Shown: piece by piece, positions 1-64,000 of the stretch | Layout: every line of letters begins with the position of its first letter | Numbering within the stretch: position 1 is the stretch's first letter | Source of the DNA: Reinekea forsetii | GTDB taxonomy: Bacteria > Pseudomonadota > Gammaproteobacteria > Pseudomonadales > Natronospirillaceae | NCBI RefSeq assembly: GCF_002795845.1 | Contig: NZ_CP011797.1 | Span: 2,952,001 to 3,016,000 of the forward strand | DNA: 64,000 nt | Direction: 5' to 3' | The notes under the pieces: model-generated | Database searches by the model: none | Seen by the model: only the letters and a program-made list of their open reading frames with translations | Told to the model about the DNA's origin: nothing | Translations under genes and position numbers: made by a program

Positions 1-1
1 C

Positions 2-1411
2 CCGATGGAAGCCGGCAAGACCAAGCTGGCCGATCACGGCCTGGATCTGGTCGATGCCATGGTTATCGCCGCCGATGACAACGCCACCGATGAAGAAGTC
101 GCCGAATATGAGCGTAGCGCCTGCCCAACGTGCGGTTCGTGCTCGGGCATGTTTACCGCCAACTCGATGAACTGCCTGACTGAGGCTATTGGCCTATCAC
201 TGCCGGGCAACGGCACAACTCTCGCGACCCACTCCGATCGCAAGCAGCTGTTCGAGCGCGCCGGTCAGCTGATCGTTGAAATCACCAAAGACTATTATGA
301 AAACGACAATGAGAACAGGTTGCCGCGTGTCATTGCCGGGTTCAAGGCACTGGAAAACGCCATCACGCTCGATGTTGCTATGGGCGGTTCAACCAACACC
401 ATCTTGCATTTGCTGGCCATCGCGCAAGAAGGTGAGATCGACTTTGACTTAAAAGATATAGACCGAATTTCCAAGACCGTGCCCCAACTGTGCAAGGTTG
501 CACCCAACATTCAGAAATACCATGTCGAGGACGTCCATCGGGCAGGCGGTATCTATGGCATTCTCGGCGAGCTCGATCGGGCCGGAAAGTTACACACCGA
601 TTTGCCGACCGTGCACTCGGCCACCCTGGCCGACGCGTTAAAAACATGGGATATCATGCAGAACAATGATCCCGCGATCGCCGAATTCTATAAGGCCGGT
701 CCAGCCGGCATCCCGACCCAAACCGCGTTCAGCCAGTCCACCCGTTGGCCCACGCTGGACGGCGATCGGGCTCAAGGCTGCATCCGTTCCATCGAACACG
801 CTTACAGCCAGGAGGGCGGCCTGGCCATCCTCTATGGCAATCTGGCGCAGGACGGTTGCGTGGTCAAAACCGCCGGGGTCGATGAAAGTGTGCACAAGTT
901 CACCGGACCGGCGCGGATCTTTGAAAGCCAAGACTCAGCCGTATCCGGCGTACTCGACGGCAGCGTGTTACCCGGCGATGTCGTGGTTATCCGCTATGAA
1001 GGACCCAAGGGCGGACCGGGCATGCAGGAAATGCTCTACCCGACCAGCTATCTGAAAGCCAAGGGTCTCGGCCAAGCCTGTGCCCTGGTGACCGACGGTC
1101 GTTTTTCCGGCGGCACCAGTGGACTGTCCATTGGCCATATTTCGCCTGAAGCGGCCTCCGGTGGAAATATTGCCTTGATCGTTGAAAATGATCCGATCGA
1201 GATCGATATTCCTAATCGGGGTATCAACCTGATGATCAGCGATGCGGATCTCGCGGCCAGACGTGAGGCCATGAATGCCCTCGGCGCGCAAGCGTGGAAG
1301 CCGACCGAAGTGCGCACCCGCAAAGTCTCGCGCGCGCTCAAGGCCTACGCCCTATTGGCGACCAGTGCCGACAAGGGTGCGGTGCGCAACGCCGAGATGC
1401 TCGACGACTGA
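2..1411 (+). CDS. ilvD: Dihydroxy-acid dehydratase (5'-truncated by window edge)
   Basis: The reading frame is open at the left edge, so about 145 N-terminal residues of the usual 610 are missing. The enzyme dehydrates 2,3-dihydroxy-3-methylvalerate and -isovalerate in isoleucine and valine synthesis and carries an iron-sulfur cluster. Visible family signatures are PMEAGKTKL at the start, the cysteine motif [18 protein letters not shown] with the following [10 protein letters not shown], and the C-terminal [20 protein letters not shown]. The frame ends cleanly at TGA and is followed by a terminator hairpin. No neighbouring ilv gene is visible downstream. Confidence 0.97.
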
Positions 1412-1484
1412 TCGCATTGGGGTTTCGGTTGCTGTTTGCGCTGCGCGCGAGCAGGCCGGACCCGCGTCAGAAACACCAGTTAAG

Positions 1485-1526
1485 GCGGGATGTGCAGCAC
1501 CATGGCACCCCGCTTTTTGTTTTTTT
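1485..1526 (+). terminator. Rho-independent terminator after ilvD
   Basis: GCGGG (1485-1489) pairs with CCCGC (1509-1513). The arms extend through one mismatch to a further short stem, and a T-rich run interrupted by one G follows (1514-1526). The hairpin covers the ATG codons at 1490 and 1502 of the next frame, so those are unlikely to be its start. Confidence 0.7.
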
Positions 1527-1543
1527 ACACCGAGGTAGATTGC

Positions 1544-2890
1544 TTGAATCCCGTCCTCTTGAGTCCTGTCGCATTCAATCGCAACGTTGCGCGCCTACTG
1601 GCCCTATTCGCTGCTAGCCTGCTCGTGCTGGTCAGCGGCTTTAGCGGGTTCAATTGGTTGCGCTTCTCGCCCGAACAATGGCTCAGCGCGCACCTGCCTC
1701 CGAACACCCTGGTTTCGATCCACGCTCAGGCCGATCAGCAGCGCATGGGCACCGCGCTCAGTTGGCAGCAATTGCAGGTCGAATGGGACGATCGGTTTTT
1801 TACCGCCGAACGGGTCGAGCTGAACTTCAATCTGCTCTCAGTTCTGCTCGGTAAGCCCCGAGCCGAATCGCTGAGCTTCAGTTCACCCCTGCTCAGTTTG
1901 CCGCAACAGCCAGTGGATACCGCCCTATTGCGCTTACTCATTGCCTTGGGTGCACACCAGCTGACGATCACCAACGGCGCTATTGCCAACGGTCAGCACG
2001 AGGTGCAGCACCTGGAGCTGTCGATGATCCGTAACGGTGCCTTCGGGGAATATGCCGTGCAAGCCTCGGGTCAAATCGACAGTGGGCCGTTGAGTGCCCG
2101 GCTAAACTATTCGCTGCTTATGGGCCTAGACGGACAAGACCGACTGGTACTGGGTAAGAATCAATTCGATGGCCAGATCAACATCGAGAACTGGAGTGCT
2201 CGGCTAGCCGGTAAGATTAAGTCGCTGATTATCGCCGCCGATGGTGATCTTGAATTCAGCTTTATCAATTGGTCATCGGCCTGGCAAAACACTAGCGTCG
2301 CGGATCCGATCAAGCTCGATTGGGCTGGGGGCATCAGTGCCGGCACCTGGGCCCAAGAGCAGTTACAGGTGGCCAAGTTTGACTCGGCCATCGCCTATGT
2401 CGATGACCAAGATATCGGTCATACGCTCGCGATGCAGTCGAACGAGGCTCGGCTAAAAGACGGCCAAGTGGTCGGTCAGGTCGGTCTATCGCTATTGGCC
2501 AATTTCCCCGCGGGTAGCCCTTGGCAGAGTTACAACCTGGTGATGACCGGCACGGTCGAGGAGGGTGCCGCCCTGCTCGACTGGCGCGATCCGCAAGTGC
2601 TGTTGGCGACCATCGCCGCCAACCAAGAGCAGAACAGTCATCTGCTCACGATGCGCCGCCTGAGTATCGACCGGGCCGCCGGCCGCTGGCTGTTTGATGA
2701 TGGTGACTGGACCGCGCAACGCGCCGAGCGCATCATCGGCGACTATGGCTTTGGCCGTCTCGCCGGCAACTGGCCGAGCCTGGAGATTACCGAAGCTCCG
2801 ACCATCGCGGCGCAATTGCAGCCCCCACTCACCCTGATCGCGTCTGACGTAGAATATTTAAATGCATTGTTCAACCGCCTGGTTCCGTAA
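1544..2890 (+). CDS. AsmA-like membrane-anchored protein
   Basis: I start this 448-residue protein at TTG 1544 because the longer frame (ATG 1490) would begin inside the ilvD terminator. GAGGT lies about 7 bases before TTG. The N-terminus has one hydrophobic anchor ([17 protein letters not shown]) followed by a long beta-rich region without cysteines or catalytic motifs, so most of it should lie in the periplasm. Gammaproteobacteria often carry an AsmA-family gene directly before mutY, and the sequence fits that family loosely. Its last 29 bases overlap mutY, which suggests co-transcription. AsmA proteins are linked to outer-membrane lipid homeostasis; that role is inferred here from family and context only. 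Confidence 0.7.
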
Positions 2891-3926
2891 ACAAAGTCTC
2901 GCCTGGTACGACCAAAACGGCCGTAAAACCCTGCCCTGGCAGCAGGGCAAGACGGCTTATCGCGTTTGGCTGTCTGAAATCATGTTGCAACAAACCCAGG
3001 TCACGACCGTTATCCCCTATTTCGAGCGTTTCCTGCTCGCCTTTCCGACCGTGGCCGATTTGGCCGCGGCTCATGAAGACGAGGTGCTGCATCTGTGGAC
3101 CGGTCTGGGCTATTACGCCCGGGCACGTAACCTGCATCGAAGCGCGCAACAGGTGGTCCAGGAATGGGGTGGCCAGTTCCCGCAGCAAGCGGAGCAACTG
3201 ATTACCCTGCCGGGGATTGGTCGTTCAACCGCCGCGGCCATCGCCAGCTCGGTATTCAATGTCCGGGCGGCCATTCTCGATGGCAATGTTAAACGTGTGC
3301 TGAGCCGCTTCTTCGCGCTACAAGATTGGCCCGGCACCCGCCAGTCGCAAGACCAGCTCTGGCTCTGGAGCGAAACCCTGACCCCAAGTGCCCGGGTTGC
3401 CGATTACAACCAGGTGATGATGGATCTTGGCGCACTGATCTGCACGCGCACTAAGCCGGCGTGCGAACGCTGTCCACTGGCGGCCAAATGCCTGGCCCGG
3501 CAAAGCGGGCAGACGGCAAGCTTGCCAGTCGCCAAACCGAAGCAGATCAAGCCGATTAAGCATACCCATCTGTTGATGCTGCAAACACCCGATGGCCATG
3601 TCCAGTTAAGCAAACGACCCAATTCCGGGATCTGGGGTGGCCTGTACAGCTTTCCGGAATTTGCCGACCTCGACGCGCTGGAGGATTTTTGCCAATCCTA
3701 CAAGTTGGTCAAGGCGCTCGATGCCTGGCCGGTGTTCCGCCACAGCTTCAGTCATTACCATCTGCAGATCACTCCGGTACTGGCCGCGATACGTCGACCC
3801 TTGAACGAGGTGCGCGAGACCGAACAGCTCTGGTATAACCCGCTGTTGCGCCCTGACGAAGAACAGGCCGTTGGCCTGCCAGCACCGATCGCGGGCCTGT
3901 TACAAAAACTGGCACAGGCACTGTGA
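2862..3926 (+). CDS. mutY: A/G-specific adenine DNA glycosylase MutY
   Basis: MutY removes adenine mispaired with 8-oxoguanine in base-excision repair. The 354-residue protein shows the HhH-GPD fold: [10 protein letters not shown] with the catalytic glutamate near residue 39, the hairpin [12 protein letters not shown] near 116, and [10 protein letters not shown] with the catalytic aspartate near 140. A four-cysteine iron-sulfur loop follows ([17 protein letters not shown]). The C-terminal third matches the NUDIX-like domain that reads 8-oxoG. The gene starts inside the end of the AsmA-like gene, and its TGA overlaps the GTG of the MATE gene, so the three probably share a transcript. yggX follows one gene later, as in other gammaproteobacteria. 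Confidence 0.97.
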
Positions 3927-5269
3927 GCGCGATTGGGCAGGGGCTGCCAGCCAAAAGCCCGCTCAAGGCCATTCTCCGAATTGCCATCCCGGTCAGCCTG
4001 CAGGCGCTCATCAGCTCATCGCTGAGCTTTGTTGATATCTATATGGTCAGCTCATTGGGCGTCAACAACATCGCCGCCGTCGGGCTGATCAGCAAGGTCT
4101 ATTTCGTCTTTATTGTCGCACTGTTTGGTCTGACCAGCGGCATTTCCATTTTGGTCGCCCAATATTGGGGCTCCGGACGCAAGTTGGCGGTCAATGGCTT
4201 GCTCTTTGCCGGCCTGATGTGGGTCGCCTTAGTCACCGTACCGCTGGCCCTGCTCGGCTTTTTTGCCAGTCACCCGCTGGCGGCCTTATTGAGCCCGGAT
4301 GCGGCGGTGGTGCAGATCGCCGACCTCTATTGGCGCTGGACCTCGCCCTTTATCCTGCTTACCGGTATCAGCATGGTCCTGGCCACCGTTCAGCGCGCGA
4401 CCGGTGATAGTATCTGGCCCATGGTCGCCTCGGTCATTGCGCTGCTGAGTAACACCGGCATGAACTACCTGGTGCTCTTTGGCCCGATCGAGTCGTTGCG
4501 CATCGGCATGCCGGGGGTGGCCGTGGCAACCAATCTCTCGCGCTTATTGGAGGTCAGCCTGCTCTTGATCGTGCTGATCCGCCATCTGCGCCCGACCTGG
4601 GTTTGGCAACGTCAAGCCATCGCGCAAATCTGGCATCAAGGCAAGGTCCTGACGATCCAGGAAGCGCTTTGGTCAGCCGGTATTTTTGCCTTCTTTATTG
4701 TCTATTCCTATATGGGCCCAAATGAACTGGCGGCGATGAGCCTGCTGTCACCCATCGAGAACATGTTGGTTGATGTTTTTATCGGCTTTGGTGTGGCCAC
4801 AGGGATTCTGCTGGGTCAGCATCTGGGGCGCAACGAGTTTGACGAGGCTTGGGCCTTGAACCAGTATGTCTTAACCCGATTTCCACTCGCAGCGCTGGTA
4901 TTTGCCTTTGTCATGATGCTCTTGAGTCAATTTTTTATCGCCCAATTCAGCGGTATCAGCGAGTCGGTTGAGGACCTCTTATTGGGGGTCTGGCTGATCT
5001 ATTGCCTAGCCTTGCCGATTAAGACTCACAATCTGATTGCCGTTATTGGCGTCTTGCGCTCCGGGGGTGACAACCCCTATGTGTTGAGGCTCGAGCTGAT
5101 CTCAATTTGGTTACTGGCCCTGCCCTTGGTGGCGCTGGCGGGTTTATATTTCGGCCTACCCTTGTGGCTGGTGGTGATGGTCACGGTCGCCGAAGAGGCT
5201 GCTAAGGTGGCGCTGTTTCGGTCACGCATTAACAAACGTATTTGGCTTAAAAACTTAACGATTAATTAA
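3923..5269 (+). CDS. MATE family multidrug/Na+ antiporter
   Basis: This 448-residue inner-membrane protein has about twelve hydrophobic segments in two similar halves, typical of MATE (NorM/DinF-like) exporters that use an ion gradient to expel cationic drugs or metabolites. Recognisable pieces are the N-terminal [20 protein letters not shown] and the repeated [20 protein letters not shown] motifs that occur at equivalent places in both halves. GTG is chosen as the start because it overlaps the mutY stop (GTGA). Substrate cannot be told from sequence. Confidence 0.9.
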
Positions 5270-5278
5270 AGGTATTCC

Positions 5279-5551
5279 ATGACTCGACTGGTAGTATGCA
5301 GTAAATTTAAGCGCGAATTGCCCGGCCTGGAACGGCCGCCCTTTCCCGGACCCAAGGGCCAGCAGCTGTTCGAGACGGTCTCGCAGCAAGCCTGGCAGCA
5401 ATGGCAAGAACACCAAACTCGGCTGATCAACGAAAAACATTTGGTGATGAGCAAGGCCGACGATCGGCGTTACCTGGGCGAGCAGATGACGCTGTTTTTG
5501 TCCGATGCCGATTTCGATCAAGCCGAAGGCTATGTGCCCGAAACCGAGTAA
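5279..5551 (+). CDS. yggX: YggX family Fe(2+)-trafficking / oxidative-protection protein
   Basis: The 90-residue sequence matches YggX throughout: MTRLVVCSKFKRELPGLERP with the conserved Cys7, then PFPGPKGQQLFETVS, AWQQWQEHQTRLINEKHL and the acidic C-terminus ending in EGYVPETE. YggX protects iron-sulfur proteins and DNA from oxidative damage and is thought to buffer labile iron in the cytoplasm. AAGG lies upstream of the ATG, 9 bases after the MATE stop. Keeping yggX near mutY is a conserved arrangement in gammaproteobacteria. Confidence 0.96.
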   Translation: MTRLVVCSKFKRELPGLERPPFPGPKGQQLFETVSQQAWQQWQEHQTRLINEKHLVMSKADDRRYLGEQMTLFLSDADFDQAEGYVPETE

Positions 5552-5603
5552 GGCCGCGGTTTGATGGGCTTGGTGGCTTAAAACAGTCGCTAAGAACGGT
5601 CCG

Positions 5604-6287
5604 TTAAAACGGACAGTCACTGCGGCCTAAAAAGCGCTCACCGCTAACCGGATGTTCAAAGGCTAGGGTCTCGGCATGCAGCAGTAATCGACTGGCCATC
5701 CGTTCGCTCTGCGGCGTACCATAGAGATCGCAGCCCAGGATCGGATGGCCCAATGCGGCACTGTGAATGCGCAGTTGGTGGGTCCGGCCGGTCAGCGGAC
5801 TAAACCGGACTCGAGTACTGCCCAGCGCATCACCCTGCCCGGTTATCCGTTCCAGTACCCGATAGTGGCTACTAGCGGCCTTACCGCTGGTCAAACACAC
5901 CTTCAAGCGCGGGAAATTAATCGGGTCTTTCGCTATGGGCAGATCGATCTGCCCGGTCTCTTCTTTGAGGCATCCGGCCAGCACCGCCTGATAGGTTTTA
6001 ACCACGGTGCGGGCCTGGAATTGCCGATTGATATGGGCCGCAACCGGCTTATTCAGCGCAATCACTAAGACCCCAGAGGTGCCCAAGTCGAGTCGATGCA
6101 AGAGTAGCGCCGTGGGAAACTGTTGCACCAGCCGATAGTGCACTGAATCCCAGTTGAGCGGGTTTTTGCCCGACAGCGAGAGCAGCCCGCTCGGTTTGTT
6201 GATCAACAACAGGCTGTCGTCCTGATAGAGAATACGGATCGCCTCGGAACAGGGCGGCGCGACGAAGGTGTCGATGGGCAGGCTCAT
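5604..6287 (-). CDS. rluA: RluA-type pseudouridine synthase
   Basis: The catalytic motif HRLDLGTSG, with the nucleophilic aspartate, appears near residue 64, after the family opener ILYQDDSLLLINKPSGLLS. GRTHQLRIHSAALGHPILG closes the active site. The length (227) and the absence of an S4 domain fit RluA, which modifies U746 of 23S rRNA and U32 of several tRNAs. RluA is the best guess among the RluA/RluC/RluD group; target specificity is inferred. It converges on yggX and is abutted upstream by the DUF2956 gene, which ends one base before this ATG. Confidence 0.88.
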   Translation of the reverse strand: MSLPIDTFVAPPCSEAIRILYQDDSLLLINKPSGLLSLSGKNPLNWDSVHYRLVQQFPTALLLHRLDLGTSGVLVIALNKPVAAHINRQFQARTVVKTYQAVLAGCLKEETGQIDLPIAKDPINFPRLKVCLTSGKAASSHYRVLERITGQGDALGSTRVRFSPLTGRTHQLRIHSAALGHPILGCDLYGTPQSERMASRLLLHAETLAFEHPVSGERFLGRSDCPF

Positions 6288-6626
6288 CTATCCGGCCAAG
6301 TGGCTCAGCCCCTCGTAGATCGCAAAACCCAGCCAACTGAGCACTAACAATAGCCAAGGCACCCAGTTCCCTGCCCCGCTGTCCGAAGACTCATCGACCA
6401 ATGTCGTATCTTCTGCTGCCAGCTTAGCCGCAGCCGCCAGAGCCTTCTTGCGCTCCTTATCGCGCTCGCGGCCCTTGGCTTTTTGCAACTTCTTATATTC
6501 GGCAATGCCCTTCTCGATACCTTGGGCGACCAGCTTGGTTTGGGCCTTAGTTTGACCCGGCTTTTGATGCACATGGGCCATCTTTAGAGCATCGGCCTGA
6601 ATTTCATTGGACAGTGGTTTTGCCAT
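6288..6626 (-). CDS. DUF2956 family protein, C-terminal membrane anchor
   Basis: This 112-residue protein has a very basic, helical N-terminal two thirds (KPGQTKAQTKLVAQGIEKGI, then a Lys/Arg/Glu-rich stretch that may form a coiled coil). One predicted C-terminal transmembrane segment follows (WVPWLLLVLSWLGFAIYEGL). The pattern matches DUF2956, known from Vibrio, Shewanella and relatives, with no assigned function. A frame with no better ribosome site extends 17 codons further (to 6677); I chose the internal ATG because family members begin with MAK or similar. It is probably co-transcribed with the pseudouridine synthase gene. Confidence 0.75.
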   Translation of the reverse strand: MAKPLSNEIQADALKMAHVHQKPGQTKAQTKLVAQGIEKGIAEYKKLQKAKGRERDKERKKALAAAAKLAAEDTTLVDESSDSGAGNWVPWLLLVLSWLGFAIYEGLSHLAG

Positions 6627-6825
6627 CGGCGCTGTTGAGCCTCGCTGTGTTGAGCAGAATTGGATCGAGCAGGTCACCTGCCATTGTTGCCTAAAGCCGT
6701 GGCCAGATCAATGACCGGGGTCGGTCACAGACGCTCGGGCCAGGTCTCTATGGGCCCGGGTAAACAGTGCTGTCTGGCGCGCCATATCTGTTATCCTGTC
6801 GGCCAAACTAAAGCAAGGATCCTCC

Positions 6826-7371
6826 GTGGCGCTCAAACCCGTAATCTACAAGTTGAATTTAAATTTATCGGACCTAAACCGACACTATTACCAAAGCTTC
6901 AACCTAACCATAGCCCAACATCCGTCGGAGAGTGACAATCGGTTGATGGCGCGATTGATGGCCTTCTGTTTCGAAGCCGAGGATGACTTGAGTTTTACCA
7001 AGGGCATCAGTGAGGTAGAGGAGCCCGATATCTGGGCACGCAGTCTCGATGATCAGATCAAGCTGTGGGTCGAACTGGGCGAACCGGCGCCGGAGCGGGT
7101 TAAAAAGGCCAGCCACCAATGCAAGGCGGTGCGCGTCTACAGTTTCAATACCAAGAGTGATGTCTGGTGGTCCCAGTCGGCCAACAAATTCAAAGCCCTG
7201 CAGGCCAATTACTACCAGTTTGACGCCGCCGAGATCGACCAACTCAGCAGCCACCTGGTGCGCACGATGAAGTGGTTTGTGACCATTTCGGAAGAGTCCG
7301 CCTCGGTCAATACCGACAGCGGCGAATGTGACATAAGCCGGCATACGTTGCACAGCATTGCAGCCAAGTAG
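6826..7371 (+). CDS. yaeQ: YaeQ family protein
   Basis: The 181-residue protein matches YaeQ across its length. Landmarks are MALKPVIYKLNLNLSDLNRH at the start, LMARLMAFCFEAEDDLSFTKG, LDDQIKLWVELGEPAPERVK, and the central VYSFNTKSDVWWSQSANKF. YaeQ resembles PD-(D/E)XK nucleases in fold and can compensate for RfaH loss in E. coli, but its activity is unsettled. The start is GTG with AAGGA about 7 bases before it. The upstream intergenic space separates it from the minus-strand DUF2956 gene, so it probably has its own promoter. Confidence 0.92.
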   Translation: MALKPVIYKLNLNLSDLNRHYYQSFNLTIAQHPSESDNRLMARLMAFCFEAEDDLSFTKGISEVEEPDIWARSLDDQIKLWVELGEPAPERVKKASHQCKAVRVYSFNTKSDVWWSQSANKFKALQANYYQFDAAEIDQLSSHLVRTMKWFVTISEESASVNTDSGECDISRHTLHSIAAK

Positions 7372-7442
7372 CCCCCTGCCGTTCTGCTTAGCCGGGCCTT
7401 GGGGCAAGGGTAACTGGCCATACCGGAGATGATGAGAAACTG

Positions 7443-7796
7443 ATGAAAAACCTAATAGCCAGCCTAATAATCCTCCTGACCTTGAGCGCCTGCGGCGGCG
7501 ATAAGGCTGGCAGCGATGAACCGCTGTCGAACTGGCTGGAACAGGGCGTGCTGATCGATAGCCGCACACTCGGCGAATTCAACCAGGGCCATCTCGACCG
7601 GGCCATACTGGTACCCAATGATCAACTCAGCCGGCGCATCGCGACGCTCGCGCCGACGAAAGACACGCCCATTTTGCTCTATTGCCAAAGTGGCGGCCGT
7701 GCCGGTACGGCGGAGAAAATGCTGCGCAAGATGGGATACACCAAGGTTAAAAATCTAGGCGGCATCCGTCAGGCACGGCGTGCTTTGGCCGACTAA
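7443..7796 (+). CDS. Rhodanese-domain lipoprotein (PspE/GlpE-like)
   Basis: The N-terminus is a lipoprotein signal (MKNLIASLIILLTLSAC, lipobox LSAC with the acylated cysteine at 17), followed by a single rhodanese domain. The active-site loop YCQSGGRAG supplies the persulfide-forming cysteine, and VLIDSRTLGEFNQGH is the typical first half of the domain. The protein is 117 residues, so it has one domain and no inactive partner half. It probably transfers sulfane sulfur in the periplasm while anchored to a membrane. It follows yaeQ by about 70 bases and may be co-transcribed. Confidence 0.88.
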   Translation: MKNLIASLIILLTLSACGGDKAGSDEPLSNWLEQGVLIDSRTLGEFNQGHLDRAILVPNDQLSRRIATLAPTKDTPILLYCQSGGRAGTAEKMLRKMGYTKVKNLGGIRQARRALAD

Positions 7797-7905
7797 AGGC
7801 GAACTGGGTCTGGGCCAAAATGCTGAGTTTAGTCTTGTCGTATGGGGTATTGGCTGAGGTGCGGGGGAAGGCAAAAGAGCGCACGAAGAAGGCTCGGACG
7901 GAAAA

Positions 7906-7931
7906 AACCTGGGCTGGAGACAGCCCAGGTT
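7906..7931 (-). terminator. Rho-independent terminator of yggL
   Basis: A perfect 11-base stem, AACCTGGGCTG (7906-7916) with CAGCCCAGGTT (7921-7931), closes on a four-base loop. Read on the minus strand it is followed by a run of T residues and lies just past the yggL stop codon. Confidence 0.9.
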
Positions 7932-7940
7932 AACAAAAAA

Positions 7941-8276
7941 TTACATACCGTAGTAGGCGTCGGTCATTTCGCTGACCACTACATCTTCAACACCGGCAAT
8001 CGAGCTCAACAGCGCGGTCAGATCGGTACGGTTGGCCTCAGTCGCAGAGCCGTAACGGGCTGCGGTGGTGACATAACCGACGAATTCGAACTTGCTGCCG
8101 CCGATATCGATCATCAGGTCTTGAGCATCGATAAAGTCGATCAAGGTATCAAAAAACTGCTCTGGATCCAGACCGGATTCCGCGTTCAGTTTACAGGAGA
8201 AATCAAAACCCATAACGGCGAATTCATCGAGGTATAATTTCTTTCTCAGGCGGCGGTTTTTAGTAGATGTGGTCAT
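7941..8276 (-). CDS. yggL: YggL family 50S-ribosome-associated protein (DUF469)
   Basis: The 111-residue protein carries the DUF469 pattern: RRLRKKLYLDEFAVMGFDF at the N-terminus, then DPEQFFDTLIDFIDAQDL and a GGSKFEFVGYV segment. E. coli YggL is a small acidic protein reported to bind the large ribosomal subunit. The gene stands alone on the minus strand with its own strong terminator. It lies in the wider mutY-yggX neighbourhood, as in enterobacteria. Confidence 0.93.
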   Translation of the reverse strand: MTTSTKNRRLRKKLYLDEFAVMGFDFSCKLNAESGLDPEQFFDTLIDFIDAQDLMIDIGGSKFEFVGYVTTAARYGSATEANRTDLTALLSSIAGVEDVVVSEMTDAYYGM

Positions 8277-8472
8277 GGTGAATCCTCTGAATGCATAAAC
8301 TGCGGTAAATCGAACACTGTAACGTCAAAACATCACGTCGGTTTAAAAAGAAGCGCACTATAGACTGCTGGCCACGGCGCTGCCAGCCCTATCTTGGCTT
8401 AGTTTGCCCGCTTGGCGGCAGACCGCTTTGGGCATCGGTTCGAATTCTTCAGGCTGAGCGCGCAGCAGCGCG

Positions 8473-10059
8473 CTATCGGTGCCGATCCGGGGGAGTGGCG
8501 CTGTTCGCCATCACACCAAACAGCGACTTGCCCGCCCGCCCCAAACGCGACCATTGCTCGCTCAAGTTCACATTGCCACGACCTTCTTGGCGGCGGCGAT
8601 TGAGCTGCGTCTGCAGCCCTTGACTGTAATAGTGATCCAGCTGCTGGTGTACGGCAGGCAAATTAAAATGTTCCCGCTGGGCTGAGACCGACAAGGGCAA
8701 CAGATTAGCAAAGCCCAACAGCTCACGATTGTAAGCCAGCGCCTCATTGATGGTTTTCGCCTTGGCGCTATCGGGCTGGTTTAGATCATAGGGTGGCTGC
8801 CAGTGCTCGACCGGATTGAGCAGGTCGACCTGGTTCAATAGCGCCAGGATCGGCGGCCGTTTGCGTGAACGTTGTTTATCCGCTTGGTAATAGGCTGTCA
8901 GCGCACGTTGGAAATCCAGGTCGAGCTGACGCGAGGGCTGGCTGGCCTTGAGCACCCAGATAATCAGATCGCACTGTTGGATTTCTTGCACCAGTAACTC
9001 GGTGGTTTTCGCCTGGCCGTCCAGACCGGGCAAGTCGATCAGATGCAAGGCATCGTGACCCTCAATCCGACAACTGTAGACGCGCGCCGCTTGAGTGGTC
9101 GGTAACAAATCCACTTCGGCGGCCAGATCGAGGCTTAGCGCATTCACTAAGGACGACTTACCGGCACTGACCTGCCCCACTAGGCCGACCCGCAAGGGCT
9201 CCAATTCGAGCACGGGCCGCTGTTGGTCGACTAGGGCCGCCCGACTCTGACCCAGGTCGGCGTCGTCGACGGAAAAGCGACCGCTGTACAGATCGATACT
9301 CACCGAGACCACCTCTTGCATCAGCGCCCGCTTTAGGCGTACCTGGGATTCAGCGCCGATGCGCTTAATAAACTCATCGAACACCACCTTGCGCACCTCC
9401 GCGGCCACCGCGCTGACCGGATTAACCAATCGTAAGGCCCGATACAGATAGCTGGCGTAACGATAGACCTGACTGCCCTTGGCTAGGTTTTGCTTTTGCT
9501 CGAAGCCATATTTGAAGTGGCCGATGGTGAGTTTTTCGATCATCGGGACATTGTCTTTGAGCAAGATTCGATAACGCCGACTGATCTCTTCGATCAGTTT
9601 GAGCGACTCCGGCACAGTAAAGCTATAGGGCGCCTTGCCATAGTGCTGCGCCGTCTGCTGCATCAACACCAGGCCCTGTTCCACTAAACCGTCCCAGGCC
9701 AGCGGTTCCGTTAACTGGTTGCTGATACCTTGATTCAATTGGCGCCAAACTTCGTTATCGAACTCACTCCAATCGGCAGAGGCAATGACCAGGGCGGCGT
9801 CGGCTTCGAGGCTGAAGTCGGTCTTATGTTGCCGAGACCAAAACCAGAAAACACCATAGACCAACACCGTACAGCCGGTGATTAAGCCCAAGAACTCCAG
9901 GCTATAGCCCTGCTGGACCAGCGCGACGGTACCGAAACCGGCCAAAATCATAAAGGGAATTACCATCCCGATGGCCATAAAAGGCAAGATCCAGCGCGAG
10001 CCGCGACTGACTAGGTTGAATAGGCGTTTAAGGCTTGTTGGCGGGTTCGGACTTGGCAC
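8473..10059 (-). CDS. Membrane-anchored dynamin/Era-like GTPase
   Basis: I start this 528-residue protein at GTG 10059, where AGGAG sits 6 bases upstream; the longer frame to 10176 would overlap the upstream gene by 149 bases. Two hydrophobic segments lie near the N-terminus (about residues 20-65). The second half is a GTPase domain: P-loop GQVSAGKSSLVNAL, G3 DLPGLDG, and a G4-like NQVD. Similar membrane GTPases occur in the YeeP/YfjP and dynamin-like groups, but I cannot name a function. It overlaps the preceding GTPase gene by 32 bases, so the two are almost certainly translated from one mRNA and may act together at the inner membrane. Confidence 0.85.
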   Translation of the reverse strand: MPSPNPPTSLKRLFNLVSRGSRWILPFMAIGMVIPFMILAGFGTVALVQQGYSLEFLGLITGCTVLVYGVFWFWSRQHKTDFSLEADAALVIASADWSEFDNEVWRQLNQGISNQLTEPLAWDGLVEQGLVLMQQTAQHYGKAPYSFTVPESLKLIEEISRRYRILLKDNVPMIEKLTIGHFKYGFEQKQNLAKGSQVYRYASYLYRALRLVNPVSAVAAEVRKVVFDEFIKRIGAESQVRLKRALMQEVVSVSIDLYSGRFSVDDADLGQSRAALVDQQRPVLELEPLRVGLVGQVSAGKSSLVNALSLDLAAEVDLLPTTQAARVYSCRIEGHDALHLIDLPGLDGQAKTTELLVQEIQQCDLIIWVLKASQPSRQLDLDFQRALTAYYQADKQRSRKRPPILALLNQVDLLNPVEHWQPPYDLNQPDSAKAKTINEALAYNRELLGFANLLPLSVSAQREHFNLPAVHQQLDHYYSQGLQTQLNRRRQEGRGNVNLSEQWSRLGRAGKSLFGVMANSATPPDRHR

Positions 10060-11179
10060 CGGGCGCTCCTGGTTTGGCGCTGCTAAAGGCCTCTTGATAG
10101 AGGCTCTGCAGCGCATCGCGCGACAAGGGTTCACCGCGACACTTATGAAATAAATAATGGCAGGCCACTCGACCAATAGCGTAGGTGGTACTAAAACTCA
10201 TCACCGCGGCCGAGGCCGCACCCGCCGTTTGGCCGTATACCGGCAGCAACTTCACCAGCTGCCGGATGCCCAGCTTGGCCGCATATTGGATACCAAAACC
10301 GGTGCCCAAGGTGCCGAAAAACTCACTCATCTCGCGCCGGCCCCAGTGCACACCATAGTGCTGGGCCAGGCTGTGGAGCATTTTAGCTTGCAGCAAGGGC
10401 ACCGACACCAAGCCGACGCCGGGTAAGGTATCGCTGGTGCCGGCAATCCCGGCGTACCAGAGCAGTTCATTTTTCAGCTGCAGAAAACTGTCTTGCTCCA
10501 AATCTTGCTGTTGCTCGCGCTCCTGAGCCAGCGCCAAGATTGGCAGTAGGGCGCCGAGAGCGGCCAATAGATCGACCTGACCATTGCGCTCGGCGTCGGC
10601 GCTAACTAGGTCGACCGCCACGGCCGGTATAGCCTGACCCCAGAGCTGCTCGACCTGAGCTTGATTAAAGTGCTGGCAACGTTGCCGGTCGTCCGCATCG
10701 GGCAGCAGATTCAGGCCGGTATGGACCAAGAGGATCTGGCGTAGCCCCTTGTTCTTCTTAATTTGTCGCAAGGCCCCGAGCACGCTGCTCTGCTCTGGGT
10801 CATCGAGTTTCATCACCAATACTACTGCGTTACTGGTGGCTTGCAACACGGCTATATCGGCCTGGGCATCATAGTCGGCCTCGGCCAAGCCGCGGGTGTC
10901 GAGAAAGCGAAACAGGGGTTTATCCGGGGGGAAATCGTAACTGTGTGAACTTTGCGTACACGGCTTATAGCCGGCACCGATTTCGACCTCGGTATCGGCC
11001 GTCACCACCCGCACCAGCGACGACTTACCCGCCCCGGTCTTGCCTAATAACCATAGGGTAGGCAGTTTATTGGGCTCGATATGATAGTTCGCCTCGATCG
11101 CCTGATTGCGCGCCGGATTCACTATCTGGCCCAGGGTCCGTTGCGTCGACTGGGCCGCACCCTTGAGTTTATCGAACAT
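10028..11179 (-). CDS. GTPase with C-terminal DUF697-like domain
   Basis: The 383-residue protein has a GTPase domain near the N-terminus (P-loop GKTGAGKSSLV near residue 46, G3-like DTRGL). The C-terminal half is hydrophobic, with GVGLVSVPLLQAKMLHSLAQ and GIRQLVKLLPVYGQTAGAA, as in DUF697 proteins such as YcjF. A G4 specificity motif is less clear; the segment VHTGLN occupies that position. It is the first gene of a two-GTPase operon and overlaps its partner. Paired P-loop GTPases of this kind are suspected to work on membranes, but nothing here shows the target. Confidence 0.85.
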   Translation of the reverse strand: MFDKLKGAAQSTQRTLGQIVNPARNQAIEANYHIEPNKLPTLWLLGKTGAGKSSLVRVVTADTEVEIGAGYKPCTQSSHSYDFPPDKPLFRFLDTRGLAEADYDAQADIAVLQATSNAVVLVMKLDDPEQSSVLGALRQIKKNKGLRQILLVHTGLNLLPDADDRQRCQHFNQAQVEQLWGQAIPAVAVDLVSADAERNGQVDLLAALGALLPILALAQEREQQQDLEQDSFLQLKNELLWYAGIAGTSDTLPGVGLVSVPLLQAKMLHSLAQHYGVHWGRREMSEFFGTLGTGFGIQYAAKLGIRQLVKLLPVYGQTAGAASAAVMSFSTTYAIGRVACHYLFHKCRGEPLSRDALQSLYQEAFSSAKPGAPGAKSEPANKP

Positions 11180-11442
11180 TATTGCTCCTGATGATCAGAC
11201 CAAGCCGCACTGTAACACCAAAGTATAGGCATCGGCTTGGCCTGCATTATGGGCCGAATTGGCCGCCCGGTAAGCTAATGTTGGGGCAAATAGGCTCTGC
11301 TACAAGCGATTGGCTTCTATAACTATTAGCGATTGAGGCCAAATTTGTATAAATACCCAGTATCAAAGCGGGTACCCCTACCGGTAAACTATCACTCTGA
11401 CGCGCACGGCCTAACCTAAACGATTCCATAAGGATCTCTTTC

Positions 11443-12648
11443 ATGACTTTTCCGACCGAATGGTCTAATAATGTAGTTATTGTCAGCAACCTCGCCGACA
11501 ATCCGTTTGCTATTGATGTTGCCTATGCCATGGGCCAGCACGAGGACATAGCCGACCTTATTAGTATGAAACAGTTCATGAATTCTGAATTTTGCCCGCG
11601 CTTTATTTCCGATGAATTGGACTTCGACACCATCGGACACAGCCTAGTCGGTAAGACAGTGGTGATCGTTAGCACCAGCAGCCATGTCAAAACACGCCAG
11701 GAACTGGCGATGCATAACCTGATTATCGCCCGTGGCGCGAAAGAAAACGGCGCAACACGGGTGGTATTGGTCGAGCCGGACCTGTTTTTCAGCGCCCAAG
11801 ACCGCGGCGCACGCAGAGGCCTGGGTGAAACCCTGTTTGAACGCGATATCCACGATATCAAAAAGTTCGACGGCCAGGCTTTTACCTCCAAACTCTATGC
11901 ACAGCTGCTCAAGCTATCTGGTGTCGATACGGTCTTGACCATTCACAACCACTCGCATTCGGTGCAAAAGATCTTCAGCGATGTGTTTGAAGGTGACTTT
12001 CACAACCTCATTCCCTATGAAATCTACTCCCACTACCTGCTCAACTCCAACATCCTCAACTACGGCCCCGAGGGTGAAGGCTTGGTGCTTTGTGCACCAG
12101 ACAAGGGCGCGCGCGACTTCGTCAAGGTCATGTTCGAAACCCTGGGCTTGGCCAAAGCCAAATTTATCATGCTCGATAAGATCCGCAACTCCGAGCGCAA
12201 GGTCGAAATTTCCCTGCACAAGGAGAGTGAGCATACCTTCGAAGGCCTGGACGGCTGCAGCATCGTCCTATTCGACGACATGGTCCGTACCGGCTCAACC
12301 GTGGTGCAGTCGTGCCAGTTCCTCAAGCAGCTGAACCCACAGCGCATGGTGTTTGCCGTGTCCCACTTCTATGCCAGCGACGAGGGTCGCGAACGCATGG
12401 CCCATAAGGCGATCGGCGAGATCCTCACGCTCAATACCCTGCCGACCATCCTTAACCGCGATGAACAGGGCCGACTGCGCAAAAAGTTGGTCGTGCTGAA
12501 GGTTGAAAAATGGATTGCCCAAGAACTGTGCGCCATTCTCGAAATTCCACAGGCGATCGAAAATAATCCTTATAAGATTGACATGTCATCGAAGAACCCG
12601 CGCTTTAAACGCAAGATCTGGTTCAGCGATGAACTCGGCGACCTCTAA
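11443..12648 (+). CDS. Divergent ribose-phosphate pyrophosphokinase-like protein
   Basis: The protein (401 residues) has the double phosphoribosyltransferase-like layout of PRPP synthetases. The PRPP-binding loop reads VLFDDMVRTGST near residue 274, and the first half has VEPDLFFSAQDRG, FDGQAFTSKLYAQLL and TIHNHSHSVQ where ordinary PrsA has TMDLHAGQIQ. It is about 85 residues longer than PrsA. PRPP synthetase turns ribose-5-phosphate and ATP into PRPP for nucleotide synthesis. The catalytic histidine position appears conserved, but several loop residues differ, so another phosphoribosyl substrate is possible. AAGGA stands 8 bases before the ATG, and it is a single-gene unit. Confidence 0.75.
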   Translation: MTFPTEWSNNVVIVSNLADNPFAIDVAYAMGQHEDIADLISMKQFMNSEFCPRFISDELDFDTIGHSLVGKTVVIVSTSSHVKTRQELAMHNLIIARGAKENGATRVVLVEPDLFFSAQDRGARRGLGETLFERDIHDIKKFDGQAFTSKLYAQLLKLSGVDTVLTIHNHSHSVQKIFSDVFEGDFHNLIPYEIYSHYLLNSNILNYGPEGEGLVLCAPDKGARDFVKVMFETLGLAKAKFIMLDKIRNSERKVEISLHKESEHTFEGLDGCSIVLFDDMVRTGSTVVQSCQFLKQLNPQRMVFAVSHFYASDEGRERMAHKAIGEILTLNTLPTILNRDEQGRLRKKLVVLKVEKWIAQELCAILEIPQAIENNPYKIDMSSKNPRFKRKIWFSDELGDL

Positions 12649-12662
12649 ACCGGCCTCAGACA

Positions 12663-12692
12663 GGGGCAAGGGCAGTTACCCTGCCCTACCCC
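12663..12692 (+). terminator. Hairpin after the PRPP-synthetase-like gene
   Basis: AGGGCAG (12669-12675) pairs with CTGCCCT (12681-12687), with outer GGGG (12663-12666) opposite CCCC (12689-12692). No T run follows, so intrinsic termination is uncertain. Confidence 0.4.
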
Positions 12693-12863
12693 CTTCCAAG
12701 CACAACCACTCCTACATGCCCCCTGTTTAGGCACAGCCGGACGATCCGGGTCGACCACCCCAAATCGGAGCAATGCTGTGCATCCGAACTAAGGCCGATT
12801 CGCTCACATTATCGCCAATCGACAAGTTTCTTTAAAAAAATCAAACATTTAGCAAAATAGCTA

Positions 12864-12892
12864 TTGACGAGTTGGCCGAAAATCCGTTTAAT
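12864..12892 (+). promoter_or_regulatory. Sigma-70 promoter of tRNA-Phe
   Basis: TTGACG (12864-12869) is separated by 17 bases from TTTAAT (12887-12892). A C-rich discriminator follows, as is usual for stable-RNA promoters under stringent control. The tRNA begins 40 bases downstream. Confidence 0.75.
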
Positions 12893-12931
12893 ACGCCCCC
12901 GTTGACGCAATGAAATTTAGCGGCTAACGAC

Positions 12932-13007
12932 GCCCAGATAGCTCAGTTGGTAGAGCAGGGGACTGAAAATCCCCGTGTCCGTGGTTCGATTCCGCGTCTG
13001 GGCACCA
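12932..13007 (+). tRNA. tRNA-Phe (GAA)
   Basis: The 76-base sequence folds into a full cloverleaf: acceptor GCCCAGA with TCTGGGC, D arm GCTC..GAGC, anticodon stem GGGGA/TCCCC with loop CTGAAAA (anticodon GAA at 12965-12967), T loop TTCGATT and an encoded CCA end. Confidence 0.97.
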
Positions 13008-13025
13008 TTACAAATTTCACGATCG

Positions 13026-13050
13026 AGCCTACAGCAATGTGGGCTTTTTT
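13026..13050 (+). terminator. Terminator of tRNA-Phe
   Basis: AGCCTACA (13026-13033) pairs with TGTGGGCT (13038-13045) around a GCAA loop, and a six-T run follows. Confidence 0.85.
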
Positions 13051-13175
13051 GTGTCCGGCGTTTGGCGATCGTATCAATCCCAAACTGGGACAGATTTATT
13101 AAATTTTAAATTTTTAATATGCTACCTACATGTCCTATAGTTTGTAATCTCGAAACGAAGCAAAAGGAGTTTGCT

Positions 13176-13868
13176 ATGCCAAGGATTGGAAGAGTGGTGG
13201 CCCCAAATATGCCACATCATATCGTTCAGCGCGGACACAACAAGAATGCCATATTCGTAGAGAATGCAGACTATTCCTATTATCTCAACACCCTGGTTAA
13301 ATGGACACGGTTACTGTCAGTTAATGTTTACGCCTGGTGTTTGATGACTAATCACGTTCATTTACTGCTCGACCCCGGCGATAATGTAAAAAGTATTGGA
13401 TTACTGATGAAGCGTTTAGCTGGGCGGCAGACACGTTATGTCAACAAACAAGAACACCGAACAGGATCACTGTGGGAGGGTCGTTATAAAATGAGTATCG
13501 TCGAAAGTGATTCATACTTCCTGCAATGTTGTCGCTATATTGAACTAAATCCAGTCAAGGCGAAGATGGTTGCCCAGCCAGAGCATTATCGATGGTCAAG
13601 CTATCAGGAGAATGCAGGTCTATCACCACCCCAAATAATTGATCGCACTGCGTTTAAGAAACTAAATGACATCGGTTTTAATCATTACAGAGAGTTTGTA
13701 GCGAAAGGCTCCTCTATATCTGAAGCAATTTTCATATCCCAGATGCTTGAAAGCAATCGCCTTACGGGTAAGGCTCCGTTCGTCGAGGAAATCGAGCTAC
13801 GAACAGGAATAAGACTAGAATTCAAACGTCCAGGTCGGCCAGCCAAAGAGCACAAGATCACCAATTAA
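13176..13868 (+). CDS. REP-associated tyrosine transposase (RAYT, IS200-like)
   Basis: The start is ATG 13176, where AAAAGGAG lies about 7 bases upstream. The protein is 230 residues long. It opens with the family sequence MPRIGRVVAPNMPHHIVQRG and has the HUH metal motif as NHVHLLLDP. The tyrosine in RQTRYVNKQ is the likely nucleophile, followed by GSLWEGRYK and YIELNPVKAKMV. RAYTs are single-copy relatives of IS200/IS605 transposases thought to spread REP hairpins by single-strand DNA chemistry. The flanking repeats are its likely substrates. The frame is intact. The gene looks more AT-rich than its neighbours, which would fit transfer. Confidence 0.9.
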   Translation: MPRIGRVVAPNMPHHIVQRGHNKNAIFVENADYSYYLNTLVKWTRLLSVNVYAWCLMTNHVHLLLDPGDNVKSIGLLMKRLAGRQTRYVNKQEHRTGSLWEGRYKMSIVESDSYFLQCCRYIELNPVKAKMVAQPEHYRWSSYQENAGLSPPQIIDRTAFKKLNDIGFNHYREFVAKGSSISEAIFISQMLESNRLTGKAPFVEEIELRTGIRLEFKRPGRPAKEHKITN

Positions 13869-13902
13869 TAAATTTGCCTCAGTTATCCAAATAAATTAAC
13901 AA

Positions 13903-13946
13903 AATAAATCTGTCCCGGTTTAACAAATAAATCTGTCCCGGTTTAA
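13903..13946 (+). repeat. Tandem copies of the RAYT right-end repeat
   Basis: Two direct copies of AATAAATCTGTCCCGGTTT begin at 13903 and 13926. Their inverted partner is at 13082-13100. Confidence 0.85.
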
Positions 13947-13973
13947 AAGGCTGCCACATCTAACCGGCAGCCT
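13944..13973 (-). terminator. Terminator of the alcohol dehydrogenase/ABC operon
   Basis: AGGCTGCC (13966-13973 read on minus) pairs with GGCAGCCT (13948-13955 read on minus), followed by TTTT. It lies 15 bases past the last ABC gene and overlaps the RAYT right end. Confidence 0.8.
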
Positions 13974-13988
13974 ACGACTCGATCTGGG

Positions 13989-15074
13989 CTATTGCGCGGC
14001 GGCGAGGGCTCCCTCGACATAGAGGAGCGCATCTTCTGCGCGCACGTTGATGCCCATCGCGTTACCGACCTGCATCCCGGTGTGCTTACGGGTTTTAGCC
14101 TTGATCACCACTCCGGCCGATAGCTCCAGCGTAACGATGCCATCAACACCAAGGTGCTCAATCTTCTTGATAGTCCCGGTGCCCATGTTTTGGTCCGTGG
14201 CGCTAACCAATGCTATATGTTCAGGTCGAATCCCCAGCTGATGCAAGCCGGCGTTAGGGTCGCTGGGCAAGGCCTTGGTGAGGCTTAATGCATCGGTGCC
14301 GAGTGCGTCCTTACGGGCGTTTAGGGTGATCATGTTCATCGGCGGTGAACCGATGAAGTAACCCACGAATTCGTTCTGGGGCCGCGAAAAGAGCTCCGCG
14401 GGCGTGCCGGACTGCTGCACGCGCCCGTCTTTCATTACGACGATTTCATCGGCAAAACTCATCGCTTCACTCTGATCGTGGGTTACCAAGATCATCGTGA
14501 CGCCGGTCTTACGATTAATCTCGCGCAGTTTGCGCCGCAGCATGAATTTCATTTGCGGGTCGATTACGGTCAACGGCTCATCCAACAAGATCGCGCTGAC
14601 GTCTTCACGCACCAGCCCGCGTCCCAGGGAGATCAGTTGTTTTTGATCTGCGCTGAGCCGACGGGCCGGCATATCGAGCGCATAATCCAAATCGAGCAGC
14701 GCAGACACCTCGGCCACACGCTCTTTAATCCGGCCCGGTGCGACGTCACGACATTCCAACGGAAAGGCCAAATTTTGGCGCACTGTCTTGGTCGAATAGA
14801 TCACCGGGAACTGAAACACCTGAGCAATATTGCGCGCAGATGTGGCCATTTGAGTAACGTCTTGACCATCGAACAACAGGCGCCCGTGCGATGGCGGCAC
14901 TAGGCCTGAGATGATATTCAGCATCGTCGTCTTGCCACACCCTGAAGGCCCTAACAGGGCGTAGGTCTTGCCGTCCTGCCAGGTAAGGTTGACCGGCTTA
15001 AGCGCATAGTCGTTGTCGCCACTCGGGTCGGACAAATAGCTGTGCCCGAGGTTTTCCAATATGATTTCAGCCAT
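13989..15074 (-). CDS. ABC importer ATPase, GlpS-like, with degenerate signature
   Basis: The 361-residue ATPase starts at ATG 15074 with AGGAG 9 bases upstream, inside the end of the previous ATPase gene. Walker A is GPSGCGKTT and Walker B ILLDEPLTVID, but the signature loop reads RRLSADQKQ rather than LSGGQ. A C-terminal TOBE-like domain follows residue 240. The pairing of this ATPase with a second, canonical one resembles the rhizobial glycerol transporter GlpS/GlpT. It probably forms the weaker half of a heterodimer powering the two permeases encoded upstream. Substrate is inferred as a small polyol or alcohol. Confidence 0.88.
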   Translation of the reverse strand: MAEIILENLGHSYLSDPSGDNDYALKPVNLTWQDGKTYALLGPSGCGKTTMLNIISGLVPPSHGRLLFDGQDVTQMATSARNIAQVFQFPVIYSTKTVRQNLAFPLECRDVAPGRIKERVAEVSALLDLDYALDMPARRLSADQKQLISLGRGLVREDVSAILLDEPLTVIDPQMKFMLRRKLREINRKTGVTMILVTHDQSEAMSFADEIVVMKDGRVQQSGTPAELFSRPQNEFVGYFIGSPPMNMITLNARKDALGTDALSLTKALPSDPNAGLHQLGIRPEHIALVSATDQNMGTGTIKKIEHLGVDGIVTLELSAGVVIKAKTRKHTGMQVGNAMGINVRAEDALLYVEGALAAAQ

Positions 15075-15075
15075 G

Positions 15076-16128
15076 TCAATTGCTCCTAGTCGTAATATTG
15101 CGGCCGTCTGGTGCAAATAGCATGATATGTTCAGCCTGAATCGAGACCTTCAAGGTCTCACCGACCTCAAAACTGCCAATGCCTTCGACCAACATTATCG
15201 CTCTACCAAAGTCGAAATCGAGATGGATAATAGTTTCCGAACCGCTGAATTCGGACAAACCGATGGTGGCCTGCAATGGACCATTCGGCTCGATCGCATC
15301 GGGTCGCAGCGCGATGGTGACAGGTCCGTCCGACGGCAGCACCAAGCCGTCGCTGGGGGCCGGTTTACCTTCGGCAAAGAAAAGCTCGTTGTTGCGCACA
15401 AAACCAGAAATAAACGAAATCGGCGGATCGCTTATCACACTGGCGGCATCTATGGTCGGCGGATGGGCAAACAGCTCCGCTGGCGGCCCACTGGCGACGA
15501 TGCTGCCGTTGTGCATAATAATCATGGTGTTACCTAGCTCCATGGCTTCGCGCGGCTCGGTCGTGGTGTACAGGATCACACTGTCACTGTTGGCGGCAAC
15601 GAGGCGTGGAAATTCTTCGCGCAGCTGTTCACGCAACTTATAATCCAAGTTGGCTAAGGGCTCATCCAGCATCAGGATGCGCGATTTCTTCACCATCGCA
15701 CGGGCCAAGGCAACACGCTGCTGCTGGCCACCGGAAAGCTGAGCCGGACGACGTTCCAGAAAATCGCCCAAGCCGACTGAGGCGAGCATATCAGTCGCCA
15801 GCGCTTGGGCTTCGGGCTTTTTCTTGCCCTGGCGGCGCAGTGGAAAGGCGACGTTATCCAAGACACTTAGATGGGGATAATTAATAAACTGCTGGTAGAC
15901 CAGCGACATATTGCGTGCCCGGATCGGGCGCTCTGAAATATCGGTGCCATCTAGGTGAATGTCGCCCGCGGCCAATGGGTTTAGACCCATCAGGGCACGC
16001 AAGAGCTCGGTCTTTCCGGCGCCGGTTCGGCCCAGGATGGTATAGATTTTTCCCGCCTCGAAGAGGAATGAGACATCGTTCAGAGATACTTTGGGATCAA
16101 CAGTGGTTAATTGGTTTATCTGTAGCAT
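15076..16128 (-). CDS. ABC importer ATPase, GlpT-like (canonical)
   Basis: I use ATG 16128, five bases after the upstream permease stop; the longer frame would overlap that gene. The 350-residue protein has Walker A GRTGAGKT, signature LSGGQQQRVALARA and Walker B ILMLDEPLANLD. A switch-region TTTEPREAMEL takes the place of the usual THDQxEA, and a TOBE domain follows. LANLDYKLREQLREEF and the TTTEP switch are features I associate with the glycerol transporter ATPase GlpT. It should pair with the adjacent GlpS-like subunit. Confidence 0.9.
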   Translation of the reverse strand: MLQINQLTTVDPKVSLNDVSFLFEAGKIYTILGRTGAGKTELLRALMGLNPLAAGDIHLDGTDISERPIRARNMSLVYQQFINYPHLSVLDNVAFPLRRQGKKKPEAQALATDMLASVGLGDFLERRPAQLSGGQQQRVALARAMVKKSRILMLDEPLANLDYKLREQLREEFPRLVAANSDSVILYTTTEPREAMELGNTMIIMHNGSIVASGPPAELFAHPPTIDAASVISDPPISFISGFVRNNELFFAEGKPAPSDGLVLPSDGPVTIALRPDAIEPNGPLQATIGLSEFSGSETIIHLDFDFGRAIMLVEGIGSFEVGETLKVSIQAEHIMLFAPDGRNITTRSN

Positions 16129-16133
16129 GATAT

Positions 16134-16979
16134 CTACCGGATGGCCCCCGACATTGTGCCGCGCGACATATAGCGCTCGACGATGACTGCAACACACGCC
16201 AAGGGCGCGACGGAAATCAGCGCGAAGGCTGACAGCGACCACCAAGGTGTCACAGAGGAATTAAGGGATACGATTGAAACCGGCAGCAGCTGCGTTTCAG
16301 TGAACGTGAGCGTAAAGGCAAAGAAGAAGTCATTCCAGCCAAAGATCAAACAGAACATTCCCGCCACGACGAGCCCTGGCACCGAGTTCGGCAGCACCAC
16401 TCGAAAAAACGCACCGATCGGGCTGCAGCCATCGGTCATGGCCATTTCGTCCAGTTCTTTCGGGATACCGGCGAAGAAGTCGGTCATCACCCAAACCGCG
16501 ATAGGTAACAGCAAGGCGATATAGACCAACACCAGTCCGAAAATGGTATCCAACGCACCCAGTTCTTTCAACATCAGGAAGAACGGAATCGCCAATACGA
16601 TGGGTGGCATAATACGCTGCGAGATAAAGAAGAAGGTGATATCGGCATTTTTGACGAAACCCAAGCGATACTCAAAACGCGACAAGCCGTAGGCCGCCAA
16701 TGTGCCGAGCGCCAAACTGACCAGACTGGCGATGAGCGTCACCGCCGCCGAATCGATAAAGGGGCCGACTATGTTGATACCCTGCGATCCCGTGGTAAAG
16801 AGCGAGGTCCAACCCTGGGTTGAGGGTTCGAAATCGACCCAGGGGATATAGGTCGCGCCGCTGGTAACAGCGTTGGCATCTTTAAACGAGGTGGTCAGCG
16901 CCCACAGAAAGGGAAACACCACAAAGATCGACCAACCGAGCAGAAAAGCAGTTTTGAGAGCATGATAGAACTTGTTCAT
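16134..16979 (-). CDS. ABC importer permease, MalG/UgpE-type
   Basis: This 281-residue inner-membrane protein has six predicted segments and the permease coupling loop DEMAMTDGCSPIGAFFRVVL (the EAA-loop equivalent) near residue 185, which contacts the ATPases. Its short cytoplasmic N-terminus and the following helix FLLGWSIFVVFPFLWALTTSF are typical of the second permease of carbohydrate (CUT1) systems. It begins 1 base after the other permease ends, so the pair are translationally coupled. Confidence 0.92.
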   Translation of the reverse strand: MNKFYHALKTAFLLGWSIFVVFPFLWALTTSFKDANAVTSGATYIPWVDFEPSTQGWTSLFTTGSQGINIVGPFIDSAAVTLIASLVSLALGTLAAYGLSRFEYRLGFVKNADITFFFISQRIMPPIVLAIPFFLMLKELGALDTIFGLVLVYIALLLPIAVWVMTDFFAGIPKELDEMAMTDGCSPIGAFFRVVLPNSVPGLVVAGMFCLIFGWNDFFFAFTLTFTETQLLPVSIVSLNSSVTPWWSLSAFALISVAPLACVAVIVERYMSRGTMSGAIR

Positions 16980-16980
16980 T

Positions 16981-17847
16981 TTATCCGTCCTTTCCGACCA
17001 GCGTGCGCATCAAGAGCTTCGCGATCACGGTGAGGCTGATAATCATAATCACCAGATAGACCAACGATAACGCCGCGGAGTAGCCAATTTGAAAGTCGCG
17101 TAAACCGCGGATGTAGATATAATAAGACGAGGTTTCAGTTGCCGTTCCCGGCCCACCCGACGTCAGGACATAGACCGTGTCCATGATTTTTGAGGCTTCA
17201 ATCAGGCGGATAATTAACGCACCAATGGTGATCGGTGCCATAAGCGGAAACGTAACCTGCCAAAAGGTTCGCCATGTGCCGGCGCCGTCAATCGCGGCCG
17301 CCAAGTAAGGCTCGCGGGGTAATGACACCAAGCCGGCCAGCAACAGCAAGAACATAAACGGCGTCCATTGCCATACTTCGACAATTAATACGCTGATAAA
17401 GGCCCCGGTCGCACTCGAAAGCCACGGTACCGCACCTATACCAAACATGCCTAAAATATCATTGACCGGTCCCAAGCTTTCATGGAACACAGTTCGCCAG
17501 ATAACCGACATAACTACTGGTGTAGTCATCATCGGGATTAAAAATAAGACCCGTAAAAAACGTCCGCCGCGAACCTGCTTCCAAACAGCAAGGGCCAGCG
17601 CGAAACCAAGGGTATATTGCAGTGAAACCGAAATTACGGACAACAATGACAAACGCCCCAGGCTCTGCCAAAATCGTTCATCCGCGAACACCCGACCGTA
17701 GTTTTTGCCGCCAATGAAGTCCAAGCCCGACTGGAACACATCCCAGCTGGAAAAACTCACGCGTACGGTAAACAACAGAGGGAACAAAATAATGGCCACC
17801 AGCGTTAAAAGGGCTGGAAGCAAAAAGAAATGTTTTGAAGATAGCAT
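16981..17847 (-). CDS. ABC importer permease, MalF/UgpA-type
   Basis: The 288-residue protein has six membrane segments, beginning HFFLLPALLTLVAIILFPLL. The EAA-type loop is YLAAAIDGAGTWRTFWQVTF near residue 180, with PLMAPITIGALIIRLIEA after it. It is the first of two permeases in the importer. A strong intercistronic hairpin separates it from the binding-protein gene upstream, a common way of giving the binding protein more product than the permeases. Confidence 0.92.
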   Translation of the reverse strand: MLSSKHFFLLPALLTLVAIILFPLLFTVRVSFSSWDVFQSGLDFIGGKNYGRVFADERFWQSLGRLSLLSVISVSLQYTLGFALALAVWKQVRGGRFLRVLFLIPMMTTPVVMSVIWRTVFHESLGPVNDILGMFGIGAVPWLSSATGAFISVLIVEVWQWTPFMFLLLLAGLVSLPREPYLAAAIDGAGTWRTFWQVTFPLMAPITIGALIIRLIEASKIMDTVYVLTSGGPGTATETSSYYIYIRGLRDFQIGYSAALSLVYLVIMIISLTVIAKLLMRTLVGKDG

Positions 17848-17869
17848 TTGTATTTATCCTGAGATTGGT

Positions 17870-17893
17870 GGTGGGCACCAGAGAGTGCCCACC
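17870..17893 (-). promoter_or_regulatory. Intercistronic hairpin between binding protein and permease
   Basis: A perfect 9-base stem, GGTGGGCAC (17870-17878) with GTGCCCACC (17885-17893), has a six-base loop. No T run follows on the minus strand, so it probably stabilises the upstream mRNA segment or partially attenuates rather than ending transcription. Confidence 0.7.
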
Positions 17894-17901
17894 CCTTTTC
17901 A

Positions 17902-19428
17902 TCAGCCTTCGTTGTCTTCTAACTTAACAACGTTGGCATATGCATCACGCAACCGATCTTTGCCAATCCGGTCGGTAATTTCGGCCCATTCTTTCGCTAC
18001 ATCGTCTAGCGCTTCTTGAGCCGTTTTCTGGCCAGCCATTGCTTCGGCAACGCCGTTTGCCATGGAGGACATGAACTGACTTACGCCTGGAACCCGGAGG
18101 TCAAAAACGCGGTTCTTGCTTTCTTCCATCTCAGACAACGTGGTGACATAGGTCTGAGCCGTCTTATCTTCCCAGCCTTGGCCTTTCCAGTAATCGACAT
18201 CGAAGTGGCTATTACGGTATGGGTTCACACCGAAACGACCAATCTGCATATCATGCTCGGCATTGGCTTCATTGGAGAAGAAGCACAAGAAATCAAATCC
18301 CATCTCTTGCTCTTTAGACAGGGTAGAGACGGCTGAAGACCAGCCCCATGTCATGTAGGGCGCGCGGTTGGGCGTAGAGAAGGTATCCCATTTGCCCGTA
18401 TCACGGTTCCAAACTTCAGAGGCACCTGGAAGCGGCGCAGCGGCAACCTTGTTGCGGATTCGGCTATCGGCTTGGTTAGCCTGGATATAAGCATCATCCC
18501 AGCTGTAGCTCATCAATGTCTGACCGCCACCAAATGAGAAGATCTCATCGCCTAAACCGAAGTTCTTGCCACCGGGTGGGAAGCTCGCTTGGGCATCGAT
18601 AAAGAGCTCAAGACCGCGCACGAATCCCGGGGTGTTGATCAAGGGTTCCATGGTTTCCAGATCGAAGAAAAAACCACCCTCGACATCTGGATGCTTGGCA
18701 TAAGGTGCGACCCGGCTAATAAAGGCCGAGAACATCAGATCGTCACGCTTAGCAACCTCGGCAGAACCATAGTTCAGCTCGCCATCACCGTCCCAATCGC
18801 GATCGTTGAAATAGGCGGCAACCTTGTTGTAGTCTTCCCAAGTCTCAGGAATAACAAGTTCGCTCCCGGTATCGGCCAGGTACTTGGCCTGCACGTCGGC
18901 GTTGTCGAAGATATCAGTACGGACCTTCAGATAATGACGATCGCCATCCATTGGATACTGAATCATCTCATCGTTCCAGGTTGCAACACCGGTGAAGCTT
19001 GGTGTGACATCCATCATGCCCGTGGAATTAATATAGGCGTCTGGCACCGGGGCCAAGAAACGGCTGAAGTCACCAATCCATAGCGATGGGTAGAACATAA
19101 CGTCATAGGCGTTTTGGTCGCTTTGGAACGGGATCATAATACGTTGAAACAGATCGCCAAAGGGTACGTGAACAACATTCACTTCTGCACCCGTCAGTTC
19201 AGCAAACTGCTCTGCGTGCAATGCAGTAGGCTCACCGATTACCGGGATAGCATGGGTAATGATGTTTAACGAACGTCCAGAATAGTCCTTGGCGTCGGTA
19301 GCTGCATAGCTACAGGTGCCCGGCAGGTCTTTTTCAATGCCGAAGGATGAGTAATCCTGTGCCAATGCCGGCAGCGTAGCCGACGCCGCAAGCGCCAGGA
19401 CGGACGCAGATTTTATAAACTTCTTCAT
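17902..19428 (-). CDS. Periplasmic solute-binding protein of CUT1/glycerol-like importer
   Basis: I start at ATG 19428, with AGAGGAAG upstream and a clean Sec signal (MKKFIKSASVLALAASATLP, cleavage near ALA-QDY). The longer frame has no such signal. The mature 485-residue protein matches extracellular solute-binding protein family 1: early LNIITHAIPVIGEP, then GDLFQRIMIPFQSD and SSAVSTLSKEQEMGFDFL. It is larger than sugar-binding MalE and shorter than rhizobial GlpV, so the ligand is uncertain. Genomic pairing with an alcohol dehydrogenase points to a polyol or alcohol. Confidence 0.9.
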   Translation of the reverse strand: MKKFIKSASVLALAASATLPALAQDYSSFGIEKDLPGTCSYAATDAKDYSGRSLNIITHAIPVIGEPTALHAEQFAELTGAEVNVVHVPFGDLFQRIMIPFQSDQNAYDVMFYPSLWIGDFSRFLAPVPDAYINSTGMMDVTPSFTGVATWNDEMIQYPMDGDRHYLKVRTDIFDNADVQAKYLADTGSELVIPETWEDYNKVAAYFNDRDWDGDGELNYGSAEVAKRDDLMFSAFISRVAPYAKHPDVEGGFFFDLETMEPLINTPGFVRGLELFIDAQASFPPGGKNFGLGDEIFSFGGGQTLMSYSWDDAYIQANQADSRIRNKVAAAPLPGASEVWNRDTGKWDTFSTPNRAPYMTWGWSSAVSTLSKEQEMGFDFLCFFSNEANAEHDMQIGRFGVNPYRNSHFDVDYWKGQGWEDKTAQTYVTTLSEMEESKNRVFDLRVPGVSQFMSSMANGVAEAMAGQKTAQEALDDVAKEWAEITDRIGKDRLRDAYANVVKLEDNEG

Positions 19429-19578
19429 GGTCTTCCTCTCTTTTTTTATTTTTGTATGTTTATATATTTTTATGTTTGTAGGCGTGCTGTGTGACCTAAC
19501 CCAGTCATTGGGTTTAGCCGGTCTTGCAGGGGCCACGACTAGACAACCCCTCGGGTCTAAATTGGTTTGCAGCTGGCT

Positions 19579-20631
19579 TTACGGTATCAATACCGCGCGA
19601 CCATGGATCTTACCTTGATGTAAATCGCGTAACGCGGTGTTGGCATCGCTGAGGGCATATTCTTTGGTCGTTAAATCGACCAACCCACGGTTAGCCAGCT
19701 CCATCAATTCGGTCAGCTCGGCCCAAGTACCGACTAGGTTGCCGATGATGTTCTTTTCTGAAATCACTAAATCAACTGTCGGCACCTGAATATTTTCGCC
19801 ATAACCAACGACATAGTAGCTACCGGCTGCACGAGTCATTTCAAGACCCTTGCGAGTTGTACCGTTCTCACCGACAAAATCCAATACTGCTTCGGCGCCG
19901 TGACCTTTGGTCAGCGACAGAACGGCATCTACTTCGCCACCGTCGGCTCGCACTAGGTGATCGGCACCACATTTACCGGCCAGTTCCAAAGAAGCGGCAG
20001 AGGTATCCACGACGATAATTTCGGCAGCACACATCGCGCGCAATACTTGGATGGCAATATGGCCCAGACCGCCCGCGCCGATGACCACACAATATTGACC
20101 CGGCAGCAGATGACGCGTTGCTTTCTTGGCCGCGCGATAGGCTGTCAGGCCGGCATCGGAGTAAGGTGCAACTTCCTTCGGCAGTAATGATTTTGGCAGC
20201 TTGATGATGTTGCGCTCTGAGGTTACCAATGCTTCTGCGTAACCACCGTTGGAATCGAGCCCTGGGAAGGTGCCCTCACCGTGCATATCTTCGCCACGAC
20301 GGCACGCTAGGCAGGTACCGTTTGAAATCTTAGGATGAACAATGACGGGATCACCCTTCTTGAGACCGACGACCTCTGGGCCAACGTCTTCAATCCAACC
20401 GGCATTTTCATGACCTAAGATGAATGGCAAAAGCTCATTACCCGTTGGGTCCATGTGGGGCCGCCAAATACCTTCAATTACGTGTAAATCGGTTCGGCAA
20501 ACGCCAGCGCCACCGATCCGAATGATGACATCCGAACCCTTGGTGATAATCGGATCTGGAACATCTATATAGTCGACCCAAGACGAAGCTGTGAGGTCGT
20601 CATCGTACTTATGTAAAACTTGTGCCTTCAT
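19579..20631 (-). CDS. Zinc-dependent NAD alcohol dehydrogenase
   Basis: The start is ATG 20631 with GGAGA 5 bases upstream. The 350-residue medium-chain dehydrogenase has catalytic zinc ligands in GVCRTDLHV and GHENAGWIEDVG, a Rossmann motif GAGGLGHIAIQVLRAM near residue 172, and an acidic residue after it (VVDTS) that favours NAD. The structural zinc lobe keeps only two of the usual four cysteines (CLAC), so that zinc is probably absent. It is the first gene of the divergent cluster and probably oxidises the imported alcohol or its product. Confidence 0.92.
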   Translation of the reverse strand: MKAQVLHKYDDDLTASSWVDYIDVPDPIITKGSDVIIRIGGAGVCRTDLHVIEGIWRPHMDPTGNELLPFILGHENAGWIEDVGPEVVGLKKGDPVIVHPKISNGTCLACRRGEDMHGEGTFPGLDSNGGYAEALVTSERNIIKLPKSLLPKEVAPYSDAGLTAYRAAKKATRHLLPGQYCVVIGAGGLGHIAIQVLRAMCAAEIIVVDTSAASLELAGKCGADHLVRADGGEVDAVLSLTKGHGAEAVLDFVGENGTTRKGLEMTRAAGSYYVVGYGENIQVPTVDLVISEKNIIGNLVGTWAELTELMELANRGLVDLTTKEYALSDANTALRDLHQGKIHGRAVLIP

Positions 20632-20647
20632 GGGACTCTCCGAAAAT

Positions 20648-20676
20648 ATAAAATATTGTGCTTGGTGAAGAGTCAA
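20648..20676 (-). promoter_or_regulatory. Putative sigma-70 promoter of alcohol dehydrogenase operon
   Basis: On the minus strand TTGACT (20671-20676) is followed after 17 bases by TTTTAT (20648-20653), about 17 bases before the ATG. I see no clear sigma-54 GG-N10-GC element in this gap. Confidence 0.55.
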
Positions 20677-20712
20677 AATATATCCGTTTGGGCAAGCCAT
20701 GAGTCATAAATG

Positions 20713-20769
20713 GGTGTTCAGTTTTTGCTTGGCTGGATCTTTTAGGTGTTCAAAAATAGAACAATGTTC
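20713..20769. promoter_or_regulatory. Putative operator repeats between divergent genes
   Basis: GGTGTTC occurs at 20713-20719 and 20745-20751, and a palindrome GAACAATGTTC is at 20759-20769. All share the GTTC half-site and lie between the dehydrogenase operon and its putative activator. They are candidate binding sites for that activator. Confidence 0.45.
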
Positions 20770-20839
20770 CGAATTTCCTTTATTTCTAAGCCATTTACCG
20801 GCATCTTCTATTATGAATTAATTTCTGGGGGAGACTGTT

Positions 20840-22705
20840 TTGGAAACTGCATTCGAAAAAGCTCGCAACGCATTGGAGCTGCGCGGAAAATTCGCTTACG
20901 GCGCCGTGCCCGAGCCGATTGCAGACAGTTGGCGCCGTTGTATTCGACTCGGCCTGGACCCAGTGAGCAAGCCTGAGGAGTGCGTCGTATCCTACTCAGA
21001 TTTATTCCAGCGCCGAGAAAAACTCGATCTAGTGTTGCGCCTGGTCAGGCCCGAACTGGAGCTGCTCAGCGCACAGATTGCCGGATCCAATTTTTTGGTG
21101 GCCTTTGCCGACCACGATGGCGTAGTGCTGGATCATATTCTTGACGAAGAATTCCGCACCTCGGTCTGCGGTAAGAGCATTCTTCCGGGTTCGATTTGGA
21201 GTGAAGATATACGCGGCACCAACGCCCTTGGATTGGCACTGCATACCGGCACGTCGTGCAATGTTACCGGTCGGGAGCATTATTTTGCGCGTGAGGGCAG
21301 CATTTCCTGTCTGTCAGCACCTATCTTTGATAGCAAAGGCCAGCTCATTGGCTTGCTCGATGCCTCATCTGAGGTCGCCGCACGCCAACATCACACCCTG
21401 GCGCTGGTCAATCTCGCCGCACAAAATGTCGAAAATCGGCTCTTTGTCGACGATCATCGTGGTGATTACATTATCCAATTTCATCCCCGCCAAGAGTATT
21501 TGCAAACCCAGAACGTGGGCATGATCGCCTTTAATCAAGAAGGTCAAATTACCGGCGCTAATCGCCGCTCGAGTGAGTTATTGACCGGCATTATATTGAC
21601 GAGCACACCCACTTATCAGGATGTCTTTAAGGGTCAATTTCGGATACTGATTGATCGCATCGGCAAAGGCGAAGTCGTACAAATCCGGGACTGGTTGCAG
21701 GCGGGATACTTTGCCCGACTCAGGCTAACGCACTCTGCCAACAGCAAGCTGTCTAAGACCCAGATTTTTTTGCCGGCCGATCCAATCTATCGGCTGCACA
21801 AGACGACTGAAGAGTCGACCACGGGGCGAATTTTCACCGATGAGGCATTGCGTCACAACCTGAGGTTGGGTAAGAAATCGGCCCAGCAGGGCATGCCGGT
21901 GATGATCTTTGGTGGCCCAGGAACCGGCAAGAATTCGATCGCCGAAGAGATTCACGAGCAGTTACATCCGGACGAAAATTTTGTCCTAGTCGACTGTGCC
22001 ACGGTAAATTTAGACTCAGTTGAGACACAACTTATCGCGCAAATGAAATCGAATTCTGTGGATGGCGCCCTAAAGCAAGACAAGATAGATTTAAAGCAAG
22101 GCGGTACGCTCTATCTCGATCGGGTCGATCTTCTGCCGGCAGACATGGTGCCGAGCCTAAACACCCTGCTCAACCGCTTACTGCATCGGCGCAATCCCTT
22201 GTTGGCCCAGGGTGAGTGGGTCATCCTCAGCAGCACACAGGCCGATGACGGCGAACAATATCCTCAAGGGCCCCTTGGCGATCTGTGCAAACGCTTAGCA
22301 GGCTTCTCGCTGTACTTACCCAAACTGCGCAACCGGTCTGATTTCCGGCTCTTGTGTTGCGCTATGCTGGCAACAATCTCACCGCAGCACTCGCTCTCCA
22401 GCAACGCCGTAGAAGCGCTAAAGGAGATTGCCGCAATCAATAACCTGTCCGATTTGGATTGGAGCGTGCGTACCCTGGCAATCCAACATCATGAGGGCGT
22501 TATCCGCACCGAAGGGGTAACTCGGATTCTAGGCCAGCGCCAACTCGATGTGGCGGCCTGCTCAAGCTGCACAGGCCATATGGTCAAGGAAGTTAAGTGC
22601 CTCGAAATTCGTAAAGTGATGCGTGAATGCAACGGCAATGTTGCCCTGGCATCGCGTCAGCTGGGGGTCTCCCGTAATACTGTCTATGCTCACGCGATAG
22701 GCTAG
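20840..22705 (+). CDS. AcoR-like transcriptional regulator with degenerate AAA+ domain
   Basis: The 621-residue protein uses a TTG start with GGGGGAG 6 bases upstream. It has an N-terminal GAF-like domain (about 70-210), a region resembling PAS (about 225-310), an AAA+ module (about 340-520) and a Fis-type helix-turn-helix at the C-terminus (NVALASRQLGVSRNTVYAHA). The AAA+ part is decayed: Walker A reads GGPGTGKN, Walker B GTLYLDRVD, and the GAFTGA loop needed to contact sigma-54 is absent. AcoR proteins activate acetoin or alcohol catabolism genes. Here it is divergent from the dehydrogenase/importer operon and is its likely regulator, probably with sigma-70. Confidence 0.85.
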   Translation: METAFEKARNALELRGKFAYGAVPEPIADSWRRCIRLGLDPVSKPEECVVSYSDLFQRREKLDLVLRLVRPELELLSAQIAGSNFLVAFADHDGVVLDHILDEEFRTSVCGKSILPGSIWSEDIRGTNALGLALHTGTSCNVTGREHYFAREGSISCLSAPIFDSKGQLIGLLDASSEVAARQHHTLALVNLAAQNVENRLFVDDHRGDYIIQFHPRQEYLQTQNVGMIAFNQEGQITGANRRSSELLTGIILTSTPTYQDVFKGQFRILIDRIGKGEVVQIRDWLQAGYFARLRLTHSANSKLSKTQIFLPADPIYRLHKTTEESTTGRIFTDEALRHNLRLGKKSAQQGMPVMIFGGPGTGKNSIAEEIHEQLHPDENFVLVDCATVNLDSVETQLIAQMKSNSVDGALKQDKIDLKQGGTLYLDRVDLLPADMVPSLNTLLNRLLHRRNPLLAQGEWVILSSTQADDGEQYPQGPLGDLCKRLAGFSLYLPKLRNRSDFRLLCCAMLATISPQHSLSSNAVEALKEIAAINNLSDLDWSVRTLAIQHHEGVIRTEGVTRILGQRQLDVAACSSCTGHMVKEVKCLEIRKVMRECNGNVALASRQLGVSRNTVYAHAIG

Positions 22706-23858
22706 CGCATCGCTCATAGGGCCGAGTCTTACGGCAAACTGATAATCTTGGGCTGGCTCTAGCGCGCTACAACGACAATACGGTCTGGCGGGGACAGCAA
22801 CTGTTTGAGCGCAGCCCTCAGGCGGGCCAGCATCTCGTACCTGAGGGGCAGAGATAATATCGCCTAAATCCATCCTGGCAGCATTACTGACCTAATGATT
22901 CGTTAAACAGACATGCGACGAATTATCCAAAAAACAGGCAATTGGCCAATATAAAACTATATTTAATAGGAAGGTGAGCAAGAAATAAACATAGGTGCTT
23001 AAAGTCGAATCGATTCGTTTCCCGCTAAAACGCATCATTAGTACACTCAACAAGCTTTGCTACAGCTTGCCGGTGCGCAACCAAGCGGACCAAACCTCAT
23101 ACCTCTTGTGTCATTTTCACAGTTCGACCAGCTTTATCTTCAGTGCCCCTCTAGCCAGCTACGCCATTCGGGAAACCGTGCAGGTTCGCGTTCAAACCTT
23201 GTTCGGCGACAGCTGGAAAACCTGCATATTGGAGCATATCGAAGCGCATCCAAATTTCGCACTTTATCAATTTAGAGTGGTCTATAAGCCATTCACCGCA
23301 ATCGCCCGATGAAATCGCTCGGCTTGCCAGTAGGCTATGTGAGCAGAAAAGAATAAAAATCCATCTTGGTACTAAACCCCAATCGGCTTATCCACCCTTT
23401 CAAGCGTGCTTATCATAACCTTAACCCCGCCGGTTCCCGATGCATTTTTGTTTATCCCGATTCGTGCCAAACAATAGAAGGCAATTCACGAACGATATTT
23501 AAATTTACTTACCGATAGGGGAGTCACGTTGAATTAAAAAATAGAAGACTGCAAGGTCGAAAAAATTGAGGGGCTATAGCGCTGTATCTTTTGCAAACGG
23601 GCAAATCACCAGTCATAAACCGTAGATAAAAAAATTACCTACATCTAATACTAATACTAATACTAATACTAATACTAATACTAATACTAATACTAATACT
23701 AATATTAATACTAATATTAATAATAACTAATGCTCCGCTGCCAAAATAATTAATTATCATTCAATTTTTTTAAACCAAAAAAGAAGCTTTTAGGCCGTTG
23801 AGAACTCCTGATCTTAAGAGTACTGTCATTATGACTATGGAATGTTACTGAGAGCATT
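22706..23858 (+). other. Long intergenic region without convincing gene
   Basis: This 1.15-kb stretch is AT-rich toward its right end and holds only short frames with no ribosome site or family signature. The only obvious structure is a hexamer array near its right end. Confidence 0.6.
23645..23722 (+). repeat. TAATAC hexamer tandem array
   Basis: CTAATA is repeated ten times without change from 23645 to 23704, then continues as TTAATA, CTAATA, TTAATA. It is a simple-sequence tract prone to slippage, about 140 bases before the XRE gene. Confidence 0.95.
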
Positions 23859-24068
23859 ATGGACTCATTGAGTAAGAGATTTGGCCGGCGGGTCAAAGAA
23901 GTGCGTTGCTCTTTAAACATCACCCAAGAGCAGCTCGCGGATATGGCGGACATTGACCGTGGCCACATGGGACATATTGAACGCGGCACTAAATGCCCTT
24001 CCCTAAATAAAGTCGAACAGATTGCAAAAGCCTTGAACGTGCAAGAACACATGTTAATGCGTGACTGA
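23859..24068 (+). CDS. Small XRE-family DNA-binding protein
   Basis: The 69-residue protein is almost entirely one Cro/C1-type helix-turn-helix: RRVKEVRCSLNITQEQLADM, then DRGHMGHIERGTKCPSLNKV and IAKALNV. It has no sensor domain, so it resembles single-domain regulators of mobile or polysaccharide loci. It precedes the Wzz-like gene in the same direction by 128 bases and may control it. A hexamer repeat lies upstream within possible promoter distance. Confidence 0.88.
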   Translation: MDSLSKRFGRRVKEVRCSLNITQEQLADMADIDRGHMGHIERGTKCPSLNKVEQIAKALNVQEHMLMRD

Positions 24069-24196
24069 GTATAAATACAAAATAATTTCTTCTGAAAAAA
24101 ACACTCAAGCACCCTTTTAAAATAACTAATCAATCAATTTTAGTTGACGAATTGGTGTGTTTACTCCCGTGCTAATATTATAGAGAACCATCAATA

Positions 24197-25702
24197 ATGA
24201 TTCAAAATACTCCAACGTCTTACTCAGACGAGATAGATCTGCGGGATATACTATGGCCACTTTGGCTGGGCAAATGGCGAATCCTGCTTTGGGGCCTAAT
24301 CTTTTCTTTGGGGACTGTCATATACCAACTGGGAGGACTCAGTTGGGAGAAGTCTTCCAGCGCTCAAATGCAGGTGCATTTTAATTTTGACGGCGCCGAA
24401 ACGGGGCTCTATCCCAACCGGACTAAATTTTCGCCTCTAGAAATTCTCTCCGGCCCTGTTCTTCGCCAGGTTTACGCGCGACACGTTGATCCAGCGGTAT
24501 CCTTCGACGACTTTTCCGCAGCCTTGACCATGGCTCCCGGTTTCGCTGGCGCGAGCCGATTAGACGGCGTTATCGCCAACCTTGCCGCACAAGACAAGGG
24601 TTTATCGGTTGCAGAATTCAATGAGGCGATAGCCGCGTATTCGCAGACGCTGAGTCAGAGTGCCCGAATTAACAGCACCCTGTTGTTGGACCTTAGCCTG
24701 GTAAACGGAAACATGGCCAAAGCAAGCCAAATTTTGTCCGATATTCCCGATACCTGGGCCACACAGGCGATCAAAAATCGCGGGGTGTTAAATCAGATTC
24801 AACCAACGTTGAGCAGTCAGATCATCACCGCAGAAGAACAAGATTTGTTGATCAAGGTCAACATCCTATCCGACACCCACAAGGTGTTAAGTAAAATTAC
24901 CAACGATTATATCAATAGCCCCCTGTTAAACGATATTGCTGATCCAAGCTCGGGCTACAAGTTATCCGATCTGGAGCACCTGCTCGGCACCGAAGGCAAG
25001 TATCGGATCGCTATTCTAAAAGAAATTGTCATAAAGTCTGGCGTGGGCGCCGATAGCGAAATCTGGAATAAAGGCTTTCGAGAAGCCCGGCTAGCAGAGC
25101 TGGAGCGTCAACGCGACAGCTTAGAGCGCATGGTAACCGTCTACAACGATGCCCTGATACAGTTCAGTCAGCAAGACGATTCGCAAGCCCAAACAGGGCC
25201 TGGGCAATCGCAAACCAGTCCGCAAATCTATTCGCCACAATACAGTAATGACCTGGTCAATACATTGCTTCAGCTGGGTTCGAAAATGGCGGACCCTGAG
25301 TACCGCAAAGAGTTACTTGAAAAGAAAATCGATTTTTCATCCGACCTGGAGTCGGTCATCTCAGAAATCGAATTTTACCAATCCGAAAGCGACGGCAAGT
25401 CCGCGGCCCTCGACAGCACCAAAATTAGCCAATTAATTACGGATTCTAGCGCCAAGATGGCCGGGCTTAATGATGCCTTAACCGGTATTATCCAGGTTGC
25501 CAATAACTCTTCTCTGTCAGACAACGGTCAGCTGTATGACCTTCTAGGAAGCATTGTCGAAGTGAACAGCAGTAATCTTTCGAGCAGGCTCCTGCTCAAG
25601 CTGATCCTAGCCTTTATGATGGGCTCTGCTGTTGGTGTGTTCGTGATTTTTCTCAGACGGGTAACGGCCCCGACATCCACTGTCGATGTGCTAGGCAGCT
25701 AG
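24197..25702 (+). CDS. Wzz/chain-length-determinant-like inner-membrane protein (orphan)
   Basis: The 501-residue protein has the two-helix Wzz/PCP layout: a short cytoplasmic N-terminus EIDLRDILWPLWLGKWR, a first membrane helix at about 30-48, a long periplasmic region rich in Ser, Gln and Asp with likely coiled-coil parts, and a last helix LLLKLILAFMMGSAVGVFVI near 472-491. Such proteins set the length of O-antigen or exopolysaccharide chains. No polymerase, flippase, tyrosine kinase or glycosyltransferase is near, so it is an orphan. No kinase domain is fused. Whether it controls a distant locus is unknown. Confidence 0.75.
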   Translation: MIQNTPTSYSDEIDLRDILWPLWLGKWRILLWGLIFSLGTVIYQLGGLSWEKSSSAQMQVHFNFDGAETGLYPNRTKFSPLEILSGPVLRQVYARHVDPAVSFDDFSAALTMAPGFAGASRLDGVIANLAAQDKGLSVAEFNEAIAAYSQTLSQSARINSTLLLDLSLVNGNMAKASQILSDIPDTWATQAIKNRGVLNQIQPTLSSQIITAEEQDLLIKVNILSDTHKVLSKITNDYINSPLLNDIADPSSGYKLSDLEHLLGTEGKYRIAILKEIVIKSGVGADSEIWNKGFREARLAELERQRDSLERMVTVYNDALIQFSQQDDSQAQTGPGQSQTSPQIYSPQYSNDLVNTLLQLGSKMADPEYRKELLEKKIDFSSDLESVISEIEFYQSESDGKSAALDSTKISQLITDSSAKMAGLNDALTGIIQVANNSSLSDNGQLYDLLGSIVEVNSSNLSSRLLLKLILAFMMGSAVGVFVIFLRRVTAPTSTVDVLGS

Positions 25703-25831
25703 GCTGTTTAGTAACTTTTTAGTGACGGCTAACCAGATCGGGCTGACTAGCACCAAGATAAGATCTTTACCGCGCGACATTTAGGCAGGGCCCTGTCGCG
25801 GTGGCCCTCTGGGCAGTCTGGACCAACGCGG

Positions 25832-26740
25832 TCAAAGCTTTAAACCCTTATGCTCAGTCAAATCGCGCTCCATGCGCTCGATAATCCAGGTCTGAAATAC
25901 CATCATGGGATGACTGAGTGGGCGGTTTTTTTGTGAGACCAGATAAAAGGACTTCGGCAGCTGCATAACCAGATCAATTGGAATCATCAGTTCGCCCCGT
26001 TCTATCTCCGCCGACACCAAACTCGGATCGGTTAGGGCGACCCCGAGGCCTTCGGTTGCCGCATTCGCGGTTATCATGCCATTGGAAAAACTGATAATGC
26101 CGAGCGCCGGATGGAAGCCGGTTTGCGATAGGGCAAACCAGCTCGGCCAATGCTCAGGCCGTTTCTTGACCTGCAGCAGGCGCAGCTTGAGCAAGTCGGC
26201 TGGCACCATAATGCGCTCTTGCTCTAACAGCTCCGGGGCACAGACCGGCACCAAGAAGGACGGCCGCAAGTGGGTGCAACTGACCCCACCCCATTCCCCA
26301 TCACCAAAGTAGACGGCCATATCGATATCGGACTGGTTGAAGTCGATCACGCCGATAGAGCTGTGAATATCCAGTTCGATTTCAGGGTGCCTATTGGTGA
26401 AGTCATTGAAACGGGGCAAGAGCCAACGATCGAGAAAGGTCGGTGCCACCGCCAACTTGAGTTCGCCACCAGCATGCCGAGCGAGCTGTCCGGTGGCCGA
26501 TTCAATGTGCATAAAGGCTTGGCTGATCGCCGCCAAATAGCGCTCACCGGCCATACTCAGGGTCACCTTACGCACCCTACGTTCAAACAATTCCAAACCG
26601 AGAAAGGCTTCCAGGGCCTTGACCTGATGGCTAATGGCCGAGGGCGTAACAAACAGCTCTTGGGCCGCGGCCTGAAAGCTGCCGGTCCGACCGGCCGATT
26701 CGAATGCCTGCAGAGCCTTGAAGGGCGGTAAACGTTTGAT
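25832..26740 (-). CDS. LysR-family regulator, GcvA-like, apparent AUC start
   Basis: The complete N-terminal helix-turn-helix is in frame: KRLPPFKALQAFESAG, then SFQAAAQELFVTPSAISHQV and KALEAFLGLELFERRVRKV. A ligand-binding domain follows to 302 residues, a normal LysR length. No ATG, GTG or TTG lies between the in-frame TGA at 26744-26746 and the conserved start of the domain. The codon in the expected methionine position is ATC (26738-26740), with AGGTG just upstream. TTG 26596 would remove the DNA-binding domain. The small gene on the other side is its likely target. Either the start is a true AUC, the ATG was lost, or the base is a sequencing error. Confidence 0.8.
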   Translation of the reverse strand: MKRLPPFKALQAFESAGRTGSFQAAAQELFVTPSAISHQVKALEAFLGLELFERRVRKVTLSMAGERYLAAISQAFMHIESATGQLARHAGGELKLAVAPTFLDRWLLPRFNDFTNRHPEIELDIHSSIGVIDFNQSDIDMAVYFGDGEWGGVSCTHLRPSFLVPVCAPELLEQERIMVPADLLKLRLLQVKKRPEHWPSWFALSQTGFHPALGIISFSNGMITANAATEGLGVALTDPSLVSAEIERGELMIPIDLVMQLPKSFYLVSQKNRPLSHPMMVFQTWIIERMERDLTEHKGLKL

Positions 26741-26856
26741 AGGTCACCTATGAGTGAGTTAATTTCATCTATAGTGCAAAAAATAATCGTTTGTTGGCCA
26801 AAGGTCAAATCACTACACTTCTTTTATAGAATTTTTTGAAGCAAAGAGGAATCGAC

Positions 26857-27039
26857 ATGCAAAACCACGAACCGTTCACAGCCCCAAGTTTGAGCTCCGA
26901 TGAAGTCGCTCGGTACGTTCGCCAAGCCCGCGCATTGCGTAGCCAGGCACTAAACCACTGGATTAAAGCAACGACCGATTCAATCTCAAAAGCCATGCAC
27001 GATCTGATTGCCTCCATCGGGCAGGGTCATAAGGCCTAA
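26857..27039 (+). CDS. Small helical protein of unknown function
   Basis: The 60-residue protein starts at ATG 26857 with AGAGGA 6 bases upstream; a TTG start 21 bases earlier lacks this. It reads as one amphipathic helical protein with SSDEVARYVRQARALRSQAL and KATTDSISKAMHDLI. The pattern recalls small proteins found beside GcvA-like LysR genes (possibly RSP_7527-like), but I cannot confirm this. It is divergent from the LysR gene and is followed by a strong terminator, so it is probably a single-gene LysR target. Confidence 0.65.
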   Translation: MQNHEPFTAPSLSSDEVARYVRQARALRSQALNHWIKATTDSISKAMHDLIASIGQGHKA

Positions 27040-27106
27040 GTTCTATGTCCTGTTTCCTGTGTCTTGCCTGAGCACAACCGCTACACCCTATTATGTTCGT
27101 TTTTTT

Positions 27107-27128
27107 GCCCGCCTCGGCGGGCTTTTTT
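27107..27128 (+). terminator. Terminator after the small LysR-linked gene
   Basis: GCCCGCC (27107-27113) pairs with GGCGGGC (27116-27122), and six T residues follow. Confidence 0.85.
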
Positions 27129-27242
27129 ATGCCTGCCATACCGCGGCCGGATTGCAGTGCAGCGCGCTGTTATCGCTCGGGCCTTACAAAAGGGGCCGAT
27201 CTTGGGTAATCTTGCCTGCCCATTGCCCAGAGCGCTGTCCCC

Positions 27243-27920
27243 ATGGATTTTGAATTCGAAACCGTTTCCGATACACCGGATGTTGAACCGGTTGAACTGT
27301 GGCAGAGCCAATGTTTTATCACCCAAAATCCCTATCATGACCTGCTAAAGGATGCCCTGCGCAAACTTATCTACGCCGATGCCGCCTCCGGCCCCAGCGC
27401 GATTAAGAGTGAGGTCGGGGTCCTCGCCAAGGGCAACTTGCAAGAGAGTGAACTGGACTTCTTGGCTCGTGACAATGATGACATCCAGACCTTGAATGTC
27501 CTGTTCACCGATTTACTCAATACCGTCGCCAGCGAGGTCAATCACGGCTTTTGGCCCGAGGACGCCCAAGCGGATGCTCAGATTACCGAAAGCTGGTATC
27601 ACATTACGCAGAACGGCGGTTTCCATGACGCCCACAGTCACCCGAACTGCTCCTGGTGCGGTATCTATTACCTGGATGTCGGCGCGACTAACTTTGCGCA
27701 ACGCAATGGCATCAACCGCTTTTACGATCCGCGTATCAACGCCGACCATTATCTCGATGCCGGCAGCCAATACCTCAACGGCACCGGGGTGTGGGACCTG
27801 GAACCGGTAGACGGCCAGATTGTAATCTTCCCATCCTATTTGAAACATTCGGCCCTGCCCTATTTTGGCCAACCGGATCGCCTGGTCATTGCCTTCAACG
27901 CTCAGGTTGGTCTGATTTAA
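27243..27920 (+). CDS. Putative 2OG-Fe(II) oxygenase (TIGR02466-like)
   Basis: The 225-residue protein matches the TIGR02466 type of 2-oxoglutarate/iron oxygenase in its C-terminal half. It has the metal-binding region FHDAHSHPNCSWCGIYYLD near residues 122-140, a distal histidine in IVIFPSYLKHSALPYFG, and an arginine in DRLVIAFNAQV that would bind 2-oxoglutarate. The N-terminal half is less conserved. Substrates of the family are unknown. Its nearest neighbours give no pathway hint. Confidence 0.75.
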   Translation: MDFEFETVSDTPDVEPVELWQSQCFITQNPYHDLLKDALRKLIYADAASGPSAIKSEVGVLAKGNLQESELDFLARDNDDIQTLNVLFTDLLNTVASEVNHGFWPEDAQADAQITESWYHITQNGGFHDAHSHPNCSWCGIYYLDVGATNFAQRNGINRFYDPRINADHYLDAGSQYLNGTGVWDLEPVDGQIVIFPSYLKHSALPYFGQPDRLVIAFNAQVGLI

Positions 27921-28038
27921 GGCTGCGCGCATCGGGCGCAGCTAGTACTTTGCCATTTTCAACCATGCTTCGAACTCAATCCCGGGAAATGGACTGCCTT
28001 CGCTATAATCGTGGAAAGTATCAGGGACTGCAGTACAG

Positions 28039-29835
28039 ATGAATCTTCCAGCGGCCGCGCATACGGGTAAACTTGTCGTCTATCAGGTGTTTACGCGTCT
28101 GTTTGGCAATCAGAACAGCACCAACAAGCCATGGGGCACCCTGGCCGAAAACGGGGTCGGTAAGTTCGCCGACTTCGATGACCGCGCCCTCGCTGCCATT
28201 AGGGCCTATGGTGTGAGCCACCTGTGGTACACCGGCGTGCTGCATCACGCGCAGTTGACGCGCTACCCGGACATCTCCGATGACCACCCGTCGGTGGTCA
28301 AGGGCCGAGCCGGCTCCCCCTATGCGATAAAGGACTATTATAATGTAAACCCCGATTTGGCCACCGACCCGCGCCATCGCTTGGCCGAATTTGCCGCCCT
28401 GGTGGCCCGCACGCACGCCCATGGCATGCAGGTGATTATCGACATAGTGCCCAATCACCTGGCGCGAGCCTATCGCAGCACCAGCGCACCCGCCGGCACA
28501 TGCGACTTTGGCGTGGATGACAATGCCAGTTTGGAATACCATCGCGATAATAACTTTTACTATGTCCCCGGCCAAGACTTCAGTCCGCCAGACCATCCGG
28601 CCCAGGGTCAATGGTTGGCCGACGCCTATGCCGCTGCAGGTCGCTGCGCGTTTCAGGAGTCCCCGGCCAAATGGACCGGCGATGGCGCCCGCCTGGCCAA
28701 ACCCCGTTGGAATGACTGGTTTGAAACCGTCAAGGTTAACTATGGCATACGGCCCGATGGCAGTACCGATTTCCCGCTCTTGCCCGAGCATTACCGCAAC
28801 CTGCCGGTGGTCGAGCACGTTAGATTCTGGGCCGATAAATCGGTACCCAACAGCTGGACCAAGTTTCGAGCCATTGCCCTTTATTGGCTCGATCAGGGCG
28901 TCGATGGCTTCCGCTTCGATATGGCGGAGATGGTCCCGGTTGAGTTCTGGAGCTATATGAATTCGGCGATCAAGGTTCGTAATCCCAACGCCACCCTCTT
29001 GGCCGAAGTCTATCAACCGGGCCGCTATCGAGACTATATTCAGCTCGGCAAGATGGACTATCTATACGACAAGGTCGACCTGTACGACTGCTTGAAAAAC
29101 ATTGTCCGTGGCCAGGAAAGTACTGCACGGCTCGATGCTGTGCAGCAGCAATTGCAGGATATAGAGCCCCATTTGCTGCGTTTTCTGGAAAATCACGATG
29201 AGCAACGGATCGCCTCGCCGGAATTTGCCGGCTCCGGGGCAAAGGGCTGGCCGGCCATGGTGGTCACCACCTTGCTCGGTCAAGGCCCGACCATGCTCTA
29301 CTTTGGTCAGGCCCAGGGCGAGCCGGCGGCGGCAGATCTGGGTTTTGGCCGGGCCAGCCGCACCACTATTTTCGACTATGCCGGGGTTCCCGCGCATCAG
29401 GCCTGGCTCAATGGCGGGCGCTGTGACGGCGGTGGTTTAAGCCAGACGCAACGCCTGCTCGATAGTGCCTACCAGCGCCTGCTGAGCTTTTCTGCCTGCA
29501 GCGCCAGCCTCCGGGGTGCCTTTATCCCATTACACCAGGCGAATTTAAACGAGACCGGCGGCTACGATCATCAATGTTACAGCTTTGCCCGCTGCCATCT
29601 AAGTGACTGGCTTCTGGTGTTCGTTAACTTTGCCGCCAGTCCACGGCGCTGCCAGCTGCAGCTGCCCAAGGCGGTCTGTGCGCAATTACCGCAGATTGCC
29701 GCAGGTCGGACCCTCAGCGAGAAAATCAATGCCGATGGGTTACAGCGACGCTTGGAGCGAACCGATCACGGCGATCTGCAACTGTTGATCGATTGCCCCG
29801 CCTACAGCGCCCAAGTCTTTCAGCTGACGGCCTGA
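28039..29835 (+). CDS. Cytoplasmic GH13 alpha-amylase-family enzyme
   Basis: The 598-residue protein has all four GH13 signature regions: IIDIVPNH (I), GFRFDMAEM with nucleophile Asp near 294 (II), LLAEVY with acid/base Glu near 323 (III), and FLENHDEQR with the third Asp near 387 (IV). It has no signal peptide, so it acts on intracellular alpha-glucans or maltodextrins. The C-terminal 100 residues resemble the usual beta domain. No glycogen or trehalose gene lies next to it, and subfamily cannot be told by eye. The ribosome site is weak. Confidence 0.88.
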   Translation: MNLPAAAHTGKLVVYQVFTRLFGNQNSTNKPWGTLAENGVGKFADFDDRALAAIRAYGVSHLWYTGVLHHAQLTRYPDISDDHPSVVKGRAGSPYAIKDYYNVNPDLATDPRHRLAEFAALVARTHAHGMQVIIDIVPNHLARAYRSTSAPAGTCDFGVDDNASLEYHRDNNFYYVPGQDFSPPDHPAQGQWLADAYAAAGRCAFQESPAKWTGDGARLAKPRWNDWFETVKVNYGIRPDGSTDFPLLPEHYRNLPVVEHVRFWADKSVPNSWTKFRAIALYWLDQGVDGFRFDMAEMVPVEFWSYMNSAIKVRNPNATLLAEVYQPGRYRDYIQLGKMDYLYDKVDLYDCLKNIVRGQESTARLDAVQQQLQDIEPHLLRFLENHDEQRIASPEFAGSGAKGWPAMVVTTLLGQGPTMLYFGQAQGEPAAADLGFGRASRTTIFDYAGVPAHQAWLNGGRCDGGGLSQTQRLLDSAYQRLLSFSACSASLRGAFIPLHQANLNETGGYDHQCYSFARCHLSDWLLVFVNFAASPRRCQLQLPKAVCAQLPQIAAGRTLSEKINADGLQRRLERTDHGDLQLLIDCPAYSAQVFQLTA

Positions 29836-29966
29836 TAGGCCGGCGCGGCTAAATCCTCAAGCACGGACTGGGCTTTCGGGCCAAATGAAGCCGGTGCAGT
29901 GCTATCACTTGACCGATCGGCACCCTATAATGGCCGGCTACACTATTAGGGCCCAACCAACCTGTC

Positions 29967-30668
29967 ATGAATCCTTTGCGCAAGAAGTATCGTGCTCGAC
30001 GCGATCAGTGGCGTGCTAGCCTGCATCGACCCCAATCCCGTATCGCTTTGCATTTAGATCGACATCTGGTTGATCACGCATACTTGCGGGCGCTCTACGC
30101 GAACTTTCACAGCCTCGATGGCCAGGCCTATCGCAGCAGCCAACCCTCGCCGCGCTTTGTGCGTAAGCTTGCCCAGCAAGGCTTCAAGGCCATCGTTAAT
30201 CTGCGTGGCGCCAATAGCTCGGCCGCCTTTGCCATGGAAGCCGAAGCCTGCGCCCTAACCGGTGTGACCCTGATCAACACCCAGTTAAACTCGCGCCGTC
30301 TACCCAGCGTGGAGGAGATTAATCGCTTGGCGGATATCTTCGCCCAGGTCGACACACCCTTTGTGATCCACTGTAAATCCGGTGCCGACCGCGCTGGACT
30401 GGCCTCAGCGCTCTATCTGCTGATTGTGCAACAGGCCAGTGCCGCGGAAGCAAAGCAGCAGTTGAGTCTTAAATATTTCCATTTAGCTCATTCTAAAACG
30501 GGCATCCTCGGCTATTTCCTCGATTGCTATGGCCAGTTTAACGCTCAACAGCCCACGCCCTTTATGGACTGGGTCAACCATCATTACCAACCGGAGCGGT
30601 TATACTCGGGCTTCACCCCGAGTGGCTTGTCCAGCTGGCTTGTCGATAAGGTTTTGCACCGTGAGTGA
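29967..30668 (+). CDS. Dual-specificity/tyrosine phosphatase-like protein
   Basis: The 233-residue cytoplasmic protein carries the cysteine phosphatase loop HCKSGADRAG (CX5R) near residue 136 and a preceding general-acid region. It begins with a basic, arginine-rich segment. YRSSQPSPRFVRKLAQQGFK and VNLRGAN are typical of atypical dual-specificity phosphatases in bacteria. Its last 8 bases contain the GTG start of the MsbA-like gene, so the two are coupled. Its substrate could be a phosphorylated lipid or saccharide linked to the exporter; that is inference from coupling only. Confidence 0.8.
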   Translation: MNPLRKKYRARRDQWRASLHRPQSRIALHLDRHLVDHAYLRALYANFHSLDGQAYRSSQPSPRFVRKLAQQGFKAIVNLRGANSSAAFAMEAEACALTGVTLINTQLNSRRLPSVEEINRLADIFAQVDTPFVIHCKSGADRAGLASALYLLIVQQASAAEAKQQLSLKYFHLAHSKTGILGYFLDCYGQFNAQQPTPFMDWVNHHYQPERLYSGFTPSGLSSWLVDKVLHRE

Positions 30669-32400
30669 AGAGTCCAGAAGTTATCTGATCCCAAAGGTCT
30701 GGCACAGCTATATTAAGCGGCACAGTTTTAAGTTGGCCATTGCCTTCTCTTTTATGCTGCTCGAAGGCGCGGCCATGTATGTCTTTGTGCGTACCCTAAA
30801 ACCGATGTTCGATAATGTCTTTATCGCCGGCCAGACCAGCCAACTCGGTTCCATCAGCCTGACCGTCTTCGCCGTTTTTCTGGTGCGCAGTATCGGCTCC
30901 TTTATCTATCGTTCCCTGACCGTGAAAACCGGCGTCAACGTGGTCGGTCATATCCAGCGCGACCTGACCCGCCATCTGTTAACCCTCGACATGGCGTTCT
31001 TTAATCGTCATTCACCGGGCGAATTGATCGAGCGAGTGCGCGGCGACACTCAGGCCCTACAAGGCTTTGCCAGCACCACCTTGCTCAGTGTCGGACGCGA
31101 CACCGCCACCCTGATCGGCATGTTGGCCTCGGCCTTACAGGACGATTGGATGTGGACCCTCATCGTCTTTATTGGCGCGCCGCTATTGGTCTTGCCGATC
31201 AGTCTGCTGCAAAAATTAATTCGTAAACAGACCCGGCGGGCGCGTGAGACTTCGGCCAGCCTGTCGACCCGCCTCGACGAGATTTTTCATGGCATCAAGG
31301 CTATCAAGCTCAACAACCTAGCCCAACATGAAAACGATCGCTTTAATCTAGGCGTGCGCACCTTTGTGCGCACCGCGTTAAAGTCGGAATACGGTAAGGC
31401 GGCGATGCCGTCCATTATCGATCTGATCGCGGGCATCGGTTTTGTCGCGGTGATCTTTTATGGTGGCCAAGAAATCATCTCCGGCGAGAAAACCGCCGGA
31501 ACCTTTATTTCGTTCTTCTTTGCCATTGCGCTGATCTTCGATCCGATCCGTCGCTTGACCAGCGTATCGGGCTCCATTCAGGGCGCCCTGATCAACCTGG
31601 AACGGATTTACTTCCTATTTGACCAGAAGCCCACGCCACGGCCAGCCGCCAAGGCCGACGGCTTGACCCAGCCTTTAGGCGACATTGAATTTCGTGGCGT
31701 CAATTTCAGTTACGGTCCGGTGCCGGTGCTGCGCGAGCTGTCCTTTGTCGCCGCGGGCGGCAAGACCACCGCCTTCGTCGGCGCCAGCGGCGCCGGCAAG
31801 TCGACGCTGTTTAATCTATTGACCCATATAGAATTACCGGACAGCGGCACCATTAGTATCGGTGGCCAAAATATCGACTCACTCGAAGTCCATAACTTGC
31901 GCCACTCGATCGCCGTGGTTAGCCAAGAGTCGGCCCTGTTCGATGAGAGCCTGCACGATAATATCAAGCTCGGCGATGTGGTTACCGACGACCGGCGCAT
32001 TGAACAGGCCGCCGTGGATGCCTTGGTCAGCGAATTTGCCGCCGAACTGCCCTTTGGTTTGCAATCCTTGGCCGGTCCGCGCGGCAGCAACCTCTCCGGT
32101 GGCCAGCGCCAGCGCGTGATTATCGCCCGCGCCCTGTTGCGCGATGCCCCGATTCTGCTCTTGGATGAGGCCACGGCCGCGCTGGACAACCAAACTGAAA
32201 TCCAAATTCAGACCCTATTGGATGAGTTCACCCGTGATAAGACGACCTTGGTCATCGCGCATCGCCTAACCACCGTGATGAACGCCGATCTGATCCATGT
32301 TATGAAGGACGGTCAGATCGTCGAAAGCGGCAGCCATACCGAACTGCTCGCCAAGGGCGCCCACTACAGCGCGCTGCACCGCACCTTAGCAACCGACTGA
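30661..32400 (+). CDS. MsbA-like ABC exporter (fused permease and ATPase)
   Basis: The start is GTG 30661, overlapping the previous stop; the longer upstream frame lies inside the phosphatase gene. The 579-residue half-transporter has six membrane helices followed by an ATPase with Walker A GASGAGKSTLFNLL, signature LSGGQRQRVIIARALL, Walker B ILLLDEATAALD and a switch histidine in IAHRLTT. MsbA flips lipid A-core across the inner membrane. The N-terminal helices and GELIERVRGDTQALQGFAS fit MsbA, but related drug or lipid exporters cannot be excluded. The usual partner lpxK is not next to it. Confidence 0.85.
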   Translation: MSEESRSYLIPKVWHSYIKRHSFKLAIAFSFMLLEGAAMYVFVRTLKPMFDNVFIAGQTSQLGSISLTVFAVFLVRSIGSFIYRSLTVKTGVNVVGHIQRDLTRHLLTLDMAFFNRHSPGELIERVRGDTQALQGFASTTLLSVGRDTATLIGMLASALQDDWMWTLIVFIGAPLLVLPISLLQKLIRKQTRRARETSASLSTRLDEIFHGIKAIKLNNLAQHENDRFNLGVRTFVRTALKSEYGKAAMPSIIDLIAGIGFVAVIFYGGQEIISGEKTAGTFISFFFAIALIFDPIRRLTSVSGSIQGALINLERIYFLFDQKPTPRPAAKADGLTQPLGDIEFRGVNFSYGPVPVLRELSFVAAGGKTTAFVGASGAGKSTLFNLLTHIELPDSGTISIGGQNIDSLEVHNLRHSIAVVSQESALFDESLHDNIKLGDVVTDDRRIEQAAVDALVSEFAAELPFGLQSLAGPRGSNLSGGQRQRVIIARALLRDAPILLLDEATAALDNQTEIQIQTLLDEFTRDKTTLVIAHRLTTVMNADLIHVMKDGQIVESGSHTELLAKGAHYSALHRTLATD

Positions 32401-32423
32401 TCAGCACTTTTCTGGCCAAAAAA

Positions 32424-32454
32424 AACCCAGCGACCTTAGCAAGGTGGCTGGGTT
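32424..32454 (-). terminator. Terminator of tpx
   Basis: AACCCAGC-ACCTT and AAGGT-GCTGGGTT (32424-32437 with 32441-32454, one internal mismatch) form a long stem. Read on the minus strand it ends in a run of T residues. It also lies just past the exporter gene, but only the minus strand has the T tract. Confidence 0.85.
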
Positions 32455-32490
32455 CGGGACGCTTAACGCGTCCTCATATCATTAAGCCAA

Positions 32491-32991
32491 TCAGCCCAGG
32501 GCGGCTAAGGCCGCGGCGTAATCTGGCTCATCGGCAATTTCACCGACCAATTGGGTGTGCGTGACAACACCCTGTGCATCGAGCACGACTACTGCGCGCG
32601 CGCACAGGCCGGCCAACACACCATCACTGATCTTCACGCCATAGTCGGCAAGGAATTCCGGTGAGCGAAAGGTTGATGCCGTCTGCACCTGCTCCAGGCC
32701 CTCGGCGCCGCAGAAACGACTGAACGCAAAGGGCAGATCTTGCGAGACACACAACACGACGACATCATCACGCTCGTTCATCTTGCTGTTGAACTGGCGA
32801 GTTGAGGCGGCGCAGGTGCCGGTGTCGACGCTTGGGTAGATATTCAAGATCAATTTCTTACCGGCAAAGCTGGCCAATGTGACGGGGCTCAAATCGGCAC
32901 CGGTCACGGAAAAGCTTGGCGCCTGGCTGCCCACTGCTGGGAGTTCGCCTGCGACCGAAACGGGGTTGCCTTGCAATGTAACTGTAGCCAT
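32491..32991 (-). CDS. tpx: Thiol peroxidase Tpx
   Basis: The 166-residue atypical 2-Cys peroxiredoxin has the peroxidatic Cys60 in [13 protein letters not shown] and the resolving Cys94 in SRFCGAEGL, with the Tpx family signature near the N-terminus ([20 protein letters not shown]). It reduces organic hydroperoxides with thioredoxin in the cytoplasm or periplasm. There is no signal peptide here. It is a single gene with its own terminator. Confidence 0.97.
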
Positions 32992-33133
32992 AAAAAGAAT
33001 CCTAGAGATTTAAAATGAGATCGAGTTTGGTTATACGAGCAGTATCGTGGATTGGATATAAGATTCAACCATGCATTTAGTAAGGCCATAGCCCCGGGGC
33101 GGATATCTTGCCCCGCCTTAACTCGCCGAGCGA

Positions 33134-33472
33134 TTAATCGGCCAGCAGTGCGTCGGTCTTAGCCGCGCAAATCAGGTCATTACGATGTAAGCCTGCGATG
33201 GCATGGGTCCACCACCGCACGGTCACCTTGCCCCATTCGGTGACGATGGCTGGGTGATGATCTTCCTGTTCCGCCAGGTTGCCGACCCTGTTGGTGAAGT
33301 CTAACGCCAAACGAAAGTTACGGAAAATAAACACCCGCTCCAGCTGCATCACCTGGTTAACTGCTAGGATTTGCCATTCTGGCAGCTGTTGCATCAGCTC
33401 AGCCAACTCATCCGGAGCCATTTTCGGCGCATCCGGGAGGCAAGCAGCACAGTGTTGAGTCGTCAAGGTCAT
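33134..33472 (-). CDS. phhB: Pterin-4a-carbinolamine dehydratase
   Basis: The 112-residue protein has the PCD/DCoH signature [16 protein letters not shown] with the catalytic histidines, and the early [19 protein letters not shown]. It regenerates the tetrahydropterin cofactor after aromatic amino-acid hydroxylation. A phenylalanine hydroxylase gene (phhA) is not adjacent, so its partner must lie elsewhere, or it serves another pterin pathway. Confidence 0.95.
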
Positions 33473-33715
33473 GGTGGTTCCTCAGTTCGCGTAATCGGTA
33501 ATTGATCACCAATCATCGATAGTCAATAGTGGGTACAGACAGGGTGGGGCCCAAACCGGTTTGTGAGCCCATAGCGAGATGGCTATACTGGCCCGCTGCA
33601 TTGCACCATAGCATTACGCGATCGCAGCGAGATAACAAGCGCTCAAATAAAAAAACCATTAGCGTCGGGTCTGCGTAAGACCCGCCACGAACAGCAGCCA
33701 CGCACAGAGACGACT

Positions 33716-34369
33716 ATGACCGTAAAAGCCCTGGTATTTGATATGGACGGCACCCTGCTCGACACCCTAGACGACATTGCCGACGCGATGAACAGCGTTT
33801 TAGCCGAGCAGGGCTTGCCTCTGCAGCCGACGGCGAACTACCGGCAATTTATCGGCAGCGGTGCTCGGCTACTGATCGAACGTGCCGTGCCTGAGAGCCA
33901 TCTAGCTAGCGCCACGATCGATCAATACCTCGCCGAGTTTGAGGCACAGTATGCGCTCAACTGGCAGCGTAAAAGTCGACTCTACGACGGCATCAGTACT
34001 CTATTGGACACCGCTTGCGAGCGCGGCTTGCCGCTGGCGATCTTGACCAACAAACCCCAGGTCTTTGCCGACCGATGCGTGGCCCATTTTCTAGCCCGCT
34101 GGCCTTGGCGTGTGGTCCAAGGTCAGGTTGAGGGGCTCGCGGTAAAACCCAGCACCGATGTCTCAAATCTTGTTACCTCAGCCCTAGGCTTAGCACCGGA
34201 GGAGGTGCTCTATTTGGGGGATAGTGATGTGGATATGTACACCGCCCGTAACGCCGGCTACCGGGCCGTGGGCGTGACCTGGGGCTTTCGTTCGGAGGCG
34301 GAGCTTCGCGCGGCCGGAGCACAGGATATAGTGCACAGTCCTGAGCAGATAGTGGGGTTGTTGGGATAG
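33716..34369 (+). CDS. gph: HAD hydrolase, phosphoglycolate phosphatase-like
   Basis: The 217-residue protein is a HAD enzyme with nucleophile motif VFDMDGTLLDT, motif II as ILTNKP, and motif III/IV as VLYLGDSDVDMYTARNAGY. The AVGVTWGFRSEAELRAAGA ending is characteristic of Gph, which removes 2-phosphoglycolate formed in DNA repair or metabolism. Other HAD sugar phosphatases look alike, so the substrate is inferred. It stands alone, divergent from phhB. Confidence 0.85.
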   Translation: MTVKALVFDMDGTLLDTLDDIADAMNSVLAEQGLPLQPTANYRQFIGSGARLLIERAVPESHLASATIDQYLAEFEAQYALNWQRKSRLYDGISTLLDTACERGLPLAILTNKPQVFADRCVAHFLARWPWRVVQGQVEGLAVKPSTDVSNLVTSALGLAPEEVLYLGDSDVDMYTARNAGYRAVGVTWGFRSEAELRAAGAQDIVHSPEQIVGLLG

Positions 34370-34407
34370 GGGCGCTGTAGCTCTAACAGCCAACCGCTTC
34401 ACCCAAA

Positions 34408-34638
34408 TTACGCACGGCGTTTAAAGACATTGACTACCTCAGCCGCCGCTATACAAAACACAAAGAGCGCAGCGAACTGTTCTAGCGAGAATAATAGCCC
34501 GTCGCCATCAGAAAATGATTTTAGGGCTTGAGCAAAGGGTGGCGGGACCAATAACAGCATCCGAAGGGACCAATTCGCATTGTTATAATATGGACCAACG
34601 ATCCAGACAAAATATAGGCCCATGAGAAAATAAATCAT
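34408..34638 (-). CDS. Small two-helix membrane protein, unknown
   Basis: The 76-residue frame starts with ATG and encodes two hydrophobic stretches (IYFLMGLYFVWIVGPYY and FAALFVFCIAAAEVVNV) separated by a polar loop, ending in basic KRRA. I recognise no family. The ribosome site is poor and no conserved neighbour supports it, so the gene is plausible rather than certain. Confidence 0.5.
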   Translation of the reverse strand: MIYFLMGLYFVWIVGPYYNNANWSLRMLLLVPPPFAQALKSFSDGDGLLFSLEQFAALFVFCIAAAEVVNVFKRRA

Positions 34639-34885
34639 TTAACTTCTACGATAATATAAATAAGTATCATTAATCCGTGGATTCCTAATGTAGTAGCCGT
34701 GAACCTACTCAATAATATACCTTACTCTCTTGGCAAAATCAGATAGGATCAATATATGCAATTCAAAAGACTTCATAATCATGATGAAGTCAGAACTCTT
34801 AAGCGACAACTGAATCCATGTGGATAAGAATGCTTAGCCAGCAGTGGTCAATTCAAGAATCGATGACTCAGACCCTCTTTCATCC

Positions 34886-35203
34886 TTATGGGTGGCCCTT
34901 CTGATTCTTATTGGGACAGTCAGCATTCACTTTTGCGATAGTATCAAAGGAATAGACGCACGCAATAGGTTCGTGAAAAGACCTTAGTTCTGAAAATACG
35001 AAGGTGTGGTCAATGCCGCCTGCGATACTCAATTGCATATGAGTTTGTTTTAAATATTTTTTGACGCGTCTTTGATCTAGGAAATTAAAAGGGGTGTGTT
35101 CGACGCTCTCTATTGTGCCTGTCGGAATATATTCTCGGTCTATGGGTAGGTATGATTTTGCATGATTCATACATTCATGATTTAAGATTGTTCCCGAGCT
35201 GTG
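34886..35203 (-). pseudogene. galM: Aldose 1-epimerase (galM) fragment cut by an IS3-family element
   Basis: The translated piece holds the middle of GalM: ILNHECMNHAKSYLPIDREY, then IPTGTIESVEHTPFNF and SIAGGIDHTFVF, which includes the catalytic-region histidine. The N-terminal half is missing because the IS end lies immediately upstream, and the C-terminus is lost after IACVYSFD. The few residues before the fragment are encoded by the IS repeat. It may once have belonged to the sugar operon on its right, which runs in the same direction. Confidence 0.75.
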
Positions 35204-35762
35204 TCCATTGTAATCCCCCACCTTAAACTAATAACAGTCATAAGGATAAATCAGGCCTGGTCAATGGACTTCATGGGCGACTCGTTGAAAGACGGTCGTT
35301 CGGTCCGGACGTTCAATCTAATCGATGACTGTAATCGGGAATGCTTAACGATCGGCATGGATTTTTCGCTACCGACTCAGCGCGTGTTTGCTCATTGGAA
35401 AGAATCATTGAGCGGCGCGGAAAACCCAGTGCACGTCGTTGTAACAATGGACCAGAATATATTAGTCAGGATCTTATTGAGTGGGCGAACCAGGAGCAAA
35501 TTAGATTGCGTTTCATCCCGCCTGGCAAGTCAACTTAAAATACTTACGTTGAACGATTTAACCGCACTGCAAGGAAAGAGTGGTTGGAGCTGAATATCTT
35601 TGAGGACATCGAACAGGCTCAGTTATTGGCAACCCAATGGCAATGGACTTACAATAATGAGCGACCATATTCTTCGATTGGCGGGCTTCCACCAAGACCA
35701 CTACTGTGATTGATAACCTCTCTATTTTTAGCGGAGCTTTTAAAGGTGGGGATTACAATGGA
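35204..35762 (+). mobile_element. Decayed IS3-family element with terminal inverted repeats
   Basis: TCCATTGTAATCCCC with following CACCTT (from 35204) matches the complement of AAAGGTGGGGATTACAATGGA at the right end (to 35762) apart from a small length difference. The element is far shorter than a complete IS3 member (about 1.2-1.5 kb). OrfA and the front of OrfB have been deleted. Its right end lies against the stop codon of the Gfo/Idh gene. Confidence 0.8.
35249..35709 (+). pseudogene. IS3-family transposase OrfB remnant
   Basis: The conserved integrase core is readable in pieces: NQAWSMDFMGDSLKDGRSVR and FNLIDDCNREC in one frame, then ERIIERRGKPSARRCNNGPE and ISQDLIEWANQEQIR in the next, and YVERFNRTARKEWLELNIFE after an internal TAA at 35536-35538. 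There is thus one frameshift (near 35385) and one premature stop. The second catalytic aspartate appears changed to asparagine (CNNGPEY). The protein cannot be active. Confidence 0.85.
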
Positions 35763-36899
35763 TCAGGACTTCTTAAGCCCGAACGGCAACCATTCGCTGT
35801 TATTTTTAGCGGAGCGGAGACAGGTATCAATGAACTGCATTCCCTGAAGTCCCTCATCAATCCCGGGCAGCATCGCACCGTCGTTTTTGCCCTCGATCAG
35901 GTCAGCGGCTTCGGTGTAAATATTCGCAAAACATTCCAGATAACCTTCTGGGTGGCCAGGTGGAATGCGGGTCCACAACTGAGAACCATCACCAAATCCT
36001 GCTCCACCGCGCGTCAGGATGCGCTTGGCTTCACCGTGAACAGTCAGCGACATCACATTCGGGTTCTCCTGAGACCATTCCAGCCCGCCCTTTTCGCCAT
36101 AGACCCGTAGGCACATTCGGTTTTCATTTCCAATAGCAATTTGCGACGCCCAGAGCATAGCTTTAGCACCGCCTTGCATCCGCAACAATATATGTGCGTT
36201 GTCATCCACTTGACGGCCTGTGCCAAAGCTATGCAAGTCGGCGCTCAGGGCCTCAGTTTTTAGCCCCGTAACAAATCCCAACAGGTTGAAAGCGTGTGTT
36301 CCAATGTCTCCAATGGCACCGCCGCCGCCCGATTTGGCCGGGTCTGTGCGCCACGCTGCTTGTTTTTGCCCTTCGTTTTCAATGCTTTTTGCCAACCAAT
36401 CCTGGGCATATTCAATCTGGGCTACGCGGATCGCACCCAATTCACCATTGGCGATTATCCTTCGGGCGTGTCGGACCAACGGATAACCCGTGTAATTATG
36501 AGTTAGAACAAAATGTGCACTTGAAGATTTGATGGCCGCTGCAATCTCGTCTGCTTCTGCAAGGGTCGCGCAAAGTGGCTTATCACAGATCACGCTGATG
36601 CCAGCTCTTAGAAAAGCAATAACCGGGGCCGCGTGCATCTGGTTCGGGGTAACGATCGCAACGGCGTCGATGCCATCACTGCGATCCGCTTCGGTTTTCG
36701 CCATGACACGGAAATCCGAATAAGAACGGTCGGGTGCGATGCCCAGATCCGCGGCACTTTCTGCTGCTGTATCCGCGCTCGACGACAGGGCGCCCGCAAC
36801 CAATTCAAAACGGCCATCGATCCGGCTGGCGATACGATGCACGCCGCCAATGAACGCACCCCGGCCGCCACCGACCATGCCAAGTTTTAGTCGTTTCAT
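35763..36899 (-). CDS. Gfo/Idh/MocA family dehydrogenase (operon copy 1)
   Basis: The 378-residue enzyme has the NAD-binding GMVGGGRGAFIGGVHR at the N-terminus, the family motif CDKPLC with its lysine near residue 105, and the active-site segment GGGGAIGDIGTHAFNL with His near 205. Such enzymes oxidise or reduce sugars and inositols, often at C3. The ATG overlaps the stop of the upstream isomerase gene (ATGA). The stop codon falls exactly at the IS3 end, so the natural C-terminus could have been trimmed slightly. Confidence 0.92.
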   Translation of the reverse strand: MKRLKLGMVGGGRGAFIGGVHRIASRIDGRFELVAGALSSSADTAAESAADLGIAPDRSYSDFRVMAKTEADRSDGIDAVAIVTPNQMHAAPVIAFLRAGISVICDKPLCATLAEADEIAAAIKSSSAHFVLTHNYTGYPLVRHARRIIANGELGAIRVAQIEYAQDWLAKSIENEGQKQAAWRTDPAKSGGGGAIGDIGTHAFNLLGFVTGLKTEALSADLHSFGTGRQVDDNAHILLRMQGGAKAMLWASQIAIGNENRMCLRVYGEKGGLEWSQENPNVMSLTVHGEAKRILTRGGAGFGDGSQLWTRIPPGHPEGYLECFANIYTEAADLIEGKNDGAMLPGIDEGLQGMQFIDTCLRSAKNNSEWLPFGLKKS

Positions 36900-37951
36900 A
36901 AACCCAACATCTTCTTGATTGCACCTTCGTCGCGTGTCCCACCGGCAAAGTCATCAAAGGCTTTGTCGGTCATCTCGATCAGATGTTTCTCAATGAAAGG
37001 CGCGCCCTCTTTTGCACCTTGCGTAGGTGATTTCAGGCAACATTCCCACTCAAGGACGGCCCAACTGTCGTAACCGTACTGGGACAGCTTGGAAAAAATT
37101 GCGCCAAAATCGACCTGTCCGTCGCCAAGGCTTCGAAAACGTCCGGCTCGATCTACCCAAGGTTGATAGCCGGAATACACGCCCTGCCGGCCATCGGGGT
37201 TGAATTCAGCGTCTTTGACATGAAAAGCGCTGATCCGATCGTGATAAAGGTCGATAAAGGCAAGGTAGTCCAATTTTTGCAGCAAGAAATGACTGGGGTC
37301 ATAGTTGATTCGCGCAGCCTCATGCTGACCACAAGCATCAAGAAACATTTCCCATGTTGCACCGTCAAAGACATCCTCTCCGGGGTGAAGTTCAAAAGCG
37401 ATGTTTTGGCCGTGGTTCGCATAATGGTCGAGGATAGGCTGCCATCGGCGGCCAAGCTCTGCAAATGTTTCCTCGATGAGGCCTTCGGGGCGCTGGGGCC
37501 AAGGGTAAAGAAACGGAAAGGCTAAGCTGCCGGTAAAGCTGACTGTATTAGTTAGCCCTAAGCGCTCACTTGCTACTGCAGCCTTCATCAGTTGGTCGAC
37601 GGCCCAAGCCTGCCGTTTCTTTGGATTGCCGCGACAATCCGCGGGCGCAAAGGCATCAAATGCAAGATCGTAGGCCGGATTCACAGCAACCAGTTGGCCC
37701 TGAAGATGCGTGCTTAACTCGGTGATTTGTACGCCTGAATCCGCGCAGGTGCCTTGCACCTCGTCGCAATAGGCGGCACTTTCTGCTGCCAGATCAAGAT
37801 CGAAAAACCGCTTGTCGGAGGTTGGTATTTGAACGCCTTTGTATCCAAGTCCCGACGCCCAAGAGGTGATTTCCGCAAGCGAATTGAACGGCGCGGCATC
37901 GCCAGAGAATTGAGCCAGAAACAAGGCTGGACCTTTAATTTTAGCTGCCAT
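36896..37951 (-). CDS. Sugar phosphate isomerase/epimerase-type TIM barrel (copy 1)
   Basis: I start at ATG 37951, which overlaps the stop of the ABM gene. The 351-residue protein matches the xylose isomerase-like/AP endonuclease 2 TIM-barrel family: VQIPTSDKRFFDLDL early, TELSTHLQGQLVA, then metal-ligand segments IAFELHPGEDVFDG, INYDPSHFLLQ, FHVKDAEFNP and VLEWECC at the barrel ends. Such proteins isomerise, epimerise or eliminate keto-sugars. It lies just before a Gfo/Idh dehydrogenase, a combination typical of pathways with 3-keto-sugar intermediates. Confidence 0.9.
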   Translation of the reverse strand: MAAKIKGPALFLAQFSGDAAPFNSLAEITSWASGLGYKGVQIPTSDKRFFDLDLAAESAAYCDEVQGTCADSGVQITELSTHLQGQLVAVNPAYDLAFDAFAPADCRGNPKKRQAWAVDQLMKAAVASERLGLTNTVSFTGSLAFPFLYPWPQRPEGLIEETFAELGRRWQPILDHYANHGQNIAFELHPGEDVFDGATWEMFLDACGQHEAARINYDPSHFLLQKLDYLAFIDLYHDRISAFHVKDAEFNPDGRQGVYSGYQPWVDRAGRFRSLGDGQVDFGAIFSKLSQYGYDSWAVLEWECCLKSPTQGAKEGAPFIEKHLIEMTDKAFDDFAGGTRDEGAIKKMLGL

Positions 37952-38253
37952 CACATGATCTCGCTGTGCATTTTTAGATACCGAATATTCACTGGGCTGG
38001 CCAAAAGCCGGTCCACTTGCGAAAACAATGCCGTAAGATGGGGCATATCCATATGAGCATCGAGATCCTGTTGGCTGCGCCAATTTTCATAGAAGACAAA
38101 AACACACGGATCGGTTGCATCGACATGGAAGTCATAATTGATACAGCCAGTTTCTTGGCGCGTCGGGCCCACTTGTGCGGACAGAAGTTTTTGCAGCTCT
38201 ACTCGAGTTTCAGGTTTTGCGGTAACTGTGCCTATGATTGTCACATGGTTCAT
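37951..38253 (-). CDS. Small ABM-fold (YgiN-like) protein
   Basis: The 100-residue protein has the antibiotic-biosynthesis-monooxygenase ferredoxin-like fold: MNHVTIIGTVTAKPETRVEL, then GPTRQETGCINYDFHVD, FVFYENWRSQQDLDAHM and HLTALF. Members include quinol monooxygenase YgiN and several dimeric sugar-pathway accessory proteins. Its position inside the sugar operon, overlapping the isomerase gene, suggests a catabolic or isomerising role rather than antibiotic synthesis. Confidence 0.85.
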   Translation of the reverse strand: MNHVTIIGTVTAKPETRVELQKLLSAQVGPTRQETGCINYDFHVDATDPCVFVFYENWRSQQDLDAHMDMPHLTALFSQVDRLLASPVNIRYLKMHSEIM

Positions 38254-38256
38254 TGC

Positions 38257-39225
38257 TCACGCCCTTTTTTGGCTAAGTGCGACCGCAAGGATAATGATTC
38301 CTCCTCGCGCGATCAGTTGTTGACTGAATTCCAGCCCCATCAAGATTAACCCGTTGTTGATCAGACCAATCATCATTGCGCCAACGAGGGTGCCAATTAC
38401 CGTGCCCTTACCGCCGAATAGAGACGTACCACCCAGCACTGCTGCGGCGATGACGGAAAGCTCATCGCCTTCGCCTAGCTGGAAACGGCCCGATTGCAGG
38501 CGACCCGCATAAAACATCCCCGCCAAAGCTGCAGCAGTAGATGAGATGACCAAAACCCGAAACTTGATCTTGGCGGTGTTGATGCCGGAATAGCTAGCGG
38601 CTTGCTCGCCACCACCCGTGGCCAGCACCCGGCGACCAAAACCAGTTCGGCGTAAAACGACGTGACCGACTGCACCGAGAATTAGAATCCAAAACAGCAA
38701 CACCGGAATAGGCCCGATGGAGCCACCGCCGAACCACCAGATATAGCCCTGCGACAAGATCGGAACAGCGGCTGTGCCTGACACCCACATGGCAAGCCCC
38801 TTGGCTATACCCATCATTGCAAGCGTCGTTAAGAACGAGGGTATGCCAATTTTCGTGGTCAACCAGCCGTTAAAGACTCCAACGGCAATACCTGTTGCAA
38901 GACCTGCAATAATCCCCGCAAATGGCCCAGCGAAGGAAACCGCCAATGCAACGGTCACACTGGCAAGGCCAGCGACAGCACCGACAGAGAGGTCAATTTC
39001 ACCCGCTGACAATACGAATGTCATTGCGATCGCCATCACGGCGATCATCGCCGTCTGTCGGACAATGTTGAGCAGATTATTGGGGTTCAGAAACCCTCTA
39101 TCATTCAGAGTCAGAGCGAATATTAGAAAAATCGCAATAAAGCCAATATATATAATATTTTGGCGCCAATCCCTCAGAAACGCGTGAAGCACACCAGGGA
39201 GTTGATTTGTGTCAGTATTGGGCAT
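38257..39225 (-). CDS. Ribose-type (CUT2) ABC permease
   Basis: I start at ATG 39225, with AAGGA 5 bases before it; the longer frame runs into the ATPase gene. The 322-residue inner-membrane protein matches RbsC/XylH: NPNNLLNIVRQTAMIAVMAI, then SAGEIDLSVGAVAGLASVTV and VAVLGGTSLFGGKGTVIGTL (here as AAAVLGGTSLFGGKGTVIGT). Around ten hydrophobic segments are present. It overlaps the ATPase gene by 14 bases and is the single permease of the importer, probably acting as a dimer. Confidence 0.95.
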   Translation of the reverse strand: MPNTDTNQLPGVLHAFLRDWRQNIIYIGFIAIFLIFALTLNDRGFLNPNNLLNIVRQTAMIAVMAIAMTFVLSAGEIDLSVGAVAGLASVTVALAVSFAGPFAGIIAGLATGIAVGVFNGWLTTKIGIPSFLTTLAMMGIAKGLAMWVSGTAAVPILSQGYIWWFGGGSIGPIPVLLFWILILGAVGHVVLRRTGFGRRVLATGGGEQAASYSGINTAKIKFRVLVISSTAAALAGMFYAGRLQSGRFQLGEGDELSVIAAAVLGGTSLFGGKGTVIGTLVGAMMIGLINNGLILMGLEFSQQLIARGGIIILAVALSQKRA

Positions 39226-40801
39226 GGGAATCCTTTTGCCCTGCAGCGAGGGCTTCTTGAATAGAGATTTGTAGCCGCTGTTCGGCGGCCTGTAGGCGGT
39301 GTGCAATGTCGGTATTTTCCTCAGCTGGGTCGTCCAACGCGGCGCGCGGGAAGTCGGCATAGGTCCGTCCGTCCGCCATGACAACAATGCGGTCGCAGGC
39401 AGTCAGAAGTTCCGACAACTCGGAGGAAATCATCAGAATGGCTTTGCCACTCGCAGCCAGATCCCGCACCAGTTTGATGATTTCGGATTTCGAACCAATG
39501 TCGATTCCAGCTGTTGGTTCGTCAAGCACCAGTACGTCCGGGTCAACCGCCAACCATTTGCCGATGACCACCTTTTGCTGGTTGCCACCTGAAAGCGTAC
39601 TAACAGCATGATCACGGCTTGCTGTTTTAATAGAAAGTCGCTCGATTTGGGCATCTGTAACTGCGCGTGCTTTGGCGGCGTTGACGAAGCCGGCACTTGT
39701 AAGGTTGTCCAGCCCAGCAAGTATTACATTGTCGGTTACGGAATGGGATGCGATGATGCCCTGCGTCGCCCGGGCTTCAGGTACAAGGACCACTCCCGCC
39801 GCGATGGCGTCACCGGGTCGGCGGAAGTTAACAGCACGGTCGTTGACGAGAATTTCGCCAGAAGCCACTGGGTCAATCCCAGCGATGAGTTTTGCGAGCG
39901 ACGTACGGCCCGACCCAAGTAAGCCGGCCAACCCGACGACCTCGCCTTTGTGGATCGAAAGCGAGATATTATTCGGTTTGTTGCGCCCCGACACGTCTCG
40001 CAACTCCAGCCCGATATCGCCGCGGATAGCTTCACTTCGCACCACATCAGCAAGGCCGAGGGACCGCTTGCCAACGATATGTTCGATCATCGTATCTATG
40101 GGCAGATCGCCGATATCTGCTGTGATAACATGTTTACCATCGCGTAGTATCGTAGCTCGATCAGCAATGCGGGCGATTTCGTCCATACGGTGGCTTACGT
40201 ATATTATCGCGACGCCCTGCTTCTTTAGTTTGCGCAAAAAAGTAAACAGCCGATCAACATCAGAAACCGCCAGGGCAGTGGATGGTTCATCAAGTACGAG
40301 AATGCGGGCGTTTTGAGAAATAGCCTTGACAATTTCCGTCAGTTGTTTTTGCCCCGCACCAAGATCACCAACGATGGCACTCGGATCGACATCCACTTCA
40401 AGCATTGCAAAGAGTTTGGCGGCATCGCGCTCCGCCTCACTATCGTCAATTAACCCACCCGACTTCGCTTCACGTGTCAAATAAACGTTTTGAGCAACGG
40501 TCAGCGTCGGGATCAGACTCATTTCTTGATAATTCATCGCGATACCGGCGGCACGTGACGCCTCGGGTGAGTGAGTTGTTAGCGGTACGCCCGCCACTTC
40601 GATGTAACCCGCGGACGGCGCATGCACGCCGTTGAGCACCTTCAAGATCGTTGACTTTCCGGCGCCGTTGCCGCCCAAAAGCGCATGAATTTCGCCGGCC
40701 AATACTTCAAAGCCGACGTTATCCAAGGCTTGGACGCCGCCAAATTTTTTGGAAATACCCTTCATACGGACCGCGACAGTTGACACTATATGTTTTCCCA
40801 T
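39212..40801 (-). CDS. Ribose-type ABC importer ATPase with two nucleotide domains
   Basis: The 529-residue protein has two ABC domains, as in RbsA/XylG. The first has Walker A GGNGAGKSTILK, a signature-like DLGAGQKQLTEIVKA and Walker B ILVLDEPSTAL. The second has a modified Walker A region GLLGSGRTSLAK, signature LSGGNQQKVVIGKWL and Walker B VLVLDEPTAGID. The altered second P-loop is normal for this family. The ATG overlaps the upstream Gfo/Idh stop by 16 bases; a GTG 5 codons in is an alternative start. Confidence 0.95.
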   Translation of the reverse strand: MGKHIVSTVAVRMKGISKKFGGVQALDNVGFEVLAGEIHALLGGNGAGKSTILKVLNGVHAPSAGYIEVAGVPLTTHSPEASRAAGIAMNYQEMSLIPTLTVAQNVYLTREAKSGGLIDDSEAERDAAKLFAMLEVDVDPSAIVGDLGAGQKQLTEIVKAISQNARILVLDEPSTALAVSDVDRLFTFLRKLKKQGVAIIYVSHRMDEIARIADRATILRDGKHVITADIGDLPIDTMIEHIVGKRSLGLADVVRSEAIRGDIGLELRDVSGRNKPNNISLSIHKGEVVGLAGLLGSGRTSLAKLIAGIDPVASGEILVNDRAVNFRRPGDAIAAGVVLVPEARATQGIIASHSVTDNVILAGLDNLTSAGFVNAAKARAVTDAQIERLSIKTASRDHAVSTLSGGNQQKVVIGKWLAVDPDVLVLDEPTAGIDIGSKSEIIKLVRDLAASGKAILMISSELSELLTACDRIVVMADGRTYADFPRAALDDPAEENTDIAHRLQAAEQRLQISIQEALAAGQKDSHAQY

Positions 40802-41949
40802 AAGCCAGTCTTACCTGAACGGATCAAGGCCTCAGCCACTTGTTCGGTTAACAGCGCTTCTTCAAAGTTTGGTGATGGCTGAGTGCCATCCATGATAGCT
40901 TTGCAGAAATCATAACATTCGATGATCTTGGTCTCACTGTAACCTATTCCCAGCGCAGGGATTGGCCAAAGGCCTTCACCATACGGGTGGGCAGGTCCGG
41001 TATAGATAGTACGGAAGCCGCGCGCATCACCCGGATCATCTGCGAACATGACCTGTAATTCATCTCGTCGCTCGTAGTTAAACAAAATCGAGCCTTTCGT
41101 ACCATGAATTTCCAGCGTGATGAAGTTGTTGCGACCCCACGCATTGCGACTGGCCTCTATACTACCAACAGCGCCTGATTTGAAGCGCACCATCGATATG
41201 ACTTCATCATCGACATCCACTTCGGCTCGCTCAGCATCTGAAGATTTTTCGGATGCACCGAGTTTGTCGACACCGCCTTGCTGTATGGGACGGGTTTTGA
41301 TGTAGGTCGAAGTGATCGCTTGCACGTTGTCGATGGGACCAACAAGATGGTGAGCCAAGTCAATAACATGGGTGCCGATATCTCCGATAGCGCCAGACCC
41401 TGCGATTTTTTTCTGAAAACGCCAGGATAGTGGACCATCGGGATCTGCGGACCAATCTTGCAGATAGGTGCCGCGGAAGTTGATGACATCGCCGATTCTG
41501 CCTTCATCAATGAATTTCTTGGCAAGAGCAACGGCGGGTGTGCGGCGATAGTTGAAGGCGACCATTGTAGTGCCATTTGAGGCCCGCGCGGCTTCCGCCA
41601 TTGCAATAGATTCCTCAAGCGTACTGGCAAGCGGCTTTTCGCAAATTACGTGTTTGCCTGCTTTTAACGCTTCGATCGCGATTTCAGCGTGGGCGTCGTT
41701 CGGGGTGCAGATGTCGACGATGTCGATGTCTGAACGGTTGACGATCGCCTTCCAGTCAGTTGAGGCTTCGTCGAATCCGAACCGATCGCGCGCCTCTTGA
41801 GCCGCCAGGTCTGTTAGATCAACCACTACTTTGCGGTGAGGGATTGCGGGGGCTGGCCAAAAAAACATCGGCATAGCTGCATAGGCCATGGCGTGAGCCT
41901 TACCCATAAAACCACCACCAATTAGTGCTACGTTCAGTGTCTTAGTCAT
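40786..41949 (-). CDS. Gfo/Idh/MocA family dehydrogenase (operon copy 2)
   Basis: The 387-residue enzyme has the Rossmann start NVALIGGGFMGKAHAMAYAA, the motif CEKPLA near residue 100 and the active-site segment GSGAIGDIGTHVIDLAHHLV. It differs clearly from the other Gfo/Idh protein of the operon, so they probably act at different steps or on different substrates. LDH-like or inositol-dehydrogenase-like activity is likely. It follows the binding-protein gene and precedes the ATPase gene, overlapping it. Confidence 0.93.
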   Translation of the reverse strand: MTKTLNVALIGGGFMGKAHAMAYAAMPMFFWPAPAIPHRKVVVDLTDLAAQEARDRFGFDEASTDWKAIVNRSDIDIVDICTPNDAHAEIAIEALKAGKHVICEKPLASTLEESIAMAEAARASNGTTMVAFNYRRTPAVALAKKFIDEGRIGDVINFRGTYLQDWSADPDGPLSWRFQKKIAGSGAIGDIGTHVIDLAHHLVGPIDNVQAITSTYIKTRPIQQGGVDKLGASEKSSDAERAEVDVDDEVISMVRFKSGAVGSIEASRNAWGRNNFITLEIHGTKGSILFNYERRDELQVMFADDPGDARGFRTIYTGPAHPYGEGLWPIPALGIGYSETKIIECYDFCKAIMDGTQPSPNFEEALLTEQVAEALIRSGKTGLWENI

Positions 41950-41980
41950 CGGAATGCTCCGTCAATAAAAAGTTTAAGAT

Positions 41981-42011
41981 GGCCCTATGGCGGGAGAGCT
42001 ACCGTAGGGCC
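41981..42011 (-). promoter_or_regulatory. Intercistronic hairpin downstream of the binding-protein gene
   Basis: GGCCCTATGG (41981-41990) pairs with CCGTAGGGCC (42002-42011), allowing one wobble or mismatch. It has no T run on the minus strand. A similar hairpin follows the binding-protein gene of the other ABC operon. Confidence 0.65.
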
Positions 42012-42024
42012 GGTTCCTAGTCAG

Positions 42025-43152
42025 TTAGTCCATACTGTCTAGGATATTTTGCGTTGGCGCGGCGCGGTAAACTGTCTCCCAAGCCTCAAGCAAATTGTCT
42101 TTATTGACCGGAAGTGCCGGAAGCGCGACAAACGCAGGAGCTTCTTTGCCCAACAGGCCGTATCCAGCAAGCATCGCTTCAGCTATACCTTGGTCAAAGG
42201 GACGTTGTGCACCCAGACCCTTAATGAAGCCGCCCTGCGCCATGTTGATCGCAACGTTTTCACCAAGGTCAATGGTGGTGATAACCAGATCGTCACGACC
42301 AGCAACACGCGCCGCCGAGATAACGCCTTCAGCCGGAACATCCCACACTGCCCAAATACCGTCGAGGTCATAATGCGAAATCAGCATAGCAGAGGCCGCT
42401 TTTTCGCCGTCGCCAGAGAAATCCGGTCCGCCGATACCTTGCTCTGCTACAATCTCAATGTTCGGGTAGTCCTCAGTGATTGTGGTTTTGAAAGCGTCAT
42501 AGCGTTGACGTGTGACAAAGAAATCGGCGGCATGGAAAACCAGGCCAATCTGACCTCCATCTTCACCCAACGCTGCTGCCATTAAGTGAGCTGCAGCTAC
42601 ACCGTTGCCATAGTTGTCAGCTGAAACCACAGAAACGTAATCCACACCAGCTGTCATGCCCGGAGGAGTGTTCTCCATAAATACGATCTTCACACCAGCC
42701 GCCGCAGCCGCCATATAGGCAGCAGCTGTTGCCGATGGGTCTGTTGGGACAGAAACGATGATGTCGGGCTTCCGGGCCATTATTGTTTCAATATCTGCGA
42801 CCTGCTTTTCCGGTTTAAAACCGGCGTCAGTAACAGCGATCACTTCGATTCCCAATTCACCGAACTGGAACTTGAGGCCTTCGATTTGTGCACGTGACCA
42901 GTCATTGCCGGCATAGTGCATCACGATGGCTGCTGTCGCGTTCATCGCCTTGATCTGATCGATTTCTGCAGCGCTCAGCTTCAAGTCGGTTGCAGGGCTC
43001 GGTTCTTCTCCGCTTGGGCCTTTGGACAGGACTGTTTCCTGCAGTGCGGCCAAAGCAGCGGATGGATCTGCTACAGCTGGTGCAGCGGATAGAGTCAGCG
43101 CCAGTGCGGCGGCGGCGGCGGCGGAACCCAAAATATTTCTACGTGCAATCAT
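42025..43152 (-). CDS. Periplasmic sugar-binding protein (RbsB-like), Tat-like signal
   Basis: The 375-residue protein begins MIARRNILGSAAAAAALALT with a twin-arginine, a long hydrophobic stretch and an APAVA cleavage region, so it may be exported by Tat. The rest matches periplasmic-binding family 4: ATAAIVMHYAGNDWSRAQIE, then ETIMARKPDIIVSVPTDPSA, GVDYVSVVSADNYGNG and ITTIDLGENVAINMAQGG. It delivers a sugar to the CUT2 importer. It is clearly paralogous to the leaderless protein at 46510-47520, which shares YVSxVSADN, VWD, ITTxDLG, GQRPF/AQRPF and the C-terminal VALPxL. Confidence 0.95.
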   Translation of the reverse strand: MIARRNILGSAAAAAALALTLSAAPAVADPSAALAALQETVLSKGPSGEEPSPATDLKLSAAEIDQIKAMNATAAIVMHYAGNDWSRAQIEGLKFQFGELGIEVIAVTDAGFKPEKQVADIETIMARKPDIIVSVPTDPSATAAAYMAAAAAGVKIVFMENTPPGMTAGVDYVSVVSADNYGNGVAAAHLMAAALGEDGGQIGLVFHAADFFVTRQRYDAFKTTITEDYPNIEIVAEQGIGGPDFSGDGEKAASAMLISHYDLDGIWAVWDVPAEGVISAARVAGRDDLVITTIDLGENVAINMAQGGFIKGLGAQRPFDQGIAEAMLAGYGLLGKEAPAFVALPALPVNKDNLLEAWETVYRAAPTQNILDSMD

Positions 43153-43201
43153 AATACTTCCTCTCAGCAGGTTGGGGCGAACCCCGGTTGGTTTTGGTCA
43201 G

Positions 43202-44014
43202 TTAGACTCGGTTTAAATAGTCAATACTGGCACGTGCGCCAGCAGCGGGGTCGTCCCAAGAATCTAGTTCAGTGCACACCCAGCCTGCGAAATTCGTTTC
43301 GCGCAAAGCGGCAATGATCCCGTCCATCGGCACATCACCGCGATCAAGCGGTGTGAATGCAAAGGGCTCTTTTTGAAACCCCTTGAGGTGTACATAGGAA
43401 ATACGGTCAGCATGTTCCCGGATCATCTGCGCCGGATCACCACCAGCCGCAGCAAGATGTGCTGTGTCAGGGCAAAAATCAATTGACGTCAGACCGAAGA
43501 TGCGACGCACCTCTTCGGGGCCCTCGACAATCGTAGACAGATGCGGGTGGTAATGAGCGGTAAGATTGCGATCCTCAGCCAATGACTTTACTCGATCAAG
43601 AGCTGCGCCCAATTTGTCATAGTCAGTATCGCGAACACCATCAAAACGCTTAGCGCCTCCACCGACCACCAAATGCGGGGCATCTAGTTCTGCAGCGCGA
43701 TCAGCGGCGCGTGTAATGCGTGCTAATTCCTCCGGCAAGATGTCATCAAAAATAAAGTTAGCACCGGAATACGCTGCAACCAATGCCAGACCGTTATTCT
43801 TGAGCATGGTGCGAAAATCGGTGACACCGTAATCCAGCAGATTGCCGTCAAACAATTCAACACCAGTATATCCAGCGGCTGCGATTTCTGCGCAGGCCCG
43901 GTCCATATCTCCAAATGTACGATAACTGAGTTGCGTGATTGAGGTCACGCCCTCTGCATTCCCGCCAAGATTACCCCAGCAATTAGCTTGATACGCCAGC
44001 TTCCAGTCACTCAT
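43202..44014 (-). CDS. Sugar phosphate isomerase/epimerase-type TIM barrel (copy 2)
   Basis: The 270-residue protein is a second xylose-isomerase-like TIM barrel of IolE/hydroxypyruvate isomerase size. Segments that carry metal ligands are visible: GYTGVELFDGNLLDYG, LTAHYHPHLSTIVEG, IDFCPDTAHLAAAGGD, ISYVHLKGFQKEP and VCTELDSWDDP. It is the first gene of the operon. Together with the other isomerase and the two dehydrogenases it suggests an oxidation-isomerisation pathway for an inositol-like or 3-keto sugar. Confidence 0.92.
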   Translation of the reverse strand: MSDWKLAYQANCWGNLGGNAEGVTSITQLSYRTFGDMDRACAEIAAAGYTGVELFDGNLLDYGVTDFRTMLKNNGLALVAAYSGANFIFDDILPEELARITRAADRAAELDAPHLVVGGGAKRFDGVRDTDYDKLGAALDRVKSLAEDRNLTAHYHPHLSTIVEGPEEVRRIFGLTSIDFCPDTAHLAAAGGDPAQMIREHADRISYVHLKGFQKEPFAFTPLDRGDVPMDGIIAALRETNFAGWVCTELDSWDDPAAGARASIDYLNRV

Positions 44015-44261
44015 GTCGCACTACTCCATCGGTTGATAAAACCACCTTAAGCCGCATTTAGGCTGTAGTCAATATTTTTTATGCACAAGATTGCATTCTT
44101 TTGCTTTTTTAAGACATTAGTACAAGAACATTTTTTCCTCTGGATACACAAGCTTTAAAAAATCATCGATAGTCCAAAAACGAAGCATAAAACCCTGCAT
44201 TCAACCCATATATCCGAACATTTTGCTATCAGATGGCTTTTTAGCACCCTTTTTCTAACTA

Positions 44262-44818
44262 TTAGGCGCAACTATGATGTGAAGCTTTACAGGGTTTCTT
44301 AATGCTCGCCCCTCGCCTAAGATTATAAGCCAAACACATCACACCGAATCGAATACGATTACGAGCCAGCCCCAAGTAGCGGGCTTGGCCCATGCCATAA
44401 TATGTAACTTCAGAAGCCCAAACACTCGCTCGACTGTGCAAGGTGTGCCTGAGGTCGGCCGGCATAAAAGCTGAGTAAGCCTCAGGACCTATCGTCGTTG
44501 GTCCCGAGCGGGTCTGGTTGACATGGCCCACGGCCACTGGCCAGTCGGCCGGTGCCAGAAAATAAGATCCGTGAGCAGCAGACGCGGGTGATCTTAGCGG
44601 TGGGTAATGAGCCTCAACATGCCAGTTTACCGCCCGTACGAAGCGGCATAACTATCGGTTCCTAAGGAGCTACCTTTTAATCGTGGATGACTCAGGCTGC
44701 AGCAGCTCGGCAGAAATGGCGCTTTAAACATAAACAAAGGTGGCCACGCTGCATTACGACGACGTTTGGCATGGATGTCACACAGTAGGTGTTCTATAAC
44801 TTGCCAATCGATCATCTC
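44262..44818 (-). pseudogene. IS5-family transposase remnant
   Basis: The N-terminal piece (from 44818) reads IDWQVIEHLLCDIHAKRRRN and AAWPPLFMFKA, the usual opening of IS5-type transposases. The C-terminal piece (ending near 44262) reads VWASEVTYYGMGQARYLGLA and RNRIRFGVMCLAYNLRRG, their usual ending. About 170 middle residues, with most of the DDE centre, are missing. It separates the sugar operon from its divergent regulator genes. Confidence 0.75.
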
Positions 44819-45149
44819 ATTTACATCATCCGATTTAGTCAGTGCTTCACGCCCAGACGTCAGGCTATTAGCTACACTCAGCTTAACTGCTTAAGGTTTT
44901 TCCATGCTATAACGTGTTCCTAGAGCGTTATTTTTGCAGGCTATTTTTACTCCAAACCGGTGATCCTTTGTACCAAAAAGACTTTAAATTGGTGTATTAT
45001 TAATTATTGACGATATCGCAATGTGTCTTTGTATCTCTATATCTTTATATCTTTGTGCAAAGGTCTCTTTTCATACAAAAGAACGAACTTGTCCTGCAAA
45101 TATGAGCAGAATATTGTTGTGATTATTCACCAGGGAGATACCCATTTTC
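44819..45149 (+). other. AT-rich regulatory gap before the ROK gene
   Basis: No gene is visible here. A near-palindrome CTTTGTGCAAAG lies at 45051-45062, among several CTTTGTAT/ATCTTT motifs, and is a possible operator for the ROK protein. A related region with GCACAAGATTGCAT lies in front of the operon near 44084. Confidence 0.4.
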
Positions 45150-46499
45150 GTGCACAAAGACAAATCAGCATCGAATAACCAAAGAGGAAAAGGACGGCCG
45201 CGCAACAGCGAAGTGGCTACAGCAAGCCTGGTTGCCGTGCTAAATCATGTGCGTTTGGGCCAAACTACGACCCGTCAGGATTTAGAACGCGTCAGCGAAT
45301 ATGGGCGCGCTATTATCGCCGACAGGCTTGCGATCCTTACAGAACTTGGTTTGGTTAATGAAAGTGAAACAGGCGTGGCCACAGGCGGTCGGGCGCCGCG
45401 CCGCGTCCAATTCACCAAGGATCGTGCGCGACTTGTTGTTGTCACACTCGACCAATCCGCCATCGGCGTCGGCCTTGCCGACCTCAGCGGTAAGCTATTG
45501 ACGGAACATCACGAAGCAGCCAATATCACAGATCAGACCAAGACTGTGGCCCGTATCTACGCCTTGATTAATTGGCTAATGACGCGGCAGGCCGAAACTC
45601 CGGATTTGTGGGGGATTTCCATTTCCGTGCCCGGCCCAGTTCTCACCGACCCCAACGCCGCGTTTTTGCTCGAAACCCCCAACTTTCTTCCTAGTTGGGA
45701 TAAGAGCGGTCTTGTCGAAGCACTGATGCAGCGATTTGATGCCCCTGTCTGGATGAATTCTAACGTTGATGCTATGACGATGGGGGAATTACATGGCGGC
45801 ACTGGGATAGACCAACAAACCATGCTGTTTATCAAAGTCGGACAGCGAATTGGCGCCGGTCTGGTCAGTAATGGCCAACCCTACCGCGGGGCCGTTCGTG
45901 CCACTGGTCTGATTGGACAATTACCAGTGACATCTGGCGACACCACTGGAACACTCGATGCCATGGCTGGGGCGAACATGATCAAAGCGCGGGGTACCGA
46001 GGCCGCACAATCGGGGGAAAGCGCTTATCTGGCCGACTTACTTGTGCGTGGAACCGACATTACGGCGATTGAGGTTTGTCAGGCGGCACAGATGGGCGAC
46101 GCCGTGAGCACAGAAATCATCGTGCAAAGCGGTCGAATCATTGGCGGTGTCGTAGCAACCCTTGCCAATATGCTGAACCCACAACTTATTGTCATCGCCG
46201 GGTCGATTGCACAGACGAATGACATCTTGCTCGCAAGCGTACGTGAAACTGTTTATGGTGCATCGCATCCGCTTGTCACACGAGATCTACGCATCCTGCG
46301 ATCGCAAATGGGCAATTCCGCTGCCCTTTTGGGTGCGGCCGGCATCGCTGTTTCGGCGCTATTTGATCCGACGTTCTTGAAAGGCTGGATATTGTTGGGA
46401 TCTCCAACCCGGCATCCAGACTTTTTACATGGTTTGGAAACTTTAGGCTCTATTACGCAGCAAGCCAACGACGGGGCCCAAGCCCCACCGGGCCGTTGA
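45150..46499 (+). CDS. ROK-family transcriptional regulator lacking zinc ligands
   Basis: The 449-residue protein uses a GTG start with AGGGAGA about 12 bases upstream. A winged-helix domain (RQDLERVSEYGRAIIADRLA, then ILTELGLVNESETG) precedes a ROK domain: ISISVPGPVLTD, NSNVDAMTMGELHGG, VGQRIGAGLVSNGQPYRGAV. The usual histidine and CxCGxxGC zinc site is absent; GLIGQLPVTSGDT stands in its place. Such ROK proteins (NagC/XylR-like) normally bind a sugar or sugar phosphate. The loss suggests it does not bind ligand in the standard way. It is divergent from the sugar operon and 11 bases before a soluble binding-protein gene. Confidence 0.92.
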   Translation: MHKDKSASNNQRGKGRPRNSEVATASLVAVLNHVRLGQTTTRQDLERVSEYGRAIIADRLAILTELGLVNESETGVATGGRAPRRVQFTKDRARLVVVTLDQSAIGVGLADLSGKLLTEHHEAANITDQTKTVARIYALINWLMTRQAETPDLWGISISVPGPVLTDPNAAFLLETPNFLPSWDKSGLVEALMQRFDAPVWMNSNVDAMTMGELHGGTGIDQQTMLFIKVGQRIGAGLVSNGQPYRGAVRATGLIGQLPVTSGDTTGTLDAMAGANMIKARGTEAAQSGESAYLADLLVRGTDITAIEVCQAAQMGDAVSTEIIVQSGRIIGGVVATLANMLNPQLIVIAGSIAQTNDILLASVRETVYGASHPLVTRDLRILRSQMGNSAALLGAAGIAVSALFDPTFLKGWILLGSPTRHPDFLHGLETLGSITQQANDGAQAPPGR

Positions 46500-46509
46500 G
46501 GAGATTGGT

Positions 46510-47520
46510 ATGAAAATAGTTGGACTTGGACCACACGGTGAAAGTGCTTCTCCGCCAGAGCGGGTTACCCTTTTACCACAGGACATAACTGCGGCATGTG
46601 CAAAAAAGTTACGCGTCGCCATTGTCATGCACACCTTAGAAAGCAACTGGGCCAGGCTTCTAGTGCAAGGGGTGATTGGGACATTGGGTGAATGCGGTGC
46701 GATCGTCATTGACGTTGTGGATTGCAACTTTTCTTCCGCAACGCAAATCGATGCCTTGGACCGTTTGCGTAAGGAATCGCCTGACGCTATTATTTCCCTT
46801 CCTGTCAACAATACGACCGTCACAGAGGCCCATCTTGCGATCTCAGAAGCGGGTATAAAACTCGTTTTGATTGACAATGTCCCCACTGGAATGCTTCCAG
46901 GCAAAGACTATGTCTCGCTTGTTTCAGCTGACAACTTTGGCTTGGGCAGAATTGCAGCCGAACTTCTGTCTGACCACTTACCGCAGGGCGCTGCTGCCGG
47001 GGTGCTCGCCTATGATGCAGATTTCTTTGCCACAAATGAACGTGAAATCGCTTTTAGTCGTTGGATGGAGGTCAACCGCCCTGACGTCGCGGTGAAAACA
47101 GCGAGATTTTCAACCATTGGTGACGCCGGACATGAAGCTGCCCAACTCATAAATGACCACTCGGAAATTGCAGGACTGTTCGTCGTCTGGGATAGTCCCT
47201 GCATTGACGTCGTCAGGGCAGTTTCAAAACGAAACCCGATTCCGCCCATTACAACGGTGGATCTTGGGCACGAGGTGGCAGAAAGCCTTGCAAAAGGGGG
47301 GCCTGTGATTGGGGTGGCAGGCCAGCGTCCCTTTCAGCAAGGTGAAGCCGTCGCCCGCACTACAATCACGACGTTGCTTGATCGCAATTGCCCAGATTGG
47401 GTTGCCCTGCCTGGCTTAATCGTCTCTCGATCAAATGTCATTGAAAGTTATCAGACCATCTGGCGCAAGCCTATGTCTCGCGAAATTTTGATCGAGCTCA
47501 ACCTTTTAAAATCAAAATGA
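46510..47520 (+). CDS. Leaderless cytoplasmic paralogue of the operon's sugar-binding protein
   Basis: The 336-residue protein has the periplasmic-binding fold but no signal peptide and no helix-turn-helix, so it should stay in the cytoplasm. It aligns with the secreted binding protein of the same island over most of its length: KDYVSLVSADNFGLGR, ITTVDLGHEVAESLAKGG, GQRPFQQGEAVA and PDWVALPGLIV all have counterparts there. Ligand-contact regions are the best conserved. It follows the ROK gene after 10 bases. The simplest idea is that it binds the same sugar inside the cell and reports it to the ROK repressor. Confidence 0.88.
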   Translation: MKIVGLGPHGESASPPERVTLLPQDITAACAKKLRVAIVMHTLESNWARLLVQGVIGTLGECGAIVIDVVDCNFSSATQIDALDRLRKESPDAIISLPVNNTTVTEAHLAISEAGIKLVLIDNVPTGMLPGKDYVSLVSADNFGLGRIAAELLSDHLPQGAAAGVLAYDADFFATNEREIAFSRWMEVNRPDVAVKTARFSTIGDAGHEAAQLINDHSEIAGLFVVWDSPCIDVVRAVSKRNPIPPITTVDLGHEVAESLAKGGPVIGVAGQRPFQQGEAVARTTITTLLDRNCPDWVALPGLIVSRSNVIESYQTIWRKPMSREILIELNLLKSK

Positions 47521-47964
47521 GTTTAGTGGTCTTTGTCCCAGAACCTGGGCCTGAGTGGAATCTTATAAGCTTGCGAATAACAAAGCACACCGGTTACTGA
47601 CCGCTCAGGACCAGATCAACCTAGTTCTCCGCCCTCGTGCACTTGTTCCTCAAGTAAGCGGTTTAGGAGACCTTTCAATAATTATCGATGGAAGGGCAAT
47701 TGAGCAAACCAAATTGCTGTTGGTCAATTGGGACAGCAGGCGGGCGATACAAGTGGATCATTTTATCGGTAAACAACCGAGATCCCTGCTCGCTGGTCAC
47801 TGGTCGACCTAGGGCTTGTGAACCTAAACAGTAGAGGCGTCGGAAAAATATCTACACTTTCTTACCTGTCGGGCAATGGAGACGTTTGCCAACATCAACT
47901 ATGATAGTAAATATGAGTACATGCCCCCCCCCGCCCCGTTTAATCGAAAAGGTTTTTGAAATTC
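47521..47964 (+). other. Intergenic region, nothing recognised
   Basis: One 85-codon frame (47555-47812) lacks a ribosome site and any family signature. A short C-run precedes 47940. I see no terminator with a T tract after the sensor gene. Confidence 0.5.
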
Positions 47965-48555
47965 ATGTTAAGTGCAACGTCAAAGGCTTCGGTAATCGCC
48001 TTATTGAAATTATTCTGTGTCTTCTTTACTGTCGCACTCTTAGGCGCGCAGGAGAACGTTGAGCCGGTAAAATCTGCAATTAAAAAAATTGATGCAAATA
48101 TCGTTTTCATGCGCCATGCCATTGCCCCGGGTTTTGGTGACCCCATAGACTTCAAGATTGGTGACTGCTCCACTCAACGCAACCTAGACCAGGCCGGCCA
48201 ACTGCAGGCACAACGTATTGGTGAATACATGCTGACAAATGGCCTTGACTTTGATGAGGTATTATCGAGTGAGTGGTGCAGATGTGGTGAAACTGCAAGA
48301 TTGCTGGATCTAGGGGAATGGCAAGCATTTTCGGGCCTGAACTCATTTTTTCAAAGCCATGCTGATAAACAAGAAACGCTAACAAAACTAGAGAGCTATT
48401 TAGCCGACAACAATCATGGCCTTAGCTTGTTAGTGACCCATCAAGTAGTCATACGGGCTATCACCGGCCACAGTGTCGAAAGTGGTGGCTTGGTTGCATA
48501 CAACTCTACTACCGGACAGGCAGTGCCTGTTAGGGTGGACTATATTGGCAAATAA
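47965..48555 (+). CDS. Secreted or membrane-bound histidine phosphatase
   Basis: The start is ATG 47965; TTG 47956 is an alternative. A hydrophobic N-terminus (SVIALLKLFCVFFTVALLG) looks like a signal or anchor, so it likely acts in the periplasm. The histidine-phosphatase motif is FMRHAIAPG (catalytic histidine), followed by DCSTQRNLDQAGQLQAQRIG, LSSEWCRCGETARLL and LLVTHQVVI with the second histidine. The substrate is unknown. Its base composition is more AT-rich than the core genes, and nothing links it to its neighbours. Confidence 0.85.
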   Translation: MLSATSKASVIALLKLFCVFFTVALLGAQENVEPVKSAIKKIDANIVFMRHAIAPGFGDPIDFKIGDCSTQRNLDQAGQLQAQRIGEYMLTNGLDFDEVLSSEWCRCGETARLLDLGEWQAFSGLNSFFQSHADKQETLTKLESYLADNNHGLSLLVTHQVVIRAITGHSVESGGLVAYNSTTGQAVPVRVDYIGK

Positions 48556-48910
48556 ACTCAAAATTCCGGTATTAGAGAGTCTTTTTTTTCGTATCCTGTA
48601 ATCAATGATGGCAAAGTAGCCAATAGGCATCCCGAGGGGCGACAGGACGCTGGGTAATTCTCGAGAAGGCACTCAGCACCAGATGAACCGACCACAACCT
48701 AGCTCCGCAATAATGGGAACATGTGGAATTTTGCCATGTTTGTCAAGGATTCTCAGCCCTGTGATTACGCTTAGAGATTTCTTATGGCTAAGTGACTCAA
48801 GACACCTCAGCGGCACAATCCCTTGCCAAACGAGGTAACAAAGCTGGCTAAAGTCATCCAGACAGAACGATAATTACATACTATTCTCCCACTTGGACAA
48901 CTTGGTAGGA
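48556..48910 (+). other. Intergenic region, nothing recognised
   Basis: This 355-base stretch has no convincing frame, repeat or hairpin with a T run. Confidence 0.5.
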
Positions 48911-49855
48911 TTATTTAACTGTTTTTCGAAGTAAAACTAAGTTATCCAATACCAGATTAGACGACCAAATAAATTCAGCATCAGCTCTTTTTGCGTCAAA
49001 TACATCGAGAAAATTCATGTATGATTTTTTGTTTTTAACCCCAACGGTGTCATTAGTGAAGGTCTCAGCTGCAGGCCATGCACTGTCATCAAAATTCGGC
49101 TTCATCCAGTCTTCCGCGACTGTCCAATGAGCCGCTGAGGTTTTTTTAGCATCAGTTACTTTCTGCTTATCACAAGCTGAACTATCGCGCAACGAGCTAC
49201 TTACTACCAAACAACGTCTATTGACGATGGGGGAGGTATAAAAAGTTTGAGCCTTCCAAGTATCATCTGTTATAGCTACAGTCTGGCCTTTTGCATCTTG
49301 AAAATGGGCCACTAAACCACCATCGCCAGCATGAAATTTAGTACCACGATTGCTCTCCATTCCTAAACCAAGCGTCTCTTCCCAGTCCACCATTTTTATA
49401 GCGATAGTTAACGGACGATCCGCTTTAAAACGTACAATAGTAGAATTAAATGGCGTAAAAACAACGGGGTCAACAGCAACTAGTATTCCGTTTACGTATA
49501 GCTCAAAGTAGTTATCGGGGAATAAATATACCGTAAACTCCTCTTCACCTCCCGCATCCATAACTGTCACATCGTTTAAGTTTAAGTCAGCGAGTGATTT
49601 CAATACCTTACCACCACATTCGTTAAACAGGTCTCCTGCTTTAGGAGCCATTTCATAGTTATTCTGTGCTGGTACAACCCACATTCTTCCATCTTCCGAT
49701 GTGATTTCACCAACAGCACTAGGGCGAGATTTTCCACCACAATTAATCAAACCAGCATGCGTTTGAGTTGCAGGGCCCATAGTAAAAGTTGGCTGTTCTG
49801 CCACAACCGACGCTGCTAAAAATATCGAAGCAAAAATTAGTGGAAATTTGTTCAT
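48911..49855 (-). CDS. Secreted protein of unknown function
   Basis: I start at ATG 49855, where AAGGAAC precedes it and a good Sec signal follows (MNKFPLIFASIFLAASVVA, cleavage near VVA-EQP). The in-frame upstream extension of 117 codons looks non-coding. The mature protein is about 295 residues, beta-rich, with cysteines that could pair (CGGK twice, RRCL, SACD). FELYVNGILVAVDPVVFTPF and TIAIKMVDWEETLGLGM resemble carbohydrate-binding or galactose-binding-like domains, but the match is too weak to name. No neighbour explains it. Confidence 0.75.
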   Translation of the reverse strand: MNKFPLIFASIFLAASVVAEQPTFTMGPATQTHAGLINCGGKSRPSAVGEITSEDGRMWVVPAQNNYEMAPKAGDLFNECGGKVLKSLADLNLNDVTVMDAGGEEEFTVYLFPDNYFELYVNGILVAVDPVVFTPFNSTIVRFKADRPLTIAIKMVDWEETLGLGMESNRGTKFHAGDGGLVAHFQDAKGQTVAITDDTWKAQTFYTSPIVNRRCLVVSSSLRDSSACDKQKVTDAKKTSAAHWTVAEDWMKPNFDDSAWPAAETFTNDTVGVKNKKSYMNFLDVFDAKRADAEFIWSSNLVLDNLVLLRKTVK

Positions 49856-50655
49856 AGTTGTTCCTTTACTGAATACTAAAAATATTACTTTTAGGTTGGA
49901 GTAGGCCAATTTTACGCTTATAAATAAACACCATTGGTTGCTCTGTAACTGATCAGACGTCAATACCAATTGGAAGCTAGTTAATTTCCGCATCAGTTGA
50001 GGTGAATACGAAGAGCTGACTGGGGTATCAGTTATACCACTTTCGGGTACCGCGAGTATATCAACACGTTTTTGAGCTTTGGTTTTAACTTCTATACTTT
50101 TAGATGGCGGCCTGGCTAGCTGATCAAAGGCGCGCTTGTCGCTAGCGATTGGGCCACCGCACACCCATAGTTGGGTGAGCTGGATTCCTCGATACGTAAA
50201 AGACACTGCCAGCTAAATGAGGAATTATTAAAGCTGGCAGATTCATTCCTTGCTTAATATATCGACACAAAAGCAGTTCAACAATGGTATTCGAACGCTT
50301 CCAAAAAATGAGATAATTCCCGTATTTGGCTATAGAGTATTTTCGTATACATCCATCGCTATCGCACACAGCAACGGCATGGCAGCTCACACAACGCCAC
50401 ACCCAGGGGCCCAGGCAGTCAGAGCTTGGAATGATCAGGAATTGTTGATGTTGGTGGAGTTATCGAGGAACCTGTTTGGTACTGAGCGGTTGTCGTTCCA
50501 AATGCTAACCGAAGATGATCGCGAGCCACTATAAAACCCTTTGTCCAAGCTTGATGGCTGATGGTGACTAATCCAGTGCAAGCGCAACGTAGGCCGTCCG
50601 GCTAAAAAGCACTGGATTGTAAGATGGGTTTTTAAGGCGGTTTTATCGCAGGCAC
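49856..50655 (+). other. Intergenic region without convincing gene
   Basis: Several short frames on both strands have no ribosome site or recognisable family. The end holds the tRNA-Leu terminator. Confidence 0.5.
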
Positions 50656-50680
50656 AAAAAAGCCCGCTTCATAGCAGGCT
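50656..50680 (-). terminator. Terminator of tRNA-Leu
   Basis: AGCCCGCT (50661-50668) pairs with AGCAGGCT (50673-50680), including one G-U pair. On the minus strand the hairpin is followed by a T run. Confidence 0.85.
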
Positions 50681-50693
50681 TCTAAGTAATATT

Positions 50694-50779
50694 TGGTACC
50701 AGCGGCCGGACTCGAACCGGCACGCTTTTAAGGGCGCGGGATTTTGAATCCCGTGTGTCTACCATTTCACCACGCTGGC
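50694..50779 (-). tRNA. tRNA-Leu (CAA)
   Basis: The 86-base sequence has the class II long variable arm of leucine tRNAs, acceptor GCCAGCG with CGCTGGT, D loop with AATGGTAGAC, anticodon stem CGGGA/TCCCG with loop TTCAAAA (anticodon CAA), T loop TTCGAGT and an encoded CCA end. Confidence 0.96.
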
Positions 50780-51127
50780 ACTGTGGGGCGCTATTCTAGG
50801 GATTAATTCTTTTGTGTCAAGCACTTAGCTTAGGTTTTGGGGTCATTGGCTGACTTTCCCAGCTATGGCTGCGAATCCCCGCCATATACAGTCAACTTTG
50901 AGGAAATCGGTACCCGACAGGCGCAATTCGACCTAGGGGCCGAACTGGGTACCGGCTGACTGCTTATTGATCAATGAATGACCGCATTTACCCTACTGCG
51001 CACAACAGTCCATTAGTTTTGCAAGCCAGACTGTCATTATCGCCGCTAAGAATGGCCCTGCACCATAGAGACGGGCGGACAAATCAGATAGAATGGTCGG
51101 CCTTTTTTGGTACCCTGATAAGCCCGC
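50780..51127 (+). other. Intergenic region between tRNA-Leu and queA
   Basis: The left end holds the tRNA-Leu promoter. Otherwise I see no gene; it must hold the queA promoter, but no strong match is evident. Confidence 0.4.
50793..50820 (-). promoter_or_regulatory. Sigma-70 promoter of tRNA-Leu
   Basis: On the minus strand a consensus TTGACA (50815-50820) is followed after 16 bases by TAGAAT (50793-50798) and then a GC-rich discriminator, 13 bases before the tRNA. Confidence 0.85.
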
Positions 51128-53319
<2,192 letters not shown>

Positions 53320-53453
53320 GACGACTATCCGATTTTTTGTCAACGGCCTGTATTGATTCTCGGAGCGGCACCTGCGTTCCGGCCCACCCGGTTCGGCTCG
53401 ATGGACCGGGGAAGAATTTTAAAAAAAAACAAACCCATTACTTGGAGTACATC

Positions 53454-53804
53454 ATGAAAAAGCTCGTCGCACTTGTATTAGCTTTAATCCCTGTTGCTGC
53501 CTTGGCCGCAGGCGAAACCCCAGCACAGCCCGCTTGGCAATTGCCAATTATGTTAGGTGTTTTCTTTGTGATCTTTTGGTTTATGGTTTGGCGTCCACAG
53601 TCCAAGCGTGCCAAAGAGCATAAAAACCTGCTCAGCTCGATTGGTAAGGGTGACGAAGTGGTCACAAATGCTGGCATCGCCGGCAAGGTCACCAAGGTAA
53701 CCGACGACTATATCCAGGTTGAAGTGGCACCGAACGTCAGCTTAACGTTCCAAAAACACGCCATTAGCGCGACCTTGCCTAAGGGCACGCTCAAAGCTAT
53801 CTAA
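53454..53804 (+). CDS. yajC: Sec translocase accessory subunit YajC
   Basis: The start is ATG 53454 with TGGAG upstream; the longer frame has no ribosome site. The 116-residue protein has one membrane helix after a short periplasmic start (LPIMLGVFFVIFWFMVWRPQ), the family core SKRAKEHKNLLSSIGKGDEV and a small cytoplasmic beta domain (GIAGKVTKVTDDYIQVEV). YajC joins SecD and SecF in the holotranslocon. Confidence 0.96.
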   Translation: MKKLVALVLALIPVAALAAGETPAQPAWQLPIMLGVFFVIFWFMVWRPQSKRAKEHKNLLSSIGKGDEVVTNAGIAGKVTKVTDDYIQVEVAPNVSLTFQKHAISATLPKGTLKAI

Positions 53805-53811
53805 TATCGAC

Positions 53812-53837
53812 AAACACCCAGCCTCGCTGGGTGTTTT
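53812..53837 (+). terminator. Hairpin between yajC and secD
   Basis: A perfect 11-base stem, AAACACCCAGC (53812-53822) with GCTGGGTGTTT (53826-53836), has a CTC loop and only a short T run. It may partially reduce read-through into secD. Confidence 0.6.
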
Positions 53838-53860
53838 GCTTCATCGGCCAGGGAATCACC

Positions 53861-55702
53861 ATGCTAAATAAATACCCGTTGTGGAAATATCTAATTATCG
53901 GCTTCATTTTGGTCATTGGCGTCTACTACAGCCTGCCCAACCTGTACCCCAATGATCCAGCCGTACAAATACGTGCTACCAAGGCGGGCGTCATCGTCAA
54001 CAACAATACCTTGGCACAGGCCACTGCGGCCTTAGATGCAGCGCAAATCCAATATTTCGGTGCCGATGTGCAGGCTCAATCGCTGCTTATCCGCGTCAAC
54101 AGCAATGAAGATCAACTGCTCGCTAAGGCCGCCTTGCAGGTTGGCCTGGGCAGTGACTATATAATCGCCCTGAACCTGGCCCCGACGACGCCCCAATGGC
54201 TCTCGGTGCTCGGCGGCAAACCCATGGCCTTGGGCCTAGACCTGTCCGGTGGTGTGCATTTCCTGATGGAAGTGGACATGGACAAGTACATCGGCAATCG
54301 CTTGGCCAACTTTGAAGCGGACATCAAGCGCAGCTTGCGTGAAGAGGGTATCCGCTATCGCGCCGTCAATGTGACCGGCAGTGACAGTCTCCAAGTGGTT
54401 CTGGTCGACAGCGCCTTCCGCGATCAAGCCAAGACTTGGTTGAAGCGTAACGTCCCCGAGTTCCTCTATTCCGATACCGAGGTACGTGAGTTACCCTCGC
54501 TCAATCTGGTCTTGACCGAAACGGCCATCAGCGCCATGGAAGACTATGCGATTAAGCAAAACCAAACCACGCTGAGCAACCGAGTCAATGAGATTGGCGT
54601 CGCCGAGCCACTGGTTCAGCGTCAGGGTCGTAACCGAATTGTGGTTGAATTACCCGGCGTGCAAGATACCGCCAGCGCCAAAACCATTTTGGGCAAGTCC
54701 GCTAACTTGGAATACCGTCTGCAATCCAAAGACGGTAATGGTGACCTCTTTACCTTTAAAGATAGCAGCCGCACGGTCATGCTGGAAAAAGACATAATTG
54801 TGACCGGCGACAGCGTCACCAATGCCTCAACCACATTCGACGAGAATGGTACCGCGGCCGTTTCGGTCACGCTTAACAGCGCCGGCGGCGCGCGCATGGG
54901 CGAGACCACCAAGAACAATCTTAAGCAACCGATGGGCGTGGTCTTTATCGAACAGAAGTCTGAGCTGCTCGGCTATGAGACCATCAACGGTGAGCAGGTG
55001 CCGCAATATCGTAATTTTGAAGTACGCGAAATCATTTCGCTGGCGACCATTCAGGGCATCTTCTCGTCCAACTTCCAGGTCACCGGCCTCGATAGTCCGG
55101 AAGAAGCCTCGGAACTGGCGCTGCTGTTGCGCGCCGGCGCCCTGGCCGCACCGATGACCTTTGTGGAGGAACGCACGGTGGGCCCGAGCCTGGGTGCTGA
55201 AAACATCGCTAAGGGTTTGGAGAGCGTGGTGATCGGCTTTGGCTTGGTCATACTCTTTATGATTGGTTTTTATAAGGTCTTTGGCGTCTTTGCCAGCGTC
55301 GCGCTCTCGGTTAACCTGATCTTGGTGACCGCGGTTATGTCGATCCTCGGTGCCACCCTGACCCTGCCCGGCATTGCCGGCATCGTCTTAACGGTCGGTA
55401 TGGCGGTCGACGCCAACGTGTTGATCTTCTCGCGCATTAAAGAGGAACTCGCCCTCGGCCGACCGATCCAGACCGCCATCGACGCCGGTTACAACCGCGC
55501 CTTTGTGACCATTCTGGATGCCAACATCACCACTCTGATCGTTGCCGTGATCCTCTACGCCATCGGCACCGGTTCAGTCAAGGGCTTCGCCGTGACCCTC
55601 TCGGTCGGTATTATTACCTCGATGTTTACCGCCATTATGCTAACCCGCGGCCTGACCAATCTGGTCTATGGCGGCCGAGTTGTCACCAAGTTACCCATTT
55701 AA
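53861..55702 (+). CDS. secD: Protein translocase subunit SecD
   Basis: I start at ATG 53861, with AGGGA upstream and the family opening LNKYPLWKYLIIGFILVIGV. The 613-residue inner-membrane protein has the first helix, a large periplasmic region (P1 domain), the motif GKPMALGLDLSGGVHFLMEV, and five C-terminal helices with GIVLTVGMAVDANVLIFSRI. SecD with SecF pulls proteins across the membrane using the proton gradient. Confidence 0.98.
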   Translation: MLNKYPLWKYLIIGFILVIGVYYSLPNLYPNDPAVQIRATKAGVIVNNNTLAQATAALDAAQIQYFGADVQAQSLLIRVNSNEDQLLAKAALQVGLGSDYIIALNLAPTTPQWLSVLGGKPMALGLDLSGGVHFLMEVDMDKYIGNRLANFEADIKRSLREEGIRYRAVNVTGSDSLQVVLVDSAFRDQAKTWLKRNVPEFLYSDTEVRELPSLNLVLTETAISAMEDYAIKQNQTTLSNRVNEIGVAEPLVQRQGRNRIVVELPGVQDTASAKTILGKSANLEYRLQSKDGNGDLFTFKDSSRTVMLEKDIIVTGDSVTNASTTFDENGTAAVSVTLNSAGGARMGETTKNNLKQPMGVVFIEQKSELLGYETINGEQVPQYRNFEVREIISLATIQGIFSSNFQVTGLDSPEEASELALLLRAGALAAPMTFVEERTVGPSLGAENIAKGLESVVIGFGLVILFMIGFYKVFGVFASVALSVNLILVTAVMSILGATLTLPGIAGIVLTVGMAVDANVLIFSRIKEELALGRPIQTAIDAGYNRAFVTILDANITTLIVAVILYAIGTGSVKGFAVTLSVGIITSMFTAIMLTRGLTNLVYGGRVVTKLPI

Positions 55703-55712
55703 GGAGACCAGT

Positions 55713-56672
55713 ATGTCTGAAGTGAAAGTGCTCGACTTTATGGGTAAACGCAAAATAGCCCTGTTTCTGTCCGCCGTCCTATTGCTGGTCTCGGTGCTAT
55801 CTCTGGCGACCCGCGGCCTCAATTTCGGCCTCGATTTCACCGGTGGCGCGCAGATTGAATTGGGCTTTGAACGCAGTGTGGATGTTGAACTGATCCGCTC
55901 TACCCTGGTCGATGCGGGCTACAAAGATGTCGCGGCGCAGTATTTCGGCAATAACACCGATGTGCTCATCCGCATGCAGGAAGACAACAACCCGGCTCTG
56001 GGTGAGGAAGTTCTCAGCTTGGTGCAAGCCATGCGCGACGACGTCAGCTTGCGCCGCAACGAATTTGTCGGCCCTCAGGTCGGTGAAGAACTGGCCAACC
56101 AGGGCGGCATCGGCATGCTGGTCGCCTTGGGCTTGGTGATGCTCTATATCGCCTTTCGTTTCCAATTTAAGTTTGCCATCGGCGCCGTGGTCGCCTTGGT
56201 ACACGATGTGCTGATTGTGCTCGGGTTTTTCTCCCTGACCCAGATGGCGTTCGACCTCACGGTGCTCGCCGCGGTGTTGGCTGTGATCGGGTACTCGTTG
56301 AACGATACCATTGTGGTCTCTGACCGGATCCGCGAAAGCTTTCAGACCTTGCGCAGTAACGATATCTCGTACCTGATCAATATTTCGCTGACGCAAACGC
56401 TGGGCCGAACCATTATCACCTCCTTCACCACGGTCTTGGTGCTACTCGCCTTGGCGGTGCTCGGCGGTGAGATGATCTTTGCTTTCGCCATCGCCTTAAT
56501 CGTCGGCGTGGCGATCGGTACCTACTCGTCAATCTATGTCGCCGCCAACATCCTGATGCTAATGAACATCTCGAAAGAGGATTTGATCCCGCAAGAGCGC
56601 GAGCAAGTCGATCAGGATGAGGTGCCCAGCTGGCTTAAAGATGAAGGCAACGAAGCCGACGAAAAACCTTAG
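55713..56672 (+). CDS. secF: Protein translocase subunit SecF
   Basis: The start is ATG 55713 with AAGGAGA 5 bases upstream, 10 bases after secD. The 319-residue protein shows GLNFGLDFTGGAQIELGFER after the first helix, GEELANQGGIGMLVALGLVM, VIGYSLNDTIVVSDRIRES and a polar, acidic C-terminal tail. It completes the SecDF pair and ends the operon at a strong terminator. Confidence 0.98.
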   Translation: MSEVKVLDFMGKRKIALFLSAVLLLVSVLSLATRGLNFGLDFTGGAQIELGFERSVDVELIRSTLVDAGYKDVAAQYFGNNTDVLIRMQEDNNPALGEEVLSLVQAMRDDVSLRRNEFVGPQVGEELANQGGIGMLVALGLVMLYIAFRFQFKFAIGAVVALVHDVLIVLGFFSLTQMAFDLTVLAAVLAVIGYSLNDTIVVSDRIRESFQTLRSNDISYLINISLTQTLGRTIITSFTTVLVLLALAVLGGEMIFAFAIALIVGVAIGTYSSIYVAANILMLMNISKEDLIPQEREQVDQDEVPSWLKDEGNEADEKP

Positions 56673-56695
56673 TCAGGCGCGCCATTGCAGAGCCG

Positions 56696-56722
56696 AAGGC
56701 CGGTCTTAGACCGGCCTTTTTT
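56696..56722 (+). terminator. Terminator of the sec operon
   Basis: AAGGCCGGTC (56696-56705) pairs with GACCGGCCTT (56709-56718) around a short loop, with T residues following. Confidence 0.92.
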
Positions 56723-56802
56723 ATTGTTTCCGCCAGTTGCCCGGCACTTGTCGCTTATAGTACAGTGCTGGGCATAGGCCTTACTGATTAGACGAAACCA
56801 AC

Positions 56803-57813
56803 ATGACAACAACACGTGTACTAACGGGTATTACCGCCACCGGCAACCCCCACCTGGGTAACTACGCCGGCGCCATACGCCCTGCTATCTTGGCCAGCCA
56901 AAGCGCCAATGCCGAGTCCTTTCTTTTTTTAGCCGACTACCACGCCCTGATTAAAAGCCATGAACCGGCGCTGATCCGTGAGTCCGCGCGCTCGATTGCG
57001 GCCACCTGGTTGGCCACCGGCCTGGACCCGAATCGGGTGACCTTTTACCGCCAAAGCGATGTCCCCGAAATACTCGAGTTGTGCTGGATTCTGACCACCA
57101 TCACCGCCAAGGGCCTGATGAATCGAGCGCATGCCTATAAGGCCGCGGTGCAGGATAATTTGTCGGGCAGCGAAGCTGATGCCGACAAGGGTATCGAGAT
57201 GGGTCTGTTCAGTTACCCGATCCTGATGACGGCCGACATCCTGATGTTCAATGGCCAGAAAATACCGGTCGGCAAAGACCAGGGCCAGCACATCGAAATG
57301 GCGCGTGATATTGCCCAGCGCTTTAATCATCTCTACGGCGAGACCTTCAGCCTGCCCGAGGCGGTGATCGATGAAACGGCGATGATTATTCCTGGCCTGG
57401 ACGGTCGCAAGATGTCCAAGAGCTATGGCAATACCATCCCGTTATTCGAAGACGAAAAGAAATTCCGTAAGTTGATCAATAAGGTGCAAACCAACAGTCT
57501 GATGCCCGGTGAGCCGAAAGATCCGAATGGCTGTACTCTGTTTGCCATCTACTCGGCCTTTACTGGCCCAGCCGAGCAAGCGGCCTTGCGTCAACGCTAT
57601 GCCGATGGCATCGGTTGGGGCGAGATGAAGCAGTTCCTGTTTGAGTTTTTAAACGAGGAGCTCAAGGACAAGCGCCAGGAATACAACCGACTGATGGCCG
57701 ATCCGATTCAACTCGATCGATTATTGCAGACCGGTGCCGATAAGGCCCGTCTCTATGCCAGCCCATTCCTGCGTGAGATCCGCAGCAAGGTCGGCATCGG
57801 TCCCTTGGCCTAA
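56803..57813 (+). CDS. trpS: Tryptophanyl-tRNA synthetase
   Basis: The 336-residue class I synthetase has the HIGH-type motif as [13 protein letters not shown] and the KMSKS motif as [10 protein letters not shown] near residue 201. [14 protein letters not shown] and [16 protein letters not shown] are typical of the bacterial TrpRS family. It charges tRNA-Trp with tryptophan. It is a single gene between two terminators. Confidence 0.97.
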
Positions 57814-57882
57814 TCAACAGCGGTCCTGATCAACATCGATCCTAATCAACACGGTGCCTGATCAAGCCAATAGCCAGCCAAT

Positions 57883-57912
57883 AAAAAATCCCGCAGCCGC
57901 GGGGTTTTTTTT
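57883..57912. terminator. Bidirectional terminator between trpS and the GNAT gene
   Basis: CCCGC (57890-57894) pairs with GCGGG (57899-57903). An A run precedes and a T run follows, so it can serve both converging genes. Confidence 0.8.
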
Positions 57913-57934
57913 GTCTGATGATCGCCCCTTGAAC

Positions 57935-58417
57935 TTACAGGCTCTTCTGCCAAAACTCGGCATGGCCTATGCTGGGGTCGAGGGCATAGCCTTCATAACC
58001 AAACTTAAGGTAGGCATTTTTGGCCACCTGATTGCCGCTCAGTACCTCCAAGGTGACCTTGCAACAGCCGCGTTCACGCGCGATGACTTCGACTTCGGCG
58101 AGCAACAGCTGACTCAAGCCCAAGCCACGAAATGCACTGCCCACCGTCATATCGTGAACATTCACCAGGGGTTTACATTTAAAGGTCGAAAAGCCGGTAA
58201 AGCAATTGGTCAGGCCCGCCGCCACGCCATCGACATAGCAAAGGATGCTGAAGGCGCCCGGAAAGTCCCGCAGCGCATCCACTAGATGGTTTTGGCTGTG
58301 AGCCGATAAGTCTTCAGCGCCACCCATTGGATCGCAGGCATAGTCGTTGAGCAGCCTGATTAGATCGCTCGCCTGTGCGCTGTTATGGTAATCCACTCGA
58401 ACTAATTCCGTGCTCAT
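57935..58417 (-). CDS. GNAT acetyltransferase
   Basis: The start is ATG 58417 with GAGGAG 6 bases upstream. The 160-residue protein has the GNAT core: VNVHDMTVGSAFRGLGLSQL includes the acetyl-CoA loop R/QxxGxG/A in modified form (FRGLGL), then EVIARERGCCKVTLEVLSGN and AKNAYLKFGYEGY. The acetyl acceptor is unknown. Confidence 0.88.
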   Translation of the reverse strand: MSTELVRVDYHNSAQASDLIRLLNDYACDPMGGAEDLSAHSQNHLVDALRDFPGAFSILCYVDGVAAGLTNCFTGFSTFKCKPLVNVHDMTVGSAFRGLGLSQLLLAEVEVIARERGCCKVTLEVLSGNQVAKNAYLKFGYEGYALDPSIGHAEFWQKSL

Positions 58418-58539
58418 CTCGTTCTCCTCGGCGATGATAATACAGATATAGACGACCAACTGCCCCGCAGAGGGCGGACCAATAGCGCCAAAAATTTGCT
58501 CTAAAAGCTAACAATACAACTTACCCTGGCAGCAGAGCC

Positions 58540-59016
58540 CTAGCCCAGCAACAGAGCCTCATCGATGGCGATAAAACGGTTGGCGGCGTCCATCAGGGCC
58601 TTGGCGGTGAGCTTGGGCACACCATAGACCTCAACCGTTTTACCATGGCTCTGGCGGATCTTGTCGACCAGAATGGCAAAGTCGCCATCACCGGAGACCA
58701 GCACCACGATATCGGCCTGTGCCGCCGCCTCGAGCGCGTCGATGGTAATACCGACATCCCAGTCGCCCTTGGCTGAACCATCGGCCCGTTGAATAAAGGG
58801 CTTAAGCTTTACCTCAAAACCGATGGCGCGCAAAATATTTTGAAACTGGCGTTGCTTCTCGTCGCCCCGGTCGACGGCATAGGCATAGGCCCCGACTACC
58901 TGACGATTGGTCGTGGCGGCGGCCCAGAAGCCGTTGTAATCAAAGTTTTTCCGATAGGCGCTGCGCGTGGTGTAATAGACGTTTTGCACGTCGACTAAAA
59001 TTGCGACCGTTTCCAT
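58540..59016 (-). CDS. NYN domain (LabA/DUF88) putative nuclease
   Basis: The 158-residue protein starts with METVAILVDVQNVYYTTRSA. VDVQN supplies the first acidic residue of the PIN-like NYN fold. GDWDVGITIDALEAA and VLVSGDGDFAILVDKIRQ carry the others. NYN proteins are RNases or nucleic-acid binding proteins of the LabA group. Its role here is unknown. Confidence 0.9.
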   Translation of the reverse strand: METVAILVDVQNVYYTTRSAYRKNFDYNGFWAAATTNRQVVGAYAYAVDRGDEKQRQFQNILRAIGFEVKLKPFIQRADGSAKGDWDVGITIDALEAAAQADIVVLVSGDGDFAILVDKIRQSHGKTVEVYGVPKLTAKALMDAANRFIAIDEALLLG

Positions 59017-59073
59017 AGAGCCCTACAGCAAAAAAAACCAAATACCAGTGTACCTTGAGTCCCGGTCGCGGAC

Positions 59074-59097
59074 AAAAAAACGGCCGCTTGCACGGCC
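59074..59097 (-). terminator. Terminator of the YghX-like gene
   Basis: GGCCG (59082-59086) pairs with CGGCC (59093-59097). On the minus strand the hairpin is followed by seven T residues. Confidence 0.75.
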
Positions 59098-59120
59098 AAC
59101 TGGATTCAGGGGAACCCTAC

Positions 59121-60053
59121 TCAGCTGAGCTGAGCTTTAAAAAAATCAACCGTGCGTTGCCAGGCCAATTCCGCCTCGGCTTCGGCATAGCGGCCGGTCG
59201 AGTCGTTATGAAAACCATGGTTCACGCCGTCGTATATATAGGCGTTATAGTCGACGCCATTGGCTTTCAGAGCCTCTTCATAAGCAGGCCAAGAGCCATT
59301 GACTCGATTGTCCAAGGCGGCAAAATGCAGACTCAACGGGGCCTTTACGCGACTGCGCAGCGCCTCGGCCGGCGGTGTGCCATAGAAGGGCGCACCGGCG
59401 TTCAAATCATCGGGCAGCGCTGCGGCCAACATATTGACCACATAGCCGCCGTAGCAGAAGCCCACCGCGCCGAGTTTGCCATTACTGAGCTCATGATTTT
59501 TGAGGAACAGGGCCGCGGCAATAAAGTCTTCTTCCAACTTGGCTTTATCGAGTGAGCCTTGCATCGCTCTACCCTCATCATCATTGCCGGGATAGCCGCC
59601 CAGTGGATAAAGGGCATCCGGTGCAAAGGCGATAAAACCGAGCATGGCCAAGCGGCGGGCGACATCCTTTATGTAAGGATTCAGGCCACGGTTTTCATGT
59701 ATCACCAAGACCACTGGCGCGGTGCCGTTCAGCTCTTTCGGCGTAACCAAATAGCCCTGGCACTCGCCATAGCCCTTCGGTGAGGCGAACTTGGTGTAGG
59801 TTGCCTTGATACTGGCGTCATTAAACGAAACCTGTTCGGCCGCGGCGTAGTTCGGCATCAGTGCCGCGGTCAGCACGCTCATACTGAAACCCAGTGCCGT
59901 AAGGCCCGCCAGCCGTGCCATAAAGGTGCGCCGATCGATCAGACCGTGGGCGTATTCGTCGTACCAGTTAAAGGCTTCTTGCGGGATGGGCCGTGCCACT
60001 GAGTTGTCATTGGTGGTTACCGGGATAGGTTGCAGGGATCGTGTTAAGGTCAT
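59121..60053 (-). CDS. yghX: Dienelactone hydrolase-family protein (YghX-like)
   Basis: The start is ATG 60053 with GGAG 8 bases upstream. The 310-residue protein matches E. coli YghX closely: a leading region with DEYAHGLIDRRTFMARLAG and a hydrophobic segment, then VVLVIHENRGLNPYIKDVAR, the nucleophile GFCYGGYV with Cys, ALDNRVNGSWPAYEEALKAN with Asp, and YDGVNHGFHNDSTGRY with His. Such alpha/beta hydrolases act on lactones or esters, but this branch has no known substrate. Confidence 0.88.
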   Translation of the reverse strand: MTLTRSLQPIPVTTNDNSVARPIPQEAFNWYDEYAHGLIDRRTFMARLAGLTALGFSMSVLTAALMPNYAAAEQVSFNDASIKATYTKFASPKGYGECQGYLVTPKELNGTAPVVLVIHENRGLNPYIKDVARRLAMLGFIAFAPDALYPLGGYPGNDDEGRAMQGSLDKAKLEEDFIAAALFLKNHELSNGKLGAVGFCYGGYVVNMLAAALPDDLNAGAPFYGTPPAEALRSRVKAPLSLHFAALDNRVNGSWPAYEEALKANGVDYNAYIYDGVNHGFHNDSTGRYAEAEAELAWQRTVDFFKAQLS

Positions 60054-60287
60054 GTTTCTCACTCCGTTTCAGGGAACAGGGTTTAATCGAGTTTAGGCAG
60101 GGAAACAACCGGTGAGCGCGACGCTATCTGCTCACTTCCGTGCCGAAGTTAATTTTACGAGCAGTCCGAAGAGGCAGATCAAAATTTAGTCAGAATATTC
60201 TTTTTAGTCAAATCTTGGCCCGCGACCCTGTTCCCATCGCCTGCTTTAGCTATACTGCCCAACCGATCGCGAGCAAAGGTTTACCGC

Positions 60288-60800
60288 ATGACCCAAAGCC
60301 TAACCCTGGTTGCCCTAACCAACCCCAAAAGCCCTACCAATGTCGGCTCGGTGTTGCGCGCAGCAGGCTGTTTCGGTGTCGACGAGGTGCTCTACAGTGG
60401 CACCCGCTACGATATGGCCAAGAAGTTCCAGACCGACACCAAGGGCGTGCACAATAGGATCCCATTGACCCATGTCGAGGATTTTTTTTCCGCACCCAGC
60501 GCGCCGCTGACCCGAGTCTGTGTCGATCTGATTGAGGGCGCCACGGCCTTGGGGGATTTTGTGCACCCGGAGCGGGCACTCTATATCTTTGGACCGGAAG
60601 ATGGCTCGCTCAGCCAAGCCGTAATCGACCAGGCCGATGCAGTCGTTTACATCCCCACCATCGGCTGCCTGAATTTAGCCGCGACGGTGAATATTGTGCT
60701 TTATGATCGGGCCGCTAAACTAAATTTAGTCCCGGGTGGCGATCGCCTAATCCAAACCAGTCGCGACACCAATAACAAGACCAACCACGGCGGTCGATAA
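60288..60800 (+). CDS. SpoU/TrmH-family RNA 2'-O-methyltransferase
   Basis: The 170-residue protein has the three SpoU motifs: NPKSPTNVGSVLRAAGCFGV (motif 1), LYIFGPEDGSLSQAVI (motif 2) and PTIGCLNLAATVNIVLYDRA (motif 3), which form the knotted S-adenosylmethionine site. The short length without an added RNA domain fits TrmH- or TrmL-type tRNA methyltransferases. The exact nucleotide is not predictable. Confidence 0.9.
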   Translation: MTQSLTLVALTNPKSPTNVGSVLRAAGCFGVDEVLYSGTRYDMAKKFQTDTKGVHNRIPLTHVEDFFSAPSAPLTRVCVDLIEGATALGDFVHPERALYIFGPEDGSLSQAVIDQADAVVYIPTIGCLNLAATVNIVLYDRAAKLNLVPGGDRLIQTSRDTNNKTNHGGR

Positions 60801-60817
60801 GGCTCGACCGAGAATCT

Positions 60818-61357
60818 CTAGGCCGAGTATTCCGATGCCAGTAGCGAATAGATGGCGTGATCGACAAAGTGCGTGTAGAGCCACTCGCACTGGCGCAGAC
60901 TGCCCTCGTATTGAAAGCCCAGACGCTCCGGAATCGCCCGGCTTTTGTGATTGTGTACCGCACAGTGAATTTCAATCTTATTGAACTTTAACTCGCTAAA
61001 GCCGATGCGCAATAGTTCCCGCACCGCGGTGCTGACCACGCCCTGCCCGCTGCTGCCTTGCGCCAGCCAATAGCCGATCGAGGCCGAGCCATGCATTTTT
61101 TTCACCGCATGAAAACCGGCGACTCCGCACAGTTTATTGTGATGAAACAAGGCAACGTTCGGCACCCCGTCGCGGGTGCTTTGTTGGCCCACCGATTGCA
61201 CGAAGGCGGCGCTATCTTGCAGGGATTGAATATGATCCAACCATGGCAACCATTGGCGCAGATGCGCGCGATTGGCCTCGGTCAAATCATAGAGCCGTTG
61301 GCTATGCGCCGCGCTGAGCGGTTCCAGGGCAACATTATTGGCGAGTTCAATTCTCAT
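60818..61357 (-). CDS. RimJ/RimL-like GNAT acetyltransferase
   Basis: I prefer ATG 61357, 8 bases after AGGA; ATG 61366 is the alternative. The 179-residue protein has the RimL pattern: RIELANNVALEPLSAAHSQR early, AVKKMHGSASIGYWLAQGSS, GQGVVSTAVRELLRIGFSEL and HNHKSRAIPERLGFQYEGSL. RimL acetylates the N-terminus of ribosomal protein L12, but many relatives act on other amines. Confidence 0.88.
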   Translation of the reverse strand: MRIELANNVALEPLSAAHSQRLYDLTEANRAHLRQWLPWLDHIQSLQDSAAFVQSVGQQSTRDGVPNVALFHHNKLCGVAGFHAVKKMHGSASIGYWLAQGSSGQGVVSTAVRELLRIGFSELKFNKIEIHCAVHNHKSRAIPERLGFQYEGSLRQCEWLYTHFVDHAIYSLLASEYSA

Positions 61358-61415
61358 TATGGCCATCCTAACTGTTGATTAATGCGCCCCGAGCCTACTC
61401 CCTGGGGCGCCAAAT

Positions 61416-62162
61416 TCAATCCACAAACAGGCCCAACTCGGACGCTGTCAAGTCGCGCCATTGGCCTTCGGCGAGATCCGTTGCCAGCGGACTGGTCCGG
61501 TCAGCGTCCGGGCCGCCGTTCAGATAGAGCCCCCCGATGCGGAACCGATGCAGGCTCAGCACCGGATTGCCCATGCGGCCAAACATCCGTTTAATTTGGT
61601 GGTACTTGCCCTCGGTCAACACCAGATCGGCGACGCGATCGGCGACGATGGTCAGGATCACCGGGGCCGTGGTGCTGTCTTCGAATTCAAAGTACATGCC
61701 GGCGGCAAAGGCCTGAATATAGTCCGGCGTGATCGGATGAGTCACCCCGACCCGATAGTGCTTGGCGACCTTGGTCTCCGGCGCGCTGAGCCGCTTCGAC
61801 CAGCGACCGTCGTTGGTCAGCAACATCAAACCGGTGGAGTTCAGGTCGAGGCGGCCGGCCAGGTGCAGGCCGGGGATGGCTGGGCCGTCGATCAAATCCA
61901 GAACCGTGCGGTGAATCGGGTCCTCGGTGGCACTGACCACGCCGACCGGCTTGTGCAGCATCCGGTAGACTCGCTGCCGCTCTTGCAACAGCTGCCCCTG
62001 GCAGCTGATAGTAGAGAAACTATCGATCTGCAGCGCGGCATCGGATACCCACTGACCGTCGACACAAATCTGCCCTTGGGCCAGCAATGGCTTGACTTGG
62101 CGCAGACTGATTTGACAGGCCTTGCTGATAAACCGATCGAGCCGGCCGCGTTTAGCGACCAT
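61416..62162 (-). CDS. rsuA: 16S rRNA pseudouridine(516) synthase-like RsuA protein
   Basis: The 248-residue protein has an N-terminal S4 RNA-binding domain (RLDRFISKACQISLRQVKPL), the catalytic AGRLDLNSTGLMLLTNDG with the nucleophilic aspartate, and late VLTEGKYHQIKRMFGRMGNP. RsuA modifies U516 of 16S rRNA. The RluB/RluE/RluF relatives are similar, but length and S4 start favour RsuA. Confidence 0.88.
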   Translation of the reverse strand: MVAKRGRLDRFISKACQISLRQVKPLLAQGQICVDGQWVSDAALQIDSFSTISCQGQLLQERQRVYRMLHKPVGVVSATEDPIHRTVLDLIDGPAIPGLHLAGRLDLNSTGLMLLTNDGRWSKRLSAPETKVAKHYRVGVTHPITPDYIQAFAAGMYFEFEDSTTAPVILTIVADRVADLVLTEGKYHQIKRMFGRMGNPVLSLHRFRIGGLYLNGGPDADRTSPLATDLAEGQWRDLTASELGLFVD

Positions 62163-62201
62163 TCAAAAGACTCCCACTGGCATGCAAAAGACACCCATCG
62201 A

Positions 62202-64000
62202 TCATAAAACCCCCACTACAGCAATCCGGCTGCCCAGTGGCGACGGCTCTATATCGATGCGCAGTTGCATCTGTTCGCGCATCTCGCTGACGTGTGAAAT
62301 CACCCCGATGGTGCGCCCGGTTTTACGCAGGTCAATCAGGGTTTGCACGGCCAGTTCGAGCGATTCCATATCCAGCGAGCCAAAGCCCTCGTCGATAAAC
62401 AACGTCTCCAGGCGAATGCCACCGGAATAGCTCTGCACCACGTCGGATAAGCCCAGCGCTAAGGCCAGTGCCGCCATAAAGGACTCACCCCCGGACAGGG
62501 TATTGGCCGGCCGAGTGGCGCTGGAGTAAGCGTCTTCAATCTCCAGTTCCAGACCCGAGGTCTTATTGCCCTTGCTGCGCTCCAGTTTGCGTTTGAGAAT
62601 ATAGCGGCCCTTGCTCATCAGCTGCAAGCGCTGGCTGGCCTCGCGCAGAACATCGTCCAGCAAGACCCCAAGCACAAAGCGTTGCAGGCTAATACGATTG
62701 CCGCTTTGACCACTGGCGACATCCGACAGGGTGCCGTAAATGCGGTAATCGGCCTCAACTTGCGCCAAGTCCCCTTGGTTTTTCTGCAACAACTTACTGA
62801 CCCGCAGCAGTGAGTCGCGCTCGCTGGTGGTCGCGCTCAAACCTTGGCGAGCCAGATTCTTCTGCGCATCGGCGGCCTCGAGTGCCTGCGCTAAGGCCGG
62901 CAGATCGGGTCGGCTGTGCTGCGCCAGTTCTCCTTCGCTTTGGGCCATGCGGCCGGTCAGTTCGGCGACGCGCTGATGATAGGCCTTGAGCTCGGCCACC
63001 AATGCCGAGAGCGGGCCGTCCTCGAGCAGAGCGGCCTGAAACAAGGCCACGCTGGCGAAGCCGGCCTGGCTCAGCTGTGCAGCCCAGGTCAGTTGGCGTT
63101 GCTCGATATCGGTGGTTAAGGTTGCGATACGGCTCAGTCGATCGGCCTGCAGAGACTGCTGACTGACCAACTGTCGCTGCACGCCCTGCAACGCTTGTTG
63201 ACTGCTTAGATAGCGACTGTCGATCTGTGCAATCAACTGCGCCAGCCGATTCAGTTGGTCGGCTACTCGACCCGGCTCGCGGTCCGCCTCAGGGATTTGC
63301 TGTTCCAGTTGCTGCACCGCGGCACGGTATTCAGCCTCGACCTGCACACATTGATCACGGTTTAGGGTAGCCCGACTCAGGGCGGCATCGAGTTCGAGCC
63401 GCTCGTTGTCGCCCGCTTCGATCTGCGCCAGTTCACTCTGCTGCTTGTGCTGCACCACCAGCAACTGTTGGATCTGTTGGTTGAGGCTGTGCCATTGCGC
63501 CCGAAACCAATCGATCGATTGCTCGGCCTGCGCGCCGATCTCGGCCCACAGTTCGTCGGCCCGCTGCTGCTGTTGCGTCAGGGCAAAGGCCTGCTGTTTT
63601 ACCCGAACCTGCACCGCCGCGACGCCCTGCTGGGCTTGGCCGGCTAGGGCGCGCACTCGATCCAGCTCGGTCTTGGTGGTGAGCACCGCCCCGGCGGCCA
63701 GGTGTGCCGGGTTGGGATGCGTCAGGCTGCCACAGACCAGACAGGCTTGATCATCATTGAGCTGACGCGCCAATTCCGCGGCCTGACCCTGATGCCAGGC
63801 CAGCTCGGTCTGTTTGGCGCTGAGTTCGGCCTGCTCTGCCGCGCGCTCGGCTTGGCCGAGCAGCAGTTGGTCTTGGCTGAGTTGCTCCTGGCCCTCGCTC
63901 AGGCTGGTTTGCAGATCGTGCCACTGCTTCTTCAATAGCCCCTGGCGTTTGCAGTGCTCCAGGTCGACCTTGAGCTGCGGCAGTTGCTGCAGTTGACGGC
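62202..64000 (-). CDS. sbcC: Exonuclease subunit SbcC (C-terminal part, cut by window edge)
   Basis: The minus-strand frame is open to the right edge of the window, so the N-terminal ATPase half and first coiled-coil arm are missing. The visible 599 residues contain the zinc hook CLVCGSLTHP near the right end, long coiled-coil regions rich in Gln, Ala and Leu, then the C-terminal ATPase half with signature LSGGESFMAALALALGLSDV and Walker B LFIDEGFGSLD. SbcC with SbcD cleaves DNA hairpins and double-strand ends. sbcD is presumably beyond the window. Confidence 0.95.
   Translation of the reverse strand, partial: RQLQQLPQLKVDLEHCKRQGLLKKQWHDLQTSLSEGQEQLSQDQLLLGQAERAAEQAELSAKQTELAWHQGQAAELARQLNDDQACLVCGSLTHPNPAHLAAGAVLTTKTELDRVRALAGQAQQGVAAVQVRVKQQAFALTQQQQRADELWAEIGAQAEQSIDWFRAQWHSLNQQIQQLLVVQHKQQSELAQIEAGDNERLELDAALSRATLNRDQCVQVEAEYRAAVQQLEQQIPEADREPGRVADQLNRLAQLIAQIDSRYLSSQQALQGVQRQLVSQQSLQADRLSRIATLTTDIEQRQLTWAAQLSQAGFASVALFQAALLEDGPLSALVAELKAYHQRVAELTGRMAQSEGELAQHSRPDLPALAQALEAADAQKNLARQGLSATTSERDSLLRVSKLLQKNQGDLAQVEADYRIYGTLSDVASGQSGNRISLQRFVLGVLLDDVLREASQRLQLMSKGRYILKRKLERSKGNKTSGLELEIEDAYSSATRPANTLSGGESFMAALALALGLSDVVQSYSGGIRLETLFIDEGFGSLDMESLELAVQTLIDLRKTGRTIGVISHVSEMREQMQLRIDIEPSPLGSRIAVVGVL

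Follow-up and report, generated by a model that had tools for sequence, protein, structure and literature searches.

Two adjacent genes of Reinekea forsetii probably encode a split transcription regulator, in which a ligand-blind ROK protein and a cytoplasmic binding-protein sensor jointly serve a levoglucosan operon. The genes lie in the window analyzed here, a 64,000-nucleotide stretch of contig NZ_CP011797.1, and what suggests a sugar-sensing switch is their juxtaposition: a ROK protein devoid of its sugar pocket sits next to a sugar-catching protein devoid of a signal peptide. As proposed, the two would form the two halves of a single cytoplasmic regulator of levoglucosan uptake and oxidation. 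The ROK protein would be the DNA-binding half, seated on a palindrome (recognizable in relatives) between its own gene and the divergent operon, which it would most likely repress; the known ROK site would no longer let it read the sugar. Sensing would fall to the leaderless binding protein. Levoglucosan, imported unphosphorylated by the ABC transporter, would close this protein in the cytoplasm, and either its closed or its open state would alter the grip of the ROK protein on DNA. A first-pass annotation of the sequence had already put forward a regulator split in this way. Its anatomy, the loss of ROK residues, the largely kept sensor pocket, the co-occurrence and the co-divergence of the two genes, and a conserved palindrome in relatives all speak for it, while the control step itself, along with the cytoplasmic location, the ligand, the ROK–sensor contact and the sign of control, is what we infer from them. 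The features concerned are as follows.

45150..46499, plus strand: ROK-family regulator gene, 449 aa, GTG start, PF00480
46510..47520, plus strand: leaderless RbsB-type (Peripla_BP_4) binding protein, the proposed sensor, 336 aa, ATG start, beginning MKIVGLGPHGES, PF13407
44015..45149, no strand: divergent promoter region, 1,135 bp, with a degraded insertion
43202..44014, minus strand: xylose-isomerase-like TIM-barrel protein, first gene of the operon, PF01261
42025..43152, minus strand: secreted RbsB-type binding protein with a signal-type N-terminus, paralogue of the leaderless one
40786..41949, minus strand: levoglucosan dehydrogenase (Gfo/Idh/MocA), NF052479, 696.7 bits (cut-off 650)
39212..40801, minus strand: ABC ATPase, operon gene
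38257..39387, minus strand: sugar ABC transporter permease, listed from the start of the longest ORF, which overlaps the ATPase gene
37951..38253, minus strand: ABM-domain protein, present in the operons of many relatives
36896..38083, minus strand: second xylose-isomerase-like TIM-barrel protein, with the start taken from the longest ORF
35763..36899, minus strand: second Gfo/Idh/MocA oxidoreductase of the operon

The divergent operon thus runs from 44014 down to 35763. Because the longest ORF of the second TIM-barrel gene overlaps the ABM gene, its true start probably lies later. The dehydrogenase scores above the curated cut-off, which identifies a levoglucosan (lgd) locus and makes levoglucosan, a sugar from burnt plant matter, the most likely substrate. 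On the far side of the pair, positions 48914–50206 hold an ORF of 431 codons that matches no Pfam family at 0.001, located in the lowest-GC 2-kb stretch of the window (GC 0.43).

Both regulator frames fall exactly where the first-pass annotation had drawn them, 10 bp apart. The upstream protein is a bona fide ROK protein: PF00480, the domain family that it has in common with NagC and Mlc, covers residues 105–400 (E = 7e-33; 114.8 bits against a cut-off of 22.9). It is the only Pfam match, and no helix-turn-helix Pfam family was detected on the protein at E 0.01. Scores on the NagC model (148 bits; cut-off 650) and the Mlc model (118 bits; cut-off 530) are both far under threshold. Mlc-type chains nevertheless rank among its best solved-structure matches, with the alignment in the N-terminal region starting at about residue 36; the structure model of the protein itself is poor (pLDDT 41.7).

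The zinc motif GHx9-11CxCGx2G(C/H)xE has been called characteristic of all ROK members (PMC2742894). As the first-pass annotation had read, the window protein has no CxCGxxGC, and Q257 replaces the zinc histidine of Mlc. The loss is real, but it carries less weight than had been claimed. The motif is found in only 33 of 74 regulator-size control ROKs from 12 genomes and is missing in the other 41, so that its absence by itself is unremarkable and the motif does not decide ROK membership in practice; moreover, six of the 41 family ROKs, all with a leaderless partner, retain it. Zinc loss was consequently dropped as the main line of evidence. Among the remaining 35 family members, including the window protein, the loop carries a deletion, and five of them keep the histidine alone.

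What is unusual about the family ROKs is the loss of the sugar residues N, D, and E. Comparison with glucokinase named five such residues in the GNE kinase domain, N516, D517, E566, H569, and E588 (PMC2742894), and these were placed, by way of an Mlc alignment, on an alignment of 41 family and 69 control ROKs. Conserved sugar residues in the ROK domain, the finding that the first-pass annotation held would speak against it, did not turn up for the first three: none of the 41 family members keeps N, D, or E566, whereas every one of the 69 controls keeps at least one of the three. Individually, the controls carry N in 59, D in 54, E566 in 43 (D in 11), H in 35, and E588 in 43. At the same five positions the window protein reads S204, N205, L254, Q257, and D270. 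Since the family ROKs are one lineage, this loss represents few events rather than 41; the 41 loci of the pair include near-copies and reduce to 19 members at 70% non-redundancy. The controls came from 124 matches in the 12 genomes, among which 92 regions were chosen; family loci and mostly kinase-size frames were excluded, together with a few longer frames. Seven regions (L128, L176, L181, L185, L197, L201, and L204) contained no ROK ORF. Among the remaining 85, the 74 of at least 370 aa entered the zinc count and the 69 of 370–500 aa the sugar-residue counts. Three ROKs, those of L141, L143, and L158, keep N, D, and E, have no zinc motif, and are followed by a secreted binding protein of the same wider family as the sensor. 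These loci were considered as further pairs and rejected on account of the signal-type N-termini of the downstream proteins; they are possible ordinary cousins for comparison.

The two remaining sugar positions were not lost to the same degree. His persists in 11 of the 41 family members, and the last position is E in 22, D in 18, and Q in one. With six proteins holding both zinc motif and His, and 40 holding an acidic last residue, another ligand in the ROK cleft is possible. One might therefore picture a two-input switch, in which the ROK protein senses its ligand via a remodeled site and the leaderless protein modulates it or senses a second ligand, the latter in keeping with the one sensor pocket residue that is unlike that of the secreted protein. 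Such an arrangement seems unlikely when three of five sugar residues are gone from all 41 proteins and the zinc motif, with a deletion in its loop, from 35.

The second component of the proposed split regulator is a binding protein both by domain (PF13407, E = 3e-26) and by its type I fold. PF13407 is the sole Pfam family on it at E 0.01; hence no DNA-binding domain was found, in line with the first-pass annotation, and the fusion of helix-turn-helix and binding-protein fold that defines the LacI family is not present. Nor does it carry the signal peptide of RbsB-type binding proteins. A missed signal peptide, another finding that the first-pass annotation had named as refuting it, can be dismissed: the 21 open codons preceding its ATG contain neither a start codon (ATG, GTG, TTG, or CTG) nor a run of hydrophobic residues. 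The hydrophobic peak of the first 30 residues, taken as a 10-residue mean on the Kyte–Doolittle scale, does not exceed 1.47 in any of 40 distinct leaderless proteins; for 50 secreted homologues the corresponding values over the first 60 residues range from 1.16 to 3.13, and only two fall below 1.89. From its sequence, then, the leaderless protein appears to be located in the cytoplasm.

Its kinship with the secreted protein of the operon is evident. The two are identical at 118 of 338 aligned positions (35%; pair E = 6e-60), the match of leaderless to secreted protein begins just past the signal region of the latter (‘GPHGE..SP’ versus ‘GPSGE..SP’), and the five blocks that had been reported as shared (YVSxVSADN, VWD, ITTxDLG, QRPF, and VALPxL) indeed occur in both. 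The best of five AlphaFold models of the leaderless protein adopts the type I binding-protein fold (pLDDT 83.7; the others 57–75), and its best solved matches are ribose-binding proteins, such as RbsB 7e7m (Foldseek E = 1.2e-18). Ten positions, S45, W47, A48, D122, N123, R178, F200, W227, D251, and Q272, are presumably the equivalents of the ligand contacts of ribose-binding protein. Of these ten, six hold the same residue at ≥90% in both the 41 leaderless and 14 secreted proteins, compared to a background of 54 of 329 columns (P = 0.002); between the two window proteins, seven of the ten are identical, as against 115 of 329 overall (P = 0.024). Alignment and model together describe a binding protein with a largely kept pocket. 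The first pocket position is N in the secreted proteins and S or G in the leaderless ones, and because of this change the ligand of the leaderless protein may differ, 3-keto-levoglucosan being one example.

The leaderless protein had also been described as a copy of the sugar-binding protein of the same locus, and here the annotation needs correcting, in that the copy is not a recent one. A tree groups the 20 nearest secreted relatives in a single clade (98/100) that includes none of the 41 leaderless proteins (40 distinct ones plus that of L045), which marks the leaderless form as old. A recent duplication of the adjacent secreted gene was rejected on this tree, the root of which is uncertain owing to long branches. 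The leaderless label requires two changes on the tree, with a single origin in 20% of bootstrap trees; judging by these sequences, the leaderless form may have arisen once.

If the two proteins are halves of one regulator, their genes should keep company, and a lack of co-occurrence had been named as evidence against the pairing. Altogether 41 loci with both genes were collected. Profile searches with 12 sensors gave matches in 3 of 385 class, 17 of 397 order, and 10 of 394 family genomes, and every match above 430 bits has a ROK gene directly upstream. Two of the 17 order genomes matched through secreted proteins only; L055, L072, and L073 (335–343 bits) were set aside as secreted, having adjoining permease genes, no ROK gene, and signal-type N-termini. 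The reverse search of the order with 22 ROKs recovered 16 loci, spread over 15 of the 397 genomes and all scoring at least 604 bits; the next score was 324 bits. The 16 loci are the same ones that the sensor query finds. In 295 family genomes, all eight ROK matches fall among the 10 sensor genomes, and in the remaining two (G1217 and G1249), which may lie outside the 295, a ROK gene lies upstream as well. Thresholds were set by the authors (sensor search, E 1e-60 for the class and 1e-95 for order and family; ROK search, 1e-70). Given the agreement of forward and reverse searches, neither partner was found alone in the order and family samples, among the best four to five candidates scored per genome.

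On plasmids, tblastn yielded 58 records, the top 13 of which (45–58% identity) appear to be of the leaderless type. Ten of these were inspected, and nine have a full ROK gene upstream. The one exception to the pairing that came up is L045 (Ochrobactrum plasmid, 8658–10032), where the sensor is intact, a Gfo/Idh/MocA gene adjoins, and only a C-terminal piece of the ROK protein is left. Two lower matches that were inspected, L043 and L044, are secreted proteins without a ROK gene. An apparent ROK–sensor fusion in L068 (a 929-aa open frame) was discarded, since the ROK gene uses a different frame and stops 53 bp short of the sensor match. Two loci of the pair, L215 and L216, belong to a single genome, each with its own operon.

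The surroundings are similarly constant. Of 20 larger stretches, 19 have a divergent TIM-barrel gene as the closest recognized gene on the far side of ROK; in L210 it lies 2.6 kb from the ROK gene, and in L218 it follows the sensor gene on the same strand. A secreted homologue is present in 19 of these stretches. Sixteen contain a levoglucosan-dehydrogenase-like gene, and of the four that do not, two end early. No levoglucosan-dehydrogenase-like match was obtained for L039, L209, or L210 in the stretch searched, which for L039 excludes a cut Gfo/Idh/MocA gene at the edge. The operon of L039 (same record as L229, 8430–19453) has a GMC oxidoreductase gene and a gluconate-2-dehydrogenase-subunit-3-type gene beside the ROK–sensor pair, a variant that perhaps serves another 3-keto sugar pathway. 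The levoglucosan degraders listed in PMC10066097 include Shinella sumterensis MEC087, and another strain of this species carries the ROK–sensor locus on a plasmid (L041).

Beyond keeping company, the two proteins diverge together. In 29 loci, the pairwise distances of the sensor track those of the ROK protein with r = 0.93, and the partial correlation is still 0.83 once the contributions of the secreted protein, TIM barrel, ATPase, and permease are taken out (permutation p = 0.001). This is the strongest co-diverging pair among the six proteins tested, followed by TIM barrel and ATPase at 0.49; between ROK and the secreted protein the partial correlation is 0.02. Leaving out five basal loci gives 0.89 for ROK and sensor and 0.58 for the next pair, and with 16 non-redundant loci the values are 0.76 and 0.44. 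The sensor diverges at the rate of the ROK protein and in step with it, not with the transporter or the TIM-barrel protein. Transfer of both genes as one cassette could contribute to the co-divergence; indeed, co-divergence and co-occurrence would also arise if the genes merely traveled together as a cassette.

These results bear on whether the leaderless protein is a regulator at all. Its mostly kept sugar pocket, and a compartment presumably shared with the dehydrogenase (going by the family name of that enzyme), would also suit a protein that buffers levoglucosan, passes it on to the dehydrogenase, or acts on the transporter from the cytoplasmic side to slow it, and that is merely co-transcribed with the ROK gene. 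This is improbable: the sensor gene follows the ROK gene and, in 19 of the 20 larger stretches, runs against the direction of the enzyme genes; it diverges in step with ROK, and it is retained in the three loci where the search gave no levoglucosan-dehydrogenase-like match.

A regulator also needs an operator, and the divergent promoter of most relatives holds a candidate. An inverted repeat, ACTTTTGC-N9-GCAAAAGT, was first noticed in 12 of the 13 relatives whose divergent promoters were inspected. When the sequence 5′ of the ROK gene was scanned in 39 loci including the window (L053 and L065 were excluded for too little upstream sequence), 24 had the palindrome with two mismatches or fewer among its 16 positions, and allowing a third mismatch raised the number to 29; in 27 of the 29, not one of 100 dinucleotide-shuffled sequences matched as well. 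Outside the discovery set, 24 loci, close kin included, gave 11 with at most two and 16 with at most three mismatches. At this limit of three, the palindrome is missing from the window and from nine other loci, five of which have less than 125 bp of upstream sequence. We infer that the ROK protein is the binder of the palindrome.

In the window itself the palindrome is not recognizable, the best sites having five (ROK side) and four (TIM side) mismatches of 16, on a par with shuffles. The promoter region measures 1,135 bp, compared to 183–356 bp in the 13 relatives (to the start of the ROK match), and it owes this length to a degraded insert at 44190–44900, about 190 bp of which recur at five other places of the host genome with 88–89% identity. 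In R. forsetii the switch may thus be rewired or broken. The locus 35763–47520 looks horizontally acquired: in the R. forsetii genome outside the window and in 95 relatives the leaderless protein has no close homologue (best 26% identity), and the nearest relatives found are five contigs with alphaproteobacterial names, which encode a leaderless protein 71–88% identical, a ROK protein directly upstream, and the same operon. At its extreme, this would make the R. forsetii pair a decaying alphaproteobacterial import, severed from its operator by the insertion and stripped of its switch function there. The missing kin, the stretched promoter with its degraded repeat, and the unrecognizable palindrome would all fit; we nonetheless hold such decay to be quite improbable, for both ORFs are intact and remain 85% (ROK) and 88% (sensor) identical to those of L032, the nearest relative found, and many genomes maintain the family.

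The split regulator favored here resembles, and departs from, several known systems. The activity of E. coli Mlc is abolished by another protein, the IIB domain of the glucose permease. A ROK protein ruled by a protein partner is likewise proposed here, but the partner of Mlc is a membrane PTS permease, whereas the candidate partner in R. forsetii is a soluble leaderless protein encoded directly downstream; the N, D, and E sugar residues that are gone from the window family also set it apart from NagC and Mlc. In LacI, a sugar-binding-protein fold serves as the cytoplasmic sensor in one chain with the DNA-binding domain. The same use of this fold is envisaged here, only in two chains and with the ROK protein as the candidate DNA-binding half. 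The levoglucosan cluster of Bacillus smithii has a LacI-family regulator (PMC7676230). In CuaD–CuaS–CuaR and XylFII–LytS, a dedicated second binding protein does the sensing for the regulator of a transport operon, but it is extracellular and works via a membrane histidine kinase (PMC10384115). Here, instead, the sensor has no signal peptide and would act directly on the DNA-binding protein; no sensor kinase gene lies beside the pair in the window, where the sensor gene is flanked by the ROK gene and a histidine-phosphatase-type gene, or in L037, L038, L040, and L042. The neighbors of levoglucosan dehydrogenase (lgdA) genes are known to include ROK, LytTR, PucR, and LacI regulators (PMC10066097). 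In three passages of that paper, substrate-binding proteins figure only as ABC transporter parts, and its main text gave no match for ‘signal peptide’ or ‘regulator’ (PMC10066097). No description of a ROK protein paired with a leaderless binding protein was found in the titles and abstract openings of open-licence papers.

On balance, we lean slightly toward regarding the pair as an undescribed class of regulator: an obligate two-chain, one-compartment switch, akin to a LacI in two pieces with an unrelated DNA-binding half, that would have been carried as a cassette, together with levoglucosan-type operons, among alphaproteobacteria and into at least one distant host. Such a reading predicts a ligand, a partner, and an operator, and a possible use would be as an inducible levoglucosan sensor. 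It also carries a warning, namely that genes annotated as ‘substrate-binding protein’ and adjoining ROK genes may be regulators. If it is true, an extracellular binding protein has been moved into the cytoplasm as a detachable sensor and has taken over sensing from a regulator whose own pocket was lost afterwards. Stages of this hand-over may survive within the family, given that the zinc motif persists in some relatives.
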